From a virus, in IMG/VR virus record IMGVR_UViG_3300048839_000493, positions 1-50,770 of that record: DNA of 50,770 nucleotides; one strand, 5' to 3'. Made by a program: the position numbers and the translations under genes. Below are positions 1 to 50,770 of this stretch, one piece after another. Numbering within the stretch: the stretch's first letter is position 1; each line of letters begins with the position of its first letter. The notes under the pieces are model-generated. The model was given only the letters and a program-made list of their open reading frames with translations, searched no databases and was not told the DNA's origin.

Positions 1-15
1 AACGGATCGGCAAAG
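1..15. repeat. Terminal direct repeat (circular join), left copy
   Basis: The 15 bases AACGGATCGGCAAAG recur exactly as the last 15 bases of the window (50756-50770); the next base on either side differs. This is what a circular assembly opened at one point looks like. A very short terminal redundancy of a linear molecule is less likely. The join falls between the HNH gene and the small terminase gene, the usual location of a cos site, but no lambda cos consensus is visible. Confidence 0.85.
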
Positions 16-27
16 CGCGATTTTTTT
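5..27 (+). terminator. Intrinsic terminator at the genome join
   Basis: GATCGGCAAAGCGCGAT can fold as ATCG-GC / GC-(G bulge)-CGAT with an AAA loop and is followed directly by seven T residues at 21-27. It would end the replication/HNH transcript before the terminase genes. The stem is short and contains a bulge, so this is likely but not certain. The stem lies inside the terminal repeat. Confidence 0.5.
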
Positions 28-76
28 GTAGGCATAAGGCCCAAAACTGAGTTGACATTATAGCTAAGGATTTGAC

Positions 77-610
77 ATGCCGGTTTACTTGAACGCCGCA
101 CAATACGCCGAACATCGTGGAGTAAAGCGGGCGATGGTCGGTAAATACATAAGTAGCGGGAAGTTATCAAAGTCTATCAAGAAGGTTGGAATCAGGTATC
201 AGATAGACCGTGATAAAGCGGATGAGGAACTGTCCCAAAACCTCGATCAGTTGCACAGCAGGAAGAAAAAAAAGCCGGACAAAACAGAAGTGAAAAAAGT
301 GGTGCACGATGCAGGATTTGACGGGCTGACACTGATGGAGGCGCAGACAGAAAATCAGAAATACGCCGCCGCCCTCAAGAAGCTCGATTTTGAAAAAAGA
401 AAGGGCGAACTTGTCCTGGCGAGTGATGTTAAAAAAGCAATGTCAAATATCATCATGACGGCCCGGGGAGGGGTGATTGCGTGGAAAGGACGGATCGCAC
501 CAATTTTGAAAGAGTTCCTGCCTAACCCTGCACAGTTCGGCCGGTGTATGGAAGCCGTTGACGATTTGACAGACGAGATACTCCAGGGGCTTGCTGATGC
601 AAATCGATGA
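77..610 (+). CDS. Terminase small subunit (Nu1-like)
   Basis: A 177-residue protein, close in length to lambda gpNu1. It is expected to bind the packaging site and recruit the large subunit. The N-terminus (about residues 1-50) reads like the Nu1/MerR-type winged helix: a helix starting LNAAQYAEHRGV, a recognition stretch VGKYISSGKL, and an IRYQIDRDKAD wing end. The middle is lysine-rich and probably coiled (residues 60-110); the C-terminus is a helical segment likely to contact the large subunit. AAGGA at 66-70 is well placed for the ATG. The gene lies directly upstream of, and overlaps, the large terminase gene. Family assignment rests on the HTH pattern and position. Confidence 0.85.
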   Translation: MPVYLNAAQYAEHRGVKRAMVGKYISSGKLSKSIKKVGIRYQIDRDKADEELSQNLDQLHSRKKKKPDKTEVKKVVHDAGFDGLTLMEAQTENQKYAAALKKLDFEKRKGELVLASDVKKAMSNIIMTARGGVIAWKGRIAPILKEFLPNPAQFGRCMEAVDDLTDEILQGLADANR

Positions 611-2426
611 GATAGTTTCGCAATGTCAATCATTGTGGAAGCCACCCGAGAAACTCAAACTGTCTGAGTGGGCAGACAAGTATTTCCGACTGTCCCCTGA
701 GTCCTCGGCAGATGTCGGGAGATGGCGATGTTACCCGTACCAGAGAGAAATCCTTGACGCACTGGTGGACCCGTCAATCGAAATCGTAACCTGGATGAAA
801 TCGGCTCGAACCGGCTATACAAAGATGCTCGACATTGACACGGCTTTCCATATCGCACAGGAACCGTGTTCACAGCTCATCGTTCAGCCAACCGTTGAGG
901 ACGCGGCAGGATACAGCAAAGACGAAATCGCGCCAATGCTTCGAGACGTTCCTGTCCTTGAGGGGCTCGTTTTCGAGGCAAAGTCCAGGGACTCAAACAA
1001 CACGATCTTGAAAAAGTCCTACCCTGGCGGGATCCTGCATCTTGTCGGAGCAAATTCGGCCAGGGGTTTCCGGCGCATTACGGTTAAGCGGGTCAAATTT
1101 GATGAGGTGGACGGCTATCCCCCGACCGCCGGTCATGAGGGTGATCAGATAAAGCTCGGGTCCATGAGGTCAAGCACGTTTTGGGATAGGAAAATCATCA
1201 TAGGATCAACGCCGACAATCAAGGGGATTTCCAGAGTCGAAAAATCCTTCCTTGAGTCGGATCAGCGTTATAGGTTTCTCCCGTGTCCGTATTGTGGTGG
1301 CTTTCAGGTGTTGAAATTCAGGAATATCAGGTGGCCGAAAAACGAGCCGGAGAAGGCACAATATCAGTGTGAGTTCTGCGAGAAACTCATTCCTCACAGC
1401 ATGAAACGCCAGATGGACGAGCGGGGGGAGTGGAGAGCAACACAGCCGTTTAAGGGCCACGCAGGGTTTCACATATGGGCCGGCTATTCGTATTCACCGA
1501 ACTCAACCTGGGCCGATATTGCCGAGGAGTTTTTGAAGGTCAAGGCCGACCGAGAGCAGTTAAAGACTTTTACGAATACCGTCCTCGGGGAGACCTGGGA
1601 GGAAGATGGCGATCAACCAGAATGGGAAAAACTGTCCGCCCGGTCAGAGCCGTACAGGATTTTGAATATCCCGTATCGTGGTCAACTTCTCGTTGCTGGA
1701 GTTGATACCCAGGACAACCGCTTGGAGGTTGTGATTATTGCTTACGGCGCCGGAGAGGAATCCTGGGTGATTTACCGGGCCACGCTTTACGGGGATCCGG
1801 ATCAGCCAGAAGTGTGGAGACAGCTCGATGAGATCCTCGGCAAGGCGTATCCCCATGAGTCCGGCGCTGATCTTCACATCGAGGCCATGGCTGTTGACAC
1901 GGGCGGCCACAAAACCCAGGCTGTCTATAATTATTGCCGTGCCAGGGGCCCTGTGGCTTTCGCTGTCAAGGGACAATCTCAACCCGGTAAGCCAGTGTAC
2001 GGCAGGCCGACGCAGCAGGATGTTGACTACCTCGGACGGGTCATTAAAAACGGGGTGCAACTCTACCCTGTCGGGTCAGACGTGGCAAAAGGCGTGATCT
2101 ATAATCGCCTTCGCCTGACACAGCACGGACCCGGGTTTATTCATTTCCCCATCGGCCTTGACGATGATTTTTACCTCCAGTTGACGGCGGAAAAAAACGT
2201 CAAGCGATTTGACCTGAAGGGGCGCGAGGTGCGGGAGTGGGTTAAGGTCCGGGAGAGGAACGACGTCCTTGACTGCTTTGTCTACGCCTATGCAGCGGCA
2301 CTGAAGGCGGGCGTTCAGCATCGGAATTGGAGTGAGAGAGACGACCAAATCCGAAGCGTTGCAAACAAAACCCAGGTCAACGTTCAACAGCAAAAACGGC
2401 GCATCTTAAACAGGGGAATCCAATGA
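597..2426 (+). CDS. Terminase large subunit (GpA family)
   Basis: A 609-residue packaging ATPase/nuclease of the lambda GpA type (gpA is 641 residues). The P-loop substitute KSARTGYTK (about residues 68-76) closely matches lambda KSARVGYSK. A Walker B-like KFDEVD follows in the first third. A zinc-binding CPYCGG and a second Cys pair (CEFC) lie near residues 220-255, and the C-terminal half holds the acidic nuclease residues (VAGVDTQDNR, AVDTGGH). I chose the ATG at 597 because CCAGGGG lies a suitable distance upstream; TTG at 591 is in frame and also possible. The start overlaps the end of the small subunit, implying coupled translation. Confidence 0.95.
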   Translation: MQIDEIVSQCQSLWKPPEKLKLSEWADKYFRLSPESSADVGRWRCYPYQREILDALVDPSIEIVTWMKSARTGYTKMLDIDTAFHIAQEPCSQLIVQPTVEDAAGYSKDEIAPMLRDVPVLEGLVFEAKSRDSNNTILKKSYPGGILHLVGANSARGFRRITVKRVKFDEVDGYPPTAGHEGDQIKLGSMRSSTFWDRKIIIGSTPTIKGISRVEKSFLESDQRYRFLPCPYCGGFQVLKFRNIRWPKNEPEKAQYQCEFCEKLIPHSMKRQMDERGEWRATQPFKGHAGFHIWAGYSYSPNSTWADIAEEFLKVKADREQLKTFTNTVLGETWEEDGDQPEWEKLSARSEPYRILNIPYRGQLLVAGVDTQDNRLEVVIIAYGAGEESWVIYRATLYGDPDQPEVWRQLDEILGKAYPHESGADLHIEAMAVDTGGHKTQAVYNYCRARGPVAFAVKGQSQPGKPVYGRPTQQDVDYLGRVIKNGVQLYPVGSDVAKGVIYNRLRLTQHGPGFIHFPIGLDDDFYLQLTAEKNVKRFDLKGREVREWVKVRERNDVLDCFVYAYAAALKAGVQHRNWSERDDQIRSVANKTQVNVQQQKRRILNRGIQ

Positions 2427-2701
2427 TCTACTGCACAGTATGTCAGAACTGGGAACGCTGCAAGCCTGAAGACGTTTGGGCGTGTACACGAATTTTCGAC
2501 AAAGCAAGCGGCAACTGGAGGCTCAGATGTATCCCGCGCGATTTCAAGCCAGCGTCTTCACCGTCGCCAGAATTTTGTCCAGAATGCGGCGCAGATAACA
2601 GGGTAAATTGGACTCGGAAGAAAGACAACGGTATCCGTAGGGGCTACAAATGCCCGTCTTGTGGGTACATTTTGAAAACTACTGAAATAATCACAAAATA
2701 A
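2423..2701 (+). CDS. Small zinc-ribbon protein after terminase
   Basis: A 92-residue unknown protein starting inside the terminase stop (ATGA overlap). It has two Cys-rich halves: an N-terminal set (YCTVCQNWERC, ACTR) and a C-terminal zinc ribbon with CPECG and CPSCG spaced by about 22 residues. The second half looks like a classic treble-clef/zinc-ribbon metal site. Function is unknown; its position suggests a packaging or head role, but the phage carries many such small Cys-pair proteins elsewhere. Confidence 0.7.
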   Translation: MIYCTVCQNWERCKPEDVWACTRIFDKASGNWRLRCIPRDFKPASSPSPEFCPECGADNRVNWTRKKDNGIRRGYKCPSCGYILKTTEIITK

Positions 2702-2762
2702 TCCCTCCTATTACATACCTGTAACGCCCGGAAAAGTCACTCGATGTACACTATGAGTGACT

Positions 2763-2957
2763 ATGGACGATACACAGAAATTCCTCGACAGAGGCGGCAA
2801 AATAATCAAATTGCCACCTATTGTTCGGCCAGAGTCCGCATCAGAATGCGTCAGGCCGCGAGGGGTTTCTTTTTTTGTATCGCCTGAATTTTACGACGGA
2901 ACCAATAGTGACGAAATCGGTTGCTACTGGGTTCCGTCATACGGGCGCAACGGGTAA
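2763..2957 (+). CDS. Hypothetical small protein (FLxxGGKI motif)
   Basis: A 64-residue protein with an N-terminal KFLDRGGKIIKLPP segment, a pattern I recognise from small uncharacterised phage proteins (FLxxGGKxxxxP). The C-terminal half has no motif. GTG at 2757 is an alternative in-frame start; no strong Shine-Dalgarno site precedes either. It sits between terminase and gpW-like genes. Confidence 0.5.
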   Translation: MDDTQKFLDRGGKIIKLPPIVRPESASECVRPRGVSFFVSPEFYDGTNSDEIGCYWVPSYGRNG

Positions 2958-2959
2958 TC

Positions 2960-3175
2960 ATGTCAATCTCCCTCACCGAAGCAACCATACTTCGAGACGC
3001 CACAAAAGAGGCATACCTTGCCGCTCTCGCCTCGCAGCAGTACAGCAAGGGCGACCGTGCCAACCGTCGCGCCGATCTCGCCGTACTCGCCGCCGAACTC
3101 ATGAGATGGGAAAAAATCGTCCAGAGGCTTGAAAACGGCGGCGGCATCCGCATCACGGGGGCCACGCCGGTATGA
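2960..3175 (+). CDS. gpW-like head-tail joining protein
   Basis: A 71-residue, largely helical protein (SLTEATILRDATKEAYLAAL, then RRADLAVLAAELMRWEKIVQ) in the position of lambda gpW, between terminase and portal. Length and helical layout match gpW/DUF6148-type proteins, which plug the portal after packaging. The start at 2960 excludes an in-frame extension that overlaps the previous gene. Its stop overlaps the portal start (ATGA). Confidence 0.6.
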   Translation: MSISLTEATILRDATKEAYLAALASQQYSKGDRANRRADLAVLAAELMRWEKIVQRLENGGGIRITGATPV

Positions 3176-4755
3176 ATCTGCGCGAAGTGAAAGAGAAAAT
3201 CAGAAGCGTGAAACCGAACATGGTTGACCGTGTTGTCAACTATTTTTCCCCCGTTGCTGGTTCCAATCGTCTCCGAGCCCGTGCGGCGCAAGAAATCCTT
3301 GGCGGTTACGACGGGGCCAGCACATCCCGCCGCAGCCTGTCGGCATGGAAAACCCTCGGGTCTGACGCTGACACGGACATCCTTGACGACCTGCCGAAAC
3401 TCCGTGAACGATCCCGGGATCTCGTCCGCAATAATCCACTGGCCGCCGGTGCGATCAAAACGAAGGTCTCCAACGTCGTTGGTACCGGCCTTCGGCTCCA
3501 GTCTCACCTTGACCGGGAAGCCATTGGCCTTGATGACGACACAGCCGACGCCATCGAGCGACAGATCGAGCGTGAATTCCGGCTGTGGTGGGAGTCGAAA
3601 GACTGCGACATCACCAGGACGCAGACCGGCCACGGCATCACCAGGATGGTGTACCAGCAGAGCAAGGAGAACGGTGACGTTTTTGTGCTGCTGCCGATGA
3701 AGCCTGTCCCGACACTCCCGTATTCCAGGCGGCTCCAGGTGGTTGAGGCTGACCGGATCTGCAACCGCGACGACGCCATGGATACCGACAGGCTTGCCGG
3801 AGGTGTCGAGAAAGACGACTCAGGTGCACCCGTGGCGTATCACATAATGGACCAGCACCCGGGCGACATGACGACCGTCAAGCGGACGTGGACCGTTATC
3901 CCCGCCTATGGGCGCAAAACCGGCCTGCGGAATGTCATCCATCTATACAACCCGACTCGCCCCGGGCAGTCCCGTGGAGTCCCCGATCTTGCCGCAGTCA
4001 TCGAACCGTTGAAACAGCTTGGCCGCTACACAGACGCCGAGGTCATGGCCGCCGTGGTATCGGGCATGTTCACCGTTTTTATCGAGTCGGAAAATGGGGC
4101 CGGGACGTTCGACTACTCCAATCTTGGAACCGAGGTTTCCCGCTCGTCGTCCGACAAGGATATGAAGCTCGGCAACGGGATGATCGTTGAACTCGCCGCC
4201 GGCGAGAAGATCCACGATACAAACCCGGGGCGCCCAAACCAGGCATTTGACCCGTTTGTCCAGGCGATTCTCCGGCAGGTTGGTGTTGCCCTTGAAATCC
4301 CCTTCGAGATCCTGATCAAGCATTTCACCGCTTCGTACTCAGCGGCCAGGGCGGCCCTGCTCGAAATGTGGAAATACGTTCTATCGGAGCGCCGGTGGCT
4401 CGTTGACAACTTCCTCCGGCCCGTTTTCGAGGTCTGGTTTTACGAAGCCGTCGCCCTTGGTCGCATTCCGGCCCCAGGGTTCTTGTCTGACCCGGCTATC
4501 CGCGCCGCCTATCTGTCGTCCGACTGGGTAGGCCCTGCCCGTGGACAAATTGACGAACTCAAAGAGGTCAAGGCCGCCAGGGAACGCCTTGCCGCCGGCC
4601 TGACAACCCTGTCGCAGGAGACAGCAGAACTTACCGGCGGCGATTGGGAGCGAAATCACCCTCAGCAGGTCAAGGAAAACAACAAGCGCCTGGAGGACGG
4701 GCTCGTAACGCCGCCCATCGAACCTGGCGACGTGGAGGATACCGATGGAAATTGA
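3172..4755 (+). CDS. Portal protein (lambda gpB family)
   Basis: A 527-residue lambda-type portal, forming the dodecameric DNA channel and tail attachment vertex. Family-typical features include the N-terminal RRSLSAWKTLGSDADTD with RSRDLVRNNPLAAGAI (about residues 50-95), the RPGQSRGVPDLA segment in the middle, and the EIPFEILIKHFTASYSAARAALLEMW segment near residues 380-410. The ATG overlaps the stop of the gpW-like gene, and the end overlaps the protease start by 11 bases. Confidence 0.95.
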   Translation: MNLREVKEKIRSVKPNMVDRVVNYFSPVAGSNRLRARAAQEILGGYDGASTSRRSLSAWKTLGSDADTDILDDLPKLRERSRDLVRNNPLAAGAIKTKVSNVVGTGLRLQSHLDREAIGLDDDTADAIERQIEREFRLWWESKDCDITRTQTGHGITRMVYQQSKENGDVFVLLPMKPVPTLPYSRRLQVVEADRICNRDDAMDTDRLAGGVEKDDSGAPVAYHIMDQHPGDMTTVKRTWTVIPAYGRKTGLRNVIHLYNPTRPGQSRGVPDLAAVIEPLKQLGRYTDAEVMAAVVSGMFTVFIESENGAGTFDYSNLGTEVSRSSSDKDMKLGNGMIVELAAGEKIHDTNPGRPNQAFDPFVQAILRQVGVALEIPFEILIKHFTASYSAARAALLEMWKYVLSERRWLVDNFLRPVFEVWFYEAVALGRIPAPGFLSDPAIRAAYLSSDWVGPARGQIDELKEVKAARERLAAGLTTLSQETAELTGGDWERNHPQQVKENNKRLEDGLVTPPIEPGDVEDTDGN

Positions 4756-5767
4756 CCTGAAAAACGCAAAGTGTACCGAACTATCAATCGAGACGCCAGT
4801 CATAACGCTTGCCAAAGAAGAAGGCAAGCGCGGCGAGTTTGTTATTGAAGCCTACACAGGGGCAGTTGTTGAGCGATGGTGGGGGAAACTTGCCATCGAC
4901 ATAGACGGCATATCGGCTCCATCAAAAATGCCGAACTTCTTCAATCATGACCACGGGCAGATTGTCGGTTTTTCAACGAAATCCTGGAAAGACGGCAGTT
5001 TTTTTGTCGCTGGCAAGTTTTCCAAATCAACAGAGGCGGCCAAAGAAGTCCAGGGACTTGCCGACGAGGAATTCCCCTGGCAGGCGTCTATCGGGGTGCG
5101 TGCCAAGAAGGTCATGCAGTTAGAGGAAGGTGTGTCTCATGTAGTCAATGGGGCACAGCTTGACGGCCCCGCCGAAATCTGGACCGAATCCGAAGTTTTT
5201 GAAGTTTCCTTTGTACCATTTGGTGCGGACGGTAACACCAAAGTCTCAACGTTTTCAAAATTCGCAGAAGCCTCGCCGCAGGGCGAGATACCCAAACCGG
5301 CAGAGAAAGGAGACATCCACATGCCGATCACCATTGCATCACTCACAGCCGAAGCGCCCGCCCTGCTGGCCGAAATTCAGACCGCAGCCAAGGCCGAAGG
5401 CGCAAACGCAGAGCGCGAGAGAATCAAGGGCGTCCTGGCTCAGTCCCTCCCGGGGCATGAGGCCATCGTCCAGAAACTCGCTTTCGACGGATCGACCAAC
5501 CCTGACCAGGCCGCCGTTGCCGTATTGGCAGCAGAAAGGGCCATGAGGGCAAGCGCCGTCCAGGATCTTCACGCCGACGCCGTTCCGCCCGTCCCGGCAC
5601 CAGCCGCACCTCCGGCCCCCAAGGCGCCCGAACAGCCGACCACTAAGGAGGCTTTCGAGGCTGACAAGGCCCTGGTGGCCGAGTTCGGCGACTGGGACAC
5701 CTACAACGCTTACCTGGCGGCCACTGAGCGCGGTCTCGTCCGCATCCTCAAAAACAAGGAGAGATAA
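4745..5767 (+). CDS. Prohead protease with scaffold domain (U35-like)
   Basis: A 340-residue fusion. Residues 30-170 look like an HK97/U35-type prohead protease with probable catalytic His in FFNHDHGQIVG (H68 or H70) and Ser in QASIG (S115). This protease cleaves scaffold and itself during capsid maturation. Residues 193-340 form a helical, Ala/Glu/Lys-rich scaffold-like domain with a Pro/Ala-rich linker (PPVPAPAAPPAPKAPEQP). A strong internal ribosome binding site and in-frame ATG at 5321 would release the scaffold alone. It sits between portal and decoration genes, as lambda C/Nu3 does. Confidence 0.85.
   Translation: MEIDLKNAKCTELSIETPVITLAKEEGKRGEFVIEAYTGAVVERWWGKLAIDIDGISAPSKMPNFFNHDHGQIVGFSTKSWKDGSFFVAGKFSKSTEAAKEVQGLADEEFPWQASIGVRAKKVMQLEEGVSHVVNGAQLDGPAEIWTESEVFEVSFVPFGADGNTKVSTFSKFAEASPQGEIPKPAEKGDIHMPITIASLTAEAPALLAEIQTAAKAEGANAERERIKGVLAQSLPGHEAIVQKLAFDGSTNPDQAAVAVLAAERAMRASAVQDLHADAVPPVPAPAAPPAPKAPEQPTTKEAFEADKALVAEFGDWDTYNAYLAATERGLVRILKNKER
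5321..5767 (+). CDS. Nested in-frame scaffold protein (Nu3-like arrangement)
   Basis: An internal ATG at 5321, in frame with the protease gene, is preceded by AAAGGAGA at 5306-5313, one of the best Shine-Dalgarno sites in this region. Translation from here gives a 148-residue protein of mainly Ala/Glu-rich helix (residues 5-60) and a Pro/Ala linker, typical of an assembly scaffold. Lambda uses the same layout (Nu3 nested in C). The nested product is inferred from the start site; no sequence identity to Nu3 is claimed. Confidence 0.7.
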   Translation: MPITIASLTAEAPALLAEIQTAAKAEGANAERERIKGVLAQSLPGHEAIVQKLAFDGSTNPDQAAVAVLAAERAMRASAVQDLHADAVPPVPAPAAPPAPKAPEQPTTKEAFEADKALVAEFGDWDTYNAYLAATERGLVRILKNKER

Positions 5768-5770
5768 GCC

Positions 5771-6538
5771 ATGACCACCCTTGCAGCAGATACCCCGAGG
5801 GCGTTTGAACTGGGCGACAGGAATGAGTTCCCCGTGGTTGCCTCAGACATCATCTATGAAGGCGCAGCCGTCGGCATTGTTCTCGCCTCCGGCCATGCCC
5901 GCCCGCTCACCTCCGTGGATCGGTTCGTCGGTTTCGCGGAAAAAACCGTTGACAACAGCTCCGGTGCCGCCGCCGCCCTGAACGTCAGGGTTGTGAAAAA
6001 AGGTATGGTGAAGCTCGCCATTTCCGGCGCAGTCATCACCGACATCAACCTGCCCGTCTACGCCAGCGACGACAATACTTTCTCGTTCCTGAAGACCGGA
6101 GCGGTTTTCGTCGGTTTCAGCCGCCGTTTCGTATCCTCCGGGTACATGATGGTGGAGTTCGACGCCGGGGTACTCACCGATCCCCACGATGGCCTGTTCG
6201 CCGAGTCGAGCGCAGTGGATCTGACCGTCGATGCCCAGGACACCGGGAAGGTTATTTTCATCACCGCCGATGCCAAAACCGTGACCCTTCCCGCCGTCGA
6301 AGGCGTTGGCAAGGTCCGCGTTGTTAATGGCGGCGCTTTCGGCACACAGCTCGTCACCATCGCCCCCAACGGCTCAGACATGATCGAGGGCACCAATACA
6401 GCCGTCACCGATGCCGACACCTGGGCCAACACCAAGGCGACCGCCTGCCGTGGCGACTACGTGGACATCGAGTATGGCGATTCAGCCGGATGGGCGATCA
6501 CCGCCAAGCGCGGAACCTGGGCCCTGACCGCCGTCTAA
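5771..6538 (+). CDS. Head decoration/capsid cement protein
   Basis: A 255-residue protein immediately before the major capsid gene. Residues 1-130 resemble capsid cement (DUF2190/gpD-like) proteins: EFPVVASDIIYEGAAVGIVL, then GFAEKTVDNSSG and VRVVKKGMVKL. Residues 140-255 form a second beta-rich domain (VIFITADAKTVTLPAVEGVGKVRVVNGG) of the type found in phage tail and decoration proteins. It probably sits on the capsid surface and stabilises it. The two-domain length is larger than lambda gpD (110 residues). Confidence 0.7.
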   Translation: MTTLAADTPRAFELGDRNEFPVVASDIIYEGAAVGIVLASGHARPLTSVDRFVGFAEKTVDNSSGAAAALNVRVVKKGMVKLAISGAVITDINLPVYASDDNTFSFLKTGAVFVGFSRRFVSSGYMMVEFDAGVLTDPHDGLFAESSAVDLTVDAQDTGKVIFITADAKTVTLPAVEGVGKVRVVNGGAFGTQLVTIAPNGSDMIEGTNTAVTDADTWANTKATACRGDYVDIEYGDSAGWAITAKRGTWALTAV

Positions 6539-6565
6539 CCGACACTGACAAGGAGATAATGCAAA

Positions 6566-7522
6566 ATGGGTGCGAACCTCATAACCGAACGGCAGATCAT
6601 CGGAACTTTCTACAAGGCGCTGTCTCAGAACGTAGGCGCCGAGTGGATCGGTTCCGTCTCCAACTACTTCACCAGTGACCAGGCATCCGAGACATACGCC
6701 TGGCTAGGCATGTCACCGCTCATGCGTGAGTGGATCGGCGGCCGGCAGACCAACGGCATCAAAGAGAATAGTCTGACCATCCGCAACAAGCATTACGAGG
6801 CCACCATGGAAGTGCTTGTCCGCGACCTGCGCCGGGACAAAACCGGGCAGATCATGGTCAGAATCGAAGAAATGGCACGGAGAGCAAACGCTCACTGGGC
6901 CAAACTCCTGACCGACCTCATCGACGCCGGAGCGGCGACCGCCTGCTACGATGGCAAGTACTTTTTCGCGACCGATCACGAAGAGGGTGAGTCCGGGGCG
7001 CAGTCCAACGCGATCAGCTCCGACATCAGCGAGTACCCCGTCATCGAAACCGGGACGACATCCCTCCCGGCCGTGACGGAGATGCAGTATTCCATCGCCA
7101 AGGGCATTGAAGCCATCGCCGGGTTCAAAGATGACAAGGGGCAACCCATGAACGAGGATGCCATGTCCTTCCTGATCATGTGCCCGGTCACCATGATGAA
7201 CGTGGTCATGCAGGCCGTTCAGACGCCCGTCCAGGTCGCCGAAACCCAGTCCGCCCTGAGCGCCCTGAAGAACAAATTCAGGATCGACTGGGCCGTCAAT
7301 GCCCGTCTCGGTTCCGGGTGGGCCTCCAAGTTCGTCATCTTCCGCACCGATGCCGCGATCAAGTCGCTGATCCGTCAGGAGGAAACCGGCGTGGTGATGA
7401 AAGTCAAGGGCGCCGGGTCCGAGTTCGAATTCGACAACGACGCCCATCAGTACGGAATCGACACCTGGCGGAACGTGGGTTACGGCTACTGGCAGAACGC
7501 CTGCCAGGTCACCCTGACCTAA
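6566..7522 (+). CDS. Major capsid protein (Mu gpT-like)
   Basis: A 318-residue major head subunit resembling Mu gpT. Recognisable segments are the N-terminal GTFYKALSQNVGAEW, the E-loop-like NGIKENSLTIRNKHYEATMEVLVRDLRRDKTGQI (residues 65-95), and the central DLIDAGAATACYDGKYFFATDHEEGESGAQSN. This gives a mixed head module: lambda-type portal and terminase with a Mu-type shell protein. GGAGATAATGCAAA upstream provides the ribosome site. Confidence 0.88.
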   Translation: MGANLITERQIIGTFYKALSQNVGAEWIGSVSNYFTSDQASETYAWLGMSPLMREWIGGRQTNGIKENSLTIRNKHYEATMEVLVRDLRRDKTGQIMVRIEEMARRANAHWAKLLTDLIDAGAATACYDGKYFFATDHEEGESGAQSNAISSDISEYPVIETGTTSLPAVTEMQYSIAKGIEAIAGFKDDKGQPMNEDAMSFLIMCPVTMMNVVMQAVQTPVQVAETQSALSALKNKFRIDWAVNARLGSGWASKFVIFRTDAAIKSLIRQEETGVVMKVKGAGSEFEFDNDAHQYGIDTWRNVGYGYWQNACQVTLT

Positions 7523-7531
7523 GAGGCAAAC

Positions 7532-7846
7532 ATGACCTTCAAAGAGCAGATGGCGGCGGACCTGTCAACGGTGTTTTTCAACACTGACGACTTCGCGGAA
7601 TCGGCAATTTACACGCCGGTTTCGGGGGCCGCCGTCGCCTGTTCTGTTTTGATTGATCACAACATTGAACTCCAGCCCTCCGGCCTGGATTCCCAGGTAT
7701 CGGTAACGGCCACGGTGATCGAGTCTATGGTTTCCGAGGTAGGTATCCCGGTTGTCGGCGCTACCTTCACCATCGGTTCGACCGAATACGAAATCCGGGA
7801 ACTCCTGGAAAACGACGGGCTCATCACCCGGGTGGCGGTGGCATGA
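7532..7846 (+). CDS. Head-tail connector (lambda FII-like)
   Basis: A 104-residue, beta-rich protein in the FII position directly after the capsid gene. It starts MTFKEQMAADLSTVFFNTDDFAESAIYTP and ends IGSTEYEIRELLENDGLITRVAVA, a layout typical of phage head-tail attachment (Phage_attach/FII) proteins. It probably joins the portal ring to the tail. The stop overlaps the next start (ATGA). Confidence 0.7.
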   Translation: MTFKEQMAADLSTVFFNTDDFAESAIYTPVSGAAVACSVLIDHNIELQPSGLDSQVSVTATVIESMVSEVGIPVVGATFTIGSTEYEIRELLENDGLITRVAVA

Positions 7847-8466
7847 AAGTCGAGGTCAACAAGATCCAGCTCGACGCCGTGAAATCCGCATTGGCGGAGA
7901 TCAAAAACGGGGCTCCCCGGGCCATATCATCGGCCATGAACGCAACCATGACCACGGTGCAGACGCAGGCTGTCAAGGCCATCGGGCAGGATCTCAACCT
8001 TGCAGCCAAGCGGATCAAGTCAGATTTCAAGATCAAAAAAAGTTCCTGGAAAGACCTTGCTGGTTTCGTGTCGGCGACTGGAGCCCCGATCGGCTTGGTG
8101 AATTTCGCCGCCAGGCAGACCAAAACCGGAGTTACGGTCAAGGTCAAGCGCACCGGAGTACGGCGGCTGCTGCCTCATGCCTTCCTTGCCGCAGGCCGCA
8201 AACAGGCCGGGTATCATGTCTGGTGGCGGGCGAAAGTATGGGGTCGGCCTGTAAACCCGGCCCTGGCATACGGCAAACTGCCCAAAAAGTACCGTTTTCC
8301 AGAGGGGCCAAAGGGCGAGCGCGGAGTCCATCGCCTGACAGGCCCGCGCATTGAGGATATTTTCGCAGCAGACCGGATCTACAACCCCATACGGCTTTTG
8401 GCCGCTGAGAAGTTCGCGGAAAACTTGGTCAAAAAAACAGAGGAGACACTGAGGCGCTTTGGCTGA
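7843..8466 (+). CDS. Minor tail protein Z-like
   Basis: A 207-residue protein resembling lambda gpZ. It has an N-terminal helix pair (ALAEIKNGAPRAISSAMNATMTTVQTQAVKAIGQ), a basic middle (RIKSDFKIKKSSWKDL) and a beta section (GAPIGLVNFAARQTKTGVTVKVKRTG). gpZ is needed for correct tail completion and DNA positioning. The ATG overlaps the stop of the FII-like gene; its end overlaps the U-like gene by 8 bases. Confidence 0.75.
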   Translation: MKVEVNKIQLDAVKSALAEIKNGAPRAISSAMNATMTTVQTQAVKAIGQDLNLAAKRIKSDFKIKKSSWKDLAGFVSATGAPIGLVNFAARQTKTGVTVKVKRTGVRRLLPHAFLAAGRKQAGYHVWWRAKVWGRPVNPALAYGKLPKKYRFPEGPKGERGVHRLTGPRIEDIFAADRIYNPIRLLAAEKFAENLVKKTEETLRRFG

Positions 8467-8887
8467 CACCATCAGAGAGCAGATTGTCCAGGCGTTCGTC
8501 ACCCGGGCCGGTGAGATCACAGGGTATTCCGTGGTCAGGTCGCGGAATCCGGTCAGCGAGTCGGACCTCCCGTGTATCAACGTCATCCCCGGGAGGGATC
8601 AGGCTGAAGCCAGGTACGGCAAGGTGGTGTCTGTTTTTCCGATCACCATCGAAGCCATCCAGACAACCGACCTCGACGCGGCCAGCGCGGCCCAGGAGGA
8701 TATGCTCGGTGATCTGCTGACCGCATTCACCGATCCATCTGACCCGGTATCAGCCCTGGCCGAGCACATCCGGTACACCGATGGCGGCCCGACCGGCATA
8801 AATCAAGCCAAGGACGCAGTGGTCGGGGTCTCGATCATCGTTGAAGTGAAATATAGCACAATTTTAGGTAACCCCTATAAACAATAA
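8459..8887 (+). CDS. Tail terminator/completion protein (U-like)
   Basis: A 142-residue protein in the lambda U position. The segment PCINVIPGRDQAEARYGKVVSVFPITIEAI with a following helix (TTDLDAASAAQEDMLGDLLTAF) fits the alpha/beta fold of tail terminator proteins, which cap tube polymerisation. The apparent start is TTG at 8459, since no ATG or GTG lies nearby in frame; GAGG and AGGAG lie upstream. Confidence 0.65.
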   Translation: MADTIREQIVQAFVTRAGEITGYSVVRSRNPVSESDLPCINVIPGRDQAEARYGKVVSVFPITIEAIQTTDLDAASAAQEDMLGDLLTAFTDPSDPVSALAEHIRYTDGGPTGINQAKDAVVGVSIIVEVKYSTILGNPYKQ

Positions 8888-8898
8888 GGAAAACCGCT

Positions 8899-10134
8899 AT
8901 GTCTTCAGACAATGCAGCAATCTACTACGAGGCCGCCCAGTCCGCCGTCGCCATGACGGAGCTTACGGACTCCGGCGACAATACCTTTTTCGAGAGCGGT
9001 GACGAACTCTGGTCCAACAAGGCCGGGTACGAGCCGAGCGTAAAACCAAACGGACTGGTGACCGGCGGGGCCGCATCGCCCGGTGCCGTCGCGGATCAGA
9101 TTTCCATGGCTGCGGCCACCGCTTACCTGGCCGGTGTTCTGACCAGCGTGGCCGCCGACACTGCTCTTGCTGTTGCTCGCCCCGATGCAACCCATCTCCT
9201 GCTGACCCTGGCCTCAAGCGGTTACACCAACTGCGTGGCGTCGGACATCGGGAAAACCGTAACCGGTGGGACCACTGGGGACACGGGCGTCTTGATCGCT
9301 TACAACAACACCACCCGGCAGTGGGTGGTTGACCAGACCGACTCAGGCGACACCTTCGACGACGACGACGAAGCATTGACCATCGGAACGGGGACCGGAG
9401 CCGGAGACATGGAGGGTGTCGCGGTCGCCGCGCCTTACAAAATCTGCTCGATCACCATCAACTCGTCCGGTGCCTGGGCCGTGGTCGCCGGGTATCAGGG
9501 GATCGCATTCAGTGATACCCGCGCCGCAGTCGGAGGCCCCCCGCTGATCCCGACGACCAGTATTGAGGTCGCCCAGGTCAAGTACACCAGCGGCTCGTCC
9601 GGCTTGCTCGTTGTGTCCAAGATCAAGCAGGTGGTCGGGACGTCGCAGGAAAGGTACGACTATCCCGCCTGGACGCAGAAACGTGTCAACGTGACGGCGG
9701 GTGTCATCGGCAACGCTGGTGTTGAGTTCGTCGCCGCTCTGCCGCTGATCCACACTGGTGGTGTGCCGAAAAAGGTGTATGCGAGCTACTACACCCCGGA
9801 ATTCGCAGAGGCCCCGAAGACCGCCGATTTCGTGCCGCCGGAAACCACACACAGTGTTTCTTCGACGCAGATTTACGGGCAGACCCTCGGTGCCACCAGT
9901 TCCACCCTCAACCAGGGTACGTTCAACTACTACCCGGAGGACGGGATTTCGGACGCCCTGATCCAGCAGAAAAACGAGCAGCTCTGGTTCAAATTCAAAC
10001 AGAACAAACTCAACAGCGCCTACATCCTGGCCCAGGGCAAGCTCGGGATCTCTCGGTCATTCCCGGCTGCGGACAACATTGTCGCCGCCTGCACCGTCAG
10101 CGCTGAAACCTCGGCCGTCGAGGTTTTCGCGTAG
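8899..10134 (+). CDS. Major tail tube protein
   Basis: A 411-residue beta-rich protein between the tail terminator and the tail chaperone, the position of the tube protein. It is larger than lambda gpV (246 residues). Residues 90-240 contain repeated Thr/Gly/Asp-rich beta segments (GKTVTGGTTGDTGVL, DDDDEALTIGTGTGAGD) that look like an inserted domain. The C-terminal part (IYGQTLGATSSTLNQGTF, NEQLWFKFKQNKLNSAYILAQ) looks tube-like. AAGGAAA precedes the ATG. Identification is by position and size rather than a clear motif. Confidence 0.6.
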   Translation: MSSDNAAIYYEAAQSAVAMTELTDSGDNTFFESGDELWSNKAGYEPSVKPNGLVTGGAASPGAVADQISMAAATAYLAGVLTSVAADTALAVARPDATHLLLTLASSGYTNCVASDIGKTVTGGTTGDTGVLIAYNNTTRQWVVDQTDSGDTFDDDDEALTIGTGTGAGDMEGVAVAAPYKICSITINSSGAWAVVAGYQGIAFSDTRAAVGGPPLIPTTSIEVAQVKYTSGSSGLLVVSKIKQVVGTSQERYDYPAWTQKRVNVTAGVIGNAGVEFVAALPLIHTGGVPKKVYASYYTPEFAEAPKTADFVPPETTHSVSSTQIYGQTLGATSSTLNQGTFNYYPEDGISDALIQQKNEQLWFKFKQNKLNSAYILAQGKLGISRSFPAADNIVAACTVSAETSAVEVFA

Positions 10135-10140
10135 TAGTCT

Positions 10141-10193
10141 CCCGGGGATAGGGCGCAAGCCCGAAAAGCGGAAACCAGCGCCGCATCCCCGGG
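10141..10193 (+). ncRNA. Three-way-junction RNA in the tail-chaperone leader
   Basis: Between the tube gene and the chaperone start the RNA can form a closed three-way junction. The outer stem CCCGGGGAT (10141-10149) pairs perfectly with ATCCCCGGG (10185-10193). Inside are GGGC-GCAA-GCCC (10151-10162, a GNRA tetraloop) and GCGG/CCGC (10168-10171 with 10181-10184). No U-run follows, so it is not a simple terminator. It could act as a processing site, stability element or translation control for the chaperone. Confidence 0.55.
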
Positions 10194-10225
10194 AATCTCG
10201 CTGGATCAACAAGCTGGAGTTGATT

Positions 10226-10696
10226 ATGCCGTTCGATACAAAGCAGTTTCACAAAACCAAATTCAAAGCCAGGACAGAGGATGTGCCTGTCCCTGACCTC
10301 GCCGGGTTTTTCCCTGACGGGGAATCGCCGGTCTGGACCGTCAGGGGGCTCACCGGGAAAGAGGTTGGGATCTCTGCCGAGGCTGTAAGCAAGAATAAGA
10401 ACCTGACCGCCGTCGTGGACGCCCTGGCTTCGACCGTCCAGGCCGAAAAGGTCCAGGGGCTCAAGGACGCCCTCGGGATCGGCAAAGTCCCGGACGACAT
10501 CGCCAAGCGGATCGCGCACCTTGAGGCAGGGTCCGTAAGTCCGAAGTGTGACACGGAGCTTGCCCTGAAAATCTGCGAGCATTTCCCGATCATTTTCTAC
10601 GAGCTGACCAACGTCATTTTGAAGCTCACTGGCCAGGGTGCCGAACTGGGAAAGCCCGTCGCCTCTACTCAGACCCCGGAGTCAGAGGCAGCTTAG
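10226..10696 (+). CDS. Tail assembly chaperone (G-like)
   Basis: A 156-residue protein, the shorter product of a G/GT pair. It is mostly helical and soluble-looking (VWTVRGLTGKEVGISAEAVSKNKNLTAVVDALAS, ALKICEHFPIIFYELTNVILKLTGQG). By analogy with lambda gpG it should bind the tape measure during tail assembly. The ATG at 10226 follows TGGAGTTGATT; an upstream in-frame extension overlaps the tube gene and is rejected. The gene carries the slippery heptamer GGGAAAG 14 codons before its stop. Confidence 0.8.
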   Translation: MPFDTKQFHKTKFKARTEDVPVPDLAGFFPDGESPVWTVRGLTGKEVGISAEAVSKNKNLTAVVDALASTVQAEKVQGLKDALGIGKVPDDIAKRIAHLEAGSVSPKCDTELALKICEHFPIIFYELTNVILKLTGQGAELGKPVASTQTPESEAA

Positions 10697-10833
10697 CGCT
10701 GTGCGCGGCGCATGGGGCGTTTTTGTACCAGGCAAGGCCGGATATTTTTCCTTACGGATTTTTAACGGCAACAGAAATGGAACTCTGGGCGATGTACTAC
10801 AAAGACAGGAATAAAAAGCATGGCCGATCTTGA
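10226..10833 (+). CDS. Frameshifted tail assembly chaperone (GT-like)
   Basis: A -1 frameshift at GGGAAAG (10648-10654, read G GGA AAG) extends the chaperone by about 59 codons to a stop at 10831-10833, giving about 202 residues. The extension contains a typical T-domain sequence (LCAAHGAFLYQARPDIFPYG and MELWAMYYKDRNKK). The -1 frame is open from 10525 onward. Lambda uses this same heptamer for its gpG/gpGT switch. The extension overlaps the tape-measure start by 14 bases. Confidence 0.85.
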
Positions 10834-13471
10834 GAAAACAGTCAAAATTTTGTTCCTGGGCGAAGACCAGATATCAAAAACGATCACCGATATCGGGTCA
10901 AAGGTCGATGTTTTTTCGGCAACCATCGAGAGTATTGCCAACCCGCTTGCAGGTGTGGCCGACGGGGTAATAAAGACTGACGCAGCTCTTGCTGCAATGG
11001 CTATTGGTGGTCTTGCATATGCCTTTACAAAGTCGAAGGATTTTGAATCAGCGGTTATTGAACTTCAGAAAGTCCTCGGGGATGGCGAATCAGCAGACGC
11101 AGCCATCAAGTCAGCGAAAGATTTATCCAATACTTACGGACAATCCGCAACTGACATCCTCGGCGCAACGGCAGGCTTCCGGCAGGCTGGTTACACAATA
11201 CAAGATGCGCTGACGCTGACCAAAGATTCTCTGGATTTAGTCATCGCCGGCAACATCGATGCTGCTGAATCATCTGGCCTTATCATATCCGCCCTTAAGG
11301 GCTTTGGCCTTGAGGCTGATCAGGCTCGCAGATACATTGACATTCTGAATGCTGTTTCGAACAACTACGCGACCGATGTCAATGAGCTTGCAAAGGGCAT
11401 GTCTGGGCTGTCTCCGATTGCTAACCAATTCGGCCTATCAATGGAAGAAACGGCCGGTATCCTGACCCCTGTCATCGAGGTTTTCCGTTCCGGTGATGAG
11501 GCAGCCGTTGCACTTAAAACCGGTTTGCTCAAACTCGTTGACGACGCAAAGCCGGTTAGAGATGCGCTTGCATCAATTGGTGTGTCTCAGTATGACGCAA
11601 ACGGCCAGCTCAGGTCAGGAAAGGACATTCTCCTTGACGTTGCCAAGGCGTTCACGACGCTCGACGACAATCAAAAGCTGTTTGTGACACAGCAACTTGT
11701 CGGCATTGAGCAGTCTGCCAGGATGGTTCAGGTTTTTGACGGCCTTTCAAAGACATCTGGCATAACTGCTACCGCCATGGAAGCAGCTGGATCGGCAGCG
11801 AAAGAGGTTGCAAAGCGCCTTGAGTCTTCGCAAATCGCCGTTGATCGGTTCAAGGTTGGATGGGAAAACCTCTCTGTTGCTATTGGGGATCAGTTCAGAG
11901 AGGCCGTGAAAGAGGTTTATAACGGCGGAACGGAAATCGAGCGTGTGCTTGAAAGCATGGTTGACAATGGAACGTTTAAACCCGTTTTCGACGCAATCAA
12001 TAAATTTGCAAATGAAATAGGTGACCTTCTAAAGGCCGTCGCAAAAAATCTCCCAGAAGCGTTTGAAAAAGTAAAATTTGACGACTTGTTGAAATCGTTC
12101 GGTGGTCTTGAGGAAGCGGTAAAAGGGTTATTTGAAGGGGTCGATCTAACGACAACAAAAGGGCTTGCCGAGGCAATACAGAAGGCCGTTGACACAATAA
12201 GGTCACTGGTAAATGTAACATCCGGAATGATCGAAGGTTTCAAACCATTTTTTGATGCTATCAAGGGCGGGATATCATCCTTCAACGAGCTTGATTCCGG
12301 AAGTCAAAAAACAGCTGGGAACCTGCTTGCACTGTCGAAAGCCGTAGCAGAAGCTGGGCTAAAGATGGTCGCCGCCGTTCTTGCCATCAGCGCAAGCGCG
12401 GATGAACTCGAACCAACATTCAGGCTTGTTATCAACTCCGTCGGACTACTGCTTGACGGTATGCAACTCGCCTGGAACGGGCTGAAACTCGTAATTTTAG
12501 ACTCTATCGAGTCAATGCTCTCATCCGCTGCCACAGTTGCAAAAATTTTACCATTCGGCGAGCTTGAAGAAAAAATAGATGTGGCCAGAAGGGCAATAGG
12601 TCTCTGGAGGGATGATGTAAGCCAAGACATCAAAGACGCTGCTGAATCAGGGAAGGGGCACCTAAACAGCCTTGGGTGGAATTTTGAACTTGCTGGAGAA
12701 TCATCTGAAAAATCGAAAGAGTCAATTAAATCGGCCATGGAAAAAGCAGGGGAGTCCATGGCAACAGCGCAAACAAAAGCGGAAAGCCTTTTTAAATCAA
12801 TCCCTGCCGAAAAAATCACATCCATAACAGCCAAGGCCGACGAATCAGGCATCAAAAAGGCCGTAGAGTCAGCATGGAACTACATCGAAATCGAGATGCC
12901 AGACGGATCGGTAAAACGCATCGACATTGCAGCAAAAGCGAACAAAGACTCTGCCAAAAAAGCCAAGGAAGACATTGACAGGGAAATTCCTGCTGTCAAG
13001 CAACTTGAGATCCAGACCGAGCTTGACATTGAAAAACTCAAAGCCGTTACCGATGTCTTGAACACCTCTATCGAATGGTCAGCAAAAATCGACATTGCCC
13101 AGATTGAGGCAGACGCTGAGGTCGCAAAAGCGGCCTTTGAATCCATTGGGGAAGCCGTTGCGGCCGTGGCTGATGCCTCCGCATCAATGTTTGGTGATCT
13201 CTCCGGGTATGATGGGGCGCATTTCTACGAGCTTTATGACATCCTTTCTCAGCAGGTTGACATCGAGGAAAAGCTCGTCAACGCCCAAGTGGCGCTGATC
13301 GAGGCCAGGACGGCGGCATATAAAAACGGCACGGCGCAGACATTCACACTTCAGGGTGACAATTTGAGTCAAGGGGCGCGGACCTTTATGTATGATGTCC
13401 TCAAGGAAATTCAGTTGGATATTTCGGAGCGAGGTGACTCCTTGCTCCTCGGTACTGCGGGGGTCTCATGA
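10820..13471 (+). CDS. Tail tape measure protein
   Basis: An 883-residue protein that sets tail length and is probably ejected ahead of DNA. The N-terminal half has the TP901-type tape-measure core: SKDFESAVIELQKVLGD, DATGAT-like tail segments (SATDILGATAGFRQAGYT), YATDVNELAKGMSGLSPIANQFGLSMEETAGIL and a helical segment to about residue 350. The middle has hydrophobic helices (residues 500-560). The C-terminal half is Lys/Glu/Ala-rich coiled coil (residues 600-830). Codon use is visibly more AT-rich than in neighbouring tail genes. The stop overlaps the next start (ATGA). Confidence 0.93.
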   Translation: MADLEKTVKILFLGEDQISKTITDIGSKVDVFSATIESIANPLAGVADGVIKTDAALAAMAIGGLAYAFTKSKDFESAVIELQKVLGDGESADAAIKSAKDLSNTYGQSATDILGATAGFRQAGYTIQDALTLTKDSLDLVIAGNIDAAESSGLIISALKGFGLEADQARRYIDILNAVSNNYATDVNELAKGMSGLSPIANQFGLSMEETAGILTPVIEVFRSGDEAAVALKTGLLKLVDDAKPVRDALASIGVSQYDANGQLRSGKDILLDVAKAFTTLDDNQKLFVTQQLVGIEQSARMVQVFDGLSKTSGITATAMEAAGSAAKEVAKRLESSQIAVDRFKVGWENLSVAIGDQFREAVKEVYNGGTEIERVLESMVDNGTFKPVFDAINKFANEIGDLLKAVAKNLPEAFEKVKFDDLLKSFGGLEEAVKGLFEGVDLTTTKGLAEAIQKAVDTIRSLVNVTSGMIEGFKPFFDAIKGGISSFNELDSGSQKTAGNLLALSKAVAEAGLKMVAAVLAISASADELEPTFRLVINSVGLLLDGMQLAWNGLKLVILDSIESMLSSAATVAKILPFGELEEKIDVARRAIGLWRDDVSQDIKDAAESGKGHLNSLGWNFELAGESSEKSKESIKSAMEKAGESMATAQTKAESLFKSIPAEKITSITAKADESGIKKAVESAWNYIEIEMPDGSVKRIDIAAKANKDSAKKAKEDIDREIPAVKQLEIQTELDIEKLKAVTDVLNTSIEWSAKIDIAQIEADAEVAKAAFESIGEAVAAVADASASMFGDLSGYDGAHFYELYDILSQQVDIEEKLVNAQVALIEARTAAYKNGTAQTFTLQGDNLSQGARTFMYDVLKEIQLDISERGDSLLLGTAGVS

Positions 13472-13812
13472 TCGCAATCTCGACACCCACCTATGACCTT
13501 GACGGCGCCCGGATCTTCAGCCGGACCGAGCGGACCAATCTGACGGCCATCTCCCGCCGGGTGACCAGGACCGCCACCCTGGACGGCGGGGTCTCGATCT
13601 ACGACGGGGGGCACTCCGCCGGGGATCGGACCATTGAGCTGAGGCAGGCCAACCCGACGGACGAAGATGTGGCATTCGGCACCTATATCACCCGCTATTA
13701 CCGGGAGGTGCTGGTCTGTTGCTCGGCGGGTGTGTTCCTGGCTGTCCCGGCTGATCTCAATCTCACCAACAACGAAATGATCCTGAAACTGCTCATCAAG
13801 GAGGAGCTGTAA
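13468..13812 (+). CDS. Hypothetical tail protein downstream of tape measure
   Basis: A 114-residue beta-rich protein starting inside the tape-measure stop. It contains a SRRVTRTATLDGGVSIYDGG segment followed by DRTIELRQA and a C-terminal LNLTNNEMILKLLIKEEL strand. By position it may be a minor tail or distal-tail component. No family recognised with confidence. Confidence 0.65.
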   Translation: MIAISTPTYDLDGARIFSRTERTNLTAISRRVTRTATLDGGVSIYDGGHSAGDRTIELRQANPTDEDVAFGTYITRYYREVLVCCSAGVFLAVPADLNLTNNEMILKLLIKEEL

Positions 13813-14438
13813 TGGGCGCAAAATTCTGGGAGTCCGACAAGTTTAGACTCCACCTTGCAATGAAAATCCACGACCTTGAGGACAGCACGTACAAGCTGGC
13901 CCTGGTCACGTCCGCCGCGACCTCCTCGGAGGATGAGTGGGCGACCTCGACCGATTACGAAGTGGGAGACGTCGTGGTCCCGACGACACGCAACGGACAC
14001 CGCTACATCTGCACCACGGCTGGCACATCCGTATCGGAGCCAGCCTGGCCGACAACCGAAGGGGCTTCGATCGGATCGTCCCCGGAGTGGACAGAGTACG
14101 GCGGGGATATGTGCGCCCATGACCTATGGGCAGACTTTTCCGGGTCCGAGGCGGCGACCGGCGACGGGTATACCACGGGCGGTGAGACCCTGGCGAGTAA
14201 GACCCTGCCACAGACCTACCGGGATGTCTACTGGGACGCTGCGGACGTCACCTGGACCGGGCTGACAAAGACCTTCCGGTTTGCGGTGCTCTACCTCTCA
14301 GGCACAGTGGACGGCATTGTCAATCCTGTGGTCGGGTATGCCCTGTGTGATGACACGTTCGTGGACAAGTCGATTTCTGGGATCAACTACAAACTGTACT
14401 GGTCCACGTCCGGTATTCTCCAGATAGGGAGGGCATAG
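13812..14438 (+). CDS. Hypothetical tail-tip protein with carbohydrate-binding-like segment
   Basis: A 208-residue protein whose start overlaps the previous stop by one base. Residues 40-85 (DYEVGDVVVPTTRNGHRYIC, then SVSEPAWPTTEGASI) match the short W/Y/G-rich module often found in phage tail fibres and related to chitin/carbohydrate-binding folds. The second half (TWTGLTKTFRFAVLYLSGTV) is beta-rich. It may help build the tail tip or bind surface glycans. Confidence 0.6.
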   Translation: MGAKFWESDKFRLHLAMKIHDLEDSTYKLALVTSAATSSEDEWATSTDYEVGDVVVPTTRNGHRYICTTAGTSVSEPAWPTTEGASIGSSPEWTEYGGDMCAHDLWADFSGSEAATGDGYTTGGETLASKTLPQTYRDVYWDAADVTWTGLTKTFRFAVLYLSGTVDGIVNPVVGYALCDDTFVDKSISGINYKLYWSTSGILQIGRA

Positions 14439-14440
14439 GC

Positions 14441-15187
14441 ATGGCAACCTCTCACCTCAAATACGACCAGCCGGATGACGGCGACGGGATCGCAACCGAG
14501 ACCTTCACCGAGGACACGATCACCAAGCATTTTCAAAGGACTGTCCCAGGGTACAAGCCTCATGGTGACTGGCAGGAAATATGGGCCGACACGGTAGGAC
14601 CAAAGCCGGATATCCTCAGTCTCTGCACCAGCGGGCAGGACAACTGGACGGCGACCGGCGGCGGCGACGGCTCCTACTACTACAACCACGGTGACAACCT
14701 GGATTTCGACCGGCTGGTGGTGATTGAAATGCTCTACGCATCCGGCGCCAACGCCCTGGCCGAGGGGACACTCGGGAGTCTCGGTAATAACGAGTATGCC
14801 ATCGGTGACAACGACAGCCTGGGTTTTGATACCATCTACATCAAGCGCAACGATCCGGATGCCCAGGTCACAGGCTACTACAGCCTGCACTACTGCTGGA
14901 GCTGCGACGGGCACAGCAAGGTCCTTGTCTCGTCCGTGTTCGACACAGCCGGGGAGTCCATCGTTGTGCATCCCATTTTGTTCATCGGCGCAACCTGGAA
15001 CCCGCTCATCCTGGATGCCGTTACCCTGACCGAGACAGAGGAAACCTGGAGTGACGTAGATGACATGATCAACGGGCTTCCCGGGAACGGGTTCGTTTTT
15101 GACACCTACGGTGCCATGGCTTACGGGTTTCTCGTGACCACGGCCCCGGCAACCGGCACGGCATTTCTGAGGGCGCAGGCAATCTGA
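14441..15187 (+). CDS. Hypothetical tail protein
   Basis: A 248-residue Gly/Asp/Tyr-rich beta protein with no family I recognise. It contains GGGDGSYYYNHGDNLDFDRLVV and a Cys-rich YCWSCDGHSKV patch. It lies two bases after the preceding gene and its stop overlaps the next start, so it belongs to the tail-tip operon. Confidence 0.6.
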   Translation: MATSHLKYDQPDDGDGIATETFTEDTITKHFQRTVPGYKPHGDWQEIWADTVGPKPDILSLCTSGQDNWTATGGGDGSYYYNHGDNLDFDRLVVIEMLYASGANALAEGTLGSLGNNEYAIGDNDSLGFDTIYIKRNDPDAQVTGYYSLHYCWSCDGHSKVLVSSVFDTAGESIVVHPILFIGATWNPLILDAVTLTETEETWSDVDDMINGLPGNGFVFDTYGAMAYGFLVTTAPATGTAFLRAQAI

Positions 15188-16623
15188 TGCTTTTCCTGCT
15201 GCAAAAAGCGACCGAGCGCGACCGGATAGGGGGGGTTCCTCCCAGGGTCGGGCCACTTCGTGATCCGGTGACGGGGGTCACGGAGTTCGACAATCACCTG
15301 GACGGCTATCTCTGGTACACCAACCACCAAAACGGATGGCGGCAGGAGCCAGCCGGAGTTCTCGCCGCAGAGGCCCCGGATTCGGTCGGGCAGTACATCC
15401 TTTCCACGGCCCGGGTTCGGGTGACGGAGGAAACGGTTTTCTCCTTCCTCGGCACGATCAAATCCAGCAACAAGGCCCAGTCGTGGCACGGCGGCGTGGG
15501 CAGTCTCCAGTATTACGGCAACATCCTCCGGTTCAGAGTTTGTGATCCATCCCTCGCCCAGTATTACGCCGGGGACGACTACACCACGATCCATGATGAG
15601 ACCATCGGCGGCTGGCATGTTGACCACGTTTTCACCGTGACACTGCAACCAGGCGTCTATGATCTGGTTTTCGAGCACGCTAAGGTCTGGTTCATGGCGA
15701 ACAGCGTTGATGGCCACAGGTACGACTCGACCAATGACCTGACCTGGATGGTCGCTGCCTACGTCGCACCGGCCGGCAGTCCGACCAACGAGGCCACGAT
15801 CTCCGGCATGTCTGAAATCCTGCCGCTGATGATCACCGTCAGCAACAACGCCATAGGGGACCAGGAGGGGGACGAGTTCGGCGGGGAGATGGACGGACTG
15901 GAAGATCCGGCTTTCATATCGGTTCGGGCCTACACACCGACCAGTTTTGAAGGGGCGCTCGATGAGATCGGCCCGGGGATCATCAAGGTCAACGCCTTGC
16001 CGATCACGCAGGAGGTCAACTCCGTCCTGCCTCTTGCCCGGGTGACCGTCAACCCGCTCAACGTCGGCTCCTGGTGGACGGTCCCGCCGACGCTCTCCGG
16101 CCAGATGACGGACATCTACGTCTGCATCCTGACCGGGGCAGATGACGGCCTCGATGATCTCCGTATCCCGATCTCCAGTTTCACAGCCCGGATGAGGTCT
16201 GCCGAGCCGAGCTACCTTGGCGTAGTGATCCCGGCCATCACTGACTACGAGGACGAGATCAACCTCCGGCAAAACGGCGACATTGAGATATGGAAGGGGT
16301 TCCGGGACATCAACGGGACCGAGCACCTGGAGCGGATCATCTCCGTGAATTTTGATTACCTGCGTTTGGACCAGGGGGCGGCATCGGCATCCGGCACGAT
16401 GGTGGGCTACCGACAGCGGACCAATGATTCCCCGACCGAGCGGACCGTCTCGAACATCTCCTACCGGGCGGTTTCGGAGTCCGGCACCCTGCGCCTGCGC
16501 GGTGACGTTGATTTGTTCGTGCAGCCCGGGGACACCTGCGTGTTCGGCACCGATGAGTTTGTGATCGACACCATCACCTACATTGTGACACCGCAGCTTG
16601 CCTATATGGAGGTCGCTGAATGA
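15187..16623 (+). CDS. Hypothetical tail-tip/hub protein
   Basis: A 478-residue protein. The N-terminal third contains a possible lectin-like fold (WHGGVGSLQYYGNILRFRV, HVFTVTLQPGVYDLVFEHAKV). The C-terminal part (PISSFTARMRSAEPSYLGVVIPA, then ERIISVNFDYLRLDQGAASASG and TRLRGDVDLFVQPGDTC-like segments) resembles hub/baseplate proteins in layout. It lies between tail-tip genes and the large peptidase protein, overlapping the latter by four bases. Specific function is unknown. Confidence 0.6.
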   Translation: MLFLLQKATERDRIGGVPPRVGPLRDPVTGVTEFDNHLDGYLWYTNHQNGWRQEPAGVLAAEAPDSVGQYILSTARVRVTEETVFSFLGTIKSSNKAQSWHGGVGSLQYYGNILRFRVCDPSLAQYYAGDDYTTIHDETIGGWHVDHVFTVTLQPGVYDLVFEHAKVWFMANSVDGHRYDSTNDLTWMVAAYVAPAGSPTNEATISGMSEILPLMITVSNNAIGDQEGDEFGGEMDGLEDPAFISVRAYTPTSFEGALDEIGPGIIKVNALPITQEVNSVLPLARVTVNPLNVGSWWTVPPTLSGQMTDIYVCILTGADDGLDDLRIPISSFTARMRSAEPSYLGVVIPAITDYEDEINLRQNGDIEIWKGFRDINGTEHLERIISVNFDYLRLDQGAASASGTMVGYRQRTNDSPTERTVSNISYRAVSESGTLRLRGDVDLFVQPGDTCVFGTDEFVIDTITYIVTPQLAYMEVAE

Positions 16624-19247
16624 GCACCGCCAAAATCACCTCCAACCTGGGGGAAGGCCGGTACAAAATCATCATCGACCAGGATACCAGCGTCATCGAT
16701 GGCCGCCTGACCAAACTCTCCGAGCGGATCACGGAACTGGAGACCAGTATCCCGAAGCTCGATGACGAGCAGACCGCCGCCGCGGGCACCCTATATGTGA
16801 AGGTGGCAGCCCTGAACTCCTCCATCGCCGCATACAAAGCCAGCGGATACGCCGACGCCGAGCGGGCCGCAGTCCAGGAGGCGACGCTCGAATTTTTGGA
16901 CGCCGAGACCGCCGCCCTGACTGCCCGGACGAAATTGTCCGAGGCAAAACTCCAATTGCTCGCAGCGCAGAAAGAGCACGAGAAGGTCACGGCTCTCAAG
17001 GCGGCCATCACGACAGCCGAGAGGGAAGCCTGGGCGGTGGATCTCTCCACGGAACTGACAGTCGGCTCAACCGTCGGGATCGTGGAAATCAACGGTGAGA
17101 CGGGCCGGATCAACATTGCCGCAGCAGGCGCCGCAACTGCCGGGAAGATCACCCCGGCGCAGTCTATGACAGAGGCCCAGGCATACGCCGGGACAGCGAT
17201 CAAACCGGGTTGGCAGAAATTCCGCCCGACGTACCGGACGGGGATTATCACGGCCATTGATTACGAGACGGATACCTGCTCGGTCTCCCTGGACGCCGCT
17301 ACATCCTCCACGCTCCGCCCCAGGTCAAAGGATGCAGACGGAGAGATCACGGAACCGGTTGGATACGACATCAACCAGACCGCTGCACTGACCGATGTAC
17401 CGATCCATTACATGACCTGCAACTCGTCCGTGTTTGTCGTCGGGGACGCCGTGGTTGTGCAGTTCCAGGAGCAGGACTGGGGTCAACCGCAGGTGATCGG
17501 GTTTGTCTCCAACCCGGTCGGATGCGCCACACAGATTCAACTCCGGTTTGCCGCCGCCAGCGCCTACGCCGAATTCACGACCTACGCAAACGCCAGGATT
17601 GCCGAACTCGGGACCGCCGTTGACCATGCCGAATATCTGCGGGATACCTTCTGTGATGAGATCCTTGACCACATCCAGGTGCTTGAGGGAGAGGTCAAGA
17701 GCTTTTTCAAACTGCCGACAGGGGAATCACTGTATCAGGTTTGGAGTCAGGCCGAAATCGATCAACTCAAAGCGCCGTGGGAAGAGGTCAAGGACAGCAC
17801 TGCCGACCTGATCATTGACAACCTACAAGAGGCAATCGGGCGATGGGAGACTGCCCGGGACGCCGGGTCGGCGCTGGCCGACTCTCTCCTTGGAACCATT
17901 GCCGGATGCACCCTCCCGGCCAACGACATGACAGACGAGGAAATGGGGGATTTCATAGTCACACTCGATTGCTGCCGGACCGAGGAGGCAGAACCCGCCG
18001 CGATCGACACCTCCGGTTGGACCAGCTACCAGGCCAGGCAAATCCTCTCACTTTTCGGCCTCACTTTGTGGGATGAGGCACAAGACGCCTGTTCCCCGGA
18101 CATTTACGTCCGTCTCCGGGTGCCGTCTCTCGCCAGCTTCTCGGCCAGCCTCAAGGGTGCAGTTGACCAGGAAAACAAGCTCCTGCACATCATCGCCACA
18201 GATCACACCGGGAGCATTGACGGCCTGCCCGAGGGGTGGCTCGAAACACTCCGGCTCGTCCTGCGGATCGACGGGACAGGGGAGACGCTTTCTTACCCGA
18301 CCGAATCGGATTACACCGTGACCAGTTTCCAGTTGCCGGTTTACGGCACACCTACGTCGGCGACCTTCGACCTTCGGGCAACCGGGCGCCTGCTTGACTT
18401 TCCGACGACCTTCGGGGCCAGGGTGCCGAGCTGGAAATGGCGGACTGTGACCATCAATTTCAACCCAGTCGATGTTCCGTATGGTGAGATTGTGGAGTAT
18501 GAGGACGGCTACTCCTTCATGAGTCTCTATTTCCGGTACGTCGGCAACGCCTTCCAAAACAACTTGAATTCCGGTATAGGAGACACTTACCACCCGATCA
18601 GTTTCGCCCTGTCCAGGGCCGCGAACAGGTTCTACGGCGCTTATAACGAACACCCGATTACAACGGGAGTAGACAATCTGACGGTGATCGAAAAGGAAGC
18701 TGCTGAGATGTTGACCGACTTGGCCGAGGTCAACACCGAAGTCAACGCCTTCCCCTATCAGCGCGATTCGATCGACTCCGACCACTGGTATTTTCTGACC
18801 GGGACCGCCGCCGGGGACTGCGAGGACTATTCGATCACGAAAATCCAGAAACTCCTTGAGCGAGGCTGGTCGATTGACAACCTCCGGCTCGAATCCGGAT
18901 TCAGGGAAATTTCCTATGTGCCACCCCGCTATTACGACGACGGCAGCGAGATCCGCGCATTCGACGGCCATATGTGGGTGCTGGCAGACGTCGGAGGGAC
19001 CAAGTACGCCCTGACCAACGGCAACAACTCACTGTTCGATCCGGCAACACTCCGGGCGCTTTACCCCTACGCTCCCCATGTGCAGATCAGCGGGCGGACA
19101 TGGGCTCCCTACGACCTCCCGGCCTGGACGCCGGACATGGAACGGGCCGTGACAGTAGAGCCGCTGCCACACACCAGTTTTGACTTGCCGATCATCCGCA
19201 TGACAGGATCAATGCTCAACACCACGCCGGAGGTGCCTGCATCATGA
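16620..19247 (+). CDS. Tail protein with OB-like domain and C-terminal cysteine peptidase domain
   Basis: An 875-residue multidomain tail protein. Residues 20-130 are a long coiled coil. Residues 205-300 (TYRTGIITAIDYETDTCSVSL, then DVPIHYMTCNSSVFVVGDAVVVQF and WGQPQVIGFVSNP) resemble the OB-like domain of phage tail-hub proteins. Residues 720-810 match the BTLCP/transglutaminase-like cysteine peptidase pattern: GDCEDYSITKIQKLLERG (Cys734) and GHMWVLAD (His784, 50 residues later). The usual LDN with the third catalytic residue reads LTN here. It may cut a host envelope protein or peptide cross-link at entry. Activity is inferred. Confidence 0.75.
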   Translation: MSTAKITSNLGEGRYKIIIDQDTSVIDGRLTKLSERITELETSIPKLDDEQTAAAGTLYVKVAALNSSIAAYKASGYADAERAAVQEATLEFLDAETAALTARTKLSEAKLQLLAAQKEHEKVTALKAAITTAEREAWAVDLSTELTVGSTVGIVEINGETGRINIAAAGAATAGKITPAQSMTEAQAYAGTAIKPGWQKFRPTYRTGIITAIDYETDTCSVSLDAATSSTLRPRSKDADGEITEPVGYDINQTAALTDVPIHYMTCNSSVFVVGDAVVVQFQEQDWGQPQVIGFVSNPVGCATQIQLRFAAASAYAEFTTYANARIAELGTAVDHAEYLRDTFCDEILDHIQVLEGEVKSFFKLPTGESLYQVWSQAEIDQLKAPWEEVKDSTADLIIDNLQEAIGRWETARDAGSALADSLLGTIAGCTLPANDMTDEEMGDFIVTLDCCRTEEAEPAAIDTSGWTSYQARQILSLFGLTLWDEAQDACSPDIYVRLRVPSLASFSASLKGAVDQENKLLHIIATDHTGSIDGLPEGWLETLRLVLRIDGTGETLSYPTESDYTVTSFQLPVYGTPTSATFDLRATGRLLDFPTTFGARVPSWKWRTVTINFNPVDVPYGEIVEYEDGYSFMSLYFRYVGNAFQNNLNSGIGDTYHPISFALSRAANRFYGAYNEHPITTGVDNLTVIEKEAAEMLTDLAEVNTEVNAFPYQRDSIDSDHWYFLTGTAAGDCEDYSITKIQKLLERGWSIDNLRLESGFREISYVPPRYYDDGSEIRAFDGHMWVLADVGGTKYALTNGNNSLFDPATLRALYPYAPHVQISGRTWAPYDLPAWTPDMERAVTVEPLPHTSFDLPIIRMTGSMLNTTPEVPAS

Positions 19248-20677
19248 GTTTTGCGGCAAAAAGCGTCGTAATAGACATCGCGGATAACTGGGGTCACGCT
19301 TCTTACATCGGTTTGCGGTCAGTTGATTTGTATCTCAACGGGGCATTGGTTGAAACAGAATCGACCTGTTACCACACATCGGTTTATTCTGCATCCTATT
19401 CTGCCGAACACGTTTTTGACACATCGAAATCAAAAATAGGATCGTGGGATAGCACCTCATGGGTGTCTGGCAACGGTAATACTACCAACCAGAGACTCGT
19501 TGCCGTCTTTGATTCCGAAATTGAGTTTGACGCGATTGTGGTCAACAACCAGCACAATTCAGGCGCCGCATCCGATTGCGGTGCAAAAAACATTGTAATC
19601 ACCATCACTGAGGACACCTATACAACCACAACATATGGCGCCAGTGTGACAAATGGCACTGATATTTTTGACGGACAACTCGGACAGCACGTTGCGGTTA
19701 ATGAGGCGGACGGTGAAATCGTTCTGGACCAGACGGGGGTGTGGGCCAAATCCGTTGTTTTCGATTGCGCTGACAATTGGGGTGATGCCTCCTATATGGG
19801 CATCAGAGCGATCGAGTTAACCGCCGATTCGTCAGTAATTTCGTTGGCCAGTGCGGATTTCAACGCGTATTCGACAACATCGAGCAACGCTCATTTCGTT
19901 GCCGATTTTGCCTTTGAAACTGCCCTATCAAAAACTGGATCATACTCAAGAACATCCTGGGTGTCTTTATCTGGCAATGTGACCAACCAGCGCTTGACGA
20001 TTCGGTTCTGTAACCCCTTATGGTTCGATGGGATCACGGTCAATAATGGTCACGATTCTGGGTCTGATACGGACATAGGGGCAAAGGCCGTCAAGATTTA
20101 CAGGACTGCCGAGTCAACGACATCAACCACTTACGAAGATGCCGTATCCGGTGGAACCAAAATATTCGATGGCCAACTACTCCAACACAGCGCCGCCGAT
20201 GAGGCCGACGACCAGGAACTTACGCTCGATGACGGCAGCGTTGATATCACCTCCGACGGGATCACCACGGGTTCGCCCGCCATGGGGACTCCGACCATGG
20301 GCCAAGTTCACGCGCTAACAGGAGCCGGGATCGCGGCTGGTGCTCCAGATGTTGATGCGCCGAGCATCGGCCAGATCCATGCCCTAACCGGGTCAGGCAT
20401 CACCGCCGGATCTCCCACGCTCGGAGCCCCGGACGTGATCAAGGACGACCTGACAGCCTCCGGCATAGTCACTGGCATCCCGTCGGTAGGCGCACCAACG
20501 ACCGGGCAGGTCCACGGTATCACAGCCACAGGCATCACAACCGGCTCGGCCAGAGTTGGGACACCTGCCATCGACTGGACACAGCCGGGGACGCCGGAAA
20601 GCAGGACATGGAGAATCCCGGCAGAAGGTCGGGAATGGAAAATATTGTTTGAAACGAGAACTTGGAGGATATCATGA
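19244..20677 (+). CDS. Tail fibre protein with duplicated beta domain and Gly/Pro repeats
   Basis: A 477-residue fibre-like protein. Two tandem domains are clear: residues 1-165 (KSVVIDIADNWGHASYIGLRS ... IFDGQLGQHVAVNEADGEIVLD) and 166-335 (KSVVFDCADNWGDASYMGIRA ... IFDGQLLQHSAADEADDQELTLD). The DNWGxASYxGxR signature is typical of galactose-binding-like folds. Residues 340-445 hold about five GIxxGxPxxGxP repeats. The C-terminus (RTWRIPAEGREWKILFETRTWRIS) is a common end of such fibre proteins. It is probably involved in host surface binding. Confidence 0.65.
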   Translation: MSFAAKSVVIDIADNWGHASYIGLRSVDLYLNGALVETESTCYHTSVYSASYSAEHVFDTSKSKIGSWDSTSWVSGNGNTTNQRLVAVFDSEIEFDAIVVNNQHNSGAASDCGAKNIVITITEDTYTTTTYGASVTNGTDIFDGQLGQHVAVNEADGEIVLDQTGVWAKSVVFDCADNWGDASYMGIRAIELTADSSVISLASADFNAYSTTSSNAHFVADFAFETALSKTGSYSRTSWVSLSGNVTNQRLTIRFCNPLWFDGITVNNGHDSGSDTDIGAKAVKIYRTAESTTSTTYEDAVSGGTKIFDGQLLQHSAADEADDQELTLDDGSVDITSDGITTGSPAMGTPTMGQVHALTGAGIAAGAPDVDAPSIGQIHALTGSGITAGSPTLGAPDVIKDDLTASGIVTGIPSVGAPTTGQVHGITATGITTGSARVGTPAIDWTQPGTPESRTWRIPAEGREWKILFETRTWRIS

Positions 20678-21048
20678 CCGACGTACTGCACAACGACGTC
20701 TTTGACAGCGGTCTCAACGTCATCGACACCAACACGGAAAAACTCTACATCCTGAGCGCTGACCCGGGCCTGACCTGGGCGAACATCGCAAGCTATGCCC
20801 TTGGGAACAAGGCCACACCGGCCATTGCCGCACCGTCAGACCGATCCGGCGGCGGGCGTGAGGTGGTTGTGTCCGCCATCGCAGACGGGACAGTCACCGA
20901 CACCGGGACAGCGACACATTACGCCCTCACCGATGACAGCGCCGAAAAGATCCTGGCCGCCGGGGATCTGGCAAGCTCTCAGGCCGTGACGTCCGGGAAC
21001 ACGTTCACCCTGACTCAATTTGCCATCGGCATCCCTGACCCGGCATAG
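20674..21048 (+). CDS. Hypothetical tail/fibre accessory protein
   Basis: A 124-residue protein starting inside the stop of the fibre gene (ATGA), preceded by GGAGG at 20664-20668. It is beta-rich, with repeated Thr/Asp/Gly turns (AIADGTVTDTGTATHYALTDDSAEKI). Related proteins commonly occur next to the phage fibre-tail adaptor, as here. Role unknown. Confidence 0.6.
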   Translation: MTDVLHNDVFDSGLNVIDTNTEKLYILSADPGLTWANIASYALGNKATPAIAAPSDRSGGGREVVVSAIADGTVTDTGTATHYALTDDSAEKILAAGDLASSQAVTSGNTFTLTQFAIGIPDPA

Positions 21049-21056
21049 GAGGCGGC

Positions 21057-21326
21057 ATGGACGGACGTTACAGCAAAGACCCTGATGCTATGCTCGATTA
21101 CACTAACGACTGGTCAGACTGGCTGGATGGCGACGTGATCTCATCCAGCTCATGGACCGCCGACACAGGGATCACGGTTTACGGCGACAGCTACGACGAC
21201 GAGACGGCTACCGCATGGATTTCCGGCGGGACGGTCGGCACGGCCTACGACATCACAAACCAGATCGTCACGGCTGCTGGCCGGACAGACGAACGAACGA
21301 TACGAATCACAGTGAGGGAAAAATGA
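21057..21326 (+). CDS. Phage fibre-tail adaptor-like protein
   Basis: An 89-residue protein with the layout of phage fibre-tail adaptors: MLDYTNDWSDWLDGDVISSSSW near the start, then an Ig-like beta region (TAWISGGTVGTAYDITNQIVT) and an ERTIRITVREK end. Such proteins link fibres to the tail tip. The stop overlaps the next start (ATGA). Confidence 0.65.
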   Translation: MDGRYSKDPDAMLDYTNDWSDWLDGDVISSSSWTADTGITVYGDSYDDETATAWISGGTVGTAYDITNQIVTAAGRTDERTIRITVREK

Positions 21327-21703
21327 AAAAGATCCTGATCATCCTGGCTATCCTGGCCCTGGCCGCAGCATCTTACGCCGCCGAGGCAACGCAGCGCGAT
21401 TACAATTTCCGGGGATTTCACTACGCCGAAACCATCGCCACAACCGAAACCGGCGAGACGGTAAAGATCCCGACCATCCAGATGTGGCGCAATATCACCG
21501 TCACCCTGGTGGCCGGAGCCAACACCGGCAAGATTCAGACCACCACCAGCTCCGACGCCGCGGTTGCCGCAGGGACCGCGACATGGGCAGACTGGGATCT
21601 CGGGACGCAGACAGGCACCGTCAGCGACGTGATCACCGGCCCAGTGACAGGCATCCGCGGGGTCAGCGTATCCGGGGAGGTGAAAATTGAGATCGTTTAC
21701 TAA
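21323..21703 (+). CDS. Fibre-locus protein with Sec signal peptide
   Basis: A 126-residue protein beginning MKKILIILAILALAAASYA, a textbook signal peptide with a likely cleavage after SYA. The mature part is a compact beta domain (TVTLVAGANTGKIQTTTSSDAA, VSDVITGPVTGIRGV). It is coupled to the adaptor gene by an ATGA overlap, so it should be made with the fibre proteins. A secreted product in a virion-structural operon is unusual: it may be exported to the host periplasm or surface, or the leader may anchor it. Confidence 0.7.
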   Translation: MKKILIILAILALAAASYAAEATQRDYNFRGFHYAETIATTETGETVKIPTIQMWRNITVTLVAGANTGKIQTTTSSDAAVAAGTATWADWDLGTQTGTVSDVITGPVTGIRGVSVSGEVKIEIVY

Positions 21704-23384
21704 GCTGGTCCTCCTGGTCCTGCTCATCCCTGCGCTTGCCTGGGGCGGACAGTGGCAGGGCTCGCAGTGGAGGGGCGGGCTATGGGCCGGGTCGATCTGG
21801 AAAAGCTCACAGGGCTACGGCGACTACGCCCTCTACCTCGACACCGCCCGATACGGCACCAAGGACATGGTATCCCGCAACTCCCTTACCGCCACCATCG
21901 CCGGAGCGCGGACCCTGGCTGATGGCACAGCGGTTGTGGTGAACCAGGCGGCTATCGAGGCGGTGGGGGTGAGGACTGCGCCGGTGGTGAGTAATCTGAT
22001 CACCGGGACTGCTCCGGTTGATTTGACGATAGATGGCTGGCTAAAAACAAGGGCGACAGTGTCTCCGAGCGCAGCAGCGGCACCGTTTGGTGGCGGTTTT
22101 GCGTATAAGGTGATTGCATCATCCGATGCGTCCACAACGCATAAAATATTCTCTCCGATATTCATAGTTAATAGTGGGGGATCGTATTGTGCGAGTATAT
22201 ATGTCAAGGCAAGCGAGTATGATTATGTCTCAATCGCAATAAAATCGTCTATTGAGTCGGAGATCGGATTCCCAACTCCAGTGATATTTAATTTGCTTGC
22301 TGGTACAGTTAGTGGGAGTGGGGAAATCGTACCTGTTGCAGATGATTGGTATCGTATCATAGTGACTGGGGCTGCAAACAGTACAACGGATGCGCGATTG
22401 GTGTTATATTTATGCGACAATATAGGGAATACCGTTTTCACAGGCGACGGTGAATCAGGCATCTACGCCTGGGGCGCACAAGTCACAGCATCCGCCTACC
22501 CCCTCCCCCTCAACACCTCCGGCTCCGCATGGGCAACCGAGATGGGCGGTGACGATGCCGGGGTGTATCTTGATGACATTGACACCAATTTCCCGGATTT
22601 GTATGCGGCGTTGGGTGGTGATGGGGTTAGCCTGGGAGGAGATGTGGCTGGTGATTTAACCGCATGGATAGTATCTGGCGGTGACGCAAATAATTATCTA
22701 TCAGCACTTGGGGGTGGCGTATATAGGCTTGTTGCTGACGGGACCGTTGCTTTTAACATTAAAAAACAAATACTTATTTCGAGTAAATATTATCGACATA
22801 CGCTGACTGTATTAACTAGCTTTGGACAGGCTGGAGTAAAACTCAACCAAGATGGTGATTCTGACTGTGGATCTTTACCCGGCGTTGGGTTGTCTGTCGT
22901 TGATAATAGTGGCACAGACACATACCTGGAAATTTTTAGACAAACAGCAGGCAAAACAACAGACGTTACGTTTACATTGACAACAAAACCAATTCAAGCG
23001 CAGGGATCTCTTAGGTTCGGCTGGACGCCGGGGTGGGATAAGGCTGACATCAGTGGTGAGAACAATATTCTAAAATGCGGGGACTTCGTTGTCCAGTACG
23101 ACGCTGACAACGGGCTTATCGAACTCAGCGACGGCACGAATACAGCCTCAGTTGCGTATGATGCGGTGCAGGATACGCAGGTATGGTTGCACGCCCAATG
23201 GCTCACAGACACAATGCGTGTAGGTTACTCGACAACCAAAACCGGAGAGGTCACCTGGGGCAGCGATGCCACGTTTGCCGGTACATTCACGCCGGTGACA
23301 CAACTCAATCTGTCTCACACGGCATCACATCTGCAATGGATCGGCCCCGACATCACGGTAACCAAGGAGGTGACGGCATGGTAA
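21687..23384 (+). CDS. Putative receptor-binding/tail fibre protein with signal-like N-terminus
   Basis: A 565-residue protein beginning (TTG start) MRSFTKLVLLVLLIPALAWG, again signal-peptide-like, then a WQGSQWRGGLWAGSIW repeat. Residues 130-270 resemble a phage concanavalin/carbohydrate-binding jelly roll (SIYVKASEYDYVSI, ADDWYRIIVTG, SGIYAWGAQV). Residues 320-440 form a second beta domain, and the C-terminal 120 residues a lectin-like fold (WLHAQWLTDTMRVGYS). GC content alternates between modules, suggesting domain shuffling. GGGGAGG lies six bases before the TTG. Confidence 0.65.
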   Translation: MRSFTKLVLLVLLIPALAWGGQWQGSQWRGGLWAGSIWKSSQGYGDYALYLDTARYGTKDMVSRNSLTATIAGARTLADGTAVVVNQAAIEAVGVRTAPVVSNLITGTAPVDLTIDGWLKTRATVSPSAAAAPFGGGFAYKVIASSDASTTHKIFSPIFIVNSGGSYCASIYVKASEYDYVSIAIKSSIESEIGFPTPVIFNLLAGTVSGSGEIVPVADDWYRIIVTGAANSTTDARLVLYLCDNIGNTVFTGDGESGIYAWGAQVTASAYPLPLNTSGSAWATEMGGDDAGVYLDDIDTNFPDLYAALGGDGVSLGGDVAGDLTAWIVSGGDANNYLSALGGGVYRLVADGTVAFNIKKQILISSKYYRHTLTVLTSFGQAGVKLNQDGDSDCGSLPGVGLSVVDNSGTDTYLEIFRQTAGKTTDVTFTLTTKPIQAQGSLRFGWTPGWDKADISGENNILKCGDFVVQYDADNGLIELSDGTNTASVAYDAVQDTQVWLHAQWLTDTMRVGYSTTKTGEVTWGSDATFAGTFTPVTQLNLSHTASHLQWIGPDITVTKEVTAW

Positions 23385-23854
23385 GCGGCAGACGTTGGTA
23401 CGACTGGGCATACTGGCCCGTATTGGTTGCAGCACTGGTTCTTGTGATTTCGGTCCTCGGTGCGAAGTTGGCTTTTTCGCTGGAGGTCTACTGGACCCTC
23501 CCGGCTGGCTCCTGTGTGGGAACTGAATGCCGGGTGCCTCTTGAAGGGGATGTGCTGACAATGGACAGCATGAGAAATTCCCTGGTTCTGTACGAAGATG
23601 CCGAAAAGACAATCATCGTCACATGCGTGGAGCGCCGGTCCCTGCTGGCTTTCCTGGAGGAAACAGGGGGGCGACCGCTTGATCCGAACACGGCGGCAGA
23701 AATGGGGATCGGGGCGTACTACCTTGGCAAATCGTTTGCGGATGTGCTGGCGAAATATCCAGAACTGGATGGGACGTACAGCGTGATCAATGAGGATGGG
23801 AGCGAGGCGACGTTCCCGATAATAACGGAACGGCATTTTTTAGGATGTGAATGA
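23378..23854 (+). CDS. Membrane-anchored hypothetical protein
   Basis: A 158-residue protein with one N-terminal transmembrane segment (WPVLVAALVLVISVLGAKLAF, residues 11-31) and an exported soluble domain containing Cys pairs (SCVGTECRVPLEGD, VTCVERRS) that could form disulfides. AAGGAGG six bases upstream fixes the ATG at 23378. It lies between fibre and lysis genes; superinfection exclusion or a lysis accessory role is possible but unproven. Confidence 0.6.
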   Translation: MVSGRRWYDWAYWPVLVAALVLVISVLGAKLAFSLEVYWTLPAGSCVGTECRVPLEGDVLTMDSMRNSLVLYEDAEKTIIVTCVERRSLLAFLEETGGRPLDPNTAAEMGIGAYYLGKSFADVLAKYPELDGTYSVINEDGSEATFPIITERHFLGCE

Positions 23855-24336
23855 TGGAAATCACCGATGTTTTGATGCAAAGGCTTGACGAATTGGAACT
23901 CAGGGTTGCGGCCCTGGAGGCGAACAAGAAACCTTCTCCCGCGCCGGTGATCCCCGTTGACCCGGTGCCGGAACCGAAACCGCAGTACCAGGACGCTTCC
24001 GCATTCTGGAAAACCATGTGCAATGCCCAAGCAGGCACGAAAACCGAGATCCCCGGGTGGGGCTACATGGTGGTTGCCGTGCAGTACGGGTTCACCCTGG
24101 TGGAATGGCACTGCGACAAGATCAAGGACTCCCCGGAATGGTTCGGTCCCAACGCCGACATGAACCAGATGCGCCGGGTCTACCGGGAGGGTCTCGACGC
24201 CCTGTTCGTTCCGGCCTGCGGCGAGGATTGGCACATCGGATACAACGCCGGGAGCGAGACGGGGCTCACAAGCGAGGGCACCGGAATACCGGGGTATCTG
24301 CCGTGCGGACGGCGCAAAGTCAACGGGCTGAAATAA
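23851..24336 (+). CDS. Hypothetical protein with N-terminal coiled coil
   Basis: A 161-residue protein whose ATG overlaps the previous stop. Residues 1-30 form a heptad-like helix (VLMQRLDELELRVAALEANKK), followed by a Pro-rich linker (PAPVIPVDPVPEPKP) and a C-terminal domain with Trp/Cys residues (GWGYMVVAVQYGFTLVEWHCDKIK, CGEDWHIGYNAG). The helix-linker-domain layout suggests a trimeric or dimeric structural or lysis-associated protein. Not recognised. Confidence 0.6.
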   Translation: MMEITDVLMQRLDELELRVAALEANKKPSPAPVIPVDPVPEPKPQYQDASAFWKTMCNAQAGTKTEIPGWGYMVVAVQYGFTLVEWHCDKIKDSPEWFGPNADMNQMRRVYREGLDALFVPACGEDWHIGYNAGSETGLTSEGTGIPGYLPCGRRKVNGLK

Positions 24337-24354
24337 CGCCATGGGAGGCGCACC

Positions 24355-24597
24355 ATGGTTGAACGACTGATCGACGGCATGACAGACACGGAGCGTAAAA
24401 TGCTGAAATGGGCCTTGATTTCACTGTATTCCATCATCACGGGTGCGGTCCTCTGGCTCTGCGTGGACCGTGTCAACATGCCGCATGAATACGTCCGGCT
24501 CGAACGGTATCAGGCAGACCAATGCCGCCTGGAAAAGCAGAACGAACGCATCCTGACCCAGGTTGATAAGATCCTGGAAGAGTTGAGGAAGAAATGA
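24355..24597 (+). CDS. Small single-TM protein before endolysin
   Basis: An 80-residue protein: N-terminal helix, one transmembrane segment (WALISLYSIITGAVLWLCV, residues 19-37), then a charged coiled coil (LERYQADQCRLEKQNERILTQVDKILEELRKK). Gene order and topology resemble inner-membrane spanin or XhlA-like lysis accessories, but no outer-membrane partner is visible. GGGAGG precedes the start; the stop overlaps the endolysin start (ATGA). Confidence 0.65.
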   Translation: MVERLIDGMTDTERKMLKWALISLYSIITGAVLWLCVDRVNMPHEYVRLERYQADQCRLEKQNERILTQVDKILEELRKK

Positions 24598-25019
24598 ACC
24601 GTCTCGCCCTGGAACTGATCAAGCGGCATGAGGGGGCGAACCGCAAGAACGGGCGGCACGTCCCCTACCGCTGCACGTCCGGGGCGCTGACTATTGGCTA
24701 CGGTACACAGATAGAGGACGGGATCGACGAGAACGAAGCCGTGATGCTCTTGATCTACCGGGCCGAGGCAGCAGAAGCCGAGCTTGAGCTTTTGTTCGGT
24801 GATGCCTGGGATTCCATGCCGATGGAGCGGAGAGCGGTACTCATCGACATGATGTACCAGCTTGGGTCCAAACGGTTCAGGAGTTTCAAGCGGTTCATCC
24901 AGGCCGTTCGGATCGGGGATCTCCCCGGCATGGTCAAAGAAATGTTGGACAGCAAGTGGGCAACACAGACGCCCGGACGGGTCGAGGATCTGATCCGGGT
25001 GCTTGGAGCCCGTGCATAA
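24594..25019 (+). CDS. Endolysin, T4-type lysozyme (GH24)
   Basis: A 141-residue muramidase that cleaves peptidoglycan. The catalytic region reads IKRHEGANRKNG then YRCTSGALTIGYGTQI. Glu13 matches T4 lysozyme Glu11 and Thr33 matches Thr26; the Asp20 position is Cys27. Cys at this position is seen in other GH24 phage enzymes and is known to be tolerated in T4 lysozyme. No signal peptide, so export depends on the holin. Lies in a cluster with membrane proteins and overlaps the upstream gene. Confidence 0.93.
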   Translation: MNRLALELIKRHEGANRKNGRHVPYRCTSGALTIGYGTQIEDGIDENEAVMLLIYRAEAAEAELELLFGDAWDSMPMERRAVLIDMMYQLGSKRFRSFKRFIQAVRIGDLPGMVKEMLDSKWATQTPGRVEDLIRVLGARA

Positions 25020-25084
25020 AACGCACGAACTGAACCATGAAAAACACCAACTGTCACACACGTATTACATGGATGAGGTGAAAA

Positions 25085-25450
25085 ATGGAGTGGCTCTCAA
25101 CAGTATTCAAGCCCCTGTCTCTTGCTTGGGGTATGGTCCAGGCCGGCACGAACGGCAAGATTCTGAGCGTCTTTGACACGGTTCCGGCACTCGTCGGCAA
25201 CAACCTATACCTGATTCTGATCGGGCTGTTTGCGCTGAAGTGGCTGGCAAAAAAGACCTCGTGGGCCGGAGACGACAAGATCAGCACCATGCTGTCGGGT
25301 TTTGTTGCGCTCGTCATGCGTGGGGGTTTCACCAAGGAAAACGTTGCCAAATACCTGGAGGAAAAGGCCAATGTTTCTGACCGAACTGAACGCAAGGCAC
25401 CTGCCGGACGGGACAATACGACTCCTGACTCCGCTCATCTGGCAGACTGA
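25085..25450 (+). CDS. Holin-like membrane protein
   Basis: A 121-residue protein with one clear transmembrane helix (LYLILIGLFALKWLAKK, residues 40-56), a second weak hydrophobic segment (MLSGFVALVMRGGF) and a charged C-terminus. Size, topology and position 65 bases after the endolysin fit a holin that forms membrane holes. Identification is by context rather than family. Confidence 0.6.
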   Translation: MEWLSTVFKPLSLAWGMVQAGTNGKILSVFDTVPALVGNNLYLILIGLFALKWLAKKTSWAGDDKISTMLSGFVALVMRGGFTKENVAKYLEEKANVSDRTERKAPAGRDNTTPDSAHLAD

Positions 25451-25715
25451 CACGGATGTGGTCACGGTCCCCCGTGGGTTCATCTCTGACGGGGCATCGG
25501 TTCCGCGCCCGTTCTGGTGGTTCTGTCCCCCGCTTCGTGGGCCTCATGCCAGGGCCGCAGTGCTGCATGACCACCTGTGTGTTTTGGGCCAGGATCAGCG
25601 CCGGGCTGACCGGATCTTCCTGGAGGCGCTGGAGGCTTGCGGGGTTGGATGGTTTCGGAGGCGGGTGATGTTCAGGACTGTGAGTGTCTACCAGTGGATG
25701 AGGGGGCGATATTGA
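25371..25715 (+). CDS. DUF1353 protein
   Basis: A 114-residue protein of the DUF1353 family, common next to phage lysis genes. Typical features are VPRGFISDGASVPRPFWWF and ARAAVLHDHLCV, with conserved His/Asp that may bind metal. Function in phages is not established. GGAGGAAAAGG places the start at 25371, inside the end of the holin-like gene; the end overlaps the next TTG start. Confidence 0.8.
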   Translation: MFLTELNARHLPDGTIRLLTPLIWQTDTDVVTVPRGFISDGASVPRPFWWFCPPLRGPHARAAVLHDHLCVLGQDQRRADRIFLEALEACGVGWFRRRVMFRTVSVYQWMRGRY

Positions 25716-26860
25716 GCGAGCCATTGACCGACGCACAACAGAGAGCCTACGACGCATACCACCGACTCGGGAGCGAGACCAAAGCGGCCCGGGAACTCGG
25801 CATCAACCGAAACGGTCTGATCAAAACGCTTTGGTGGTGCGCTAAGAAGGGTTACCCGGTGAGCCATGACACGTTTTGCGAGCAGGCCCCGGTTGGCTTC
25901 GAGCTGCGGAAATCAACTCTCCAAGTCAACGCAGGCGGGGAGATCGTACAGCGGTGGGACCGGGTTTCGCCCATCGGGTACAGTGAGCAGCAGATAACGG
26001 ACCATCTCCGTTCCCGGATCCCTGCCGCTGCCCTGGATCTCCCGCGCCGTCCAACCAATGCCGGACTGATGCTGGAACTTTTGCTGTATGATTTACATCT
26101 CGGGTGCCATGCCTGGGCCAGGCAAACCGGCACAGCCTACGACACCAAGATTGCCCGGGCGCTCATGATCCGAGCAGCCGAGCGGATCTACTCCATGACC
26201 GGGCCTGTTGCCGAGTCAGTCATCGTCCTGGGCGGCGACAATCTCCATGCTGATAATCGAAACAACCAGACCGAGCGGTCCAGACATGCCCTTGACGTGG
26301 ACACTCGGTATCAGAGATCCATCGAGGCGATAACCGAGGGCATGACAACGGCCATCGAAACGGCGCTGTCCGTCTCCGGGGCCGTGACAGTCTATGTCCT
26401 GTCGGGTAATCACGACCACCACGCATCCATAGGGCTTGCCCTGATCCTGGCCGCATACTACCGCAACGAGCCACGTGTCACGATTGATACCAGCCCGAGC
26501 AAGCATCGGCTGCACGTTTTTGGAGGCAATGCGTTTCTGTATTCACATGGCGACACCGGCACGGAAAAGCGCCTTGCCGGGTACATGCTCCAGCGGATTA
26601 TCCAAGGAGGCATCACGGGTGTGGACCGTATGCTTGTTCGGCTTGGGCATCTGCACCAGCGGTCCCGGGCGATCATACCTGACATGACCGAGGAATCCGG
26701 GGTGGTCATTGAACGGTTTCCGACCTTGGCCGCGCCCGACTCGTTCGCGCATGAACAGGCATACGTCAACCAGCGGATGACCGTGGCGAATCTGTGGCAC
26801 AGGAAACACGGGTTGCGGAGCAGGATGGAGATAGGTGTTGGGGAATTGGTTGACAACTGA
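25712..26860 (+). CDS. HTH-metallophosphoesterase fusion
   Basis: A 382-residue protein. Residues 5-45 form a homeodomain-like HTH (RLGSETKAARELGINRNGLIKTL). The rest is a calcineurin-like metallophosphoesterase with its metal motifs in order: DLH (127-129), GGDN (174-177), GNHDH (232-236), SHGD (278-281) and GHLH (312-315). It is likely a DNA- or nucleotide-directed phosphodiesterase brought to DNA by the HTH. TTG at 25712 overlaps the DUF1353 stop and follows AGGGGG; GTG at 25693 is an alternative. Last gene of the late block. Confidence 0.85.
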   Translation: MSEPLTDAQQRAYDAYHRLGSETKAARELGINRNGLIKTLWWCAKKGYPVSHDTFCEQAPVGFELRKSTLQVNAGGEIVQRWDRVSPIGYSEQQITDHLRSRIPAAALDLPRRPTNAGLMLELLLYDLHLGCHAWARQTGTAYDTKIARALMIRAAERIYSMTGPVAESVIVLGGDNLHADNRNNQTERSRHALDVDTRYQRSIEAITEGMTTAIETALSVSGAVTVYVLSGNHDHHASIGLALILAAYYRNEPRVTIDTSPSKHRLHVFGGNAFLYSHGDTGTEKRLAGYMLQRIIQGGITGVDRMLVRLGHLHQRSRAIIPDMTEESGVVIERFPTLAAPDSFAHEQAYVNQRMTVANLWHRKHGLRSRMEIGVGELVDN

Positions 26861-26878
26861 TCGGATTTGTGAGATATT
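26850..26878 (+). promoter_or_regulatory. Promoter for the acidic ORF/ncRNA region
   Basis: TTGACA at 26850-26855, a 17-base spacer and GATATT at 26873-26878 give a sigma70-like promoter straddling the end of the metallophosphoesterase gene. It would start an independent transcript near 26885, just upstream of the structured leader. Confidence 0.55.
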
Positions 26879-26881
26879 ATA

Positions 26882-26894
26882 ATCAATAATTGAT
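26882..26894. promoter_or_regulatory. Palindromic operator-like site ATCAAT-A-ATTGAT
   Basis: A perfect 13-base inverted repeat centred on A26888, overlapping the expected transcription start of the 26850 promoter. This is the position of a classic repressor operator. The binding protein is unknown; the Cro-like protein at 37558 is one candidate. Confidence 0.45.
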
Positions 26895-26980
26895 CGTGCG
26901 GACTGTTCCCGGTAATGCGGTGCAAGCACGATCCCGCTTGAATGGCCGTGCACGGCTCGCGTGGCCCCGGCGATACGGGG
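26892..26980 (+). ncRNA. Structured leader RNA with three hairpins
   Basis: The untranslated leader of the acidic ORF can form GATCGTGC (26892-26899) with GCACGATC (26926-26933), a 12-base palindrome GCCGTGCACGGC (26945-26956), and CCCCG-GCGATA-CGGGG (26965-26980). No riboswitch family was recognised. It may control translation of the following gene or be a stable RNA. Confidence 0.4.
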
Positions 26981-26998
26981 CAAGTTTGAAAGGCTGTG

Positions 26999-27232
26999 AT
27001 GAAAACATCAGAAAAATTGAATCGTTTGCTCAATCCGCAGTGCGTGTCAGATTGGCATATCTCGATCCCCATTGATGATATAGTCAATGATCCTGAGTGC
27101 ATACCCCTTATCAATGAGCTTGAGAATTGTTTTCCCATAAAGAGTATTATGGAAGATATTGCCAAGAACACGCACAATTCACCGCATGGGATTAGCGAGG
27201 CGATTGATGACAATTTTTTTGAGCTTTTTTGA
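26999..27232 (+). CDS. Acidic hypothetical protein (moron-like)
   Basis: A 77-residue, strongly acidic protein (about 14 Asp/Glu against 5 Lys/Arg) with no recognised family. Segments include IPIDDIVNDPECIPLINELEN and a C-terminal EAIDDNFFELF. Its base composition is more AT-rich than the flanking DNA. It has its own promoter and operator-like site upstream and a terminator downstream, lying between the late and accessory blocks. This autonomous layout is typical of a moron. Size and acidity would suit an anti-restriction or anti-CRISPR DNA mimic, but that is speculation. Confidence 0.55.
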   Translation: MKTSEKLNRLLNPQCVSDWHISIPIDDIVNDPECIPLINELENCFPIKSIMEDIAKNTHNSPHGISEAIDDNFFELF

Positions 27233-27239
27233 TAAACTC

Positions 27240-27567
27240 CCCACGCCTGCCAAGCCAAACGACGGCAAAAGCGGCGCACCCAGGGGACCATGCAAACCGG
27301 CCTGATCACCCGGGGACCATGGCGGCTGGCATCCGGTCTGCTCGCATAAGCCACGTTACGGCTGGCGGCCTCGCCACTATGTGGTTGGGGTCTGATGGCC
27401 CGCCCGGAGCCGTTAATCCGGGCATAATAAGCATGACGGCTTGCAACCGCATGTCCTCACAAGAGGCGTAACCGGGACCGCGCAAGTGCCCCGGCACAAA
27501 TTTATATCTCATCTGGCAGTCGAAAGACGTAAGGCCCGAAGGAGATGGCCCCGCCTTTGAGCGGGGC
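27240..27567 (+). ncRNA. Putative structured non-coding RNA (~330 nt)
   Basis: This gene-free, GC-rich stretch can form many local stems: GGCG-GCCT-CGCC, GCCCG with CGGGC, CCGGG with CCCGG, AGCCGT with ACGGCT, and GTC-GAAA-GAC. A near-repeat CACCC(A)GGGGACCATG occurs twice about 30 bases apart (27278 and 27307). It ends in an intrinsic terminator at 27548. Open frames on either strand here have no codon pattern or ribosome site. It may be a trans-acting RNA or an extended 3' UTR; no known family recognised. Confidence 0.4.
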
Positions 27568-27572
27568 TTTGT
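27548..27572 (+). terminator. Intrinsic terminator
   Basis: GCCCCGC (27548-27554), loop CTTTGA, GCGGGGC (27561-27567), then TTTGT. A seven-pair GC stem with a short T tract ends the acidic-ORF/ncRNA transcript. Confidence 0.65.
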
Positions 27573-27649
27573 CAACACTGCACGATAACATCCAAACCGT
27601 TACTGTTCAGTGACTTTGTGACAAGAAACCCATAAGTTTCCTATGGATT

Positions 27650-27844
27650 ATGAGCTTCAAAAACGAACAGATCGACCGGCTCAAACAACAACTTGCAGTC
27701 CATGGCAAACCATGGAAACGCCGGTACTCGTCGTGGTCCCGCAAGCTCGTGAAACGCTGGAAGTACAAACAGGAACGGGCCAGGATCAGGCAAGACCCGG
27801 AGGCTTTTACGTCTTACGGGGAGTATCGCGGGTGGGAGTGGTAA
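27650..27844 (+). CDS. Hypothetical basic protein
   Basis: A 64-residue Arg/Lys/Trp-rich protein (IDRLKQQLAVHGKPWKRRYS, then KLVKRWKYKQERARIRQDPE). No strong ribosome site; a small hairpin CCATA/TATGG sits just before the ATG. It is followed four bases later by another small gene. The basic charge suggests nucleic-acid binding. Function unknown. Confidence 0.5.
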   Translation: MSFKNEQIDRLKQQLAVHGKPWKRRYSSWSRKLVKRWKYKQERARIRQDPEAFTSYGEYRGWEW

Positions 27845-27847
27845 ACA

Positions 27848-28099
27848 ATGCTCTATATCGTGACAGCATACAGATACGGGGACACCGAGCGGCATAGTTA
27901 CCCGGTTGGGGTGTACTCAACAGTTGGTGGTGCAATCGGGGCGGCAACTGACGAAGAATACTCCCGTGGCGGGAAGTACTCGTGCCACATTGTCGAGGCC
28001 GAGTTGGATCGTGGAAGGTCTGCGCGGTTTGGTCCATGCCTGCATTCGTGGCGTGAGTTTCTTGGAATGTCGAAGCAGTACCCCAATATAGCAATGTGA
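27848..28099 (+). CDS. Hypothetical small protein
   Basis: An 83-residue protein beginning LYIVTAYRYGDTERHSYPVGVY, followed by an Ala/Gly helix (GGAIGAATDEEYSRGGKYSC). This pattern occurs in small uncharacterised phage proteins. It is the last + strand gene before the converging accessory block. Confidence 0.6.
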   Translation: MLYIVTAYRYGDTERHSYPVGVYSTVGGAIGAATDEEYSRGGKYSCHIVEAELDRGRSARFGPCLHSWREFLGMSKQYPNIAM

Positions 28100-28127
28100 T
28101 AACCCCAAAAATGGGGCGGTTGAAAAA

Positions 28128-28164
28128 CTTGTGGCTCATCGGATACGCTCCGGTGAGCCACAAG
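28128..28164. terminator. Bidirectional terminator between convergent blocks
   Basis: A 16-base inverted repeat (CTTGTGGCTCATCGGA with TCCGGTGAGCCACAAG, one G-T wobble) around a TACGC loop. On the - strand it is followed by a TTTTT run, and on the + strand by TGGTTTT. It separates the + strand genes from the end of the accessory operon. Confidence 0.8.
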
Positions 28165-28169
28165 TGGTT

Positions 28170-28448
28170 TTAAAACACAGGGTGAAGGACACTTTGCAAA
28201 TGGGCCTCTGCCGATTCCATTCTTTTGTTGAATCTTTGATTCCATCCATACAATTCGGATTTTAGATCATCTATTGTTCTGTATGCTGCGAGCAACTTGT
28301 CGTTGCTTTTTTCGAGTTTCGCAATACAGTCATTGCAGTAGTACGCGTCACCATGTCCGCTGATATGTACTGCGTGCTGAAACCGCTTGCCAACGATTGT
28401 TTGACATGCGTAACAGTGATGCACTCCGCAACTCTTGCAAGAACTCAT
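28170..28448 (-). CDS. Hypothetical zinc-binding protein
   Basis: A 92-residue protein with an N-terminal Cys-rich zinc site (SCKSCGVHHCYACQ, then YYCNDCIAKLE) followed by a helical, coiled C-terminus (LLAAYRTIDDLKSELYGWNQRFNKRMESAEAH). The ATG overlaps the stop of a 17-codon upstream ORF. Last gene of the accessory block; function unknown. Confidence 0.65.
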   Translation of the reverse strand: MSSCKSCGVHHCYACQTIVGKRFQHAVHISGHGDAYYCNDCIAKLEKSNDKLLAAYRTIDDLKSELYGWNQRFNKRMESAEAHLQSVLHPVF

Positions 28449-28498
28449 GTGCGGTTCAATCGATCCGCATGAAGCACATTCAAATCTGATTCAAGCAT
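28445..28498 (-). CDS. 17-residue leader ORF
   Basis: A 17-codon ORF (MLESDLNVLHADRLNRT) with a strong AAGGAAAAGAAC site upstream, ending in an ATGA overlap with the zinc-protein start. It probably serves to load ribosomes onto the next gene rather than make a functional peptide. The 79 bases before it contain a small CCCGG/CCGGG hairpin and no convincing gene. Confidence 0.4.
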   Translation of the reverse strand: MLESDLNVLHADRLNRT

Positions 28499-28577
28499 GT
28501 TCTTTTCCTTTATCTTTGTGTTATCACCACCCGGCCAATCCGGGATGGTTGCTGTCAAGGATGGTGGGCATTCAACA

Positions 28578-29129
28578 TTAACCCGGTTTACGCATAAGTC
28601 CGAAGTCACGTTTCTTGATTTTTGCCATGCGCCCGTCAGGATGGTGGAAAACGAGCCCCTCTATGTCCATGTTTGCAATCCATGCCCTTAACCCGTCGAA
28701 ATCTCTTGGGACACCATCGTATATATGGGCCTCTGCGTGTTTCTTCAGGTAGTGAATCGCAGTCCCTTCCGGATTCCCTTGAATCTTTGGTCCTACCAAT
28801 TCATATGTTCCATGCGGCAACCCTTGCCTGAGTGCCTCCAAATGATACCTGTCAGCCGGGTTGGAGGGGTCAACAGGAACCCACCCCACCCTCTTTCCTG
28901 TCACAGGGTCCGCCATTTCTTCCCTGAAGTCGGTTGGGATCTGCCCGCCAGGTTTGATTTCTCGGCGCTTGAAGTACCCATCTCCCGAGATCATACAACA
29001 TGTCCCGTCATACTTGCGGGTAGGGGCTCCCTCACAATCAAAGACCCATTGGCAAGCAGGGTTGGGTTCTCTGGTTACAAGTTTCCGGTTTTCTTCGTCC
29101 CTGATAAAAATGGTTGGAATTTTTTTCAT
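28578..29129 (-). CDS. RNA ligase, RLIG1/DUF5565-like
   Basis: A 183-residue nucleotidyltransferase-type ligase. Motif I is RKYDGT with the AMP-accepting Lys39; TYELVGPKIQGN (about 108-119) fits motif III. EGLVFHHPDGRMAKIKKRDFGL (157-178) covers motifs IV and V. The HPDGRMAKIKRRDFGL-type end is characteristic of the family that includes vertebrate RNA ligase 1 (C12orf29). It would join RNA 5'-phosphate and 3'-hydroxyl ends using ATP, possibly repairing RNAs cut by host defence nucleases. AAGGAAAA fixes the ATG at 29129; an in-frame TTG at 29153 is unlikely. Confidence 0.8.
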   Translation of the reverse strand: MKKIPTIFIRDEENRKLVTREPNPACQWVFDCEGAPTRKYDGTCCMISGDGYFKRREIKPGGQIPTDFREEMADPVTGKRVGWVPVDPSNPADRYHLEALRQGLPHGTYELVGPKIQGNPEGTAIHYLKKHAEAHIYDGVPRDFDGLRAWIANMDIEGLVFHHPDGRMAKIKKRDFGLMRKPG

Positions 29130-29162
29130 CTTTTGTTTTCCTTTTTTTGTCAAGAATCTGGG

Positions 29163-29249
29163 TCATCTCTCCGTCCACACCGCTACGAGCACAATGCACG
29201 CTCCATGCACAAGCCCAAGCAGATAGGCCATTGTCGTATTTTTAAGCAT
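29163..29249 (-). CDS. 28-residue hydrophobic micro-protein
   Basis: An ORF encoding MLKNTTMAYLLGLVHGACIV and ending LVAVWTER, a likely single transmembrane peptide. Its ATG overlaps the stop of the preceding 25-codon ORF (ATGCTTAA). It lies 33 bases upstream of the RNA ligase gene in a chain of coupled genes, which supports translation. Confidence 0.5.
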   Translation of the reverse strand: MLKNTTMAYLLGLVHGACIVLVAVWTER

Positions 29250-29319
29250 CAGCAAAAACGGCAACCACGACGAGCGCCATGGATATAACGATGAGCCATG
29301 CTGTTGGTTTGTGGATCAT
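29242..29319 (-). CDS. 25-residue membrane micro-protein
   Basis: Encodes MIHKPTAWLIVISMALVVVA plus VFADA, a short single-span hydrophobic peptide resembling phage-encoded membrane micro-proteins. The ATG overlaps the stop of the 86-residue membrane protein (ATGA). Function unknown. Confidence 0.5.
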   Translation of the reverse strand: MIHKPTAWLIVISMALVVVAVFADA

Positions 29320-29576
29320 CTCAACCACCCATCATTCAGGTGTTCAATCAGCTCATCCCGTGTCATCTTCTTGATTGACCTGTTGCCCTTATTTATGATG
29401 ATTGTGATTGCAACGAAAAACAAAAGCGCGTCCAGGCAGAACGATTGCCCGATCAATTTGTAGTTGAGATAAAAAGCTGACAAGATGCACGAGAAAGTGA
29501 ATACATCTGAGACAATGGATTCAAAAAGTGTCTCGTGCAGGACAATTATTTTTCGTGGTTCGTTTTCTGTGTTCAT
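29316..29576 (-). CDS. Two-TM hypothetical protein
   Basis: An 86-residue protein with two hydrophobic segments (VFTFSCILSAFYLNYKLIG and CLDALLFFVAITIIIN) and a charged C-terminus (KKMTRDELIEHLNDGW). Placed at the inner membrane. The ATG at 29576 follows GGAGGGGATGAG; an extended start would overlap the upstream ORF. Function unknown. Confidence 0.6.
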   Translation of the reverse strand: MNTENEPRKIIVLHETLFESIVSDVFTFSCILSAFYLNYKLIGQSFCLDALLFFVAITIIINKGNRSIKKMTRDELIEHLNDGWLR

Positions 29577-29701
29577 CTCATCCCCTCCATCCATCTATTC
29601 AACGCCACCATCAACCGCCGCGCACACGCAATCCACGCATGCGGCCACGGCAGGTCCATCGCGCAGAGTTCGCGGGCTCTATCGCGGGGCCAGGGGGTCA
29701 T
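29573..29701 (-). CDS. 42-residue hypothetical protein
   Basis: A small ORF rich in Trp, Arg and Ala (MTPWPRDRARELCAMDLPWP, continuing HAWIACARRLMVALNRWMEG), starting in the stop of the ASCH-like gene and ending in the start of the two-TM gene, both by ATGA overlap. The double coupling is the main evidence that it is expressed. Confidence 0.45.
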   Translation of the reverse strand: MTPWPRDRARELCAMDLPWPHAWIACARRLMVALNRWMEGMR

Positions 29702-30306
29702 CTCGTCACCTTTGCAAACTCGATGACCCACACCCACGGATTCGAGTCCCACGGGGCGCGGTCGAGGTTGATTTCATCCCACAAAAACGAGAACGCCGGT
29801 TTGTATATGCACCCTGTTTTGGCCGCAAGATGCCCTGCAAGACTGCCATCATTGATGGTGATTGGGTCTACGCCTTCGGCCTTTGCGTCTTTCTCGGAAA
29901 TCTCTTGCAACCGCTCAACCCTGACGTTGGTGATGCGGAGCCAGATCCGAGCGGCCTTTTTCGTCATAAACCATGGGGACCGCCATTTGTCCGTTGGTTT
30001 GCCGTATTCTCTCTCTCGCTTGTCCCCATCAGCCCGGTACAGGTATCCACCTGTTGCGGTTCCAAATTCTGTTTCATAGGCCCACACCTCTCGCACCCAA
30101 AGCCGATCACCTGGCTGGCCGTATGGGCAATCTTTTTGTGAAAGAAAACGCCCATCCTTGATTGGATCACGAGTGACCCCATTGAGATGAACAACCGGCA
30201 GTTCTCCATCCGGCTGTGGCTTCACGATCCGTCTCGTCTGCGTCTTTCGGCAATCGAGAATTGCGCGGACCATTGGTGTGCTGAAAATTATTGGGCTTTC
30301 CTTCAT
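29698..30306 (-). CDS. ASCH/PUA-like phage protein
   Basis: A 202-residue protein with the common phage pattern IIFSTPMVRAILDCRKTQTRR, then GDRLWVREVWAYE and a C-terminal WVWVIEFAKV. This resembles ASCH/PUA-type folds proposed to bind RNA or modified nucleotides. In phage genomes such genes are frequent in accessory blocks. Its neighbours include an RNA ligase, which would fit RNA metabolism, but no direct role is known. Confidence 0.65.
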   Translation of the reverse strand: MKESPIIFSTPMVRAILDCRKTQTRRIVKPQPDGELPVVHLNGVTRDPIKDGRFLSQKDCPYGQPGDRLWVREVWAYETEFGTATGGYLYRADGDKREREYGKPTDKWRSPWFMTKKAARIWLRITNVRVERLQEISEKDAKAEGVDPITINDGSLAGHLAAKTGCIYKPAFSFLWDEINLDRAPWDSNPWVWVIEFAKVTR

Positions 30307-30476
30307 GATTTCCCTCCCTCATGCGCCGCCCGGCGGCATTCAACAACCCAAGTCTCGTCTCGTGGCACAGCATATTCTTCGTCGTCAATGTCAACGATTG
30401 CCCAAGTTTTCGTTGCGGCAATCAAAAAACCCTCGCCGAAATCACAGCCGATTTTTTCTCCGATTTTGACTTTCAT
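30303..30476 (-). CDS. 57-residue hypothetical protein
   Basis: Encodes MKVKIGEKIGCDFGEGFLIA, then TKTWAIVDIDDEEYAVPRDE and ends ECRRAAHEGGKS. The beta-rich body and the ECxRAAHxG tail, shared with the 61-residue gene at 30846, mark a real family. Both ends overlap neighbours by ATGA. Confidence 0.55.
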   Translation of the reverse strand: MKVKIGEKIGCDFGEGFLIAATKTWAIVDIDDEEYAVPRDETWVVECRRAAHEGGKS

Positions 30477-30676
30477 ATCTCTATCTCCACATTTTCAAAT
30501 TTTTGTTCAAACTCATACAACTCTCTGACAAATTGTCGGGGATAATCTCCAGCTTTTTTATATAAAACCATGGCCCTTCCGCTATTGGCATTTGTAGCGT
30601 CTGTTACAATGTCCTGAACAATGTAAAAATCTCCTGTCTTTTTATTTCTCGCTACCGAGTCGATTTTAATCTTCAT
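30473..30676 (-). CDS. DUF1653-like small protein
   Basis: A 67-residue protein (FYIVQDIVTDATNANSGRAM, then VLYKKAGDYPRQFVRELYEFEQKF) with the compact beta-barrel pattern of DUF1653-type proteins (two-part, Y-x-V ... VxY ... R). Coupled to both neighbours. Function unknown. Confidence 0.55.
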   Translation of the reverse strand: MKIKIDSVARNKKTGDFYIVQDIVTDATNANSGRAMVLYKKAGDYPRQFVRELYEFEQKFENVEIEI

Positions 30677-30849
30677 TCCTTCCACTCCCATTCCATTTCT
30701 ATGGTTTCCGTCCGCTCGATCTTGACCAGGGCGCAGGGCATTCCGTGGTTTAGGCATGTCTGGAAAAGCTCCCTGGCTTCACGCTCGGTCGGAACGGATA
30801 TAACGCGCTTGCCGACCCTGGAATCCCATCTAACCTCGTATTCAATCAT
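30673..30849 (-). CDS. 58-residue hypothetical protein
   Basis: Short alpha/beta protein (MIEYEVRWDSRVGKRVISVP, then EREARELFQTCLNHGMPCAL) resembling a small regulatory or adaptor fold. Coupled upstream and downstream by ATGA. Not recognised. Confidence 0.5.
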   Translation of the reverse strand: MIEYEVRWDSRVGKRVISVPTEREARELFQTCLNHGMPCALVKIERTETIEMEWEWKE

Positions 30850-31031
30850 TGCTTTTCTCCCCCATGCGCCGCCCGGTGGCACTCGGCCCATCGTTCGGCT
30901 TCGTTGGTCTCATCGTTGAAACAACACATCAACACACACGCAATGGACCCTACCTTGGTTTCGTCGTCACGGTGGGGACAAAGCGTGACCGAGACGCCAC
31001 CATCACAGACGGTCTCATAGTAAATTTTCAT
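30846..31031 (-). CDS. 61-residue Cys-rich hypothetical protein
   Basis: A small protein with two Cys/His patches (VTLCPHRDD, CVLMCCFND) and the tail AECHRAAHGGEKQ, which is shared in altered form with the 57-residue gene at 30303. DNA in both tails is nearly identical over CATGCGCCGCCCGGyGGCA. Possibly zinc-binding. Confidence 0.5.
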   Translation of the reverse strand: MKIYYETVCDGGVSVTLCPHRDDETKVGSIACVLMCCFNDETNEAERWAECHRAAHGGEKQ

Positions 31032-31156
31032 TGCACGTTACCATCCTCCATCATCTTCCGGTAAGCAATCCCCCGGAGATCCTCGATAAGCTGCCGGATC
31101 TCGGACTCGGTCATCGTTGCGGCAATGTGCGCCTTGATTTCTTCAAGCGTTTGCAT
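31028..31156 (-). CDS. 42-residue helical hypothetical protein
   Basis: Encodes MQTLEEIKAHIAATMTESEI, then RQLIEDLRGIAYRKMMEDGN: almost entirely charged helix. AGGAGCCAGG precedes the ATG; its stop overlaps the next start. Confidence 0.45.
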   Translation of the reverse strand: MQTLEEIKAHIAATMTESEIRQLIEDLRGIAYRKMMEDGNVQ

Positions 31157-31301
31157 CCTGGCTCCTGCATACCAAATACTCACCTAAAACCTTTCCTGCC
31201 ACGGCACACCGCTTACACTCCGGCGAGCCGACCTTGACCGGGGTCCGGGGGTGGGACTTGGGGCAGCGGGTGCCGACGAGGCGAAGGGTGTAGCGCTTCA
31301 T
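31143..31301 (-). CDS. 52-residue basic Cys-pair protein
   Basis: A small basic protein (TLRLVGTRCPKSHPRTPVKV, then GSPECKRCAVAGK) with three or four Cys that could bind one zinc. GAGGAGG sits well before the ATG; the start overlaps the previous stop (ATGA) and the end overlaps the next ORF by 14 bases. Confidence 0.5.
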   Translation of the reverse strand: MKRYTLRLVGTRCPKSHPRTPVKVGSPECKRCAVAGKVLGEYLVCRSQDANA

Positions 31302-31621
31302 TTCTTCGCCTCCTCGATCATGCTCTTGAGTTTCACATCCAGCAGTTCAACAAAATTGGCCGGGATCTCGCCTTTCGTTATTGCAGGGACCGTGAGCATA
31401 GCAATGGCGGTTTTGGTACTGGGGGTTATTGCCTCCAACACTGCGCAAATAACAACTATGGTGAAACTAATTATAGATAATTTTTTGGCAAATTCACATT
31501 CTTCAATTTTCCAAAATAGTATTAAAAAAGTCGTGGCCATGACCCCGAGAATAATAACTCCAAAGAAAATGCCATTTAATTTATCCAATTGCATGATTAG
31601 ATACACCTGAAATGTTGTCAT
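31298..31621 (-). CDS. Two-TM hypothetical protein
   Basis: A 107-residue protein with two transmembrane helices (FFGVIILGVMATTFLILFW and LSIISFTIVVICAVLEAI) and the PSTKTAIAML motif followed by an amphipathic tail. This layout recurs in small phage inner-membrane proteins of unknown role. Coupled on both sides by ATGA. Confidence 0.65.
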   Translation of the reverse strand: MTTFQVYLIMQLDKLNGIFFGVIILGVMATTFLILFWKIEECEFAKKLSIISFTIVVICAVLEAITPSTKTAIAMLTVPAITKGEIPANFVELLDVKLKSMIEEAKK

Positions 31622-31962
31622 TCTTTTTCCTCCAGAATCGCAATGATGCGTTTGAGTTTGTCTGTTGTTATTTGTTCCCACTTTGCAGATTCAATTTTCC
31701 TGACAAAGATGCGCCTTTTGTGTTCTTCTCGAATGTGCTCTTTGTCTCCGGGGATCAGTTGTCTCAAGTACGGTTTGTGGAAGCCATAAGCGCCAACCTT
31801 CGTCCCTGAACTACGTGTAAATTTGTCGCCGTTTTTGAGTTGCAGTTGTGTCTTGAGAACCCTATTAATTGTTGCAATATACCTGGGTTCTGATCTATAC
31901 CCATGGGACTCAACAACCACATCATCCCCAACCTTCAGTTCTTGAAGCCAGTTTTCAGCCAT
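31618..31962 (-). CDS. Hypothetical protein with SH3-like beta region
   Basis: A 114-residue protein. The N-terminal 70 residues look like a small beta barrel (KVGDDVVVESHGYRSEPRYI, ATINRVLKTQLQLKNGDKFT). The C-terminus is a basic helix (REEHKRRIFVRKIESAKWEQITTDKLKR). It may bind nucleic acid. Not recognised. Confidence 0.6.
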   Translation of the reverse strand: MAENWLQELKVGDDVVVESHGYRSEPRYIATINRVLKTQLQLKNGDKFTRSSGTKVGAYGFHKPYLRQLIPGDKEHIREEHKRRIFVRKIESAKWEQITTDKLKRIIAILEEKE

Positions 31963-32078
31963 TGGAAAACATCTCCTTTTTGATGACACTGTTCGCATAA
32001 AAACACGATCCTCTTATACAGCGTCGCGTCCCGGATCTCACCCAGGTAGCGGCCACAGGCGGCGCAGTGGATTTTCAC
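31935..32078 (-). CDS. Com-like zinc-ribbon micro-protein
   Basis: A 47-residue protein (GTG start) with two Cys pairs: CAACGRYLG and CEQCHQKGD about 25 residues apart. The size and motif spacing resemble the Mu Com translational regulator family. The start overlaps the upstream stop (GTGA) and the end overlaps the next gene by 28 bases in another frame. Confidence 0.5.
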   Translation of the reverse strand: MKIHCAACGRYLGEIRDATLYKRIVFLCEQCHQKGDVFQWLKTGFKN

Positions 32079-32353
32079 GCTTCCATGCCCTCCAGTTTTG
32101 CGAGGTCATTTTTCAGGCTTTCGAGTCTTTTGTAGGCGCGATCAATCATCTCCCCTTGTGCCATAATCAAAGCCGTTTTCGCATCCTCGAACGAGTCGAA
32201 AAAAGAAACATACTCTGACTTTTTAGCGTAGCGTTTCCCATCAATCCACACAGACGGGCCGGTCTCCCTGTCTGCTTCTACGCAGGTTATGGTTTTGCTC
32301 CATGTCTGCCAGTTGGTGTAATGTGTTGTCACCTGTGCTCTATATTTTTTCAT
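32075..32353 (-). CDS. Hypothetical protein
   Basis: A 92-residue protein with an N-terminal beta region containing a possible nucleic-acid-binding strand pair (YRAQVTTHYTNWQTWSKTIT) and a helical C-terminus (KTALIMAQGEMIDRAYKRLESLKNDLAKLEG). Function unknown. Start ATG at 32353 overlaps the upstream gene. Confidence 0.6.
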   Translation of the reverse strand: MKKYRAQVTTHYTNWQTWSKTITCVEADRETGPSVWIDGKRYAKKSEYVSFFDSFEDAKTALIMAQGEMIDRAYKRLESLKNDLAKLEGMEA

Positions 32354-32792
32354 GCTGTGTTTCCTCCATAAAAAGTTTATACTCTCGGTCCGCAATCTCA
32401 TAGAGATTGTACCGGGTAAGCGATGCGTCAAACGCCTTCAGGAGCCATGTCAAGCGCTTCACGACAGATCCGGACGTCTTGGTCTTATCCAACCCGGCCA
32501 TGAGGAAGGCGAGACACGTTTCCAGGTGATGTTTCCCGTCCATCCAGCCGTGGCTGTCGATCTTGGCATATGCCTTGTTTATCTGGCGCAGTTTGGACTT
32601 GTCGATGGTGGTCTTGTACTTTGCAGCCATCTCCTGGCAGGATTCCAGGAGTTTGAGTGTCCTCCAGCGGACGGTGGCCCCGTGGTTTCCATTGAGAGTG
32701 TCATCCCCTGGGTCATCGCACTTGTTGATGATCGCCACGCAGACGGCCATGGTGTAGGCAAGGAATGCGTTGACTTTGATGGATGCAGTCAC
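32340..32792 (-). CDS. Hypothetical helical protein
   Basis: A 150-residue, mainly helical protein (AFLAYTMAVCVAIINKCDDP, then KLLESCQEMAAKYKTTIDKS). GTG at 32792 follows GGAGG and overlaps the previous stop. I do not recognise a family. Confidence 0.6.
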   Translation of the reverse strand: MTASIKVNAFLAYTMAVCVAIINKCDDPGDDTLNGNHGATVRWRTLKLLESCQEMAAKYKTTIDKSKLRQINKAYAKIDSHGWMDGKHHLETCLAFLMAGLDKTKTSGSVVKRLTWLLKAFDASLTRYNLYEIADREYKLFMEETQHEKI

Positions 32793-33256
32793 GCCACCAC
32801 CTCCGCAGTGTCCCACACGTCCGAGGCGCCGATGTGGTCGAGGATGTCCAGGGCAACCGGCTGATACCGGATACACCCCTTGCAGCCGTGTTTTTTCAAA
32901 TGGTCCTCCCTGCGAAACAGGCAGTACATGCGCCAATGACAGTCAGGATGGCTCTCAGGTAGAGGCTTCTGGTATTCTATTCCCCGCTTGCTGTTGTTGC
33001 GCTTGCGGCGGGGGTTCGACGAGTCCCATTCTACCCGAATGCGCTTTGCAACGATGGGTCTGCACTTGGAGCAGTACCGGACGTTGTGCTTGCCCTTCTT
33101 GACATCGAAGGTTATGCCGCACTCGTCGCAAGCCATGGTGTACCCTGCAATGCCCGATTGGAGCATACAAACGGGGCAAATCCTACGGGCCGAGCCGATT
33201 TCGGGGGCGGGGCCTGGATGGGAGTGGCCGCAGGTGTAGATGGTGTATTTGATCAT
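32789..33256 (-). CDS. Multi-zinc-finger hypothetical protein
   Basis: A 155-residue protein with several Cys pairs: YTCGHSH, ICPVC, ACDECG, YCSKC and CKGC, arranged as at least two zinc ribbons, with a basic middle (PRRKRNNSKRG). Probably binds nucleic acid. Start and stop are coupled to neighbours. Confidence 0.6.
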   Translation of the reverse strand: MIKYTIYTCGHSHPGPAPEIGSARRICPVCMLQSGIAGYTMACDECGITFDVKKGKHNVRYCSKCRPIVAKRIRVEWDSSNPRRKRNNSKRGIEYQKPLPESHPDCHWRMYCLFRREDHLKKHGCKGCIRYQPVALDILDHIGASDVWDTAEVVA

Positions 33257-33600
33257 TTGTCCCTCCATTCCAGCAACTCTCCCAAGTTCTCGAACACCGG
33301 GATACCAAGCTCTTTTGCCCGGGCGATCTCGGCAAGTGTCCCCTTGCTCGATTCCCAGCCGGGAACCAGAAAAACGGCATCGGATACTTCGAGCCATGCA
33401 AGGGAGTACTGGTAGAATTGATCGACGGTTAGCGTGGTATCTGGGCATTCAATGGCAAAGGACTTATCATGCCACGGGCAAAAGGGGGCCATGTCCAAGA
33501 GGAAAACATTCGCCGCTATTCGTTCTCCCCTGCCGATGTTTTGCAGGACCGTAAGGACATCAGGGCCGCTGTATGGGCCGGCGATATAGACTCGTTTCAT
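33253..33600 (-). CDS. DUF4406/nucleoside deoxyribosyltransferase-like protein
   Basis: A 115-residue protein beginning MKRVYIAGPYSGPDVLTVLQ, the start typical of DUF4406 and nucleoside 2-deoxyribosyltransferase-like folds. DAVFLVPGWESSKGTLAEI, with the SxGTxxEI segment, is also typical. It could act on nucleosides or nucleotide sugars in phage DNA metabolism. The ATG overlaps the stop of the PP-loop gene. Confidence 0.75.
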   Translation of the reverse strand: MKRVYIAGPYSGPDVLTVLQNIGRGERIAANVFLLDMAPFCPWHDKSFAIECPDTTLTVDQFYQYSLAWLEVSDAVFLVPGWESSKGTLAEIARAKELGIPVFENLGELLEWRDK

Positions 33601-34823
33601 TTTCGCATCCATTTTTCTTTTTTCCATTGTTCTTTCCTTCTTCTCATAAGCTCCAAATATTTTTGGTATGCTTCGTTTTTATGTTGAGAAAAGCCAAGTC
33701 CCTTACACCAATAATCATTTCTAAGTAAAGATTTACATACTCTTCTCCACGATGGAACGTCTCTTTTCATCTCAAGGTTTTCTTCGGCCTCATCAGGAAT
33801 TCCGTTAGGATAACCACGCTCTATCCACCACTTCTGGAATAATATTATTTTATTTTCAAAGTGCTCTTTGGTTTTTGGCGGCATAGACGATAAGAGCAGT
33901 TTAGCAAAAGATTCCCATGTATGATTACCAGGTTTAGTTATCTTGTTGTATCCATTGATATTACCGTTTTCTTGTATATATAGTGCCCCGGAGTTTGCTC
34001 CAGAAACACGGGCTACTATTTTTGCCCATGTTTCTGGTTCAATGAGATGAAAAAGCCAAAGCCCTCTGCGCTGATCATCACCGTAGGGTTGACATATACG
34101 TTGATTGCTTAATTTTACGCCAGCCATTTGCATATAGTCATAAAGTTTATTGTATTCTTTATCCCTATTTTTACCATGATATGCCCAAATATCTTGGGTC
34201 CTCCAGTCATAGATTGGATAAACATTATAAACATGATCTGTAACCTTTGTTGTCCACTGTTTTCCGTCATATGTTGTTTTTTTCGCACTTGCTATTGTTC
34301 TGAAACGATTCAAGCTCTCATCTGATCGTATCCCAACGAGACAAGCGCAATTTTCAAATTTAGCATACCACTCTCCGAACAGCGGAACAAATTCTTCAAA
34401 TTCCATATCTTTATAAAAAAAATCAAAATAAGATTCGTCATGGATAGCCTGGGTGGGCAATTCGCGTATCCAGTCTGATTTCTTATTGTCGTCCCATGGT
34501 GTCCACTTTGGTTCATAGACAGAAACTGCATTTCTAAGGGCAATTGGAAGGCAAACCCAATACAGGTCTATAATATTTTTATACTTAGCGAACATTGTGT
34601 TTGCGTGGTTTATTGTAAGTTTGTATTGTCCCTCAAGGTCAACAAGCAAGACACCAAATTTTCTATTTCTTTTTATTGCTTCATCAGCAACAAGGTGGAA
34701 CATAACAGTTGAATCTTTGCCAGCCGAAAAAGAAATATAAATTTTTTCAAACTCATCAAAGACAAAAGATATTCTCTGCCTTGCTGCGTCTAAAACATTT
34801 ATCCCTAATCCACGCTTTGACAA
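33597..34823 (-). CDS. PP-loop ATPase, IbrA/DUF3440 (PAPS-reductase-like)
   Basis: A 408-residue PP-loop adenylyltransferase. SFSAGKDSTVMFHL (residues 31-44) is the PP-loop SGGxDS-type motif; CACLVGIRSDESLNR and VYPIYDWRTQDIWAY match IbrA/phage 'phosphoadenosine phosphosulfate reductase' proteins. Such enzymes activate substrates with ATP, some for sulfur transfer. It starts at TTG 34823, with GGGAG upstream. It is AT-rich and forms a cassette with the ParB/IbrB-like gene and a small unknown gene. Substrate unknown. Confidence 0.85.
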   Translation of the reverse strand: MSKRGLGINVLDAARQRISFVFDEFEKIYISFSAGKDSTVMFHLVADEAIKRNRKFGVLLVDLEGQYKLTINHANTMFAKYKNIIDLYWVCLPIALRNAVSVYEPKWTPWDDNKKSDWIRELPTQAIHDESYFDFFYKDMEFEEFVPLFGEWYAKFENCACLVGIRSDESLNRFRTIASAKKTTYDGKQWTTKVTDHVYNVYPIYDWRTQDIWAYHGKNRDKEYNKLYDYMQMAGVKLSNQRICQPYGDDQRRGLWLFHLIEPETWAKIVARVSGANSGALYIQENGNINGYNKITKPGNHTWESFAKLLLSSMPPKTKEHFENKIILFQKWWIERGYPNGIPDEAEENLEMKRDVPSWRRVCKSLLRNDYWCKGLGFSQHKNEAYQKYLELMRRRKEQWKKEKWMRK

Positions 34824-35197
34824 TTTTCATACTCCCATTTTTCGATGGCTTTATCTGCCATTGCGTTAGCGTTTATTTGCTGTTGCTCTGTCAACCTTGA
34901 CCAAGCGAATCTGACTATATCCTCAGGGCAATTAAAGGCATAAGCGCAAGCCGCGTGACCTATCCATGCCCTTCTGTTTTGAGTAATATTTGAAAGATTG
35001 TGTTCACATGAATATTTCCAATCCTTCACAACCCTCATCATCCACTTGCCATACAATTCGTGATCAGAAGTAAACATAACCGCCATCTCTATCCAAATTC
35101 TACGTTCGTTTACTTGCCCCCACATATTATACCTTGATTCTTCCCAAAGGTGCCATGGGTGATAAATTCTTTTAATCGATCGACTCAATGTTGTCAT
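34805..35197 (-). CDS. Small protein of the PP-loop/ParB cassette
   Basis: A 130-residue protein between the ParB-like and PP-loop genes, overlapping both (26 and 19 bases). It has YHPWHLWEESRYNMW near the N-terminus and SCEHNLSNITQNRRAWIGHAACAYA in the middle, with a helical C-terminus. I recognise this pattern as a companion of phage PAPS-reductase/ParB gene pairs, without a known function. GTG 35203 and TTG further on are possible alternative starts. Confidence 0.65.
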   Translation of the reverse strand: MTTLSRSIKRIYHPWHLWEESRYNMWGQVNERRIWIEMAVMFTSDHELYGKWMMRVVKDWKYSCEHNLSNITQNRRAWIGHAACAYAFNCPEDIVRFAWSRLTEQQQINANAMADKAIEKWEYENCQSVD

Positions 35198-35825
35198 CCT
35201 CACTTGTTAAAAGTTCGGCTTCCCATGCCTCTGAAAATTCATGGTCTGCAAACATGTCGGCAAGGCCAGCTATCTGTTTAAGTCGCAAAATTTCATCTTG
35301 ATCCATTCCCAACTCAATAGCTATTTTTTTATCTGACCAATTTCTTCTTTTCAACTCAAGAACTATCTCTGACATGGAATCTACCTTGTGTTTCCCTCGC
35401 GCCCTATTGTGTCTTATCGTTGACGCAATGCGGTCGCACCTACCTTGCTGACTGTCTCTGATTGTAACAACAGGAAGATACCCATTGAGCCTTTCTACAA
35501 CGTCTTTGCACTCCTTCCCAACCCTATTTCTATGAAATCCGTCTATGACTTCGTGGTTTCCAATTTCATCGAGCATTGCAACTATTGGTTGTGTATAACC
35601 ATCAGTTATTATTGAATGCCTCAATAATTCCATTTCGGGTGGCGCAACTGCGTTTGGGTTGTAGTCATTGGCATAAACAGATTTGTTTCTAACCCACAAA
35701 ACGCAATCGACCGGCTCATTTTTAAATGGGCTTATATTGTGAAGCGCAATTTTAATTTCGTTAATTGCTTTTATCTTTTCATCAATTTGCATATGCTCTA
35801 AACGATTCAGTATTTGGTCAATCAT
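35172..35825 (-). CDS. ParB/IbrB-like protein
   Basis: A 217-residue ParB-N-like protein. EMELLRHSIITDGYTQPIVAM followed by NHEVIDGFHRNRVG (about 90-103) contains the ParB/Srx nucleotide-binding signature in altered form. DRIASTIRHNRARGKH is the second conserved box, and a C-terminal HTH-like segment follows (NWSDKKIAIELGMDQDEILRLK). ParB folds bind CTP or act as nucleases; IbrB-type members pair with IbrA. GGAGGATTTT sets the ATG. First gene of an AT-rich cassette with its own promoter. Confidence 0.85.
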   Translation of the reverse strand: MIDQILNRLEHMQIDEKIKAINEIKIALHNISPFKNEPVDCVLWVRNKSVYANDYNPNAVAPPEMELLRHSIITDGYTQPIVAMLDEIGNHEVIDGFHRNRVGKECKDVVERLNGYLPVVTIRDSQQGRCDRIASTIRHNRARGKHKVDSMSEIVLELKRRNWSDKKIAIELGMDQDEILRLKQIAGLADMFADHEFSEAWEAELLTSEDDNIESID

Positions 35826-35865
35826 AAAATCCTCCAATTGAAAATTTGATGGTTTGTAAAATACA

Positions 35866-35895
35866 GTTATAAGATATACACGTTTTTCAAGTCAA
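35866..35895 (-). promoter_or_regulatory. Promoter of the ParB/PP-loop cassette
   Basis: On the - strand, TTGACT (35895-35890), an 18-base spacer and TATAAC (35871-35866) form a sigma70-like promoter 40 bases before the ParB-like gene. The surrounding 80 bases are AT-rich and gene-free, in contrast to the GC-rich neighbours. Confidence 0.6.
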
Positions 35896-35904
35896 TGCTA
35901 TACC

Positions 35905-36249
35905 TCATGCCGCCCTCCCGTACCGCCTACACTCCCGCCGGCCAGCATACCGCCGTCTCCGGATATCAAGGCGCTTCCATGTGTGCCTGACCTCCGGGCC
36001 TCGCCAGACCGTAACCAGGGTTTGCGAACAGAACACCCAGGTGTGGCCGAGGTACAGGCAAGCGTTGTTTGCGGTCCCCTTGCGCCGGTAGACGCGTTTC
36101 AGATATTTTCGGGTCCAGCCGGTAGAGTCAACGAATCTGACTCCCAGGGCGAAGGCTTCGTCAGCAACTCCCTGAACGGTCTTGCCCATGCGGCGGGGTC
36201 GGACTCGCTGGCTGACTCGCCGGGCCGCGTGGTCGGTGACTTGGGTCAT
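35905..36249 (-). CDS. Hypothetical basic protein
   Basis: A 114-residue Arg-rich protein (HAARRVSQRVRPRRMGKTVQ, RKYLKRVYRRKGTANNACLY, RRRRYAGRRECRRYGRAA). It likely binds nucleic acid. GGAGG precedes the ATG, which overlaps the stop of a 28-codon ORF. Confidence 0.6.
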   Translation of the reverse strand: MTQVTDHAARRVSQRVRPRRMGKTVQGVADEAFALGVRFVDSTGWTRKYLKRVYRRKGTANNACLYLGHTWVFCSQTLVTVWRGPEVRHTWKRLDIRRRRYAGRRECRRYGRAA

Positions 36250-36332
36250 CGAGGCACCTCCAGCAGCACGGCACGACCGTTGACGATGATCCACATAACA
36301 TACGATGGGAACGGACAGCGGGCGGGGATCAT
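36246..36332 (-). CDS. Micro-gene copy A (28 residues)
   Basis: Encodes MIPARCPFPSYVMWIIVNGR plus AVLLEVPR. Its last 15 or so codons lie in a 47-base perfect direct repeat shared with copy B at 36646. Start and stop both overlap neighbours (ATGA). Retention of frame and coupling in both copies supports a real gene. Confidence 0.5.
   Translation of the reverse strand: MIPARCPFPSYVMWIIVNGRAVLLEVPR
36252..36298. repeat. 47-bp direct repeat, copy A
   Basis: Perfect 47-base match to 36652-36698, exactly 400 bases away. It carries the end of the 28-residue micro-gene plus the ribosome-binding GGAGG of the following gene (as CCTCC on the + strand). Confidence 0.9.
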
Positions 36333-36649
36333 TCTACACCTCCATCCAGCGGCCCGTTGCCGGTGTATTCGTCCAGCAACAGGAAGATTTCTTCTTTGTT
36401 GGAGCCCTCCTGTTTGCACGGGCAGGGGTTCTTATATAACGGGTCGGGGATCACAAACCCGTGTATAAACCCGAAATATTTGATGCAGTTACCGCAGGAC
36501 CAAAAATAGGCAAGCGGATAATTATCCTCAATGTCGCTATGGGGCGTCGTTCCCATGACTAAGCCTGGACAGGTCCTATTGGATTCGCTGCATTCACCAT
36601 TCAGCCGACTCCTTACGATGCGAAGCGCTTCTATCTGTCTCTTTGTCAT
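36329..36649 (-). CDS. Hypothetical Cys-rich protein
   Basis: A 106-residue protein with an N-terminal helix (TKRQIEALRIVRSRLNGECS) and several Cys pairs (FWSCGNCIKYFG, NPCPCKQEG). Possible zinc binding. It sits between the two copies of the 28-residue micro-gene and is coupled to both. Confidence 0.6.
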   Translation of the reverse strand: MTKRQIEALRIVRSRLNGECSESNRTCPGLVMGTTPHSDIEDNYPLAYFWSCGNCIKYFGFIHGFVIPDPLYKNPCPCKQEGSNKEEIFLLLDEYTGNGPLDGGVE

Positions 36650-36732
36650 TTAGGCACCTCCAGCAGCACGGCACGACCGTTGACGATGATCCACATAAAA
36701 ATGGTTGGAATTTTGCAGACGGCGGGAATCAT
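36646..36732 (-). CDS. Micro-gene copy B (28 residues)
   Basis: Encodes MIPAVCKIPTIFMWIIVNGR plus AVLLEVPK. Nearly the same as copy A in its second half. Its KIPTIF codons also share a 20-base identity with the RNA ligase start (29104-29123). Coupled to both neighbours by ATGA. Confidence 0.5.
   Translation of the reverse strand: MIPAVCKIPTIFMWIIVNGRAVLLEVPK
36652..36698. repeat. 47-bp direct repeat, copy B
   Basis: Second copy of the repeat at 36252-36298. The two copies flank the 106-residue gene plus one micro-gene, so recombination between them would delete a 400-base unit. Confidence 0.9.
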
Positions 36733-36908
36733 GCGACACCTCCAATCAGCGCCGCATCGATGGCACGATAGATGCGCTCGGGGAGTCCGGGCTGTTGACG
36801 CAGAATAAGGAGATCCTCGATTGCGAGGATCACGGGGAGATGGGTGGATGGATCGTAGACGGATGCCGCAGTCGTTGCGGCTTCGATAATGCTCTGGCGG
36901 GTTTTCAT
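36729..36908 (-). CDS. 59-residue hypothetical protein
   Basis: A helical protein (MKTRQSIIEAATTAASVYDP, then SPTHLPVILAIEDLLILRQQ-like segment, ending RAIDAALIGGVA). Start overlaps the stop of the pentapeptide protein; stop overlaps the micro-gene start. Not recognised. Confidence 0.5.
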   Translation of the reverse strand: MKTRQSIIEAATTAASVYDPSTHLPVILAIEDLLILRQQPGLPERIYRAIDAALIGGVA

Positions 36909-37426
36909 TCCACACCTCCCTTGCGGATCTTGGGAAGCTCACCTGCAACGACGCGATGGAATGAATTCGGATCAACAGTCTTGATGTCGATACCGGAGTG
37001 CTCAGCTATCGACTCTACGTGATAGAGCAACTGAGCCATGATTCGCATATCGGCTTTGATTTTGAGGGAACCGCACCAAAGTGGGAGACATGAGAAATCG
37101 AGGTCGGCCCCGCTGAGGTCGGCCTCGCTGAGGTTGGCCTCGCTGAGGTTGGTCCCTCTGAGGTTGGCCTCGCTGAGGTTGGTCCAGCTGAGGTTGGCCC
37201 CGCTGAGGTTGGTCCCTCTGAGGTTGGTCCCTCTGAGGTCGGCCTCGCTGAGGTTGGTCCCGCTGAGGTTGGTCCCTCTGAGGTTGGTCCCGCTGAGGTC
37301 GGCCAAGCTGAGGTTTGACTTGGTTCTCACAGCGGCCTCAACGCAAAACCTGAGCGACTCGAACATTCCAGAGTACAGGATTTTTCGGGTAAAACGATTT
37401 GGGATCTCGAACAGCTTTTTTTCCAT
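36905..37426 (-). CDS. Pentapeptide-repeat protein
   Basis: A 173-residue protein with about 15 tandem A/T-(N/D)-L-x-x pentapeptides at residues 38-110 (NLSLADLSGTNLRGTNLSGT onward). These form a right-handed quadrilateral beta helix of about four coils. The DNA is a regular 15-base repeat. Flanks are a 37-residue N-terminal part and a C-terminal domain (SCLPLWCGSLKIKADMRIMA). Some such proteins mimic DNA and inhibit gyrase; this one's target is unknown. AAGGAG precedes the ATG. First gene of the accessory operon. Confidence 0.88.
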   Translation of the reverse strand: MEKKLFEIPNRFTRKILYSGMFESLRFCVEAAVRTKSNLSLADLSGTNLRGTNLSGTNLSEADLRGTNLRGTNLSGANLSWTNLSEANLRGTNLSEANLSEADLSGADLDFSCLPLWCGSLKIKADMRIMAQLLYHVESIAEHSGIDIKTVDPNSFHRVVAGELPKIRKGGVE

Positions 37427-37461
37427 GTGAATCTCCTTTCGGTTAACGTTTACGATGACTC

Positions 37462-37490
37462 AGTATCCCAAGAATGCGTACCCTTGTCAA
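37462..37490 (-). promoter_or_regulatory. Leftward promoter of accessory block
   Basis: TTGACA (37490-37485), 17-base spacer, GATACT (37467-37462) on the - strand, driving the pentapeptide-repeat operon. Its -35 forms an inverted repeat with the rightward -35. An imperfect palindrome GTTAACGTTTAC lies just downstream. Confidence 0.65.
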
Positions 37491-37530
37491 CAAAATAATT
37501 TCATAGGAGTAAATTTTTTCTCTTGACAAG
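37483..37530. promoter_or_regulatory. Inverted repeat CTTGTCAA...TTGACAAG across divergent promoters
   Basis: CTTGTCAA at 37483-37490 and TTGACAAG at 37523-37530 form an 8-base inverted repeat, each arm containing the -35 of one divergent promoter. A regulator dimer bound to both, such as the Cro-like protein, could switch both directions at once. Confidence 0.5.
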
Positions 37531-37551
37531 CCCCCAGTCTTAGCATAGGAT
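37523..37551 (+). promoter_or_regulatory. Rightward promoter, leaderless start
   Basis: TTGACA (37523-37528), 17-base spacer, TAGGAT (37546-37551). The expected transcription start falls on or next to the ATG at 37558, so the Cro-like mRNA would have little or no leader, as lambda cI has from PRM. Confidence 0.7.
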
Positions 37552-37557
37552 GAAGCC

Positions 37558-37821
37558 ATGAAACGAACTCAACGCAATCAAGCCAAACTAATCGGAATCA
37601 GCGAGCCGTATCTATCAAGAGTTTTGTCCGGTGGATGCCCGATAACATGGCAACTGGCAGAACGTCTTAGCAAGGTTTTACCAGGGTCTGTTGAATTCTG
37701 GAAAAACGCAAATCCGGGGCAGCTCCGGCTTGCACTGAACAATATCCCCACCGATCGCTTGAACTCCGGCCCGACATCGTGCTCGTGTGCCGACAGCCTG
37801 GGCGAATCGACAGGGGAATAG
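37558..37821 (+). CDS. Cro/XRE-like transcription regulator
   Basis: An 87-residue DNA-binding protein with a helix-turn-helix at residues 5-40 (RNQAKLIGISEPYLSRVLSG, then ITWQLAERLSKVL). Residues 60-87 are unstructured. It faces the pentapeptide operon from a shared control region and heads the replication operon, the expected position of a Cro-type early regulator. It likely binds the inverted repeat between the divergent promoters. No CI partner is visible. No Shine-Dalgarno site precedes it because the transcript seems leaderless. Confidence 0.8.
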   Translation: MKRTQRNQAKLIGISEPYLSRVLSGGCPITWQLAERLSKVLPGSVEFWKNANPGQLRLALNNIPTDRLNSGPTSCSCADSLGESTGE

Positions 37822-37830
37822 GATAGAAGC

Positions 37831-37920
37831 GCCGGGCGACCGGCAACCATCAACGGGCCGTATCCCTGGCAGGAAACACGGTCACAATCACCCGATCCCC
37901 GGCGGTTTCCCGGGGCAGGA
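37831..37920 (+). promoter_or_regulatory. Foldable leader before 16-codon ORF
   Basis: GCCGG-GCGA-CCGGC (37831-37844) forms a hairpin with a GNRA loop, and CCCCGG/CCGGGG forms another directly before the AGGAGG of the next ORF. No gene is visible in this stretch. The second hairpin could limit ribosome access to the leader ORF. Confidence 0.35.
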
Positions 37921-37926
37921 GGCACA

Positions 37927-37977
37927 ATGTCACCGATCGTAAAACGTATCAACTCGTTGGAGGACAAAAATCGATGA
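37927..37977 (+). CDS. 16-codon leader ORF
   Basis: MSPIVKRINSLEDKNR, with a very strong CAGGAGGCACA site and an ATGA overlap with the next gene. The ORF probably feeds ribosomes to the downstream gene; internal AGG/GGAGG (ttggagg at 37957-37963) may serve the next start. Confidence 0.45.
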   Translation: MSPIVKRINSLEDKNR

Positions 37978-38165
37978 AAACCGTTCTCGCCTTTCTAACC
38001 AGAGCCTTTCACACGATGAAGGCGCTCCAAAAAGACAGCGACGCAGGTCCAAGACCGGACCAGTACCGGGGCAAAGGCCGTGGTCCCTTCACGGCAAACC
38101 GCAGGGCCCAGGTCAAAGTGTCGCGAATCAGAAAGCTCAGGGCTACCGGGAGGAAGCCGAGATGA
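37974..38165 (+). CDS. Hypothetical basic protein
   Basis: A 63-residue Arg/Lys-rich protein (MKTVLAFLTRAFHTMKALQK, then RRAQVKVSRIRKLRATGRKP). Likely nucleic-acid binding or structural. Coupled to the leader ORF upstream and to a 46-codon membrane ORF downstream. Confidence 0.5.
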   Translation: MKTVLAFLTRAFHTMKALQKDSDAGPRPDQYRGKGRGPFTANRRAQVKVSRIRKLRATGRKPR

Positions 38166-38302
38166 TACTACATTTGATCGCGAAAATCAGAGAAACCAAT
38201 CTGCGAGATGCAATGGAAACGGCCACTGAGTTTATCATGATGGTCATCATTCTTATCTGCGTGTGGGTATTCGCCCTGTGCGGATATGGACTTGGATATT
38301 AA
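38162..38302 (+). CDS. 46-residue membrane protein
   Basis: Begins MILHLIAKIRETNLRDAMET and then has one transmembrane helix (FIMMVIILICVWVFALCGYG). ATGA overlap with the previous stop. A small single-span protein in an early operon; function unknown. Confidence 0.5.
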   Translation: MILHLIAKIRETNLRDAMETATEFIMMVIILICVWVFALCGYGLGY

Positions 38303-38316
38303 AAGGAGGGGCACAG

Positions 38317-38979
38317 TTGGAGCGCAAAATCGTAGCATTCGACATTGAAACCATCGCCGATCAATCAATGGTCGGCATTCTCCCGGAGGTGACTGCCGCC
38401 GGAAACCTCAAGGACCCCGCGAAGATCGCGGCGGACATCGAGAAGAAAAAACAGCAGCAGCTCCTTGACATGGGTTTGGACCCGCTGACGAACGTCATAT
38501 GCTGCTTCGGATGGTGCGACAACTCCGGCAAGGCCGGCAACATCATCTTGCCGACGGACGACACCGGGAAAGACGATGAAAAGCGGCTGTTGCTTCAGGC
38601 ATGGGACATCCTCGGCCAGTACCAGCATTTCATCTCCTTCAACGGGCGCGCTTTCGATCTGCGCTGCCTCCATCTCCACGGGATCACTCACCGGGTCAGG
38701 CCGTCAATCCTGATCGACTCCGGCCGGTACAATCGTGGGAATCATACAGACCTGCGGTTGGTCCTGGCCGGGGAGGAACGATTCGCAAAAGGCCGCCTTG
38801 ACTTCTTTTGCCGGAAGTACCTGGGCCAGGGGAAAATGGACGGCATCGACGGGGCCCTGGTTCAGTCCTACTGGGACATGGGGATGTTGGACGACATCGG
38901 CGCCTATTGCCAGGACGACGCCGAAAAAACGATGGCGCTTTACATGCTCTGCGAACAGGCAGGGCTCACAGAACTATAA
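38317..38979 (+). CDS. 3'-5' exonuclease (DnaQ/PolB-exo2-like)
   Basis: A 220-residue RNase H-fold exonuclease. Exo I is VAFDIETIAD (residues 6-15), Exo II is FISFNGRAFDLRCL (about 107-120) and Exo III is YCQDDAEKT (about 198-206, Yx3D type). The pattern resembles the stand-alone PolB-type exonuclease family (DNA_pol_B_exo2). It would trim 3' ends during recombination or replication. TTG at 38317 follows AAAGGAGGGG by seven bases. Confidence 0.8.
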   Translation: MERKIVAFDIETIADQSMVGILPEVTAAGNLKDPAKIAADIEKKKQQQLLDMGLDPLTNVICCFGWCDNSGKAGNIILPTDDTGKDDEKRLLLQAWDILGQYQHFISFNGRAFDLRCLHLHGITHRVRPSILIDSGRYNRGNHTDLRLVLAGEERFAKGRLDFFCRKYLGQGKMDGIDGALVQSYWDMGMLDDIGAYCQDDAEKTMALYMLCEQAGLTEL

Positions 38980-38996
38980 GAGGAAAGGACGGGACC

Positions 38997-40931
38997 ATGA
39001 TCAAAAACTTGACAGTCGGCCTGCTGGAGGCCGGAAAGATTAAAATCGGGAAAAAGGGCGAGACGGTCAAGTCGAGCCTGGGGAATGAGTTCAGGCCCCC
39101 GCAGAAGCTCGACCATTTCATCATCACAACGACCGAGCGAGACGCCGCCGGGGATTTCATCCTTGACACGGACCTGATGGATGCACTGAAGAAAAATCCG
39201 ATCCACGTCAACAAGAACGGTGACCTGATCCGGATCCCGGTGCGTCTCCTGTACGACGACATCGAACTCAACTTCCCGACGCGCTACGTGTCGTACGCAT
39301 CGGGACAGCTCAACTGCTGGGGAGACGGGGAAAAATCCTGGAAGCGCCTGAATGACTTCAGCAAAGAGACACCGTGCCCGTGCCAGCGTCTGGATGCCGA
39401 TTACAAGGGGAAGGACAGATGCAAGGCAACAGGGACGTTGACCGCGCTGATCGATGAGCCTTCGGCCGGGTTCTTCGGCACCGCCCACAAGTTCCGGACC
39501 ACCAGCATCAACACCGTGCGGGGGATGCTCGGCGGGCTCGGCTATGTCATGGCGGCGACCAAGGGTCACATTGCCGGAGTGCCGTTGTATCTGTACATGA
39601 CGCCCAAGACAACAACGACGCCGGAGGGGCACAATGCCACCGTTTACGTTGTCAGCGTCTGCTATCGCGGCAGCATGATGGACCTGCGGGACGAAGTGAC
39701 CCGACTGCTGACTGCGGACAAACAGTACCTTCTGGATATCAAGAGCTTGGAGAATGAGGCCAGGTCGGCGACCAAGGTCGGGATTTCTCCGGGCTCTGAT
39801 GATGAGCGGGATTTCGTGGAAGAGTTTTTCCCTGACGCTGCTGTTGTTGTTGAGACAGCCACCCATGAATCTGGAATCAAGCCTGAACCCGAGCCGGATC
39901 CTGAACCGAATCGGCAGCCGGAACCGGAATCCGATCCCGTTGTGGCTGTCGAGCCCTCAAATCCTGAACCTGAACAAGTCCAGCAGCAGTCCACGGGTCA
40001 GAAGGACGAGGAATCAACAACAACCATCCAGGCGCCTACCGGCACCTATGCGGACATCTTTGTCCGGATGCTCCAGGAAAAAACTGACCACGATGCCGCC
40101 TGCAAATTGGCTGCCCGGTTGAAAAAGTCAGACCTGATTTACTTCCTCGAAACTGAGGCAACTGGCTACCAGTACAACAAAACCAGCCAGAAACCTGAAA
40201 TCCTCGACGTGGTGTACCGGGCCCTGGCCGATCGCATGGGGCTTGAAATCAAATATGACGGGCCTGTTGACTCCGAAGAAACACCGGACGAACAACCCTT
40301 CATCAACGAGCTTCGCCGCCTGACTTCACAGCATGAAGTTGCCAACGCGATGTCGGCGTTTTTCAAACCACTCCCGATAAACCGGACCCTGGATATCCCT
40401 GGCTTGATTGACATGGCAAGAAAAATGCTCGCCAAAGAACCTCCGACGTGGTGCGGGGTGTGCGGCGAAAGACAGTACAGGTGCATGAGCGGGACTACGT
40501 GCAAAAATGGCCACGGTGGTGCCGATGCTTGCTATGTGGATCCGAACAAACCCGGGGCGGCTGTCACCATCGAGAAAGAGACCCAGGTCAAGCAACCTGC
40601 AGTCGAATTGGCACCGGCGCCGGTACCTATCCAGGAGATAATAGCCACCGCATCAACGCCGAACCCCACTGCCGACCAGCAGTATTCCCGGGAGTGGGAT
40701 GAGTCCGGCCCCATCCAGCGCCCCCAGTTGGTAGAGCTGGTTCGCCTGAAAAAGATCCTTGAGGACGCCGGAGTCCTGCGGCCCGACAAGTGGTTCGATA
40801 ACGTCGCCTACTTCCTTGACAAGGCCGGAAAGCCTGTCCAGAAGGCGACGGAGTTGACGACGAAGCAGGGGGAAACCTTCATTGCCGTCCTGAACGCGAA
40901 CATCAAGAAGCACGATATAACCCCGTTTTAA
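38997..40931 (+). CDS. Gp3/RDF-like protein with long acidic linker
   Basis: A 644-residue protein. Residues 1-260 resemble the phiC31 gp3-like 'recombination directionality factor-like/hydrolase or metal-binding' family (IPVRLLYDDIELNFPTRYVS, CPCQRLDADYKGKDRCKATG, YVVSVCYRGSMMDLRDEVTR). Residues 300-360 are a Pro/Glu-rich linker (PEPEPDPEPNRQPEPESDP). The C-terminal part holds a Cys cluster (WCGVCGERQYRCMSGTTCKN) and helical segments. In phages without integrase this family sits in recombination operons. GAGGAAAGGAC precedes the ATG. Confidence 0.6.
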   Translation: MIKNLTVGLLEAGKIKIGKKGETVKSSLGNEFRPPQKLDHFIITTTERDAAGDFILDTDLMDALKKNPIHVNKNGDLIRIPVRLLYDDIELNFPTRYVSYASGQLNCWGDGEKSWKRLNDFSKETPCPCQRLDADYKGKDRCKATGTLTALIDEPSAGFFGTAHKFRTTSINTVRGMLGGLGYVMAATKGHIAGVPLYLYMTPKTTTTPEGHNATVYVVSVCYRGSMMDLRDEVTRLLTADKQYLLDIKSLENEARSATKVGISPGSDDERDFVEEFFPDAAVVVETATHESGIKPEPEPDPEPNRQPEPESDPVVAVEPSNPEPEQVQQQSTGQKDEESTTTIQAPTGTYADIFVRMLQEKTDHDAACKLAARLKKSDLIYFLETEATGYQYNKTSQKPEILDVVYRALADRMGLEIKYDGPVDSEETPDEQPFINELRRLTSQHEVANAMSAFFKPLPINRTLDIPGLIDMARKMLAKEPPTWCGVCGERQYRCMSGTTCKNGHGGADACYVDPNKPGAAVTIEKETQVKQPAVELAPAPVPIQEIIATASTPNPTADQQYSREWDESGPIQRPQLVELVRLKKILEDAGVLRPDKWFDNVAYFLDKAGKPVQKATELTTKQGETFIAVLNANIKKHDITPF

Positions 40932-40964
40932 CGCACAACCAAACAACAAATGGAGAGCATCAAA

Positions 40965-41627
40965 ATGGCTGACAACACTGTAGTAACGTACGCATGGGAT
41001 CAGGTAGACGTCGAGGAAACGGTTTCTGAGACCGACATCAAGCAGTCTGACAACCTCGGATCCGGCACCCCTGTAGGAAAATTCCTTTGCACTCTGGAAG
41101 ACATCACCTGCCAGGAAAACGCGATGAAGGAATATACCTGCCTGGCCGCGAACATGAAGCTCCGGATTGATCGCGTCATCGAACTGGAACAGCCCGTCAT
41201 CGACGACAAGACCGGGAAGCCCATCGAACGGGGAAGGATCGTCGTCATGAAAAAGATGCCGGTCAAGCCTGAGAAGCAGGCCGAAGCCAACATGCTGTAC
41301 GGAGGCCAATACCTCTATGACATGGTTAACCTGGCCCACGCCAAGGAAAAGCAAGGCATGAAGAACCGCCGGGTTTTCGTGGCACGCCGCCTGAACATCA
41401 TCACCGAGCAGGAATTTGTCGGAAACAAGGCCATCGTCATCCCGACCAAAGCGTGGCCTGCTGCCAAGGGTCGCCAGGTAGTGGTCGAGACCGAATGGAA
41501 CCGCTGGAAGGACAAGTTGACCGGGGAGGACCGGCAGAATGTCAAGGTGAAATTCGACGGATACGACTTCCCCGCGGCGGCGAATGCCGGAGTGAAACAG
41601 CCGGAGCCGGATTTCTCGAACATCTAA
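40965..41627 (+). CDS. Hypothetical recombination-operon protein
   Basis: A 220-residue acidic-to-neutral protein (TYAWDQVDVEETVSETDIKQ, KLRIDRVIELEQPVIDDKTG, RVFVARRLNIITEQEFVGNK). Its position between gp3-like and PD-(D/E)XK nuclease genes, with a beta-rich body and an acidic C-terminal tail (PEPDFSNI), would suit a single-stranded DNA binding or annealing partner. No family recognised. TGGAGAG lies before the ATG at 40965. Confidence 0.5.
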   Translation: MADNTVVTYAWDQVDVEETVSETDIKQSDNLGSGTPVGKFLCTLEDITCQENAMKEYTCLAANMKLRIDRVIELEQPVIDDKTGKPIERGRIVVMKKMPVKPEKQAEANMLYGGQYLYDMVNLAHAKEKQGMKNRRVFVARRLNIITEQEFVGNKAIVIPTKAWPAAKGRQVVVETEWNRWKDKLTGEDRQNVKVKFDGYDFPAAANAGVKQPEPDFSNI

Positions 41628-41651
41628 CCGCCAACGACACCAGGAGCAGTA

Positions 41652-42425
41652 ATGCCAGCCGGAAAAACAGCACACCACCCTGACGGGGTTCATAGCATAA
41701 CCTTCCGCGAGGACAACCACTCCTACGTGGACAACAACGGGAAACGGTATGTCAGCGGTACGACATTCATCAAACCGTTTTTTCCAAAATTCGATGCTGT
41801 GGCCGTGTCAGAGCGGTGTGCTGCCGGCGACAATCCGAAGTACGCCGGTAGAGACCCTGGAGAAATCCGGGCGGAGTGGATGGCCGAGGGTAAGCGCGGC
41901 AGCGGCGAGGGGGATAATGTCCATACCTACATCGAGGCTGTTCTTTCTGGATGGCCCAAGTTCAAACAACCGAGACCGATATCTCTCCGTTGTGCCTTCC
42001 TATTTTGGCAGGCCCGCCGGGCAATGCGATGGCTGACTGTTGGTCGCGGGCTGGTTTTTATCGCCTGTGAGATGATCGTGTTCTCACCATCGCTCGGCCT
42101 GGCCGGCAGTATCGATTTGCTGATGTATGACCAGTTCAGAAACGAGGCTGTAATTTTAGACTGGAAGCAAAACAAAGAGATCAAATCAACTAATCAGTTC
42201 CAATCTGCAATCGAACCAATAGACCACCTGCAAGATACCGATATTTCAAAATACTCTCTGCAACTGTCCCTGTATCAACACATCATCGAAGTTGAAAACT
42301 ACTTCCCGGGAATATCCGGATTCAGACGTGGGCTTATTCATCTCCAACCGACCTCATTCACGCCTATCCCTATCGAAGATTACAACTATGAAATCCGCTG
42401 TATGCTCAAACACGCGGGGAGATAA
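41652..42425 (+). CDS. PD-(D/E)XK exonuclease
   Basis: A 257-residue RecB/Cas4-like nuclease. The active site reads GLAGSIDLLMYDQFRNEAVI followed by LDWKQNKEI: the catalytic Asp in SIDLL, then the D-x-K pair in LDWK. A QxxxY-type motif follows (LQLSLYQHIIE). An early segment, GSGEGDNVHTYIE, provides the conserved His typical of this group. It would resect DNA ends for recombination. Confidence 0.78.
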   Translation: MPAGKTAHHPDGVHSITFREDNHSYVDNNGKRYVSGTTFIKPFFPKFDAVAVSERCAAGDNPKYAGRDPGEIRAEWMAEGKRGSGEGDNVHTYIEAVLSGWPKFKQPRPISLRCAFLFWQARRAMRWLTVGRGLVFIACEMIVFSPSLGLAGSIDLLMYDQFRNEAVILDWKQNKEIKSTNQFQSAIEPIDHLQDTDISKYSLQLSLYQHIIEVENYFPGISGFRRGLIHLQPTSFTPIPIEDYNYEIRCMLKHAGR

Positions 42426-42430
42426 ACAGC

Positions 42431-43375
42431 ATGGCAGATACAGCATCCATCACGATAACGGCGACCCTTGACCGGATCATCTTCCAGAAGGAAGAGACTG
42501 GTTTCATCATAGGACAATTTTTTGATGCCGAAGCCGCCGGGTCAAGGCTGACAGCGGTCGGCACAATGATCAATCCTCAAATCTCCATGGAATACCGGCT
42601 GACCGGGGGATGGGAGGACAATCCACGATTCGGCAAGCAGTTCAAATTCAGCCAATTCAGTATGATCATCCCCCACGATACGAACGGAATCTACAAGTAC
42701 ATAGTCAGAGTGTGCAAGTTCGTCGCTGCCAGCCGGGGACAACAGATTATCGACACCTACGGCAAGACCGCACTGGATGTCATGAAGAACGAGCCGGAAA
42801 GACTGTCCGCAGATGTCCATGGAATCACCCTTGACCGCGCAAAGGAAATTCAGGCGGCATTACTGGCGAATGAACTAAACGAATCGGTCATGGTAGAGCT
42901 TGGCAGCATTCTCGATGTCCCCGGGATCCGGAAATCCCTCCTGGGGCAACTCGTCGAAAAATACAAAAGCAATGCGCCTGCCATGGTCAGAGAGAATCCT
43001 TACCGGCTGACACAGTTCAGCGGAGTGGGTTTCCTCTTGGCTGATCGGGTGGCTGTACATATCGGCTTCCCACGTGACAGCGTATTCCGCAAGGAGGCGG
43101 CGGCCTGCCATATCATCGAACAGACCATGCAGGAGGGATCGGTGTGGATCCACATCGATGAACTTTTGTCAAAAATGAAAGAGCTGATCCAGGTAGTTGA
43201 TCTTGACGAGGGTGTCCGGTCACTACTGAAAAGGGGAGCCATCGTGAAATCTGCCGATGCTGGCCGTTATGTGGCATTCTCGGGCCCTGCCGAGGATGAG
43301 TGGTATATCAGCCGAAAACTCATCTCTGGGTCATTCGTTGTTGACAATGAGCTTGCCATCGGCCTGGAGGTATAG
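42431..43375 (+). CDS. recD2: RecD2-like helicase, N-terminal half
   Basis: A 314-residue protein equal to the N-terminal third of RecD2: an OB-like start (ATLDRIIFQKEETGFIIGQF, RLTGGWEDNPRFGKQFKFSQ) followed by tandem helix-hairpin-helix segments (IYKYIVRVCKFVAASRGQQI, YRLTQFSGVGFLLADRVAVH). It lacks any Walker motif; those are in the next gene, seven bases downstream in a different frame. The two products probably assemble into one 5'-3' helicase, or this is a recent split. Confidence 0.75.
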   Translation: MADTASITITATLDRIIFQKEETGFIIGQFFDAEAAGSRLTAVGTMINPQISMEYRLTGGWEDNPRFGKQFKFSQFSMIIPHDTNGIYKYIVRVCKFVAASRGQQIIDTYGKTALDVMKNEPERLSADVHGITLDRAKEIQAALLANELNESVMVELGSILDVPGIRKSLLGQLVEKYKSNAPAMVRENPYRLTQFSGVGFLLADRVAVHIGFPRDSVFRKEAAACHIIEQTMQEGSVWIHIDELLSKMKELIQVVDLDEGVRSLLKRGAIVKSADAGRYVAFSGPAEDEWYISRKLISGSFVVDNELAIGLEV

Positions 43376-43382
43376 AGCAATC

Positions 43383-44666
43383 ATGAGTCCACGCGAAATC
43401 ATTCTTACAGACCAGCAAATTGCAGCCGCTGGAATGGTGAGGCGGCACCAAATATCCGTCCTGGTAGGGGGCCCGGGGACAGGGAAAACAACCGCAACGT
43501 TCAATATTCTCAACTGGGCCGAGGGCAACCGTATGAGCATTCTCCAGGCCGCCCCAACCGGCAAGGCAGCCAAGCGCATGAGGGAAGCGACTGGGCGCCC
43601 GGCATCCACCATCCATTCCATGTTGGGGTGTGAATTTGTCAACGGCAAGTTTGAGTTTGTTCACAACGAAGACAATCCGATCCGGTGCGACCTGCTCATC
43701 ATAGATGAATGCAGTATGCTTACCAACAGCCTCCTTGCCGATGTCCTGCGGGCCGTCGATGTAAGGCGGACGAAAGTTCTTTTTGTCGGCGATCAGGACC
43801 AGCTTCCGTCTGTCGGGGCCGGCGCCGTCCTCCGAGATATCTTGGCATCTGGGATGATCCCATACACAGAACTGGATGTGATTCACCGTAACAGTGGGAC
43901 CATCATTTCAGCGTGCTCATCTATCCGAGAGGGCGAGAGCTACATCCCGGACACAGCCATTGATCTTGACGCAGAAAGCCCTGCGAATCTTATCCATGTG
44001 GAATGCCAGACACCCGAGGAAACACTCCGTGCTGTTGAGACAATCATGTGTGAGAGGATGCCCGCCAGGGGCTTTGACCCGATCAATGACGTCCAAGTGA
44101 TAAGCCCGGTCAACGAAAAGGGGTTGCTCTCCTGCATGTCGATCAATTCGCGCATCCAGTCTGTTTTGAATCCAGGGAACGCGGTCAACGAGAATGACCG
44201 ATTCCGCACTGGGGACAAGGTGATTAATACGAAGAATGGCGCCGCCAATTTGCACAACAGCAGCGCACAAACTTACATTGTCAATGGAGACATCGGCATG
44301 ATCACCGGAACCCACCTGGACAGGTATTTCATCGTAAGGTTTTCGGATCCGGACCGAGATGTTTTGATCCCCCGCGCAAATCATGATCTCCTTCACGCTT
44401 ATTGCATCACCTGTCACCGATTCCAAGGCAGCGAAGCCCCGGTTATCATCATCCCGGTTCACAACCAATTTGCCTATTTTCTGTCGAACAGTTGGATATA
44501 CACGGCCATCAGCCGTTCAAAGAAACTGTGTATCACAGTTGGAGCTTTTGCTGTAATCGAGAAAGCGATTCAAAACCGGATACCGAACAATCGATGCACC
44601 ATGTTGAAGGAGCGGATTATTGAGACTGACGAAGCAATGGCCGATCAAATTTTCGGGGATATTTGA
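43383..44666 (+). CDS. recD2: RecD2-like helicase, motor half
   Basis: A 427-residue SF1B helicase motor. Motif I is VGGPGTGKTT (28-37), Walker B is LLIIDECSM (104-112), motif III is GDQDQLPSVGAG (136-147), and motif VI is YTAISRSKK near the C-terminus. It begins exactly where the motor domain starts in full-length RecD2, with an ATG after GGAGGTATAGAGCAATC. Its upstream neighbour supplies the missing N-terminal domain. An in-frame extension into the neighbour is rejected. Confidence 0.85.
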   Translation: MSPREIILTDQQIAAAGMVRRHQISVLVGGPGTGKTTATFNILNWAEGNRMSILQAAPTGKAAKRMREATGRPASTIHSMLGCEFVNGKFEFVHNEDNPIRCDLLIIDECSMLTNSLLADVLRAVDVRRTKVLFVGDQDQLPSVGAGAVLRDILASGMIPYTELDVIHRNSGTIISACSSIREGESYIPDTAIDLDAESPANLIHVECQTPEETLRAVETIMCERMPARGFDPINDVQVISPVNEKGLLSCMSINSRIQSVLNPGNAVNENDRFRTGDKVINTKNGAANLHNSSAQTYIVNGDIGMITGTHLDRYFIVRFSDPDRDVLIPRANHDLLHAYCITCHRFQGSEAPVIIIPVHNQFAYFLSNSWIYTAISRSKKLCITVGAFAVIEKAIQNRIPNNRCTMLKERIIETDEAMADQIFGDI

Positions 44667-44668
44667 TC

Positions 44669-45187
44669 ATGGGGAAAAAGCGAGAGATCAACGTATTCAC
44701 TGTGATCATTGACACCCGGGAGCAGTGCCCGGTCCTGCATGGTAAAGCGGGGTCTCCGGGATTCCAGGATATCAAAACAGAATGGGGGACATTGAAAACC
44801 GGAGATTACTCTATCCTTGGTATGTCTGACCCGGATACCTGCGAGCATTCTATCACGATCGAACGAAAATCACTGCCAGACTTGTTCGGATCAACCGGGC
44901 GGGACCGTGATAGATTCGAGCGTGAATGTCAGCGAATGGCGAAGTTCGACCATGCCGAAATTGTAATAGAAGGCGATTTAAAAACCATATTTACCAACCC
45001 TCCCGCTGCATCCGCTATGCTTCCAAAATCTGTATATCGGACGCTCCTTGCCTTTTGCCAGCGATACGGAATCAAAATCTGGCCCTGCCCAAACCGGACC
45101 TTTGCGGAGCGCCATATTTACCTGACGCTAAAACGCTTTTATGAAGATCGCCTACCGAACGGAAAAATGGAGTTCGCGAAAATATGA
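44669..45187 (+). CDS. ERCC4-type (XPF/Mus81-like) nuclease
   Basis: A 172-residue structure-specific nuclease. Core motifs are IIDTREQ (15-21) with a GDYSI segment and the IERKSLPDLFGS box (V/IERKx3D). RDRFERECQRM is the conserved following helix. XPF-like enzymes cut branched DNA. It lies between the RecD2-like and D5-like helicases, suggesting a role at recombination or fork intermediates. The stop overlaps the next start (ATGA). TTG at 44663 is an alternative start. Confidence 0.85.
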   Translation: MGKKREINVFTVIIDTREQCPVLHGKAGSPGFQDIKTEWGTLKTGDYSILGMSDPDTCEHSITIERKSLPDLFGSTGRDRDRFERECQRMAKFDHAEIVIEGDLKTIFTNPPAASAMLPKSVYRTLLAFCQRYGIKIWPCPNRTFAERHIYLTLKRFYEDRLPNGKMEFAKI

Positions 45188-46815
45188 CAACGGATGCCGG
45201 GAATAATGATGGCAAAAAAATACTTGTCAATGATGACGGGTCTGCATTGCCAGCCGAAAGAAGAAAAAATGAATGCCAGAAACAACCGGATGAAATGGAA
45301 CCTCCTCCGGATGGAACTGAAGAATCATCTGAAATCGATTCAGAGTCAAACATAATAGACCTCCCTCAAAACGATAAAATTTGTTTACAAGCGCTTCGGA
45401 TGAATGAAGACGGAGATGCGTTTTTGCTCGTATCCGCGTTCAAAAATAAGTACTGCTTCGACTGTCAAACGCAAACTTGGTACTATTGGAATGATCATTA
45501 CTGGAGGCGCGACAAACTCAATCATCATCTGCATCTCATCAATACTGTGATCGATCGATACGAAAAGCAAAAGGTTTATGAAACGCTTTCTGCTCAAAAA
45601 GCGACGAAAGAATGCAATGATAAAAAAGCGAAAAAACACCAAGTAAATGTTGATGCTCTGCAAAAAAGGATTCATTTCCTTGGCACCGTCTACCGGAAAG
45701 AATCAGTCTTAAAATTGGCTCGGTCAGGCGTCAATTCCATGGGCATCACCGGGGAAGAGTGGGACCAGAATCCCTATCTGCTCGCCTGTAAAAATGGTGT
45801 GATCGATCTGAAAACGGCACAGTTCAGACCAGGTTCACCATCAGACTTTTGCAAGGTTCATGCGCCAACCAACTGGACTCAACCAAACGAGCCGTGCCCG
45901 TTGTGGGAAAATTTCCTCCTATCAACGTTTGGCCGCGATGAGGAACTTGTGTCCTACATGCGCCGCCTCCTCGGCTATTCAATCGCCGGACTCACAACGG
46001 AACACATTTATCCCATACTGTGGGGCCCCCGGGGACGCAACGGAAAGGGAACGATGTTTGAGACCCTGAAGTACATACTTGGGGATCTGCTCTATAAGGC
46101 CCCACGTGGATTCCTGTTGCAAACCAAAAACCAATCGGACGGATCCGCCCCGAATGCTGCCGTTATGGGCCTGCGCGGGGTTAGGATCGTATGGTGCTCT
46201 GAGACCAACGAAGGGGACCGCCTGGACGTTGGAAATCTAAAGGAATTGACTGGTGGGGACACCATCTCAGCCCGATTGCCATACGCGAAACAGCAAATTC
46301 AATTCAAAGCCACGCACACCCTTTTCACAATTACCAACAACCGGCCGAAAATTCTGGAGGACGATCAGGCATTCTGGTCAAGGGCCCACCTGATCCCATT
46401 CGAGTACTCTTTCTTGCCGTATCCGGATCCGAACAATCCCCGCCAAGTCAAGGCCGACCAAAACCTGCTTGAAAAATTGAGGGGTGAAGCATCTGGTATT
46501 TTGGCATGGCTTGTCCGTGGGCATATCGAGTGGTCTGAGTTCGGCCTGCTGCCGCCGCAAAAGGTTTGCGATGCGACAGCGGAATACCGGGTCAACGAGG
46601 ACATCATCGGGCACTTCATCTCTGAGCGGTGCGTTACTGGTGACAGTGATCTCCGGGCCAAACCGAAAGACCTGTACAGGGTTTATCGGGAATGGTGCGA
46701 CGAGGTTGGACGGAAGCCGAAGGCAAAAACCCGGTTCATGGAGGATATGCGGGATCGGTTCCCGATGGTGAGAAACAGTATCAATCTTTTCACTGGAATA
46801 GGGATCCTCGACTAA
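45184..46815 (+). CDS. P4/D5-type replicative helicase
   Basis: A 543-residue SF3 helicase of the phage/plasmid P4-D5 family. A D5_N-type region (ENFLLSTFGRDEELVSYMRR) precedes Walker A GPRGRNGKGT (281-290, Lys288). Walker B is near RIVWCSETNEGDRLD, and sensor 1 is LFTITNNRP. The N-terminal 60 residues are acidic and disordered. It would unwind the origin directly downstream. No primase domain is fused: the CHC2/Toprim primase lies across the origin as a separate gene. Confidence 0.88.
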   Translation: MTTDAGNNDGKKILVNDDGSALPAERRKNECQKQPDEMEPPPDGTEESSEIDSESNIIDLPQNDKICLQALRMNEDGDAFLLVSAFKNKYCFDCQTQTWYYWNDHYWRRDKLNHHLHLINTVIDRYEKQKVYETLSAQKATKECNDKKAKKHQVNVDALQKRIHFLGTVYRKESVLKLARSGVNSMGITGEEWDQNPYLLACKNGVIDLKTAQFRPGSPSDFCKVHAPTNWTQPNEPCPLWENFLLSTFGRDEELVSYMRRLLGYSIAGLTTEHIYPILWGPRGRNGKGTMFETLKYILGDLLYKAPRGFLLQTKNQSDGSAPNAAVMGLRGVRIVWCSETNEGDRLDVGNLKELTGGDTISARLPYAKQQIQFKATHTLFTITNNRPKILEDDQAFWSRAHLIPFEYSFLPYPDPNNPRQVKADQNLLEKLRGEASGILAWLVRGHIEWSEFGLLPPQKVCDATAEYRVNEDIIGHFISERCVTGDSDLRAKPKDLYRVYREWCDEVGRKPKAKTRFMEDMRDRFPMVRNSINLFTGIGILD

Positions 46816-46848
46816 ATGAGACATATTAATAAACTACAAATTAATTTT

Positions 46849-47172
46849 GCTCGTACTTTGCTCGCCTGTTTTCAATATGTTACAATACTTTGCTCGCTGT
46901 TGCTCGTACTTTGCTCGTTAAAATATTCTAACAATATCAAATACATATATCTATTAACGAGCATTTATATATTGTTTTTGAAAAAAACATATATAGAAGG
47001 AGTAGAGAAAAAAGAACGCATATATATAGAACGCGTACGCACACACATACGCACATATAGGGCTTTTTCCTGGGAAAAATGCTCTTTGCTCGTAAACGGT
47101 ATTATTCTTAATAAAATAAGTTGTTTATGAACGAGCAAAACACGAGCAAACGAGCAAACTTAAAATGCTCGT
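46849..47172. other. Probable replication origin with GCTCG(T/C) iterons
   Basis: This AT-rich gap between helicase and primase holds 11 copies of GCTCGT or GCTCGC, usually in a TTTGCTCGT context. Forward copies are at 46849, 46860, 46892, 46902, 46913, 47088 and 47167; reverse copies (ACGAGC) are at 46957, 47131, 47142 and 47150. The centre (46920-47040) is nearly pure A/T and would melt easily. Iterons plus an AT-rich unwinding region beside a P4/D5-type helicase is a standard origin layout. A 104-codon open frame across it is probably chance. Confidence 0.72.
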
Positions 47173-47191
47173 TGGGATTTTAAGGGACAAA

Positions 47192-48571
47192 ATGAAGAAT
47201 ATTCTACAACTTTTTGAGCAGCGAGGATTCATCTACCGCAAAAAGGCATCCACCCTCGGCGGGGAATTCTCTGGCCCCTGCCCATGGTGCGGAGGCAAAG
47301 ATCGGTTTTCCATCCATCCAACCCGGGACCATTACGTTTGCCGGCAATGCCACAAGGCCGGTGATGCCATTGAATTCCTGAAAGATTACGCCAAACTGAC
47401 ATACCTTGAGGCATGTTCCGAGATCGGCATCCAGCCGTCACAAAAACCCAACGAGCGCTTGGATTACAGAGATATCACCAAGGACCAACAATCCGCAGCG
47501 TGGGAACCACGGGCTACCACGCCGCCACCGCTGACCTGGCAAAACAAGGCTGCGGCAGTCCTTTTCGAGTCCTTCAAATATATCATGTCTCCGGCTGGAA
47601 AACCCCATCGTGAATATCTCAATCAGAGAGGCATCGAGACAACAACGATAAAGGCCGCACGAATAGGCTACCACTTTGCACAATCGACATTCAGCGCTCA
47701 AGCGTGGGGGTATAGCCAGGAACATGAACAGGCCCTTAAAACGAAAATTTGGATACCTGAGGGATTTACCATCCCATACTTTAACGACAGTCTTCCGGTT
47801 AGGATTCGGATTCGCCAGGCTGACCCGGATGCCACCAGCCGGTTTATCGTTGTACCTGGATCATCAACCGGATTTTTCCATTATGATCAGCATTGCGGCG
47901 TCGCTCTTGACCCGGCGGACAAAAGGCCCTGGATTATCACCGAGTCGGAACTCGATGGGTGGCTTATCTATCAGACGGCAGGTGATATCATCAAAGTTTT
48001 TGCGATCGGCAACTCATCTGCACGTCCTGACCTGGAAACCCATCAAACGATTGCAGGGAAACCTGGATTGCTTAACCTGGACAATGACACTGCAGGCCGA
48101 AAAGAACTGCAATGGTGGGGACAGCATTACCCCCTGACCCGGCCATGGTTGTCAGTTGTCGGGAAAGACCCTGGAGAGGATTTTCAGGCGGGAATCGACA
48201 TCCGAGAATGGGTGCAGCAAGGCATTCAACATTTGCGTGATCGTGGGTATCTATCGGCACAATCATCAGTTCAAAATGGCACATTACAAAATATCCGTGA
48301 ATCAATATCAATTGAAAATCCAAAAGTAACAATTCAAGCAAATACAAAACAAAATATTGTCGAAAAACCAACACACGAAGACAATCAAACAATCAATTCA
48401 AAAAATTGCATTCATGGTCACTATTGCAATCATCATAAAAGCGGCTGCTGTTTAATACTTGGTGGGTCTGTTTTCGAAATCGATGAGTGTCCAAAGGAAT
48501 ATTGGTATCGATATCAAACTAATGAATTTTGTAATCAAATAGTTTTAGGCGTTGATTTTAAAAAAAAGTAA
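47192..48571 (+). CDS. DNA primase (CHC2 zinc finger and Toprim)
   Basis: A 459-residue primase. The zinc finger is CPWCGGKDRFSIHPTRDHYV with CRQC (Cys30, 33, 50, 53). The Toprim core follows, with WIITESELDGWLIYQ (conserved Glu) and LLNLDNDTAGRKEL (DxD). The C-terminal 80 residues differ in composition (AT-rich) and carry a Cys/His cluster (CIHGHYCNHHKSGCCLI). It would lay primers at the adjacent iteron origin. AAGGGA precedes the ATG. Confidence 0.88.
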   Translation: MKNILQLFEQRGFIYRKKASTLGGEFSGPCPWCGGKDRFSIHPTRDHYVCRQCHKAGDAIEFLKDYAKLTYLEACSEIGIQPSQKPNERLDYRDITKDQQSAAWEPRATTPPPLTWQNKAAAVLFESFKYIMSPAGKPHREYLNQRGIETTTIKAARIGYHFAQSTFSAQAWGYSQEHEQALKTKIWIPEGFTIPYFNDSLPVRIRIRQADPDATSRFIVVPGSSTGFFHYDQHCGVALDPADKRPWIITESELDGWLIYQTAGDIIKVFAIGNSSARPDLETHQTIAGKPGLLNLDNDTAGRKELQWWGQHYPLTRPWLSVVGKDPGEDFQAGIDIREWVQQGIQHLRDRGYLSAQSSVQNGTLQNIRESISIENPKVTIQANTKQNIVEKPTHEDNQTINSKNCIHGHYCNHHKSGCCLILGGSVFEIDECPKEYWYRYQTNEFCNQIVLGVDFKKK

Positions 48572-48594
48572 CACATCAACAACATGGAGGCTGT

Positions 48595-48828
48595 ATGCAC
48601 TGCAAAAAACTAAGAGCAACCATCACCAACCATCAATGCGGCATCAACCACCTCCGCGCCCAATCCGTCCGATCCTCCCCGGAATACATCGGGTGCAAGG
48701 AGTGTCAGACCGGCAAGCTGAACGCACGGGCGAACGGGATAACCAGGGTGCCGGATGTGGTTTATCAACCGGCATGGGTGAGGGCGATGTGGAGGATTGA
48801 ACAGAGTTATAGAATGGGGGTGGTATGA
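48595..48828 (+). CDS. Hypothetical zinc-binding protein
   Basis: A 77-residue protein with CKKLRATITNHQCG and CKECQTGKLNARANG, a split Cys-pair zinc site. GGAGG lies nine bases before the ATG. Its end overlaps the next start (ATGATG). Unknown function. Confidence 0.6.
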   Translation: MHCKKLRATITNHQCGINHLRAQSVRSSPEYIGCKECQTGKLNARANGITRVPDVVYQPAWVRAMWRIEQSYRMGVV

Positions 48829-49238
48829 TGGGATTTCCGGAGTGTGGTCAGGATGGATGTGGGTTTCGGGCGGGGGTAGAATGCATCATGGGGACGGCTT
48901 GCGGAGCCTGGACCCCGCCGTACGATCCCGGCGCGGAGGGAGATGCCAAACCCAAGCGCCGTGGTGAATGCCTGGAGAAGGCCCTCGACGTGATCAACGG
49001 TGAACGGCAAGACTCGTATGGAAACCCGGAGGACAGTTTCGGAACCATTGGTGAATTTCTGACAACACATCTAAAGGCCAAGGGCAAGTTGAAACCAGGT
49101 GAAGAGATAACAGCCCTCGATGTCGCTGAGATGATGGCCCTGTTCAAAATAGGTAGGATGTCCGGGCAGAAAACAACCAAGGACAACTACATTGATTGCG
49201 CCGGGTACATCGGTATAGCGGGGGATATGGTATCATGA
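48825..49238 (+). CDS. DUF6378-like protein
   Basis: A 137-residue protein. The N-terminal 50 residues carry Cys pairs (CGQDGCGFRAGVEC, ACGAW). The rest matches DUF6378-type phage proteins: INGERQDSYGNPEDSFGTIG, then EITALDVAEMMALFKIGRMS and DNYIDCAGYIGIAG. The all-helical fold resembles MazG-like pyrophosphatases, so nucleotide housekeeping is possible. Coupled to both neighbours. Confidence 0.7.
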   Translation: MMGFPECGQDGCGFRAGVECIMGTACGAWTPPYDPGAEGDAKPKRRGECLEKALDVINGERQDSYGNPEDSFGTIGEFLTTHLKAKGKLKPGEEITALDVAEMMALFKIGRMSGQKTTKDNYIDCAGYIGIAGDMVS

Positions 49239-49399
49239 TCACATTTAAAGACCGTACTTTCTGCCCATTCCACACACAATGCCATGACGGCTCAGACTGC
49301 CCCCGGGCGCTGACGCCGTTCGTTGTTTATGAGGCGGGGCTTGTTGGGCTTTCTATTTGTCAATTTGCTGAAAAACCGGATTGTTACAATGGAGACTGA
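49235..49399 (+). CDS. 54-residue Cys-rich hypothetical protein
   Basis: A small protein (MITFKDRTFCPFHTQCHDGS, DCPRALTPFVVYEAGLVGLS) with several Cys/His that could bind zinc. ATGA overlap with the DUF6378 stop. Unknown. Confidence 0.5.
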   Translation: MITFKDRTFCPFHTQCHDGSDCPRALTPFVVYEAGLVGLSICQFAEKPDCYNGD

Positions 49400-49592
49400 G
49401 ATATGTACATGCGGCAGGATCATGCAGTGGTGCAACTATTTTCGAGGGTGGCGTTGCGACTGTGGAGAGCGGCGATTCTGCGACCAGCCAGAGCTTGCGC
49501 GGTCGCGGTCGGGTTTGCCCTGGGCGTTGTCGGGATCGCGGCGGCGTATGCCGGGTACAGACTCACCGAGTGGGGGACGAGGCAATGATTAA
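49389..49592 (+). CDS. Zinc-ribbon ORF overlapping a membrane ORF
   Basis: A 67-residue frame whose first 28 residues (METEICTCGRIMQWCNYFRG, WRCDCGERRF) form a typical small zinc ribbon (CxCG...WC...CxCG). The rest looks like chance translation. It overlaps a different frame encoding a membrane protein for almost its whole length. Confidence 0.4.
   Translation: METEICTCGRIMQWCNYFRGWRCDCGERRFCDQPELARSRSGLPWALSGSRRRMPGTDSPSGGRGND
49403..49588 (+). CDS. Single-TM hypothetical protein (overlapping frame)
   Basis: A 61-residue protein with a basic N-terminus (LFSRVALRLWRAAILRPARA) and one transmembrane helix (VAVGFALGVVGIAAAYAGYR). GGAGACTGAG lies upstream of the ATG, and its stop overlaps the next gene's start (ATGA), matching the coupling used throughout this phage. 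It shares DNA with the zinc-ribbon ORF. Confidence 0.5.
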   Translation: MYMRQDHAVVQLFSRVALRLWRAAILRPARACAVAVGFALGVVGIAAAYAGYRLTEWGTRQ

Positions 49593-49824
49593 ATGCACAG
49601 AGTGTCAGGCGGATTGTGTCAGGACGAAGGAGTGCGTTGACCACAACTACAAAGATTTCTCGACTCGGTCGTCGTGGGATGCGGCAAAGCTCAAGCGCAA
49701 GATGGGAAGACGCGACGGAGGGGACCGCAGGACTTTCCAGTATGCGGTTGTAATCGACCGGAGACAGGCCGACCGTAGGACCACGGACCGGAGGGGCAAG
49801 ATGAGGTGGAGGGATGCAAGGTGA
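49585..49824 (+). CDS. Hypothetical basic protein with Cys pair
   Basis: A 79-residue protein (MIKCTECQADCVRTKECVDH, then a very Arg/Asp-rich tail RRQADRRTTDRRGKMRWRDA). The Cys set (CTEC, C, C) could hold zinc. Coupled to both neighbours. Confidence 0.5.
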   Translation: MIKCTECQADCVRTKECVDHNYKDFSTRSSWDAAKLKRKMGRRDGGDRRTFQYAVVIDRRQADRRTTDRRGKMRWRDAR

Positions 49825-50723
49825 CTGTCGATGTAGAAATGTGTGAAAGATGTGGAAGACCAAAGGTAAGTGAAAAAAAGAGTTACAAAGGTCGTAAAGT
49901 TTGCGGTTATTGTATTTCTTCATTTCAAAATATCGGCAAACACACAAGAAACCTACCTGTTCCAAAGAGACTTGATGTTTTTAAATACATGAACAATGTG
50001 GTGGAAAATTGCAAAGCAAAATCAATAATTTGTTGCGATTGCGGCTTTATACTGCCGCTTGATGAATTTTATTTTCAGAGAGATAAAAAGAGAATAGATG
50101 GATTTAGGCATGTATGCAAGAAATGCAGGGGGGTTGGTTTCCAAACAGTTCATCTAAAATATAGCAAAGAAGACCACTTGATGGTAAAAAACAAGTGTAG
50201 GCATGGCCCGGTTTCTTTTTCTACTTACAGCGAAAAATTAAAATATGCAGAAAAAGTATATTGTGGAGAAAACGGTCTTTTGCTTGTTAGATGTAAATAT
50301 TGTGACAGGCGTTTTAATCCAAAAAGGTTAAGCGTTGAGTCAAGGATTAGATCACTTATGGGTCAAATACAGGGTGAAAATTCATTTTATTGTTCTGAAG
50401 GGTGCAAAAGATCATGCCCCACATTTAATACAAGAACCAAAGAAAGAACTTATAAAAAGAACTCCTCTCGAGAGGCCAACCCAGAACTTAGGAAAATTGT
50501 TTTAAAACGAGATGGCTACAAGTGCACAAAATGTGGCGCTAAATCTAAAAAAACAATACTACATTGTCATCATGTAATGCCAGCTAAATCAGATCCGATG
50601 CTGGCCAATGACCCTGACAACTGTATCACTGTTTGCAAACAATGCCATCAAAATATCCATGGCTCTGATGGATGTAAGTACAGTGATCTTAGGGGTTGTG
50701 CATCACATGATGCCTACCTATAA
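49821..50723 (+). CDS. HNH endonuclease with zinc fingers
   Basis: A 300-residue protein with several Cys-pair zinc modules (CERCG ... CGYC; CCDCGF; CKKC; CKYC) and a C-terminal HNH domain (about residues 220-290): ELRKIVLKRDGYKCTKCG, then LHCHHVMPAKSD and NCITVCKQCHQNIHG. GTG at 49821 follows GGAGGG. It is AT-rich relative to its neighbours. On the circular map it is immediately before the terminase genes, where HNH enzymes assist cos cleavage in HK97-like phages; a homing origin is also possible. Confidence 0.85.
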   Translation: MTVDVEMCERCGRPKVSEKKSYKGRKVCGYCISSFQNIGKHTRNLPVPKRLDVFKYMNNVVENCKAKSIICCDCGFILPLDEFYFQRDKKRIDGFRHVCKKCRGVGFQTVHLKYSKEDHLMVKNKCRHGPVSFSTYSEKLKYAEKVYCGENGLLLVRCKYCDRRFNPKRLSVESRIRSLMGQIQGENSFYCSEGCKRSCPTFNTRTKERTYKKNSSREANPELRKIVLKRDGYKCTKCGAKSKKTILHCHHVMPAKSDPMLANDPDNCITVCKQCHQNIHGSDGCKYSDLRGCASHDAYL

Positions 50724-50755
50724 ATCAATGGGTCCCTTCCAGGGGCAAAAAGCTA

Positions 50756-50770
50756 AACGGATCGGCAAAG
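50756..50770. repeat. Terminal direct repeat (circular join), right copy
   Basis: Exact copy of bases 1-15. After joining, the HNH stop and the small-terminase start are separated by about 108 bases. That gap holds a terminator-like hairpin and the terminase ribosome binding site. Confidence 0.85.

Follow-up and report, generated by a model that had tools for sequence, protein, structure and literature searches.

The window analysed here is the whole of IMG/VR virus record IMGVR_UViG_3300048839_000493 (50,770 bases), and its layout is that of a lambda-type tailed phage. The left part carries a GpA terminase, a lambda-family portal and a tape measure, and the right part carries replication genes (a RecD2-like helicase, a D5-type ATPase and a DnaG-type zinc ribbon). 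A minus-strand accessory block lies between the structural and replication genes (~28.2–37.4 kb) and contains a cassette of three genes in the order ibrB, X and ibrA, where X is our label for the middle gene and its protein. The ibrB-like ORF (35172–35837, minus strand) runs from a TTG codon, with a likely start at the ATG at 35825 behind a GGAGG, giving a protein of 217 aa. The X ORF (34805–35203, minus strand) runs from a GTG codon, with a likely start at the ATG at 35197 behind a GAGG, giving a protein of 130 aa. The ibrA-like gene (33597–34823, minus strand) starts with the TTG at 34823, and its homologues align there as MPKxxLG. IbrB and X overlap by 26 bp and X and IbrA by 19 bp, confirming the three mutually overlapping genes that an earlier note, made from the sequence alone, had described at 33597–35895. 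The same note had credited the cassette with its own promoter. The hexamers TTGACT-N18-TATAAC are literally present 5' of ibrB (35866–35895, minus strand; putative function), with a -10 hexamer that lacks the T at position 6. The cassette region contains four promoter-like sites compared with 6.2 (sd 2.6) in shuffled sequences, which is no excess. Sites of this quality are expected here by chance, so the hexamers stand but we rejected the promoter as a sign of autonomy.

The foreign, AT-rich composition claimed for the cassette is clear from its G+C content, which is 0.384 compared with 0.534 for the window and 0.50 and 0.57 for the adjoining minus-strand genes. On the 2.2 kb scale, no stretch is more AT-rich: just 0.14% of the 2241-base windows have less G+C, and the lowest point falls at the cassette itself. 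Two further AT-rich genes lie on the plus strand, one with an HNH endonuclease domain (49806–50723, G+C 0.37) and one without an assigned identity (46816–47130, G+C 0.30), so the cassette is not the only low-G+C island. The accessory block also carries an RNA ligase gene (28578–29153, minus strand; phrog_14301, E 1e-52, with a match to RLIG1), possibly a tRNA or RNA repair gene. A DUF4406/DUF7768 protein, which we take to be possibly nucleoside deoxyribosyltransferase-like, is encoded at 33253–33627 (minus strand) and overlaps the 3' end of ibrA. This gene was rejected as a partner because it did not recur with the module among 27 diverse loci.

IbrA consists of a PAPS-reductase-type PP-loop domain (PF01507 PAPS_reduct, E 4e-15) and a DUF3440 domain (PF11922, E 1.5e-34; 119.8 bits against a Pfam gathering cut-off of 25). 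It matches phrog_2302 (PHROGs, E 2e-87) and is closest to phage proteins labelled PAPS reductase or IbrA. Its relatives among PDB sequences are CysD (1zun) first, followed by FAD synthase and CysH. There is also a distant relationship to DndC, over a short stretch and with a low score (E 3e-5 in NCBIfam, 1e-7 in PADLOC). In PADLOC, IbrA matches only short DndC/BrxP segments, IbrB and X have no match at all, and the cassette fits no full model of a known anti-phage defence system. The PP-loop S[G/A]GKDS is intact, with S33, G35, K36, D37 and S38 at least 97% conserved across 173 sequences. No cysteine is invariant in these 173 sequences (C373 is the best at 94%, the others are at 41–75%), and the catalytic ECGLH motif of CysH is absent from the window's IbrA, which therefore does not classify as a PAPS reductase. 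These residues place IbrA among the PP-loop enzymes of the CysD/DndC/FAD-synthase kind; it is likely to activate a substrate with ATP and unlikely to carry out PAPS reduction, sulfur transfer or persulfide chemistry.

IbrB is a member of phrog_2159 (E 1.2e-66) and of the phage IbrB/ParB-like family, with a gene that adjoins or lies near ibrA. It carries the motif D99-G100-x-H102-R103 (DGFHR), in which D99, G100, H102 and R103 are at least 97% conserved across 176 sequences. IbrB is not a chromosome-partition ParB: DGFHR replaces the GERR CTP-binding motif, and the ParB_N score of 18.4 bits is below the cut-off of 26.3. Compared with PDB sequences, IbrB matches ParB, Noc and SbnI, all weakly (E 4e-4 to 0.06), with DGvHR aligned to the motif in SbnI and GERR in ParB. 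SbnI is a serine kinase. On this sequence comparison, the N-terminal domain of IbrB is predicted to be of the ParB/sulfiredoxin type with the DGxHR signature of SbnI, and the C-terminal part is helix-turn-helix-like (HTH_37, E 0.08). Both pair members are thus what the earlier note had taken them for, a ParB/IbrB-like protein and an IbrA-like PP-loop ATPase.

X has 130–132 residues and is predicted to be all-helical (AlphaFold pLDDT 92.8, pTM 0.86) from the window and IMG/VR sequences only. It had no match in Pfam, NCBIfam, PADLOC or PDB sequences and nothing credible in PHROGs, and its predicted fold matched no PDB structure. The conserved residues are E21, W62, N76, G82 and A116. A metal or cysteine enzyme was rejected because X has no invariant cysteine or histidine and its cysteines vary; X looks like a small, non-catalytic helical protein. 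X is nearly confined to viruses, with two matches in 84,980 genomes, a lower bound since the pattern-based scan may miss divergent X, and none was found in plasmids.

To our knowledge, IbrA/IbrB pairs have had no mechanism since 2002, and we found no paper describing a third IbrAB component, X, G6 (a second small protein introduced below) or a three-part IbrAB. The earlier note had proposed X as a third component and had suggested searching for its co-occurrence with IbrA/IbrB pairs across phages, and this check was strongly positive. The note would have counted a lack of conservation with the pair in other genomes as a refutation, and the search did not refute the proposal. An IMG/VR scan seeded with X returned 121 stretches, of which 80 were kept (E-values in the viral scans are relative to the candidate stretches, and ORFs were called mechanically, so that some starts and lengths are overextended). 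X is accompanied by ibrB in 80/80 loci and by ibrA in 77/80; the remaining three (L018, L048 and L066) are on contigs that begin just before ibrB, at the position where relatives carry ibrA. The same linkage is seen in four annotated phage loci, from phages of Mycobacterium, Pseudoalteromonas, Pseudomonas and Microcystis. Among 80 loci seeded with IbrB and chosen regardless of X, 71 have X, three have G6, two are cut at contig ends and four have neither. X is much rarer elsewhere, being found in 2/25 loci seeded with E. coli-type IbrA and in six of the 216 GenBank phage records with IbrA (210 lack a detectable X). Together these counts indicate that the presence of X predicts IbrAB but not the reverse. 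IbrAB pairs on chromosomes and in many prophages do without X, so it is not required everywhere for the core chemistry, which counts against the three-part complex considered below. The loci are not independent, and in a dereplicated set of 97 IbrA sequences below 85% identity, 68 are accompanied by X, 18 by G6 and 11 by neither. Only the IbrA, IbrB and X families recur among the 27 diverse loci. No fourth conserved partner was accepted; the next family, an SF2 helicase, is present in 5/27 loci and probably belongs to the replication block. The linkage across viral loci supports the idea of a transferable module.

IbrB and X are fused as a single ORF in 20 loci, with both domains at full length. 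The genes occur in four arrangements: IbrB-X-IbrA, X-IbrA-IbrB, IbrA-IbrB-X-tail protein, and X-tail protein-IbrA-IbrB. On a tree of the 97 IbrA representatives, gene order changes at least 17 times while linkage is kept, and the partner type (X, G6 or none) changes at least eight times, although some of the gene orders were labelled from automatically called ORFs. That the genes stay together while their order changes is good evidence that they function jointly. What we call the tail protein is the C-terminal DUF3440 module in free-standing form; it is found next to X in clade B (L011:6290–6619 and L082:5302–5607), and in L087 (1616–3064) it forms the front part of a fusion with IbrA. At its N-terminus, clade B IbrB also carries a cupin resembling ectoine synthase (PF06339, E 5e-37; L070:5085–6023 and L083:3742–4638). 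In Pseudoalteromonas phage XCL1123 the cupin and the ParB part are encoded by two adjacent genes, and the cupin is absent from the window's clade.

Loci without X often have an unrelated small protein, G6, directly before IbrA (L088:571–948, L184:5594–5992 and 24 other loci). G6 is the family of gene 6 of Chlorobiaceae phage CV-1-33 and is related to phrog_26647. A scan seeded with G6 yielded 14 loci, with IbrA and IbrB in 14/14, and X and G6 occur together in 0/209 loci. G6 is predicted to be mainly beta (pLDDT 86), its fold is unrelated to that of X, and a fold search found no match to a solved structure. The occupation of one slot by two unrelated proteins suggests a recruiting or regulating role for X and G6, rather than a shared catalytic step. 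In three further loci, from phages of Fusobacterium, Lactobacillus and Flavobacterium, ibrAB lacks X and G6 and adjoins an SNF2-type helicase and a small protein (L091:6171–7367, L092:2836–4005 and L093:2211–3410).

The neighbours of the module include DnaB, YqaJ, DnaA-C, beta clamp, SF2 helicase, RecT, primase, ThyX, dNTP diphosphohydrolase and UDG genes. One locus (L163:3015–8219) has X-IbrA-IbrB between ThyX, a dATP/dGTP diphosphohydrolase-like gene and a large UDG-family protein, which is a nucleotide-pool setting. Desulfurase, dnd or Ssp genes did not recur near the module, and neither did a signalling or nucleotide-defence gene in the 27 diverse loci.

The presence of a helical third protein with the pair, in the window and in many related phages, suggests that the pair is probably part of a three-part machine, and we consider an obligate IbrA-IbrB-X complex to be very probable. 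The docking partner of X is most probably IbrB, given that the two are fused in one lineage and that X cannot be separated genetically from the pair. In the mechanism that we propose, IbrA would use ATP to activate (adenylylate) a target, IbrB would bind this target or transfer phosphate to it, and X would recruit or position it. G6 would fill the role of X in other phages, and in clade B the free DUF3440 tail protein and the ectoine-synthase-like cupin may join the complex. The complex would act on its target early in infection, and resistance to host defences is a plausible purpose; counter-defence or DNA/RNA marking, which the earlier note had suggested, would be compatible with the data. 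The location of the module among replication, recombination and nucleotide-pool genes makes a nucleic acid (phage DNA or another) or a nucleotide the most likely target; however, many phage accessory genes typically sit among early genes, which counts against this reading, and we rate a nucleic acid or nucleotide target at slightly below even chances. The chances are about even that an IbrA-IbrB-X complex activates or phosphorylates such a target early in infection. More tentatively, and with some doubt, IbrA-IbrB could form the catalytic core of a so far undescribed enzyme by which phages modify nucleic acids or nucleotides; X, in some cases joined to IbrB, and G6 would then be its exchangeable, non-homologous target subunits.

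The only published experiment known to us on the pair points to prophage gene activation in E. coli and counts against the complex that we favour. The name IbrAB comes from the activation of prophage eib genes in E. coli ECOR-9, going by the title of Sandt et al. 2002, which attributes eib activation to genes of the IbrAB island (via PMC10763512). IbrA-IbrB, with or without X, might therefore be a transcription regulator that switches on phage or prophage genes, with X as a contact to RNA polymerase or DNA. The HTH-like C-terminal part of IbrB fits this explanation, as do the K-12 homologues ybdNM, which adjoin a LysR regulator, YbdO, and are repressed by it (PMC9068703). However, a plain activator has no need of a fully conserved ATP-binding PP-loop and DGxHR motif, no conserved neighbouring target gene was seen in the loci, and an enzyme could bring about the activation indirectly. 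We regard a regulator as unlikely. An enzyme acting on a small molecule in counter-defence or host takeover, which would modify or remove a nucleotide signal, an NAD-type cofactor or an amino acid rather than a polymer, also seems rather improbable. The nearest solved relatives (CysD, FAD synthase and SbnI) do act on small molecules, and the cupin on clade B IbrB points the same way, but the window's clade lacks the cupin and signalling or nucleotide-defence genes do not recur nearby.

Sulfur transfer, which the earlier note had suggested, or phosphorothioation would account for the distant relationship of IbrA to DndC, but it was not supported and we consider it very improbable, given that IbrA has no invariant cysteine, the cysteines of X vary, ECGLH is absent, and desulfurase and Dnd/Ssp genes do not recur beside the module. 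Only a very slight chance is left for a toxin-antitoxin pair with X as its modulator. Listeria lmo1310/lmo1309 were classed by association as a putative pair of this type in the TASmania guilt-by-association listing (PMC7020466), whereas the module has enzyme-like motifs conserved in both proteins and a third gene, and is carried by many free phages.

IbrA/IbrB-type pairs are very common, occurring in E. coli (including K-12 ybdNM), among Listeria core genes and in more than 200 GenBank phage records. Of 5426 complete E. coli genomes, 1918 match the IbrAB genes of E. coli phage PhiR5_2 at the DNA level, mostly at 80–90% identity on chromosomes, with 65 places on plasmids; the IbrA of this phage is 48% identical to the window's. 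With a dedicated third subunit, natural IbrB-X fusions and a rival protein for its slot, a loosely described pair becomes a defined, testable complex. A phage gene with a PAPS-reductase domain has been called an auxiliary metabolic gene (PMC10434257); the residue pattern of IbrA argues against this label for proteins of its type, and the corresponding "PAPS reductase" annotation is probably wrong.

Among known systems, the phosphorothioation systems Dnd, Ssp and BREX-4 share with IbrA a PP-loop (PAPS-reductase-like) enzyme such as DndC, and DndB is, like IbrB, a ParB-superfamily protein (PMC10853773). However, the cassette is not a Dnd system, as it lacks the conserved cysteine dyad and Fe-S cysteines, DndA/D/E and a restriction partner. 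CysD, FAD synthase and CysH share the PP-loop core and a P-x-x-D/N-W motif with IbrA, which differs in its DUF3440 extension and in lacking the catalytic cysteine motif of CysH and a CysN. The serine kinases SbnI and SerK (ParB/Srx) and ParB/Noc share the N-terminal ParB/Srx-type domain with IbrB, which has DGxHR in common with SbnI and lacks GERR. The phrog_26647 family (G6) takes the slot of X in other phages. The closest likeness is to the IbrA/IbrB pairs themselves (ECOR-9 IbrAB, K-12 YbdN/YbdM and Listeria lmo1310/lmo1309), which belong to the same two protein families but consist of two genes, whereas in the window a third gene lies between them, constant in the viral lineage or fused to IbrB.
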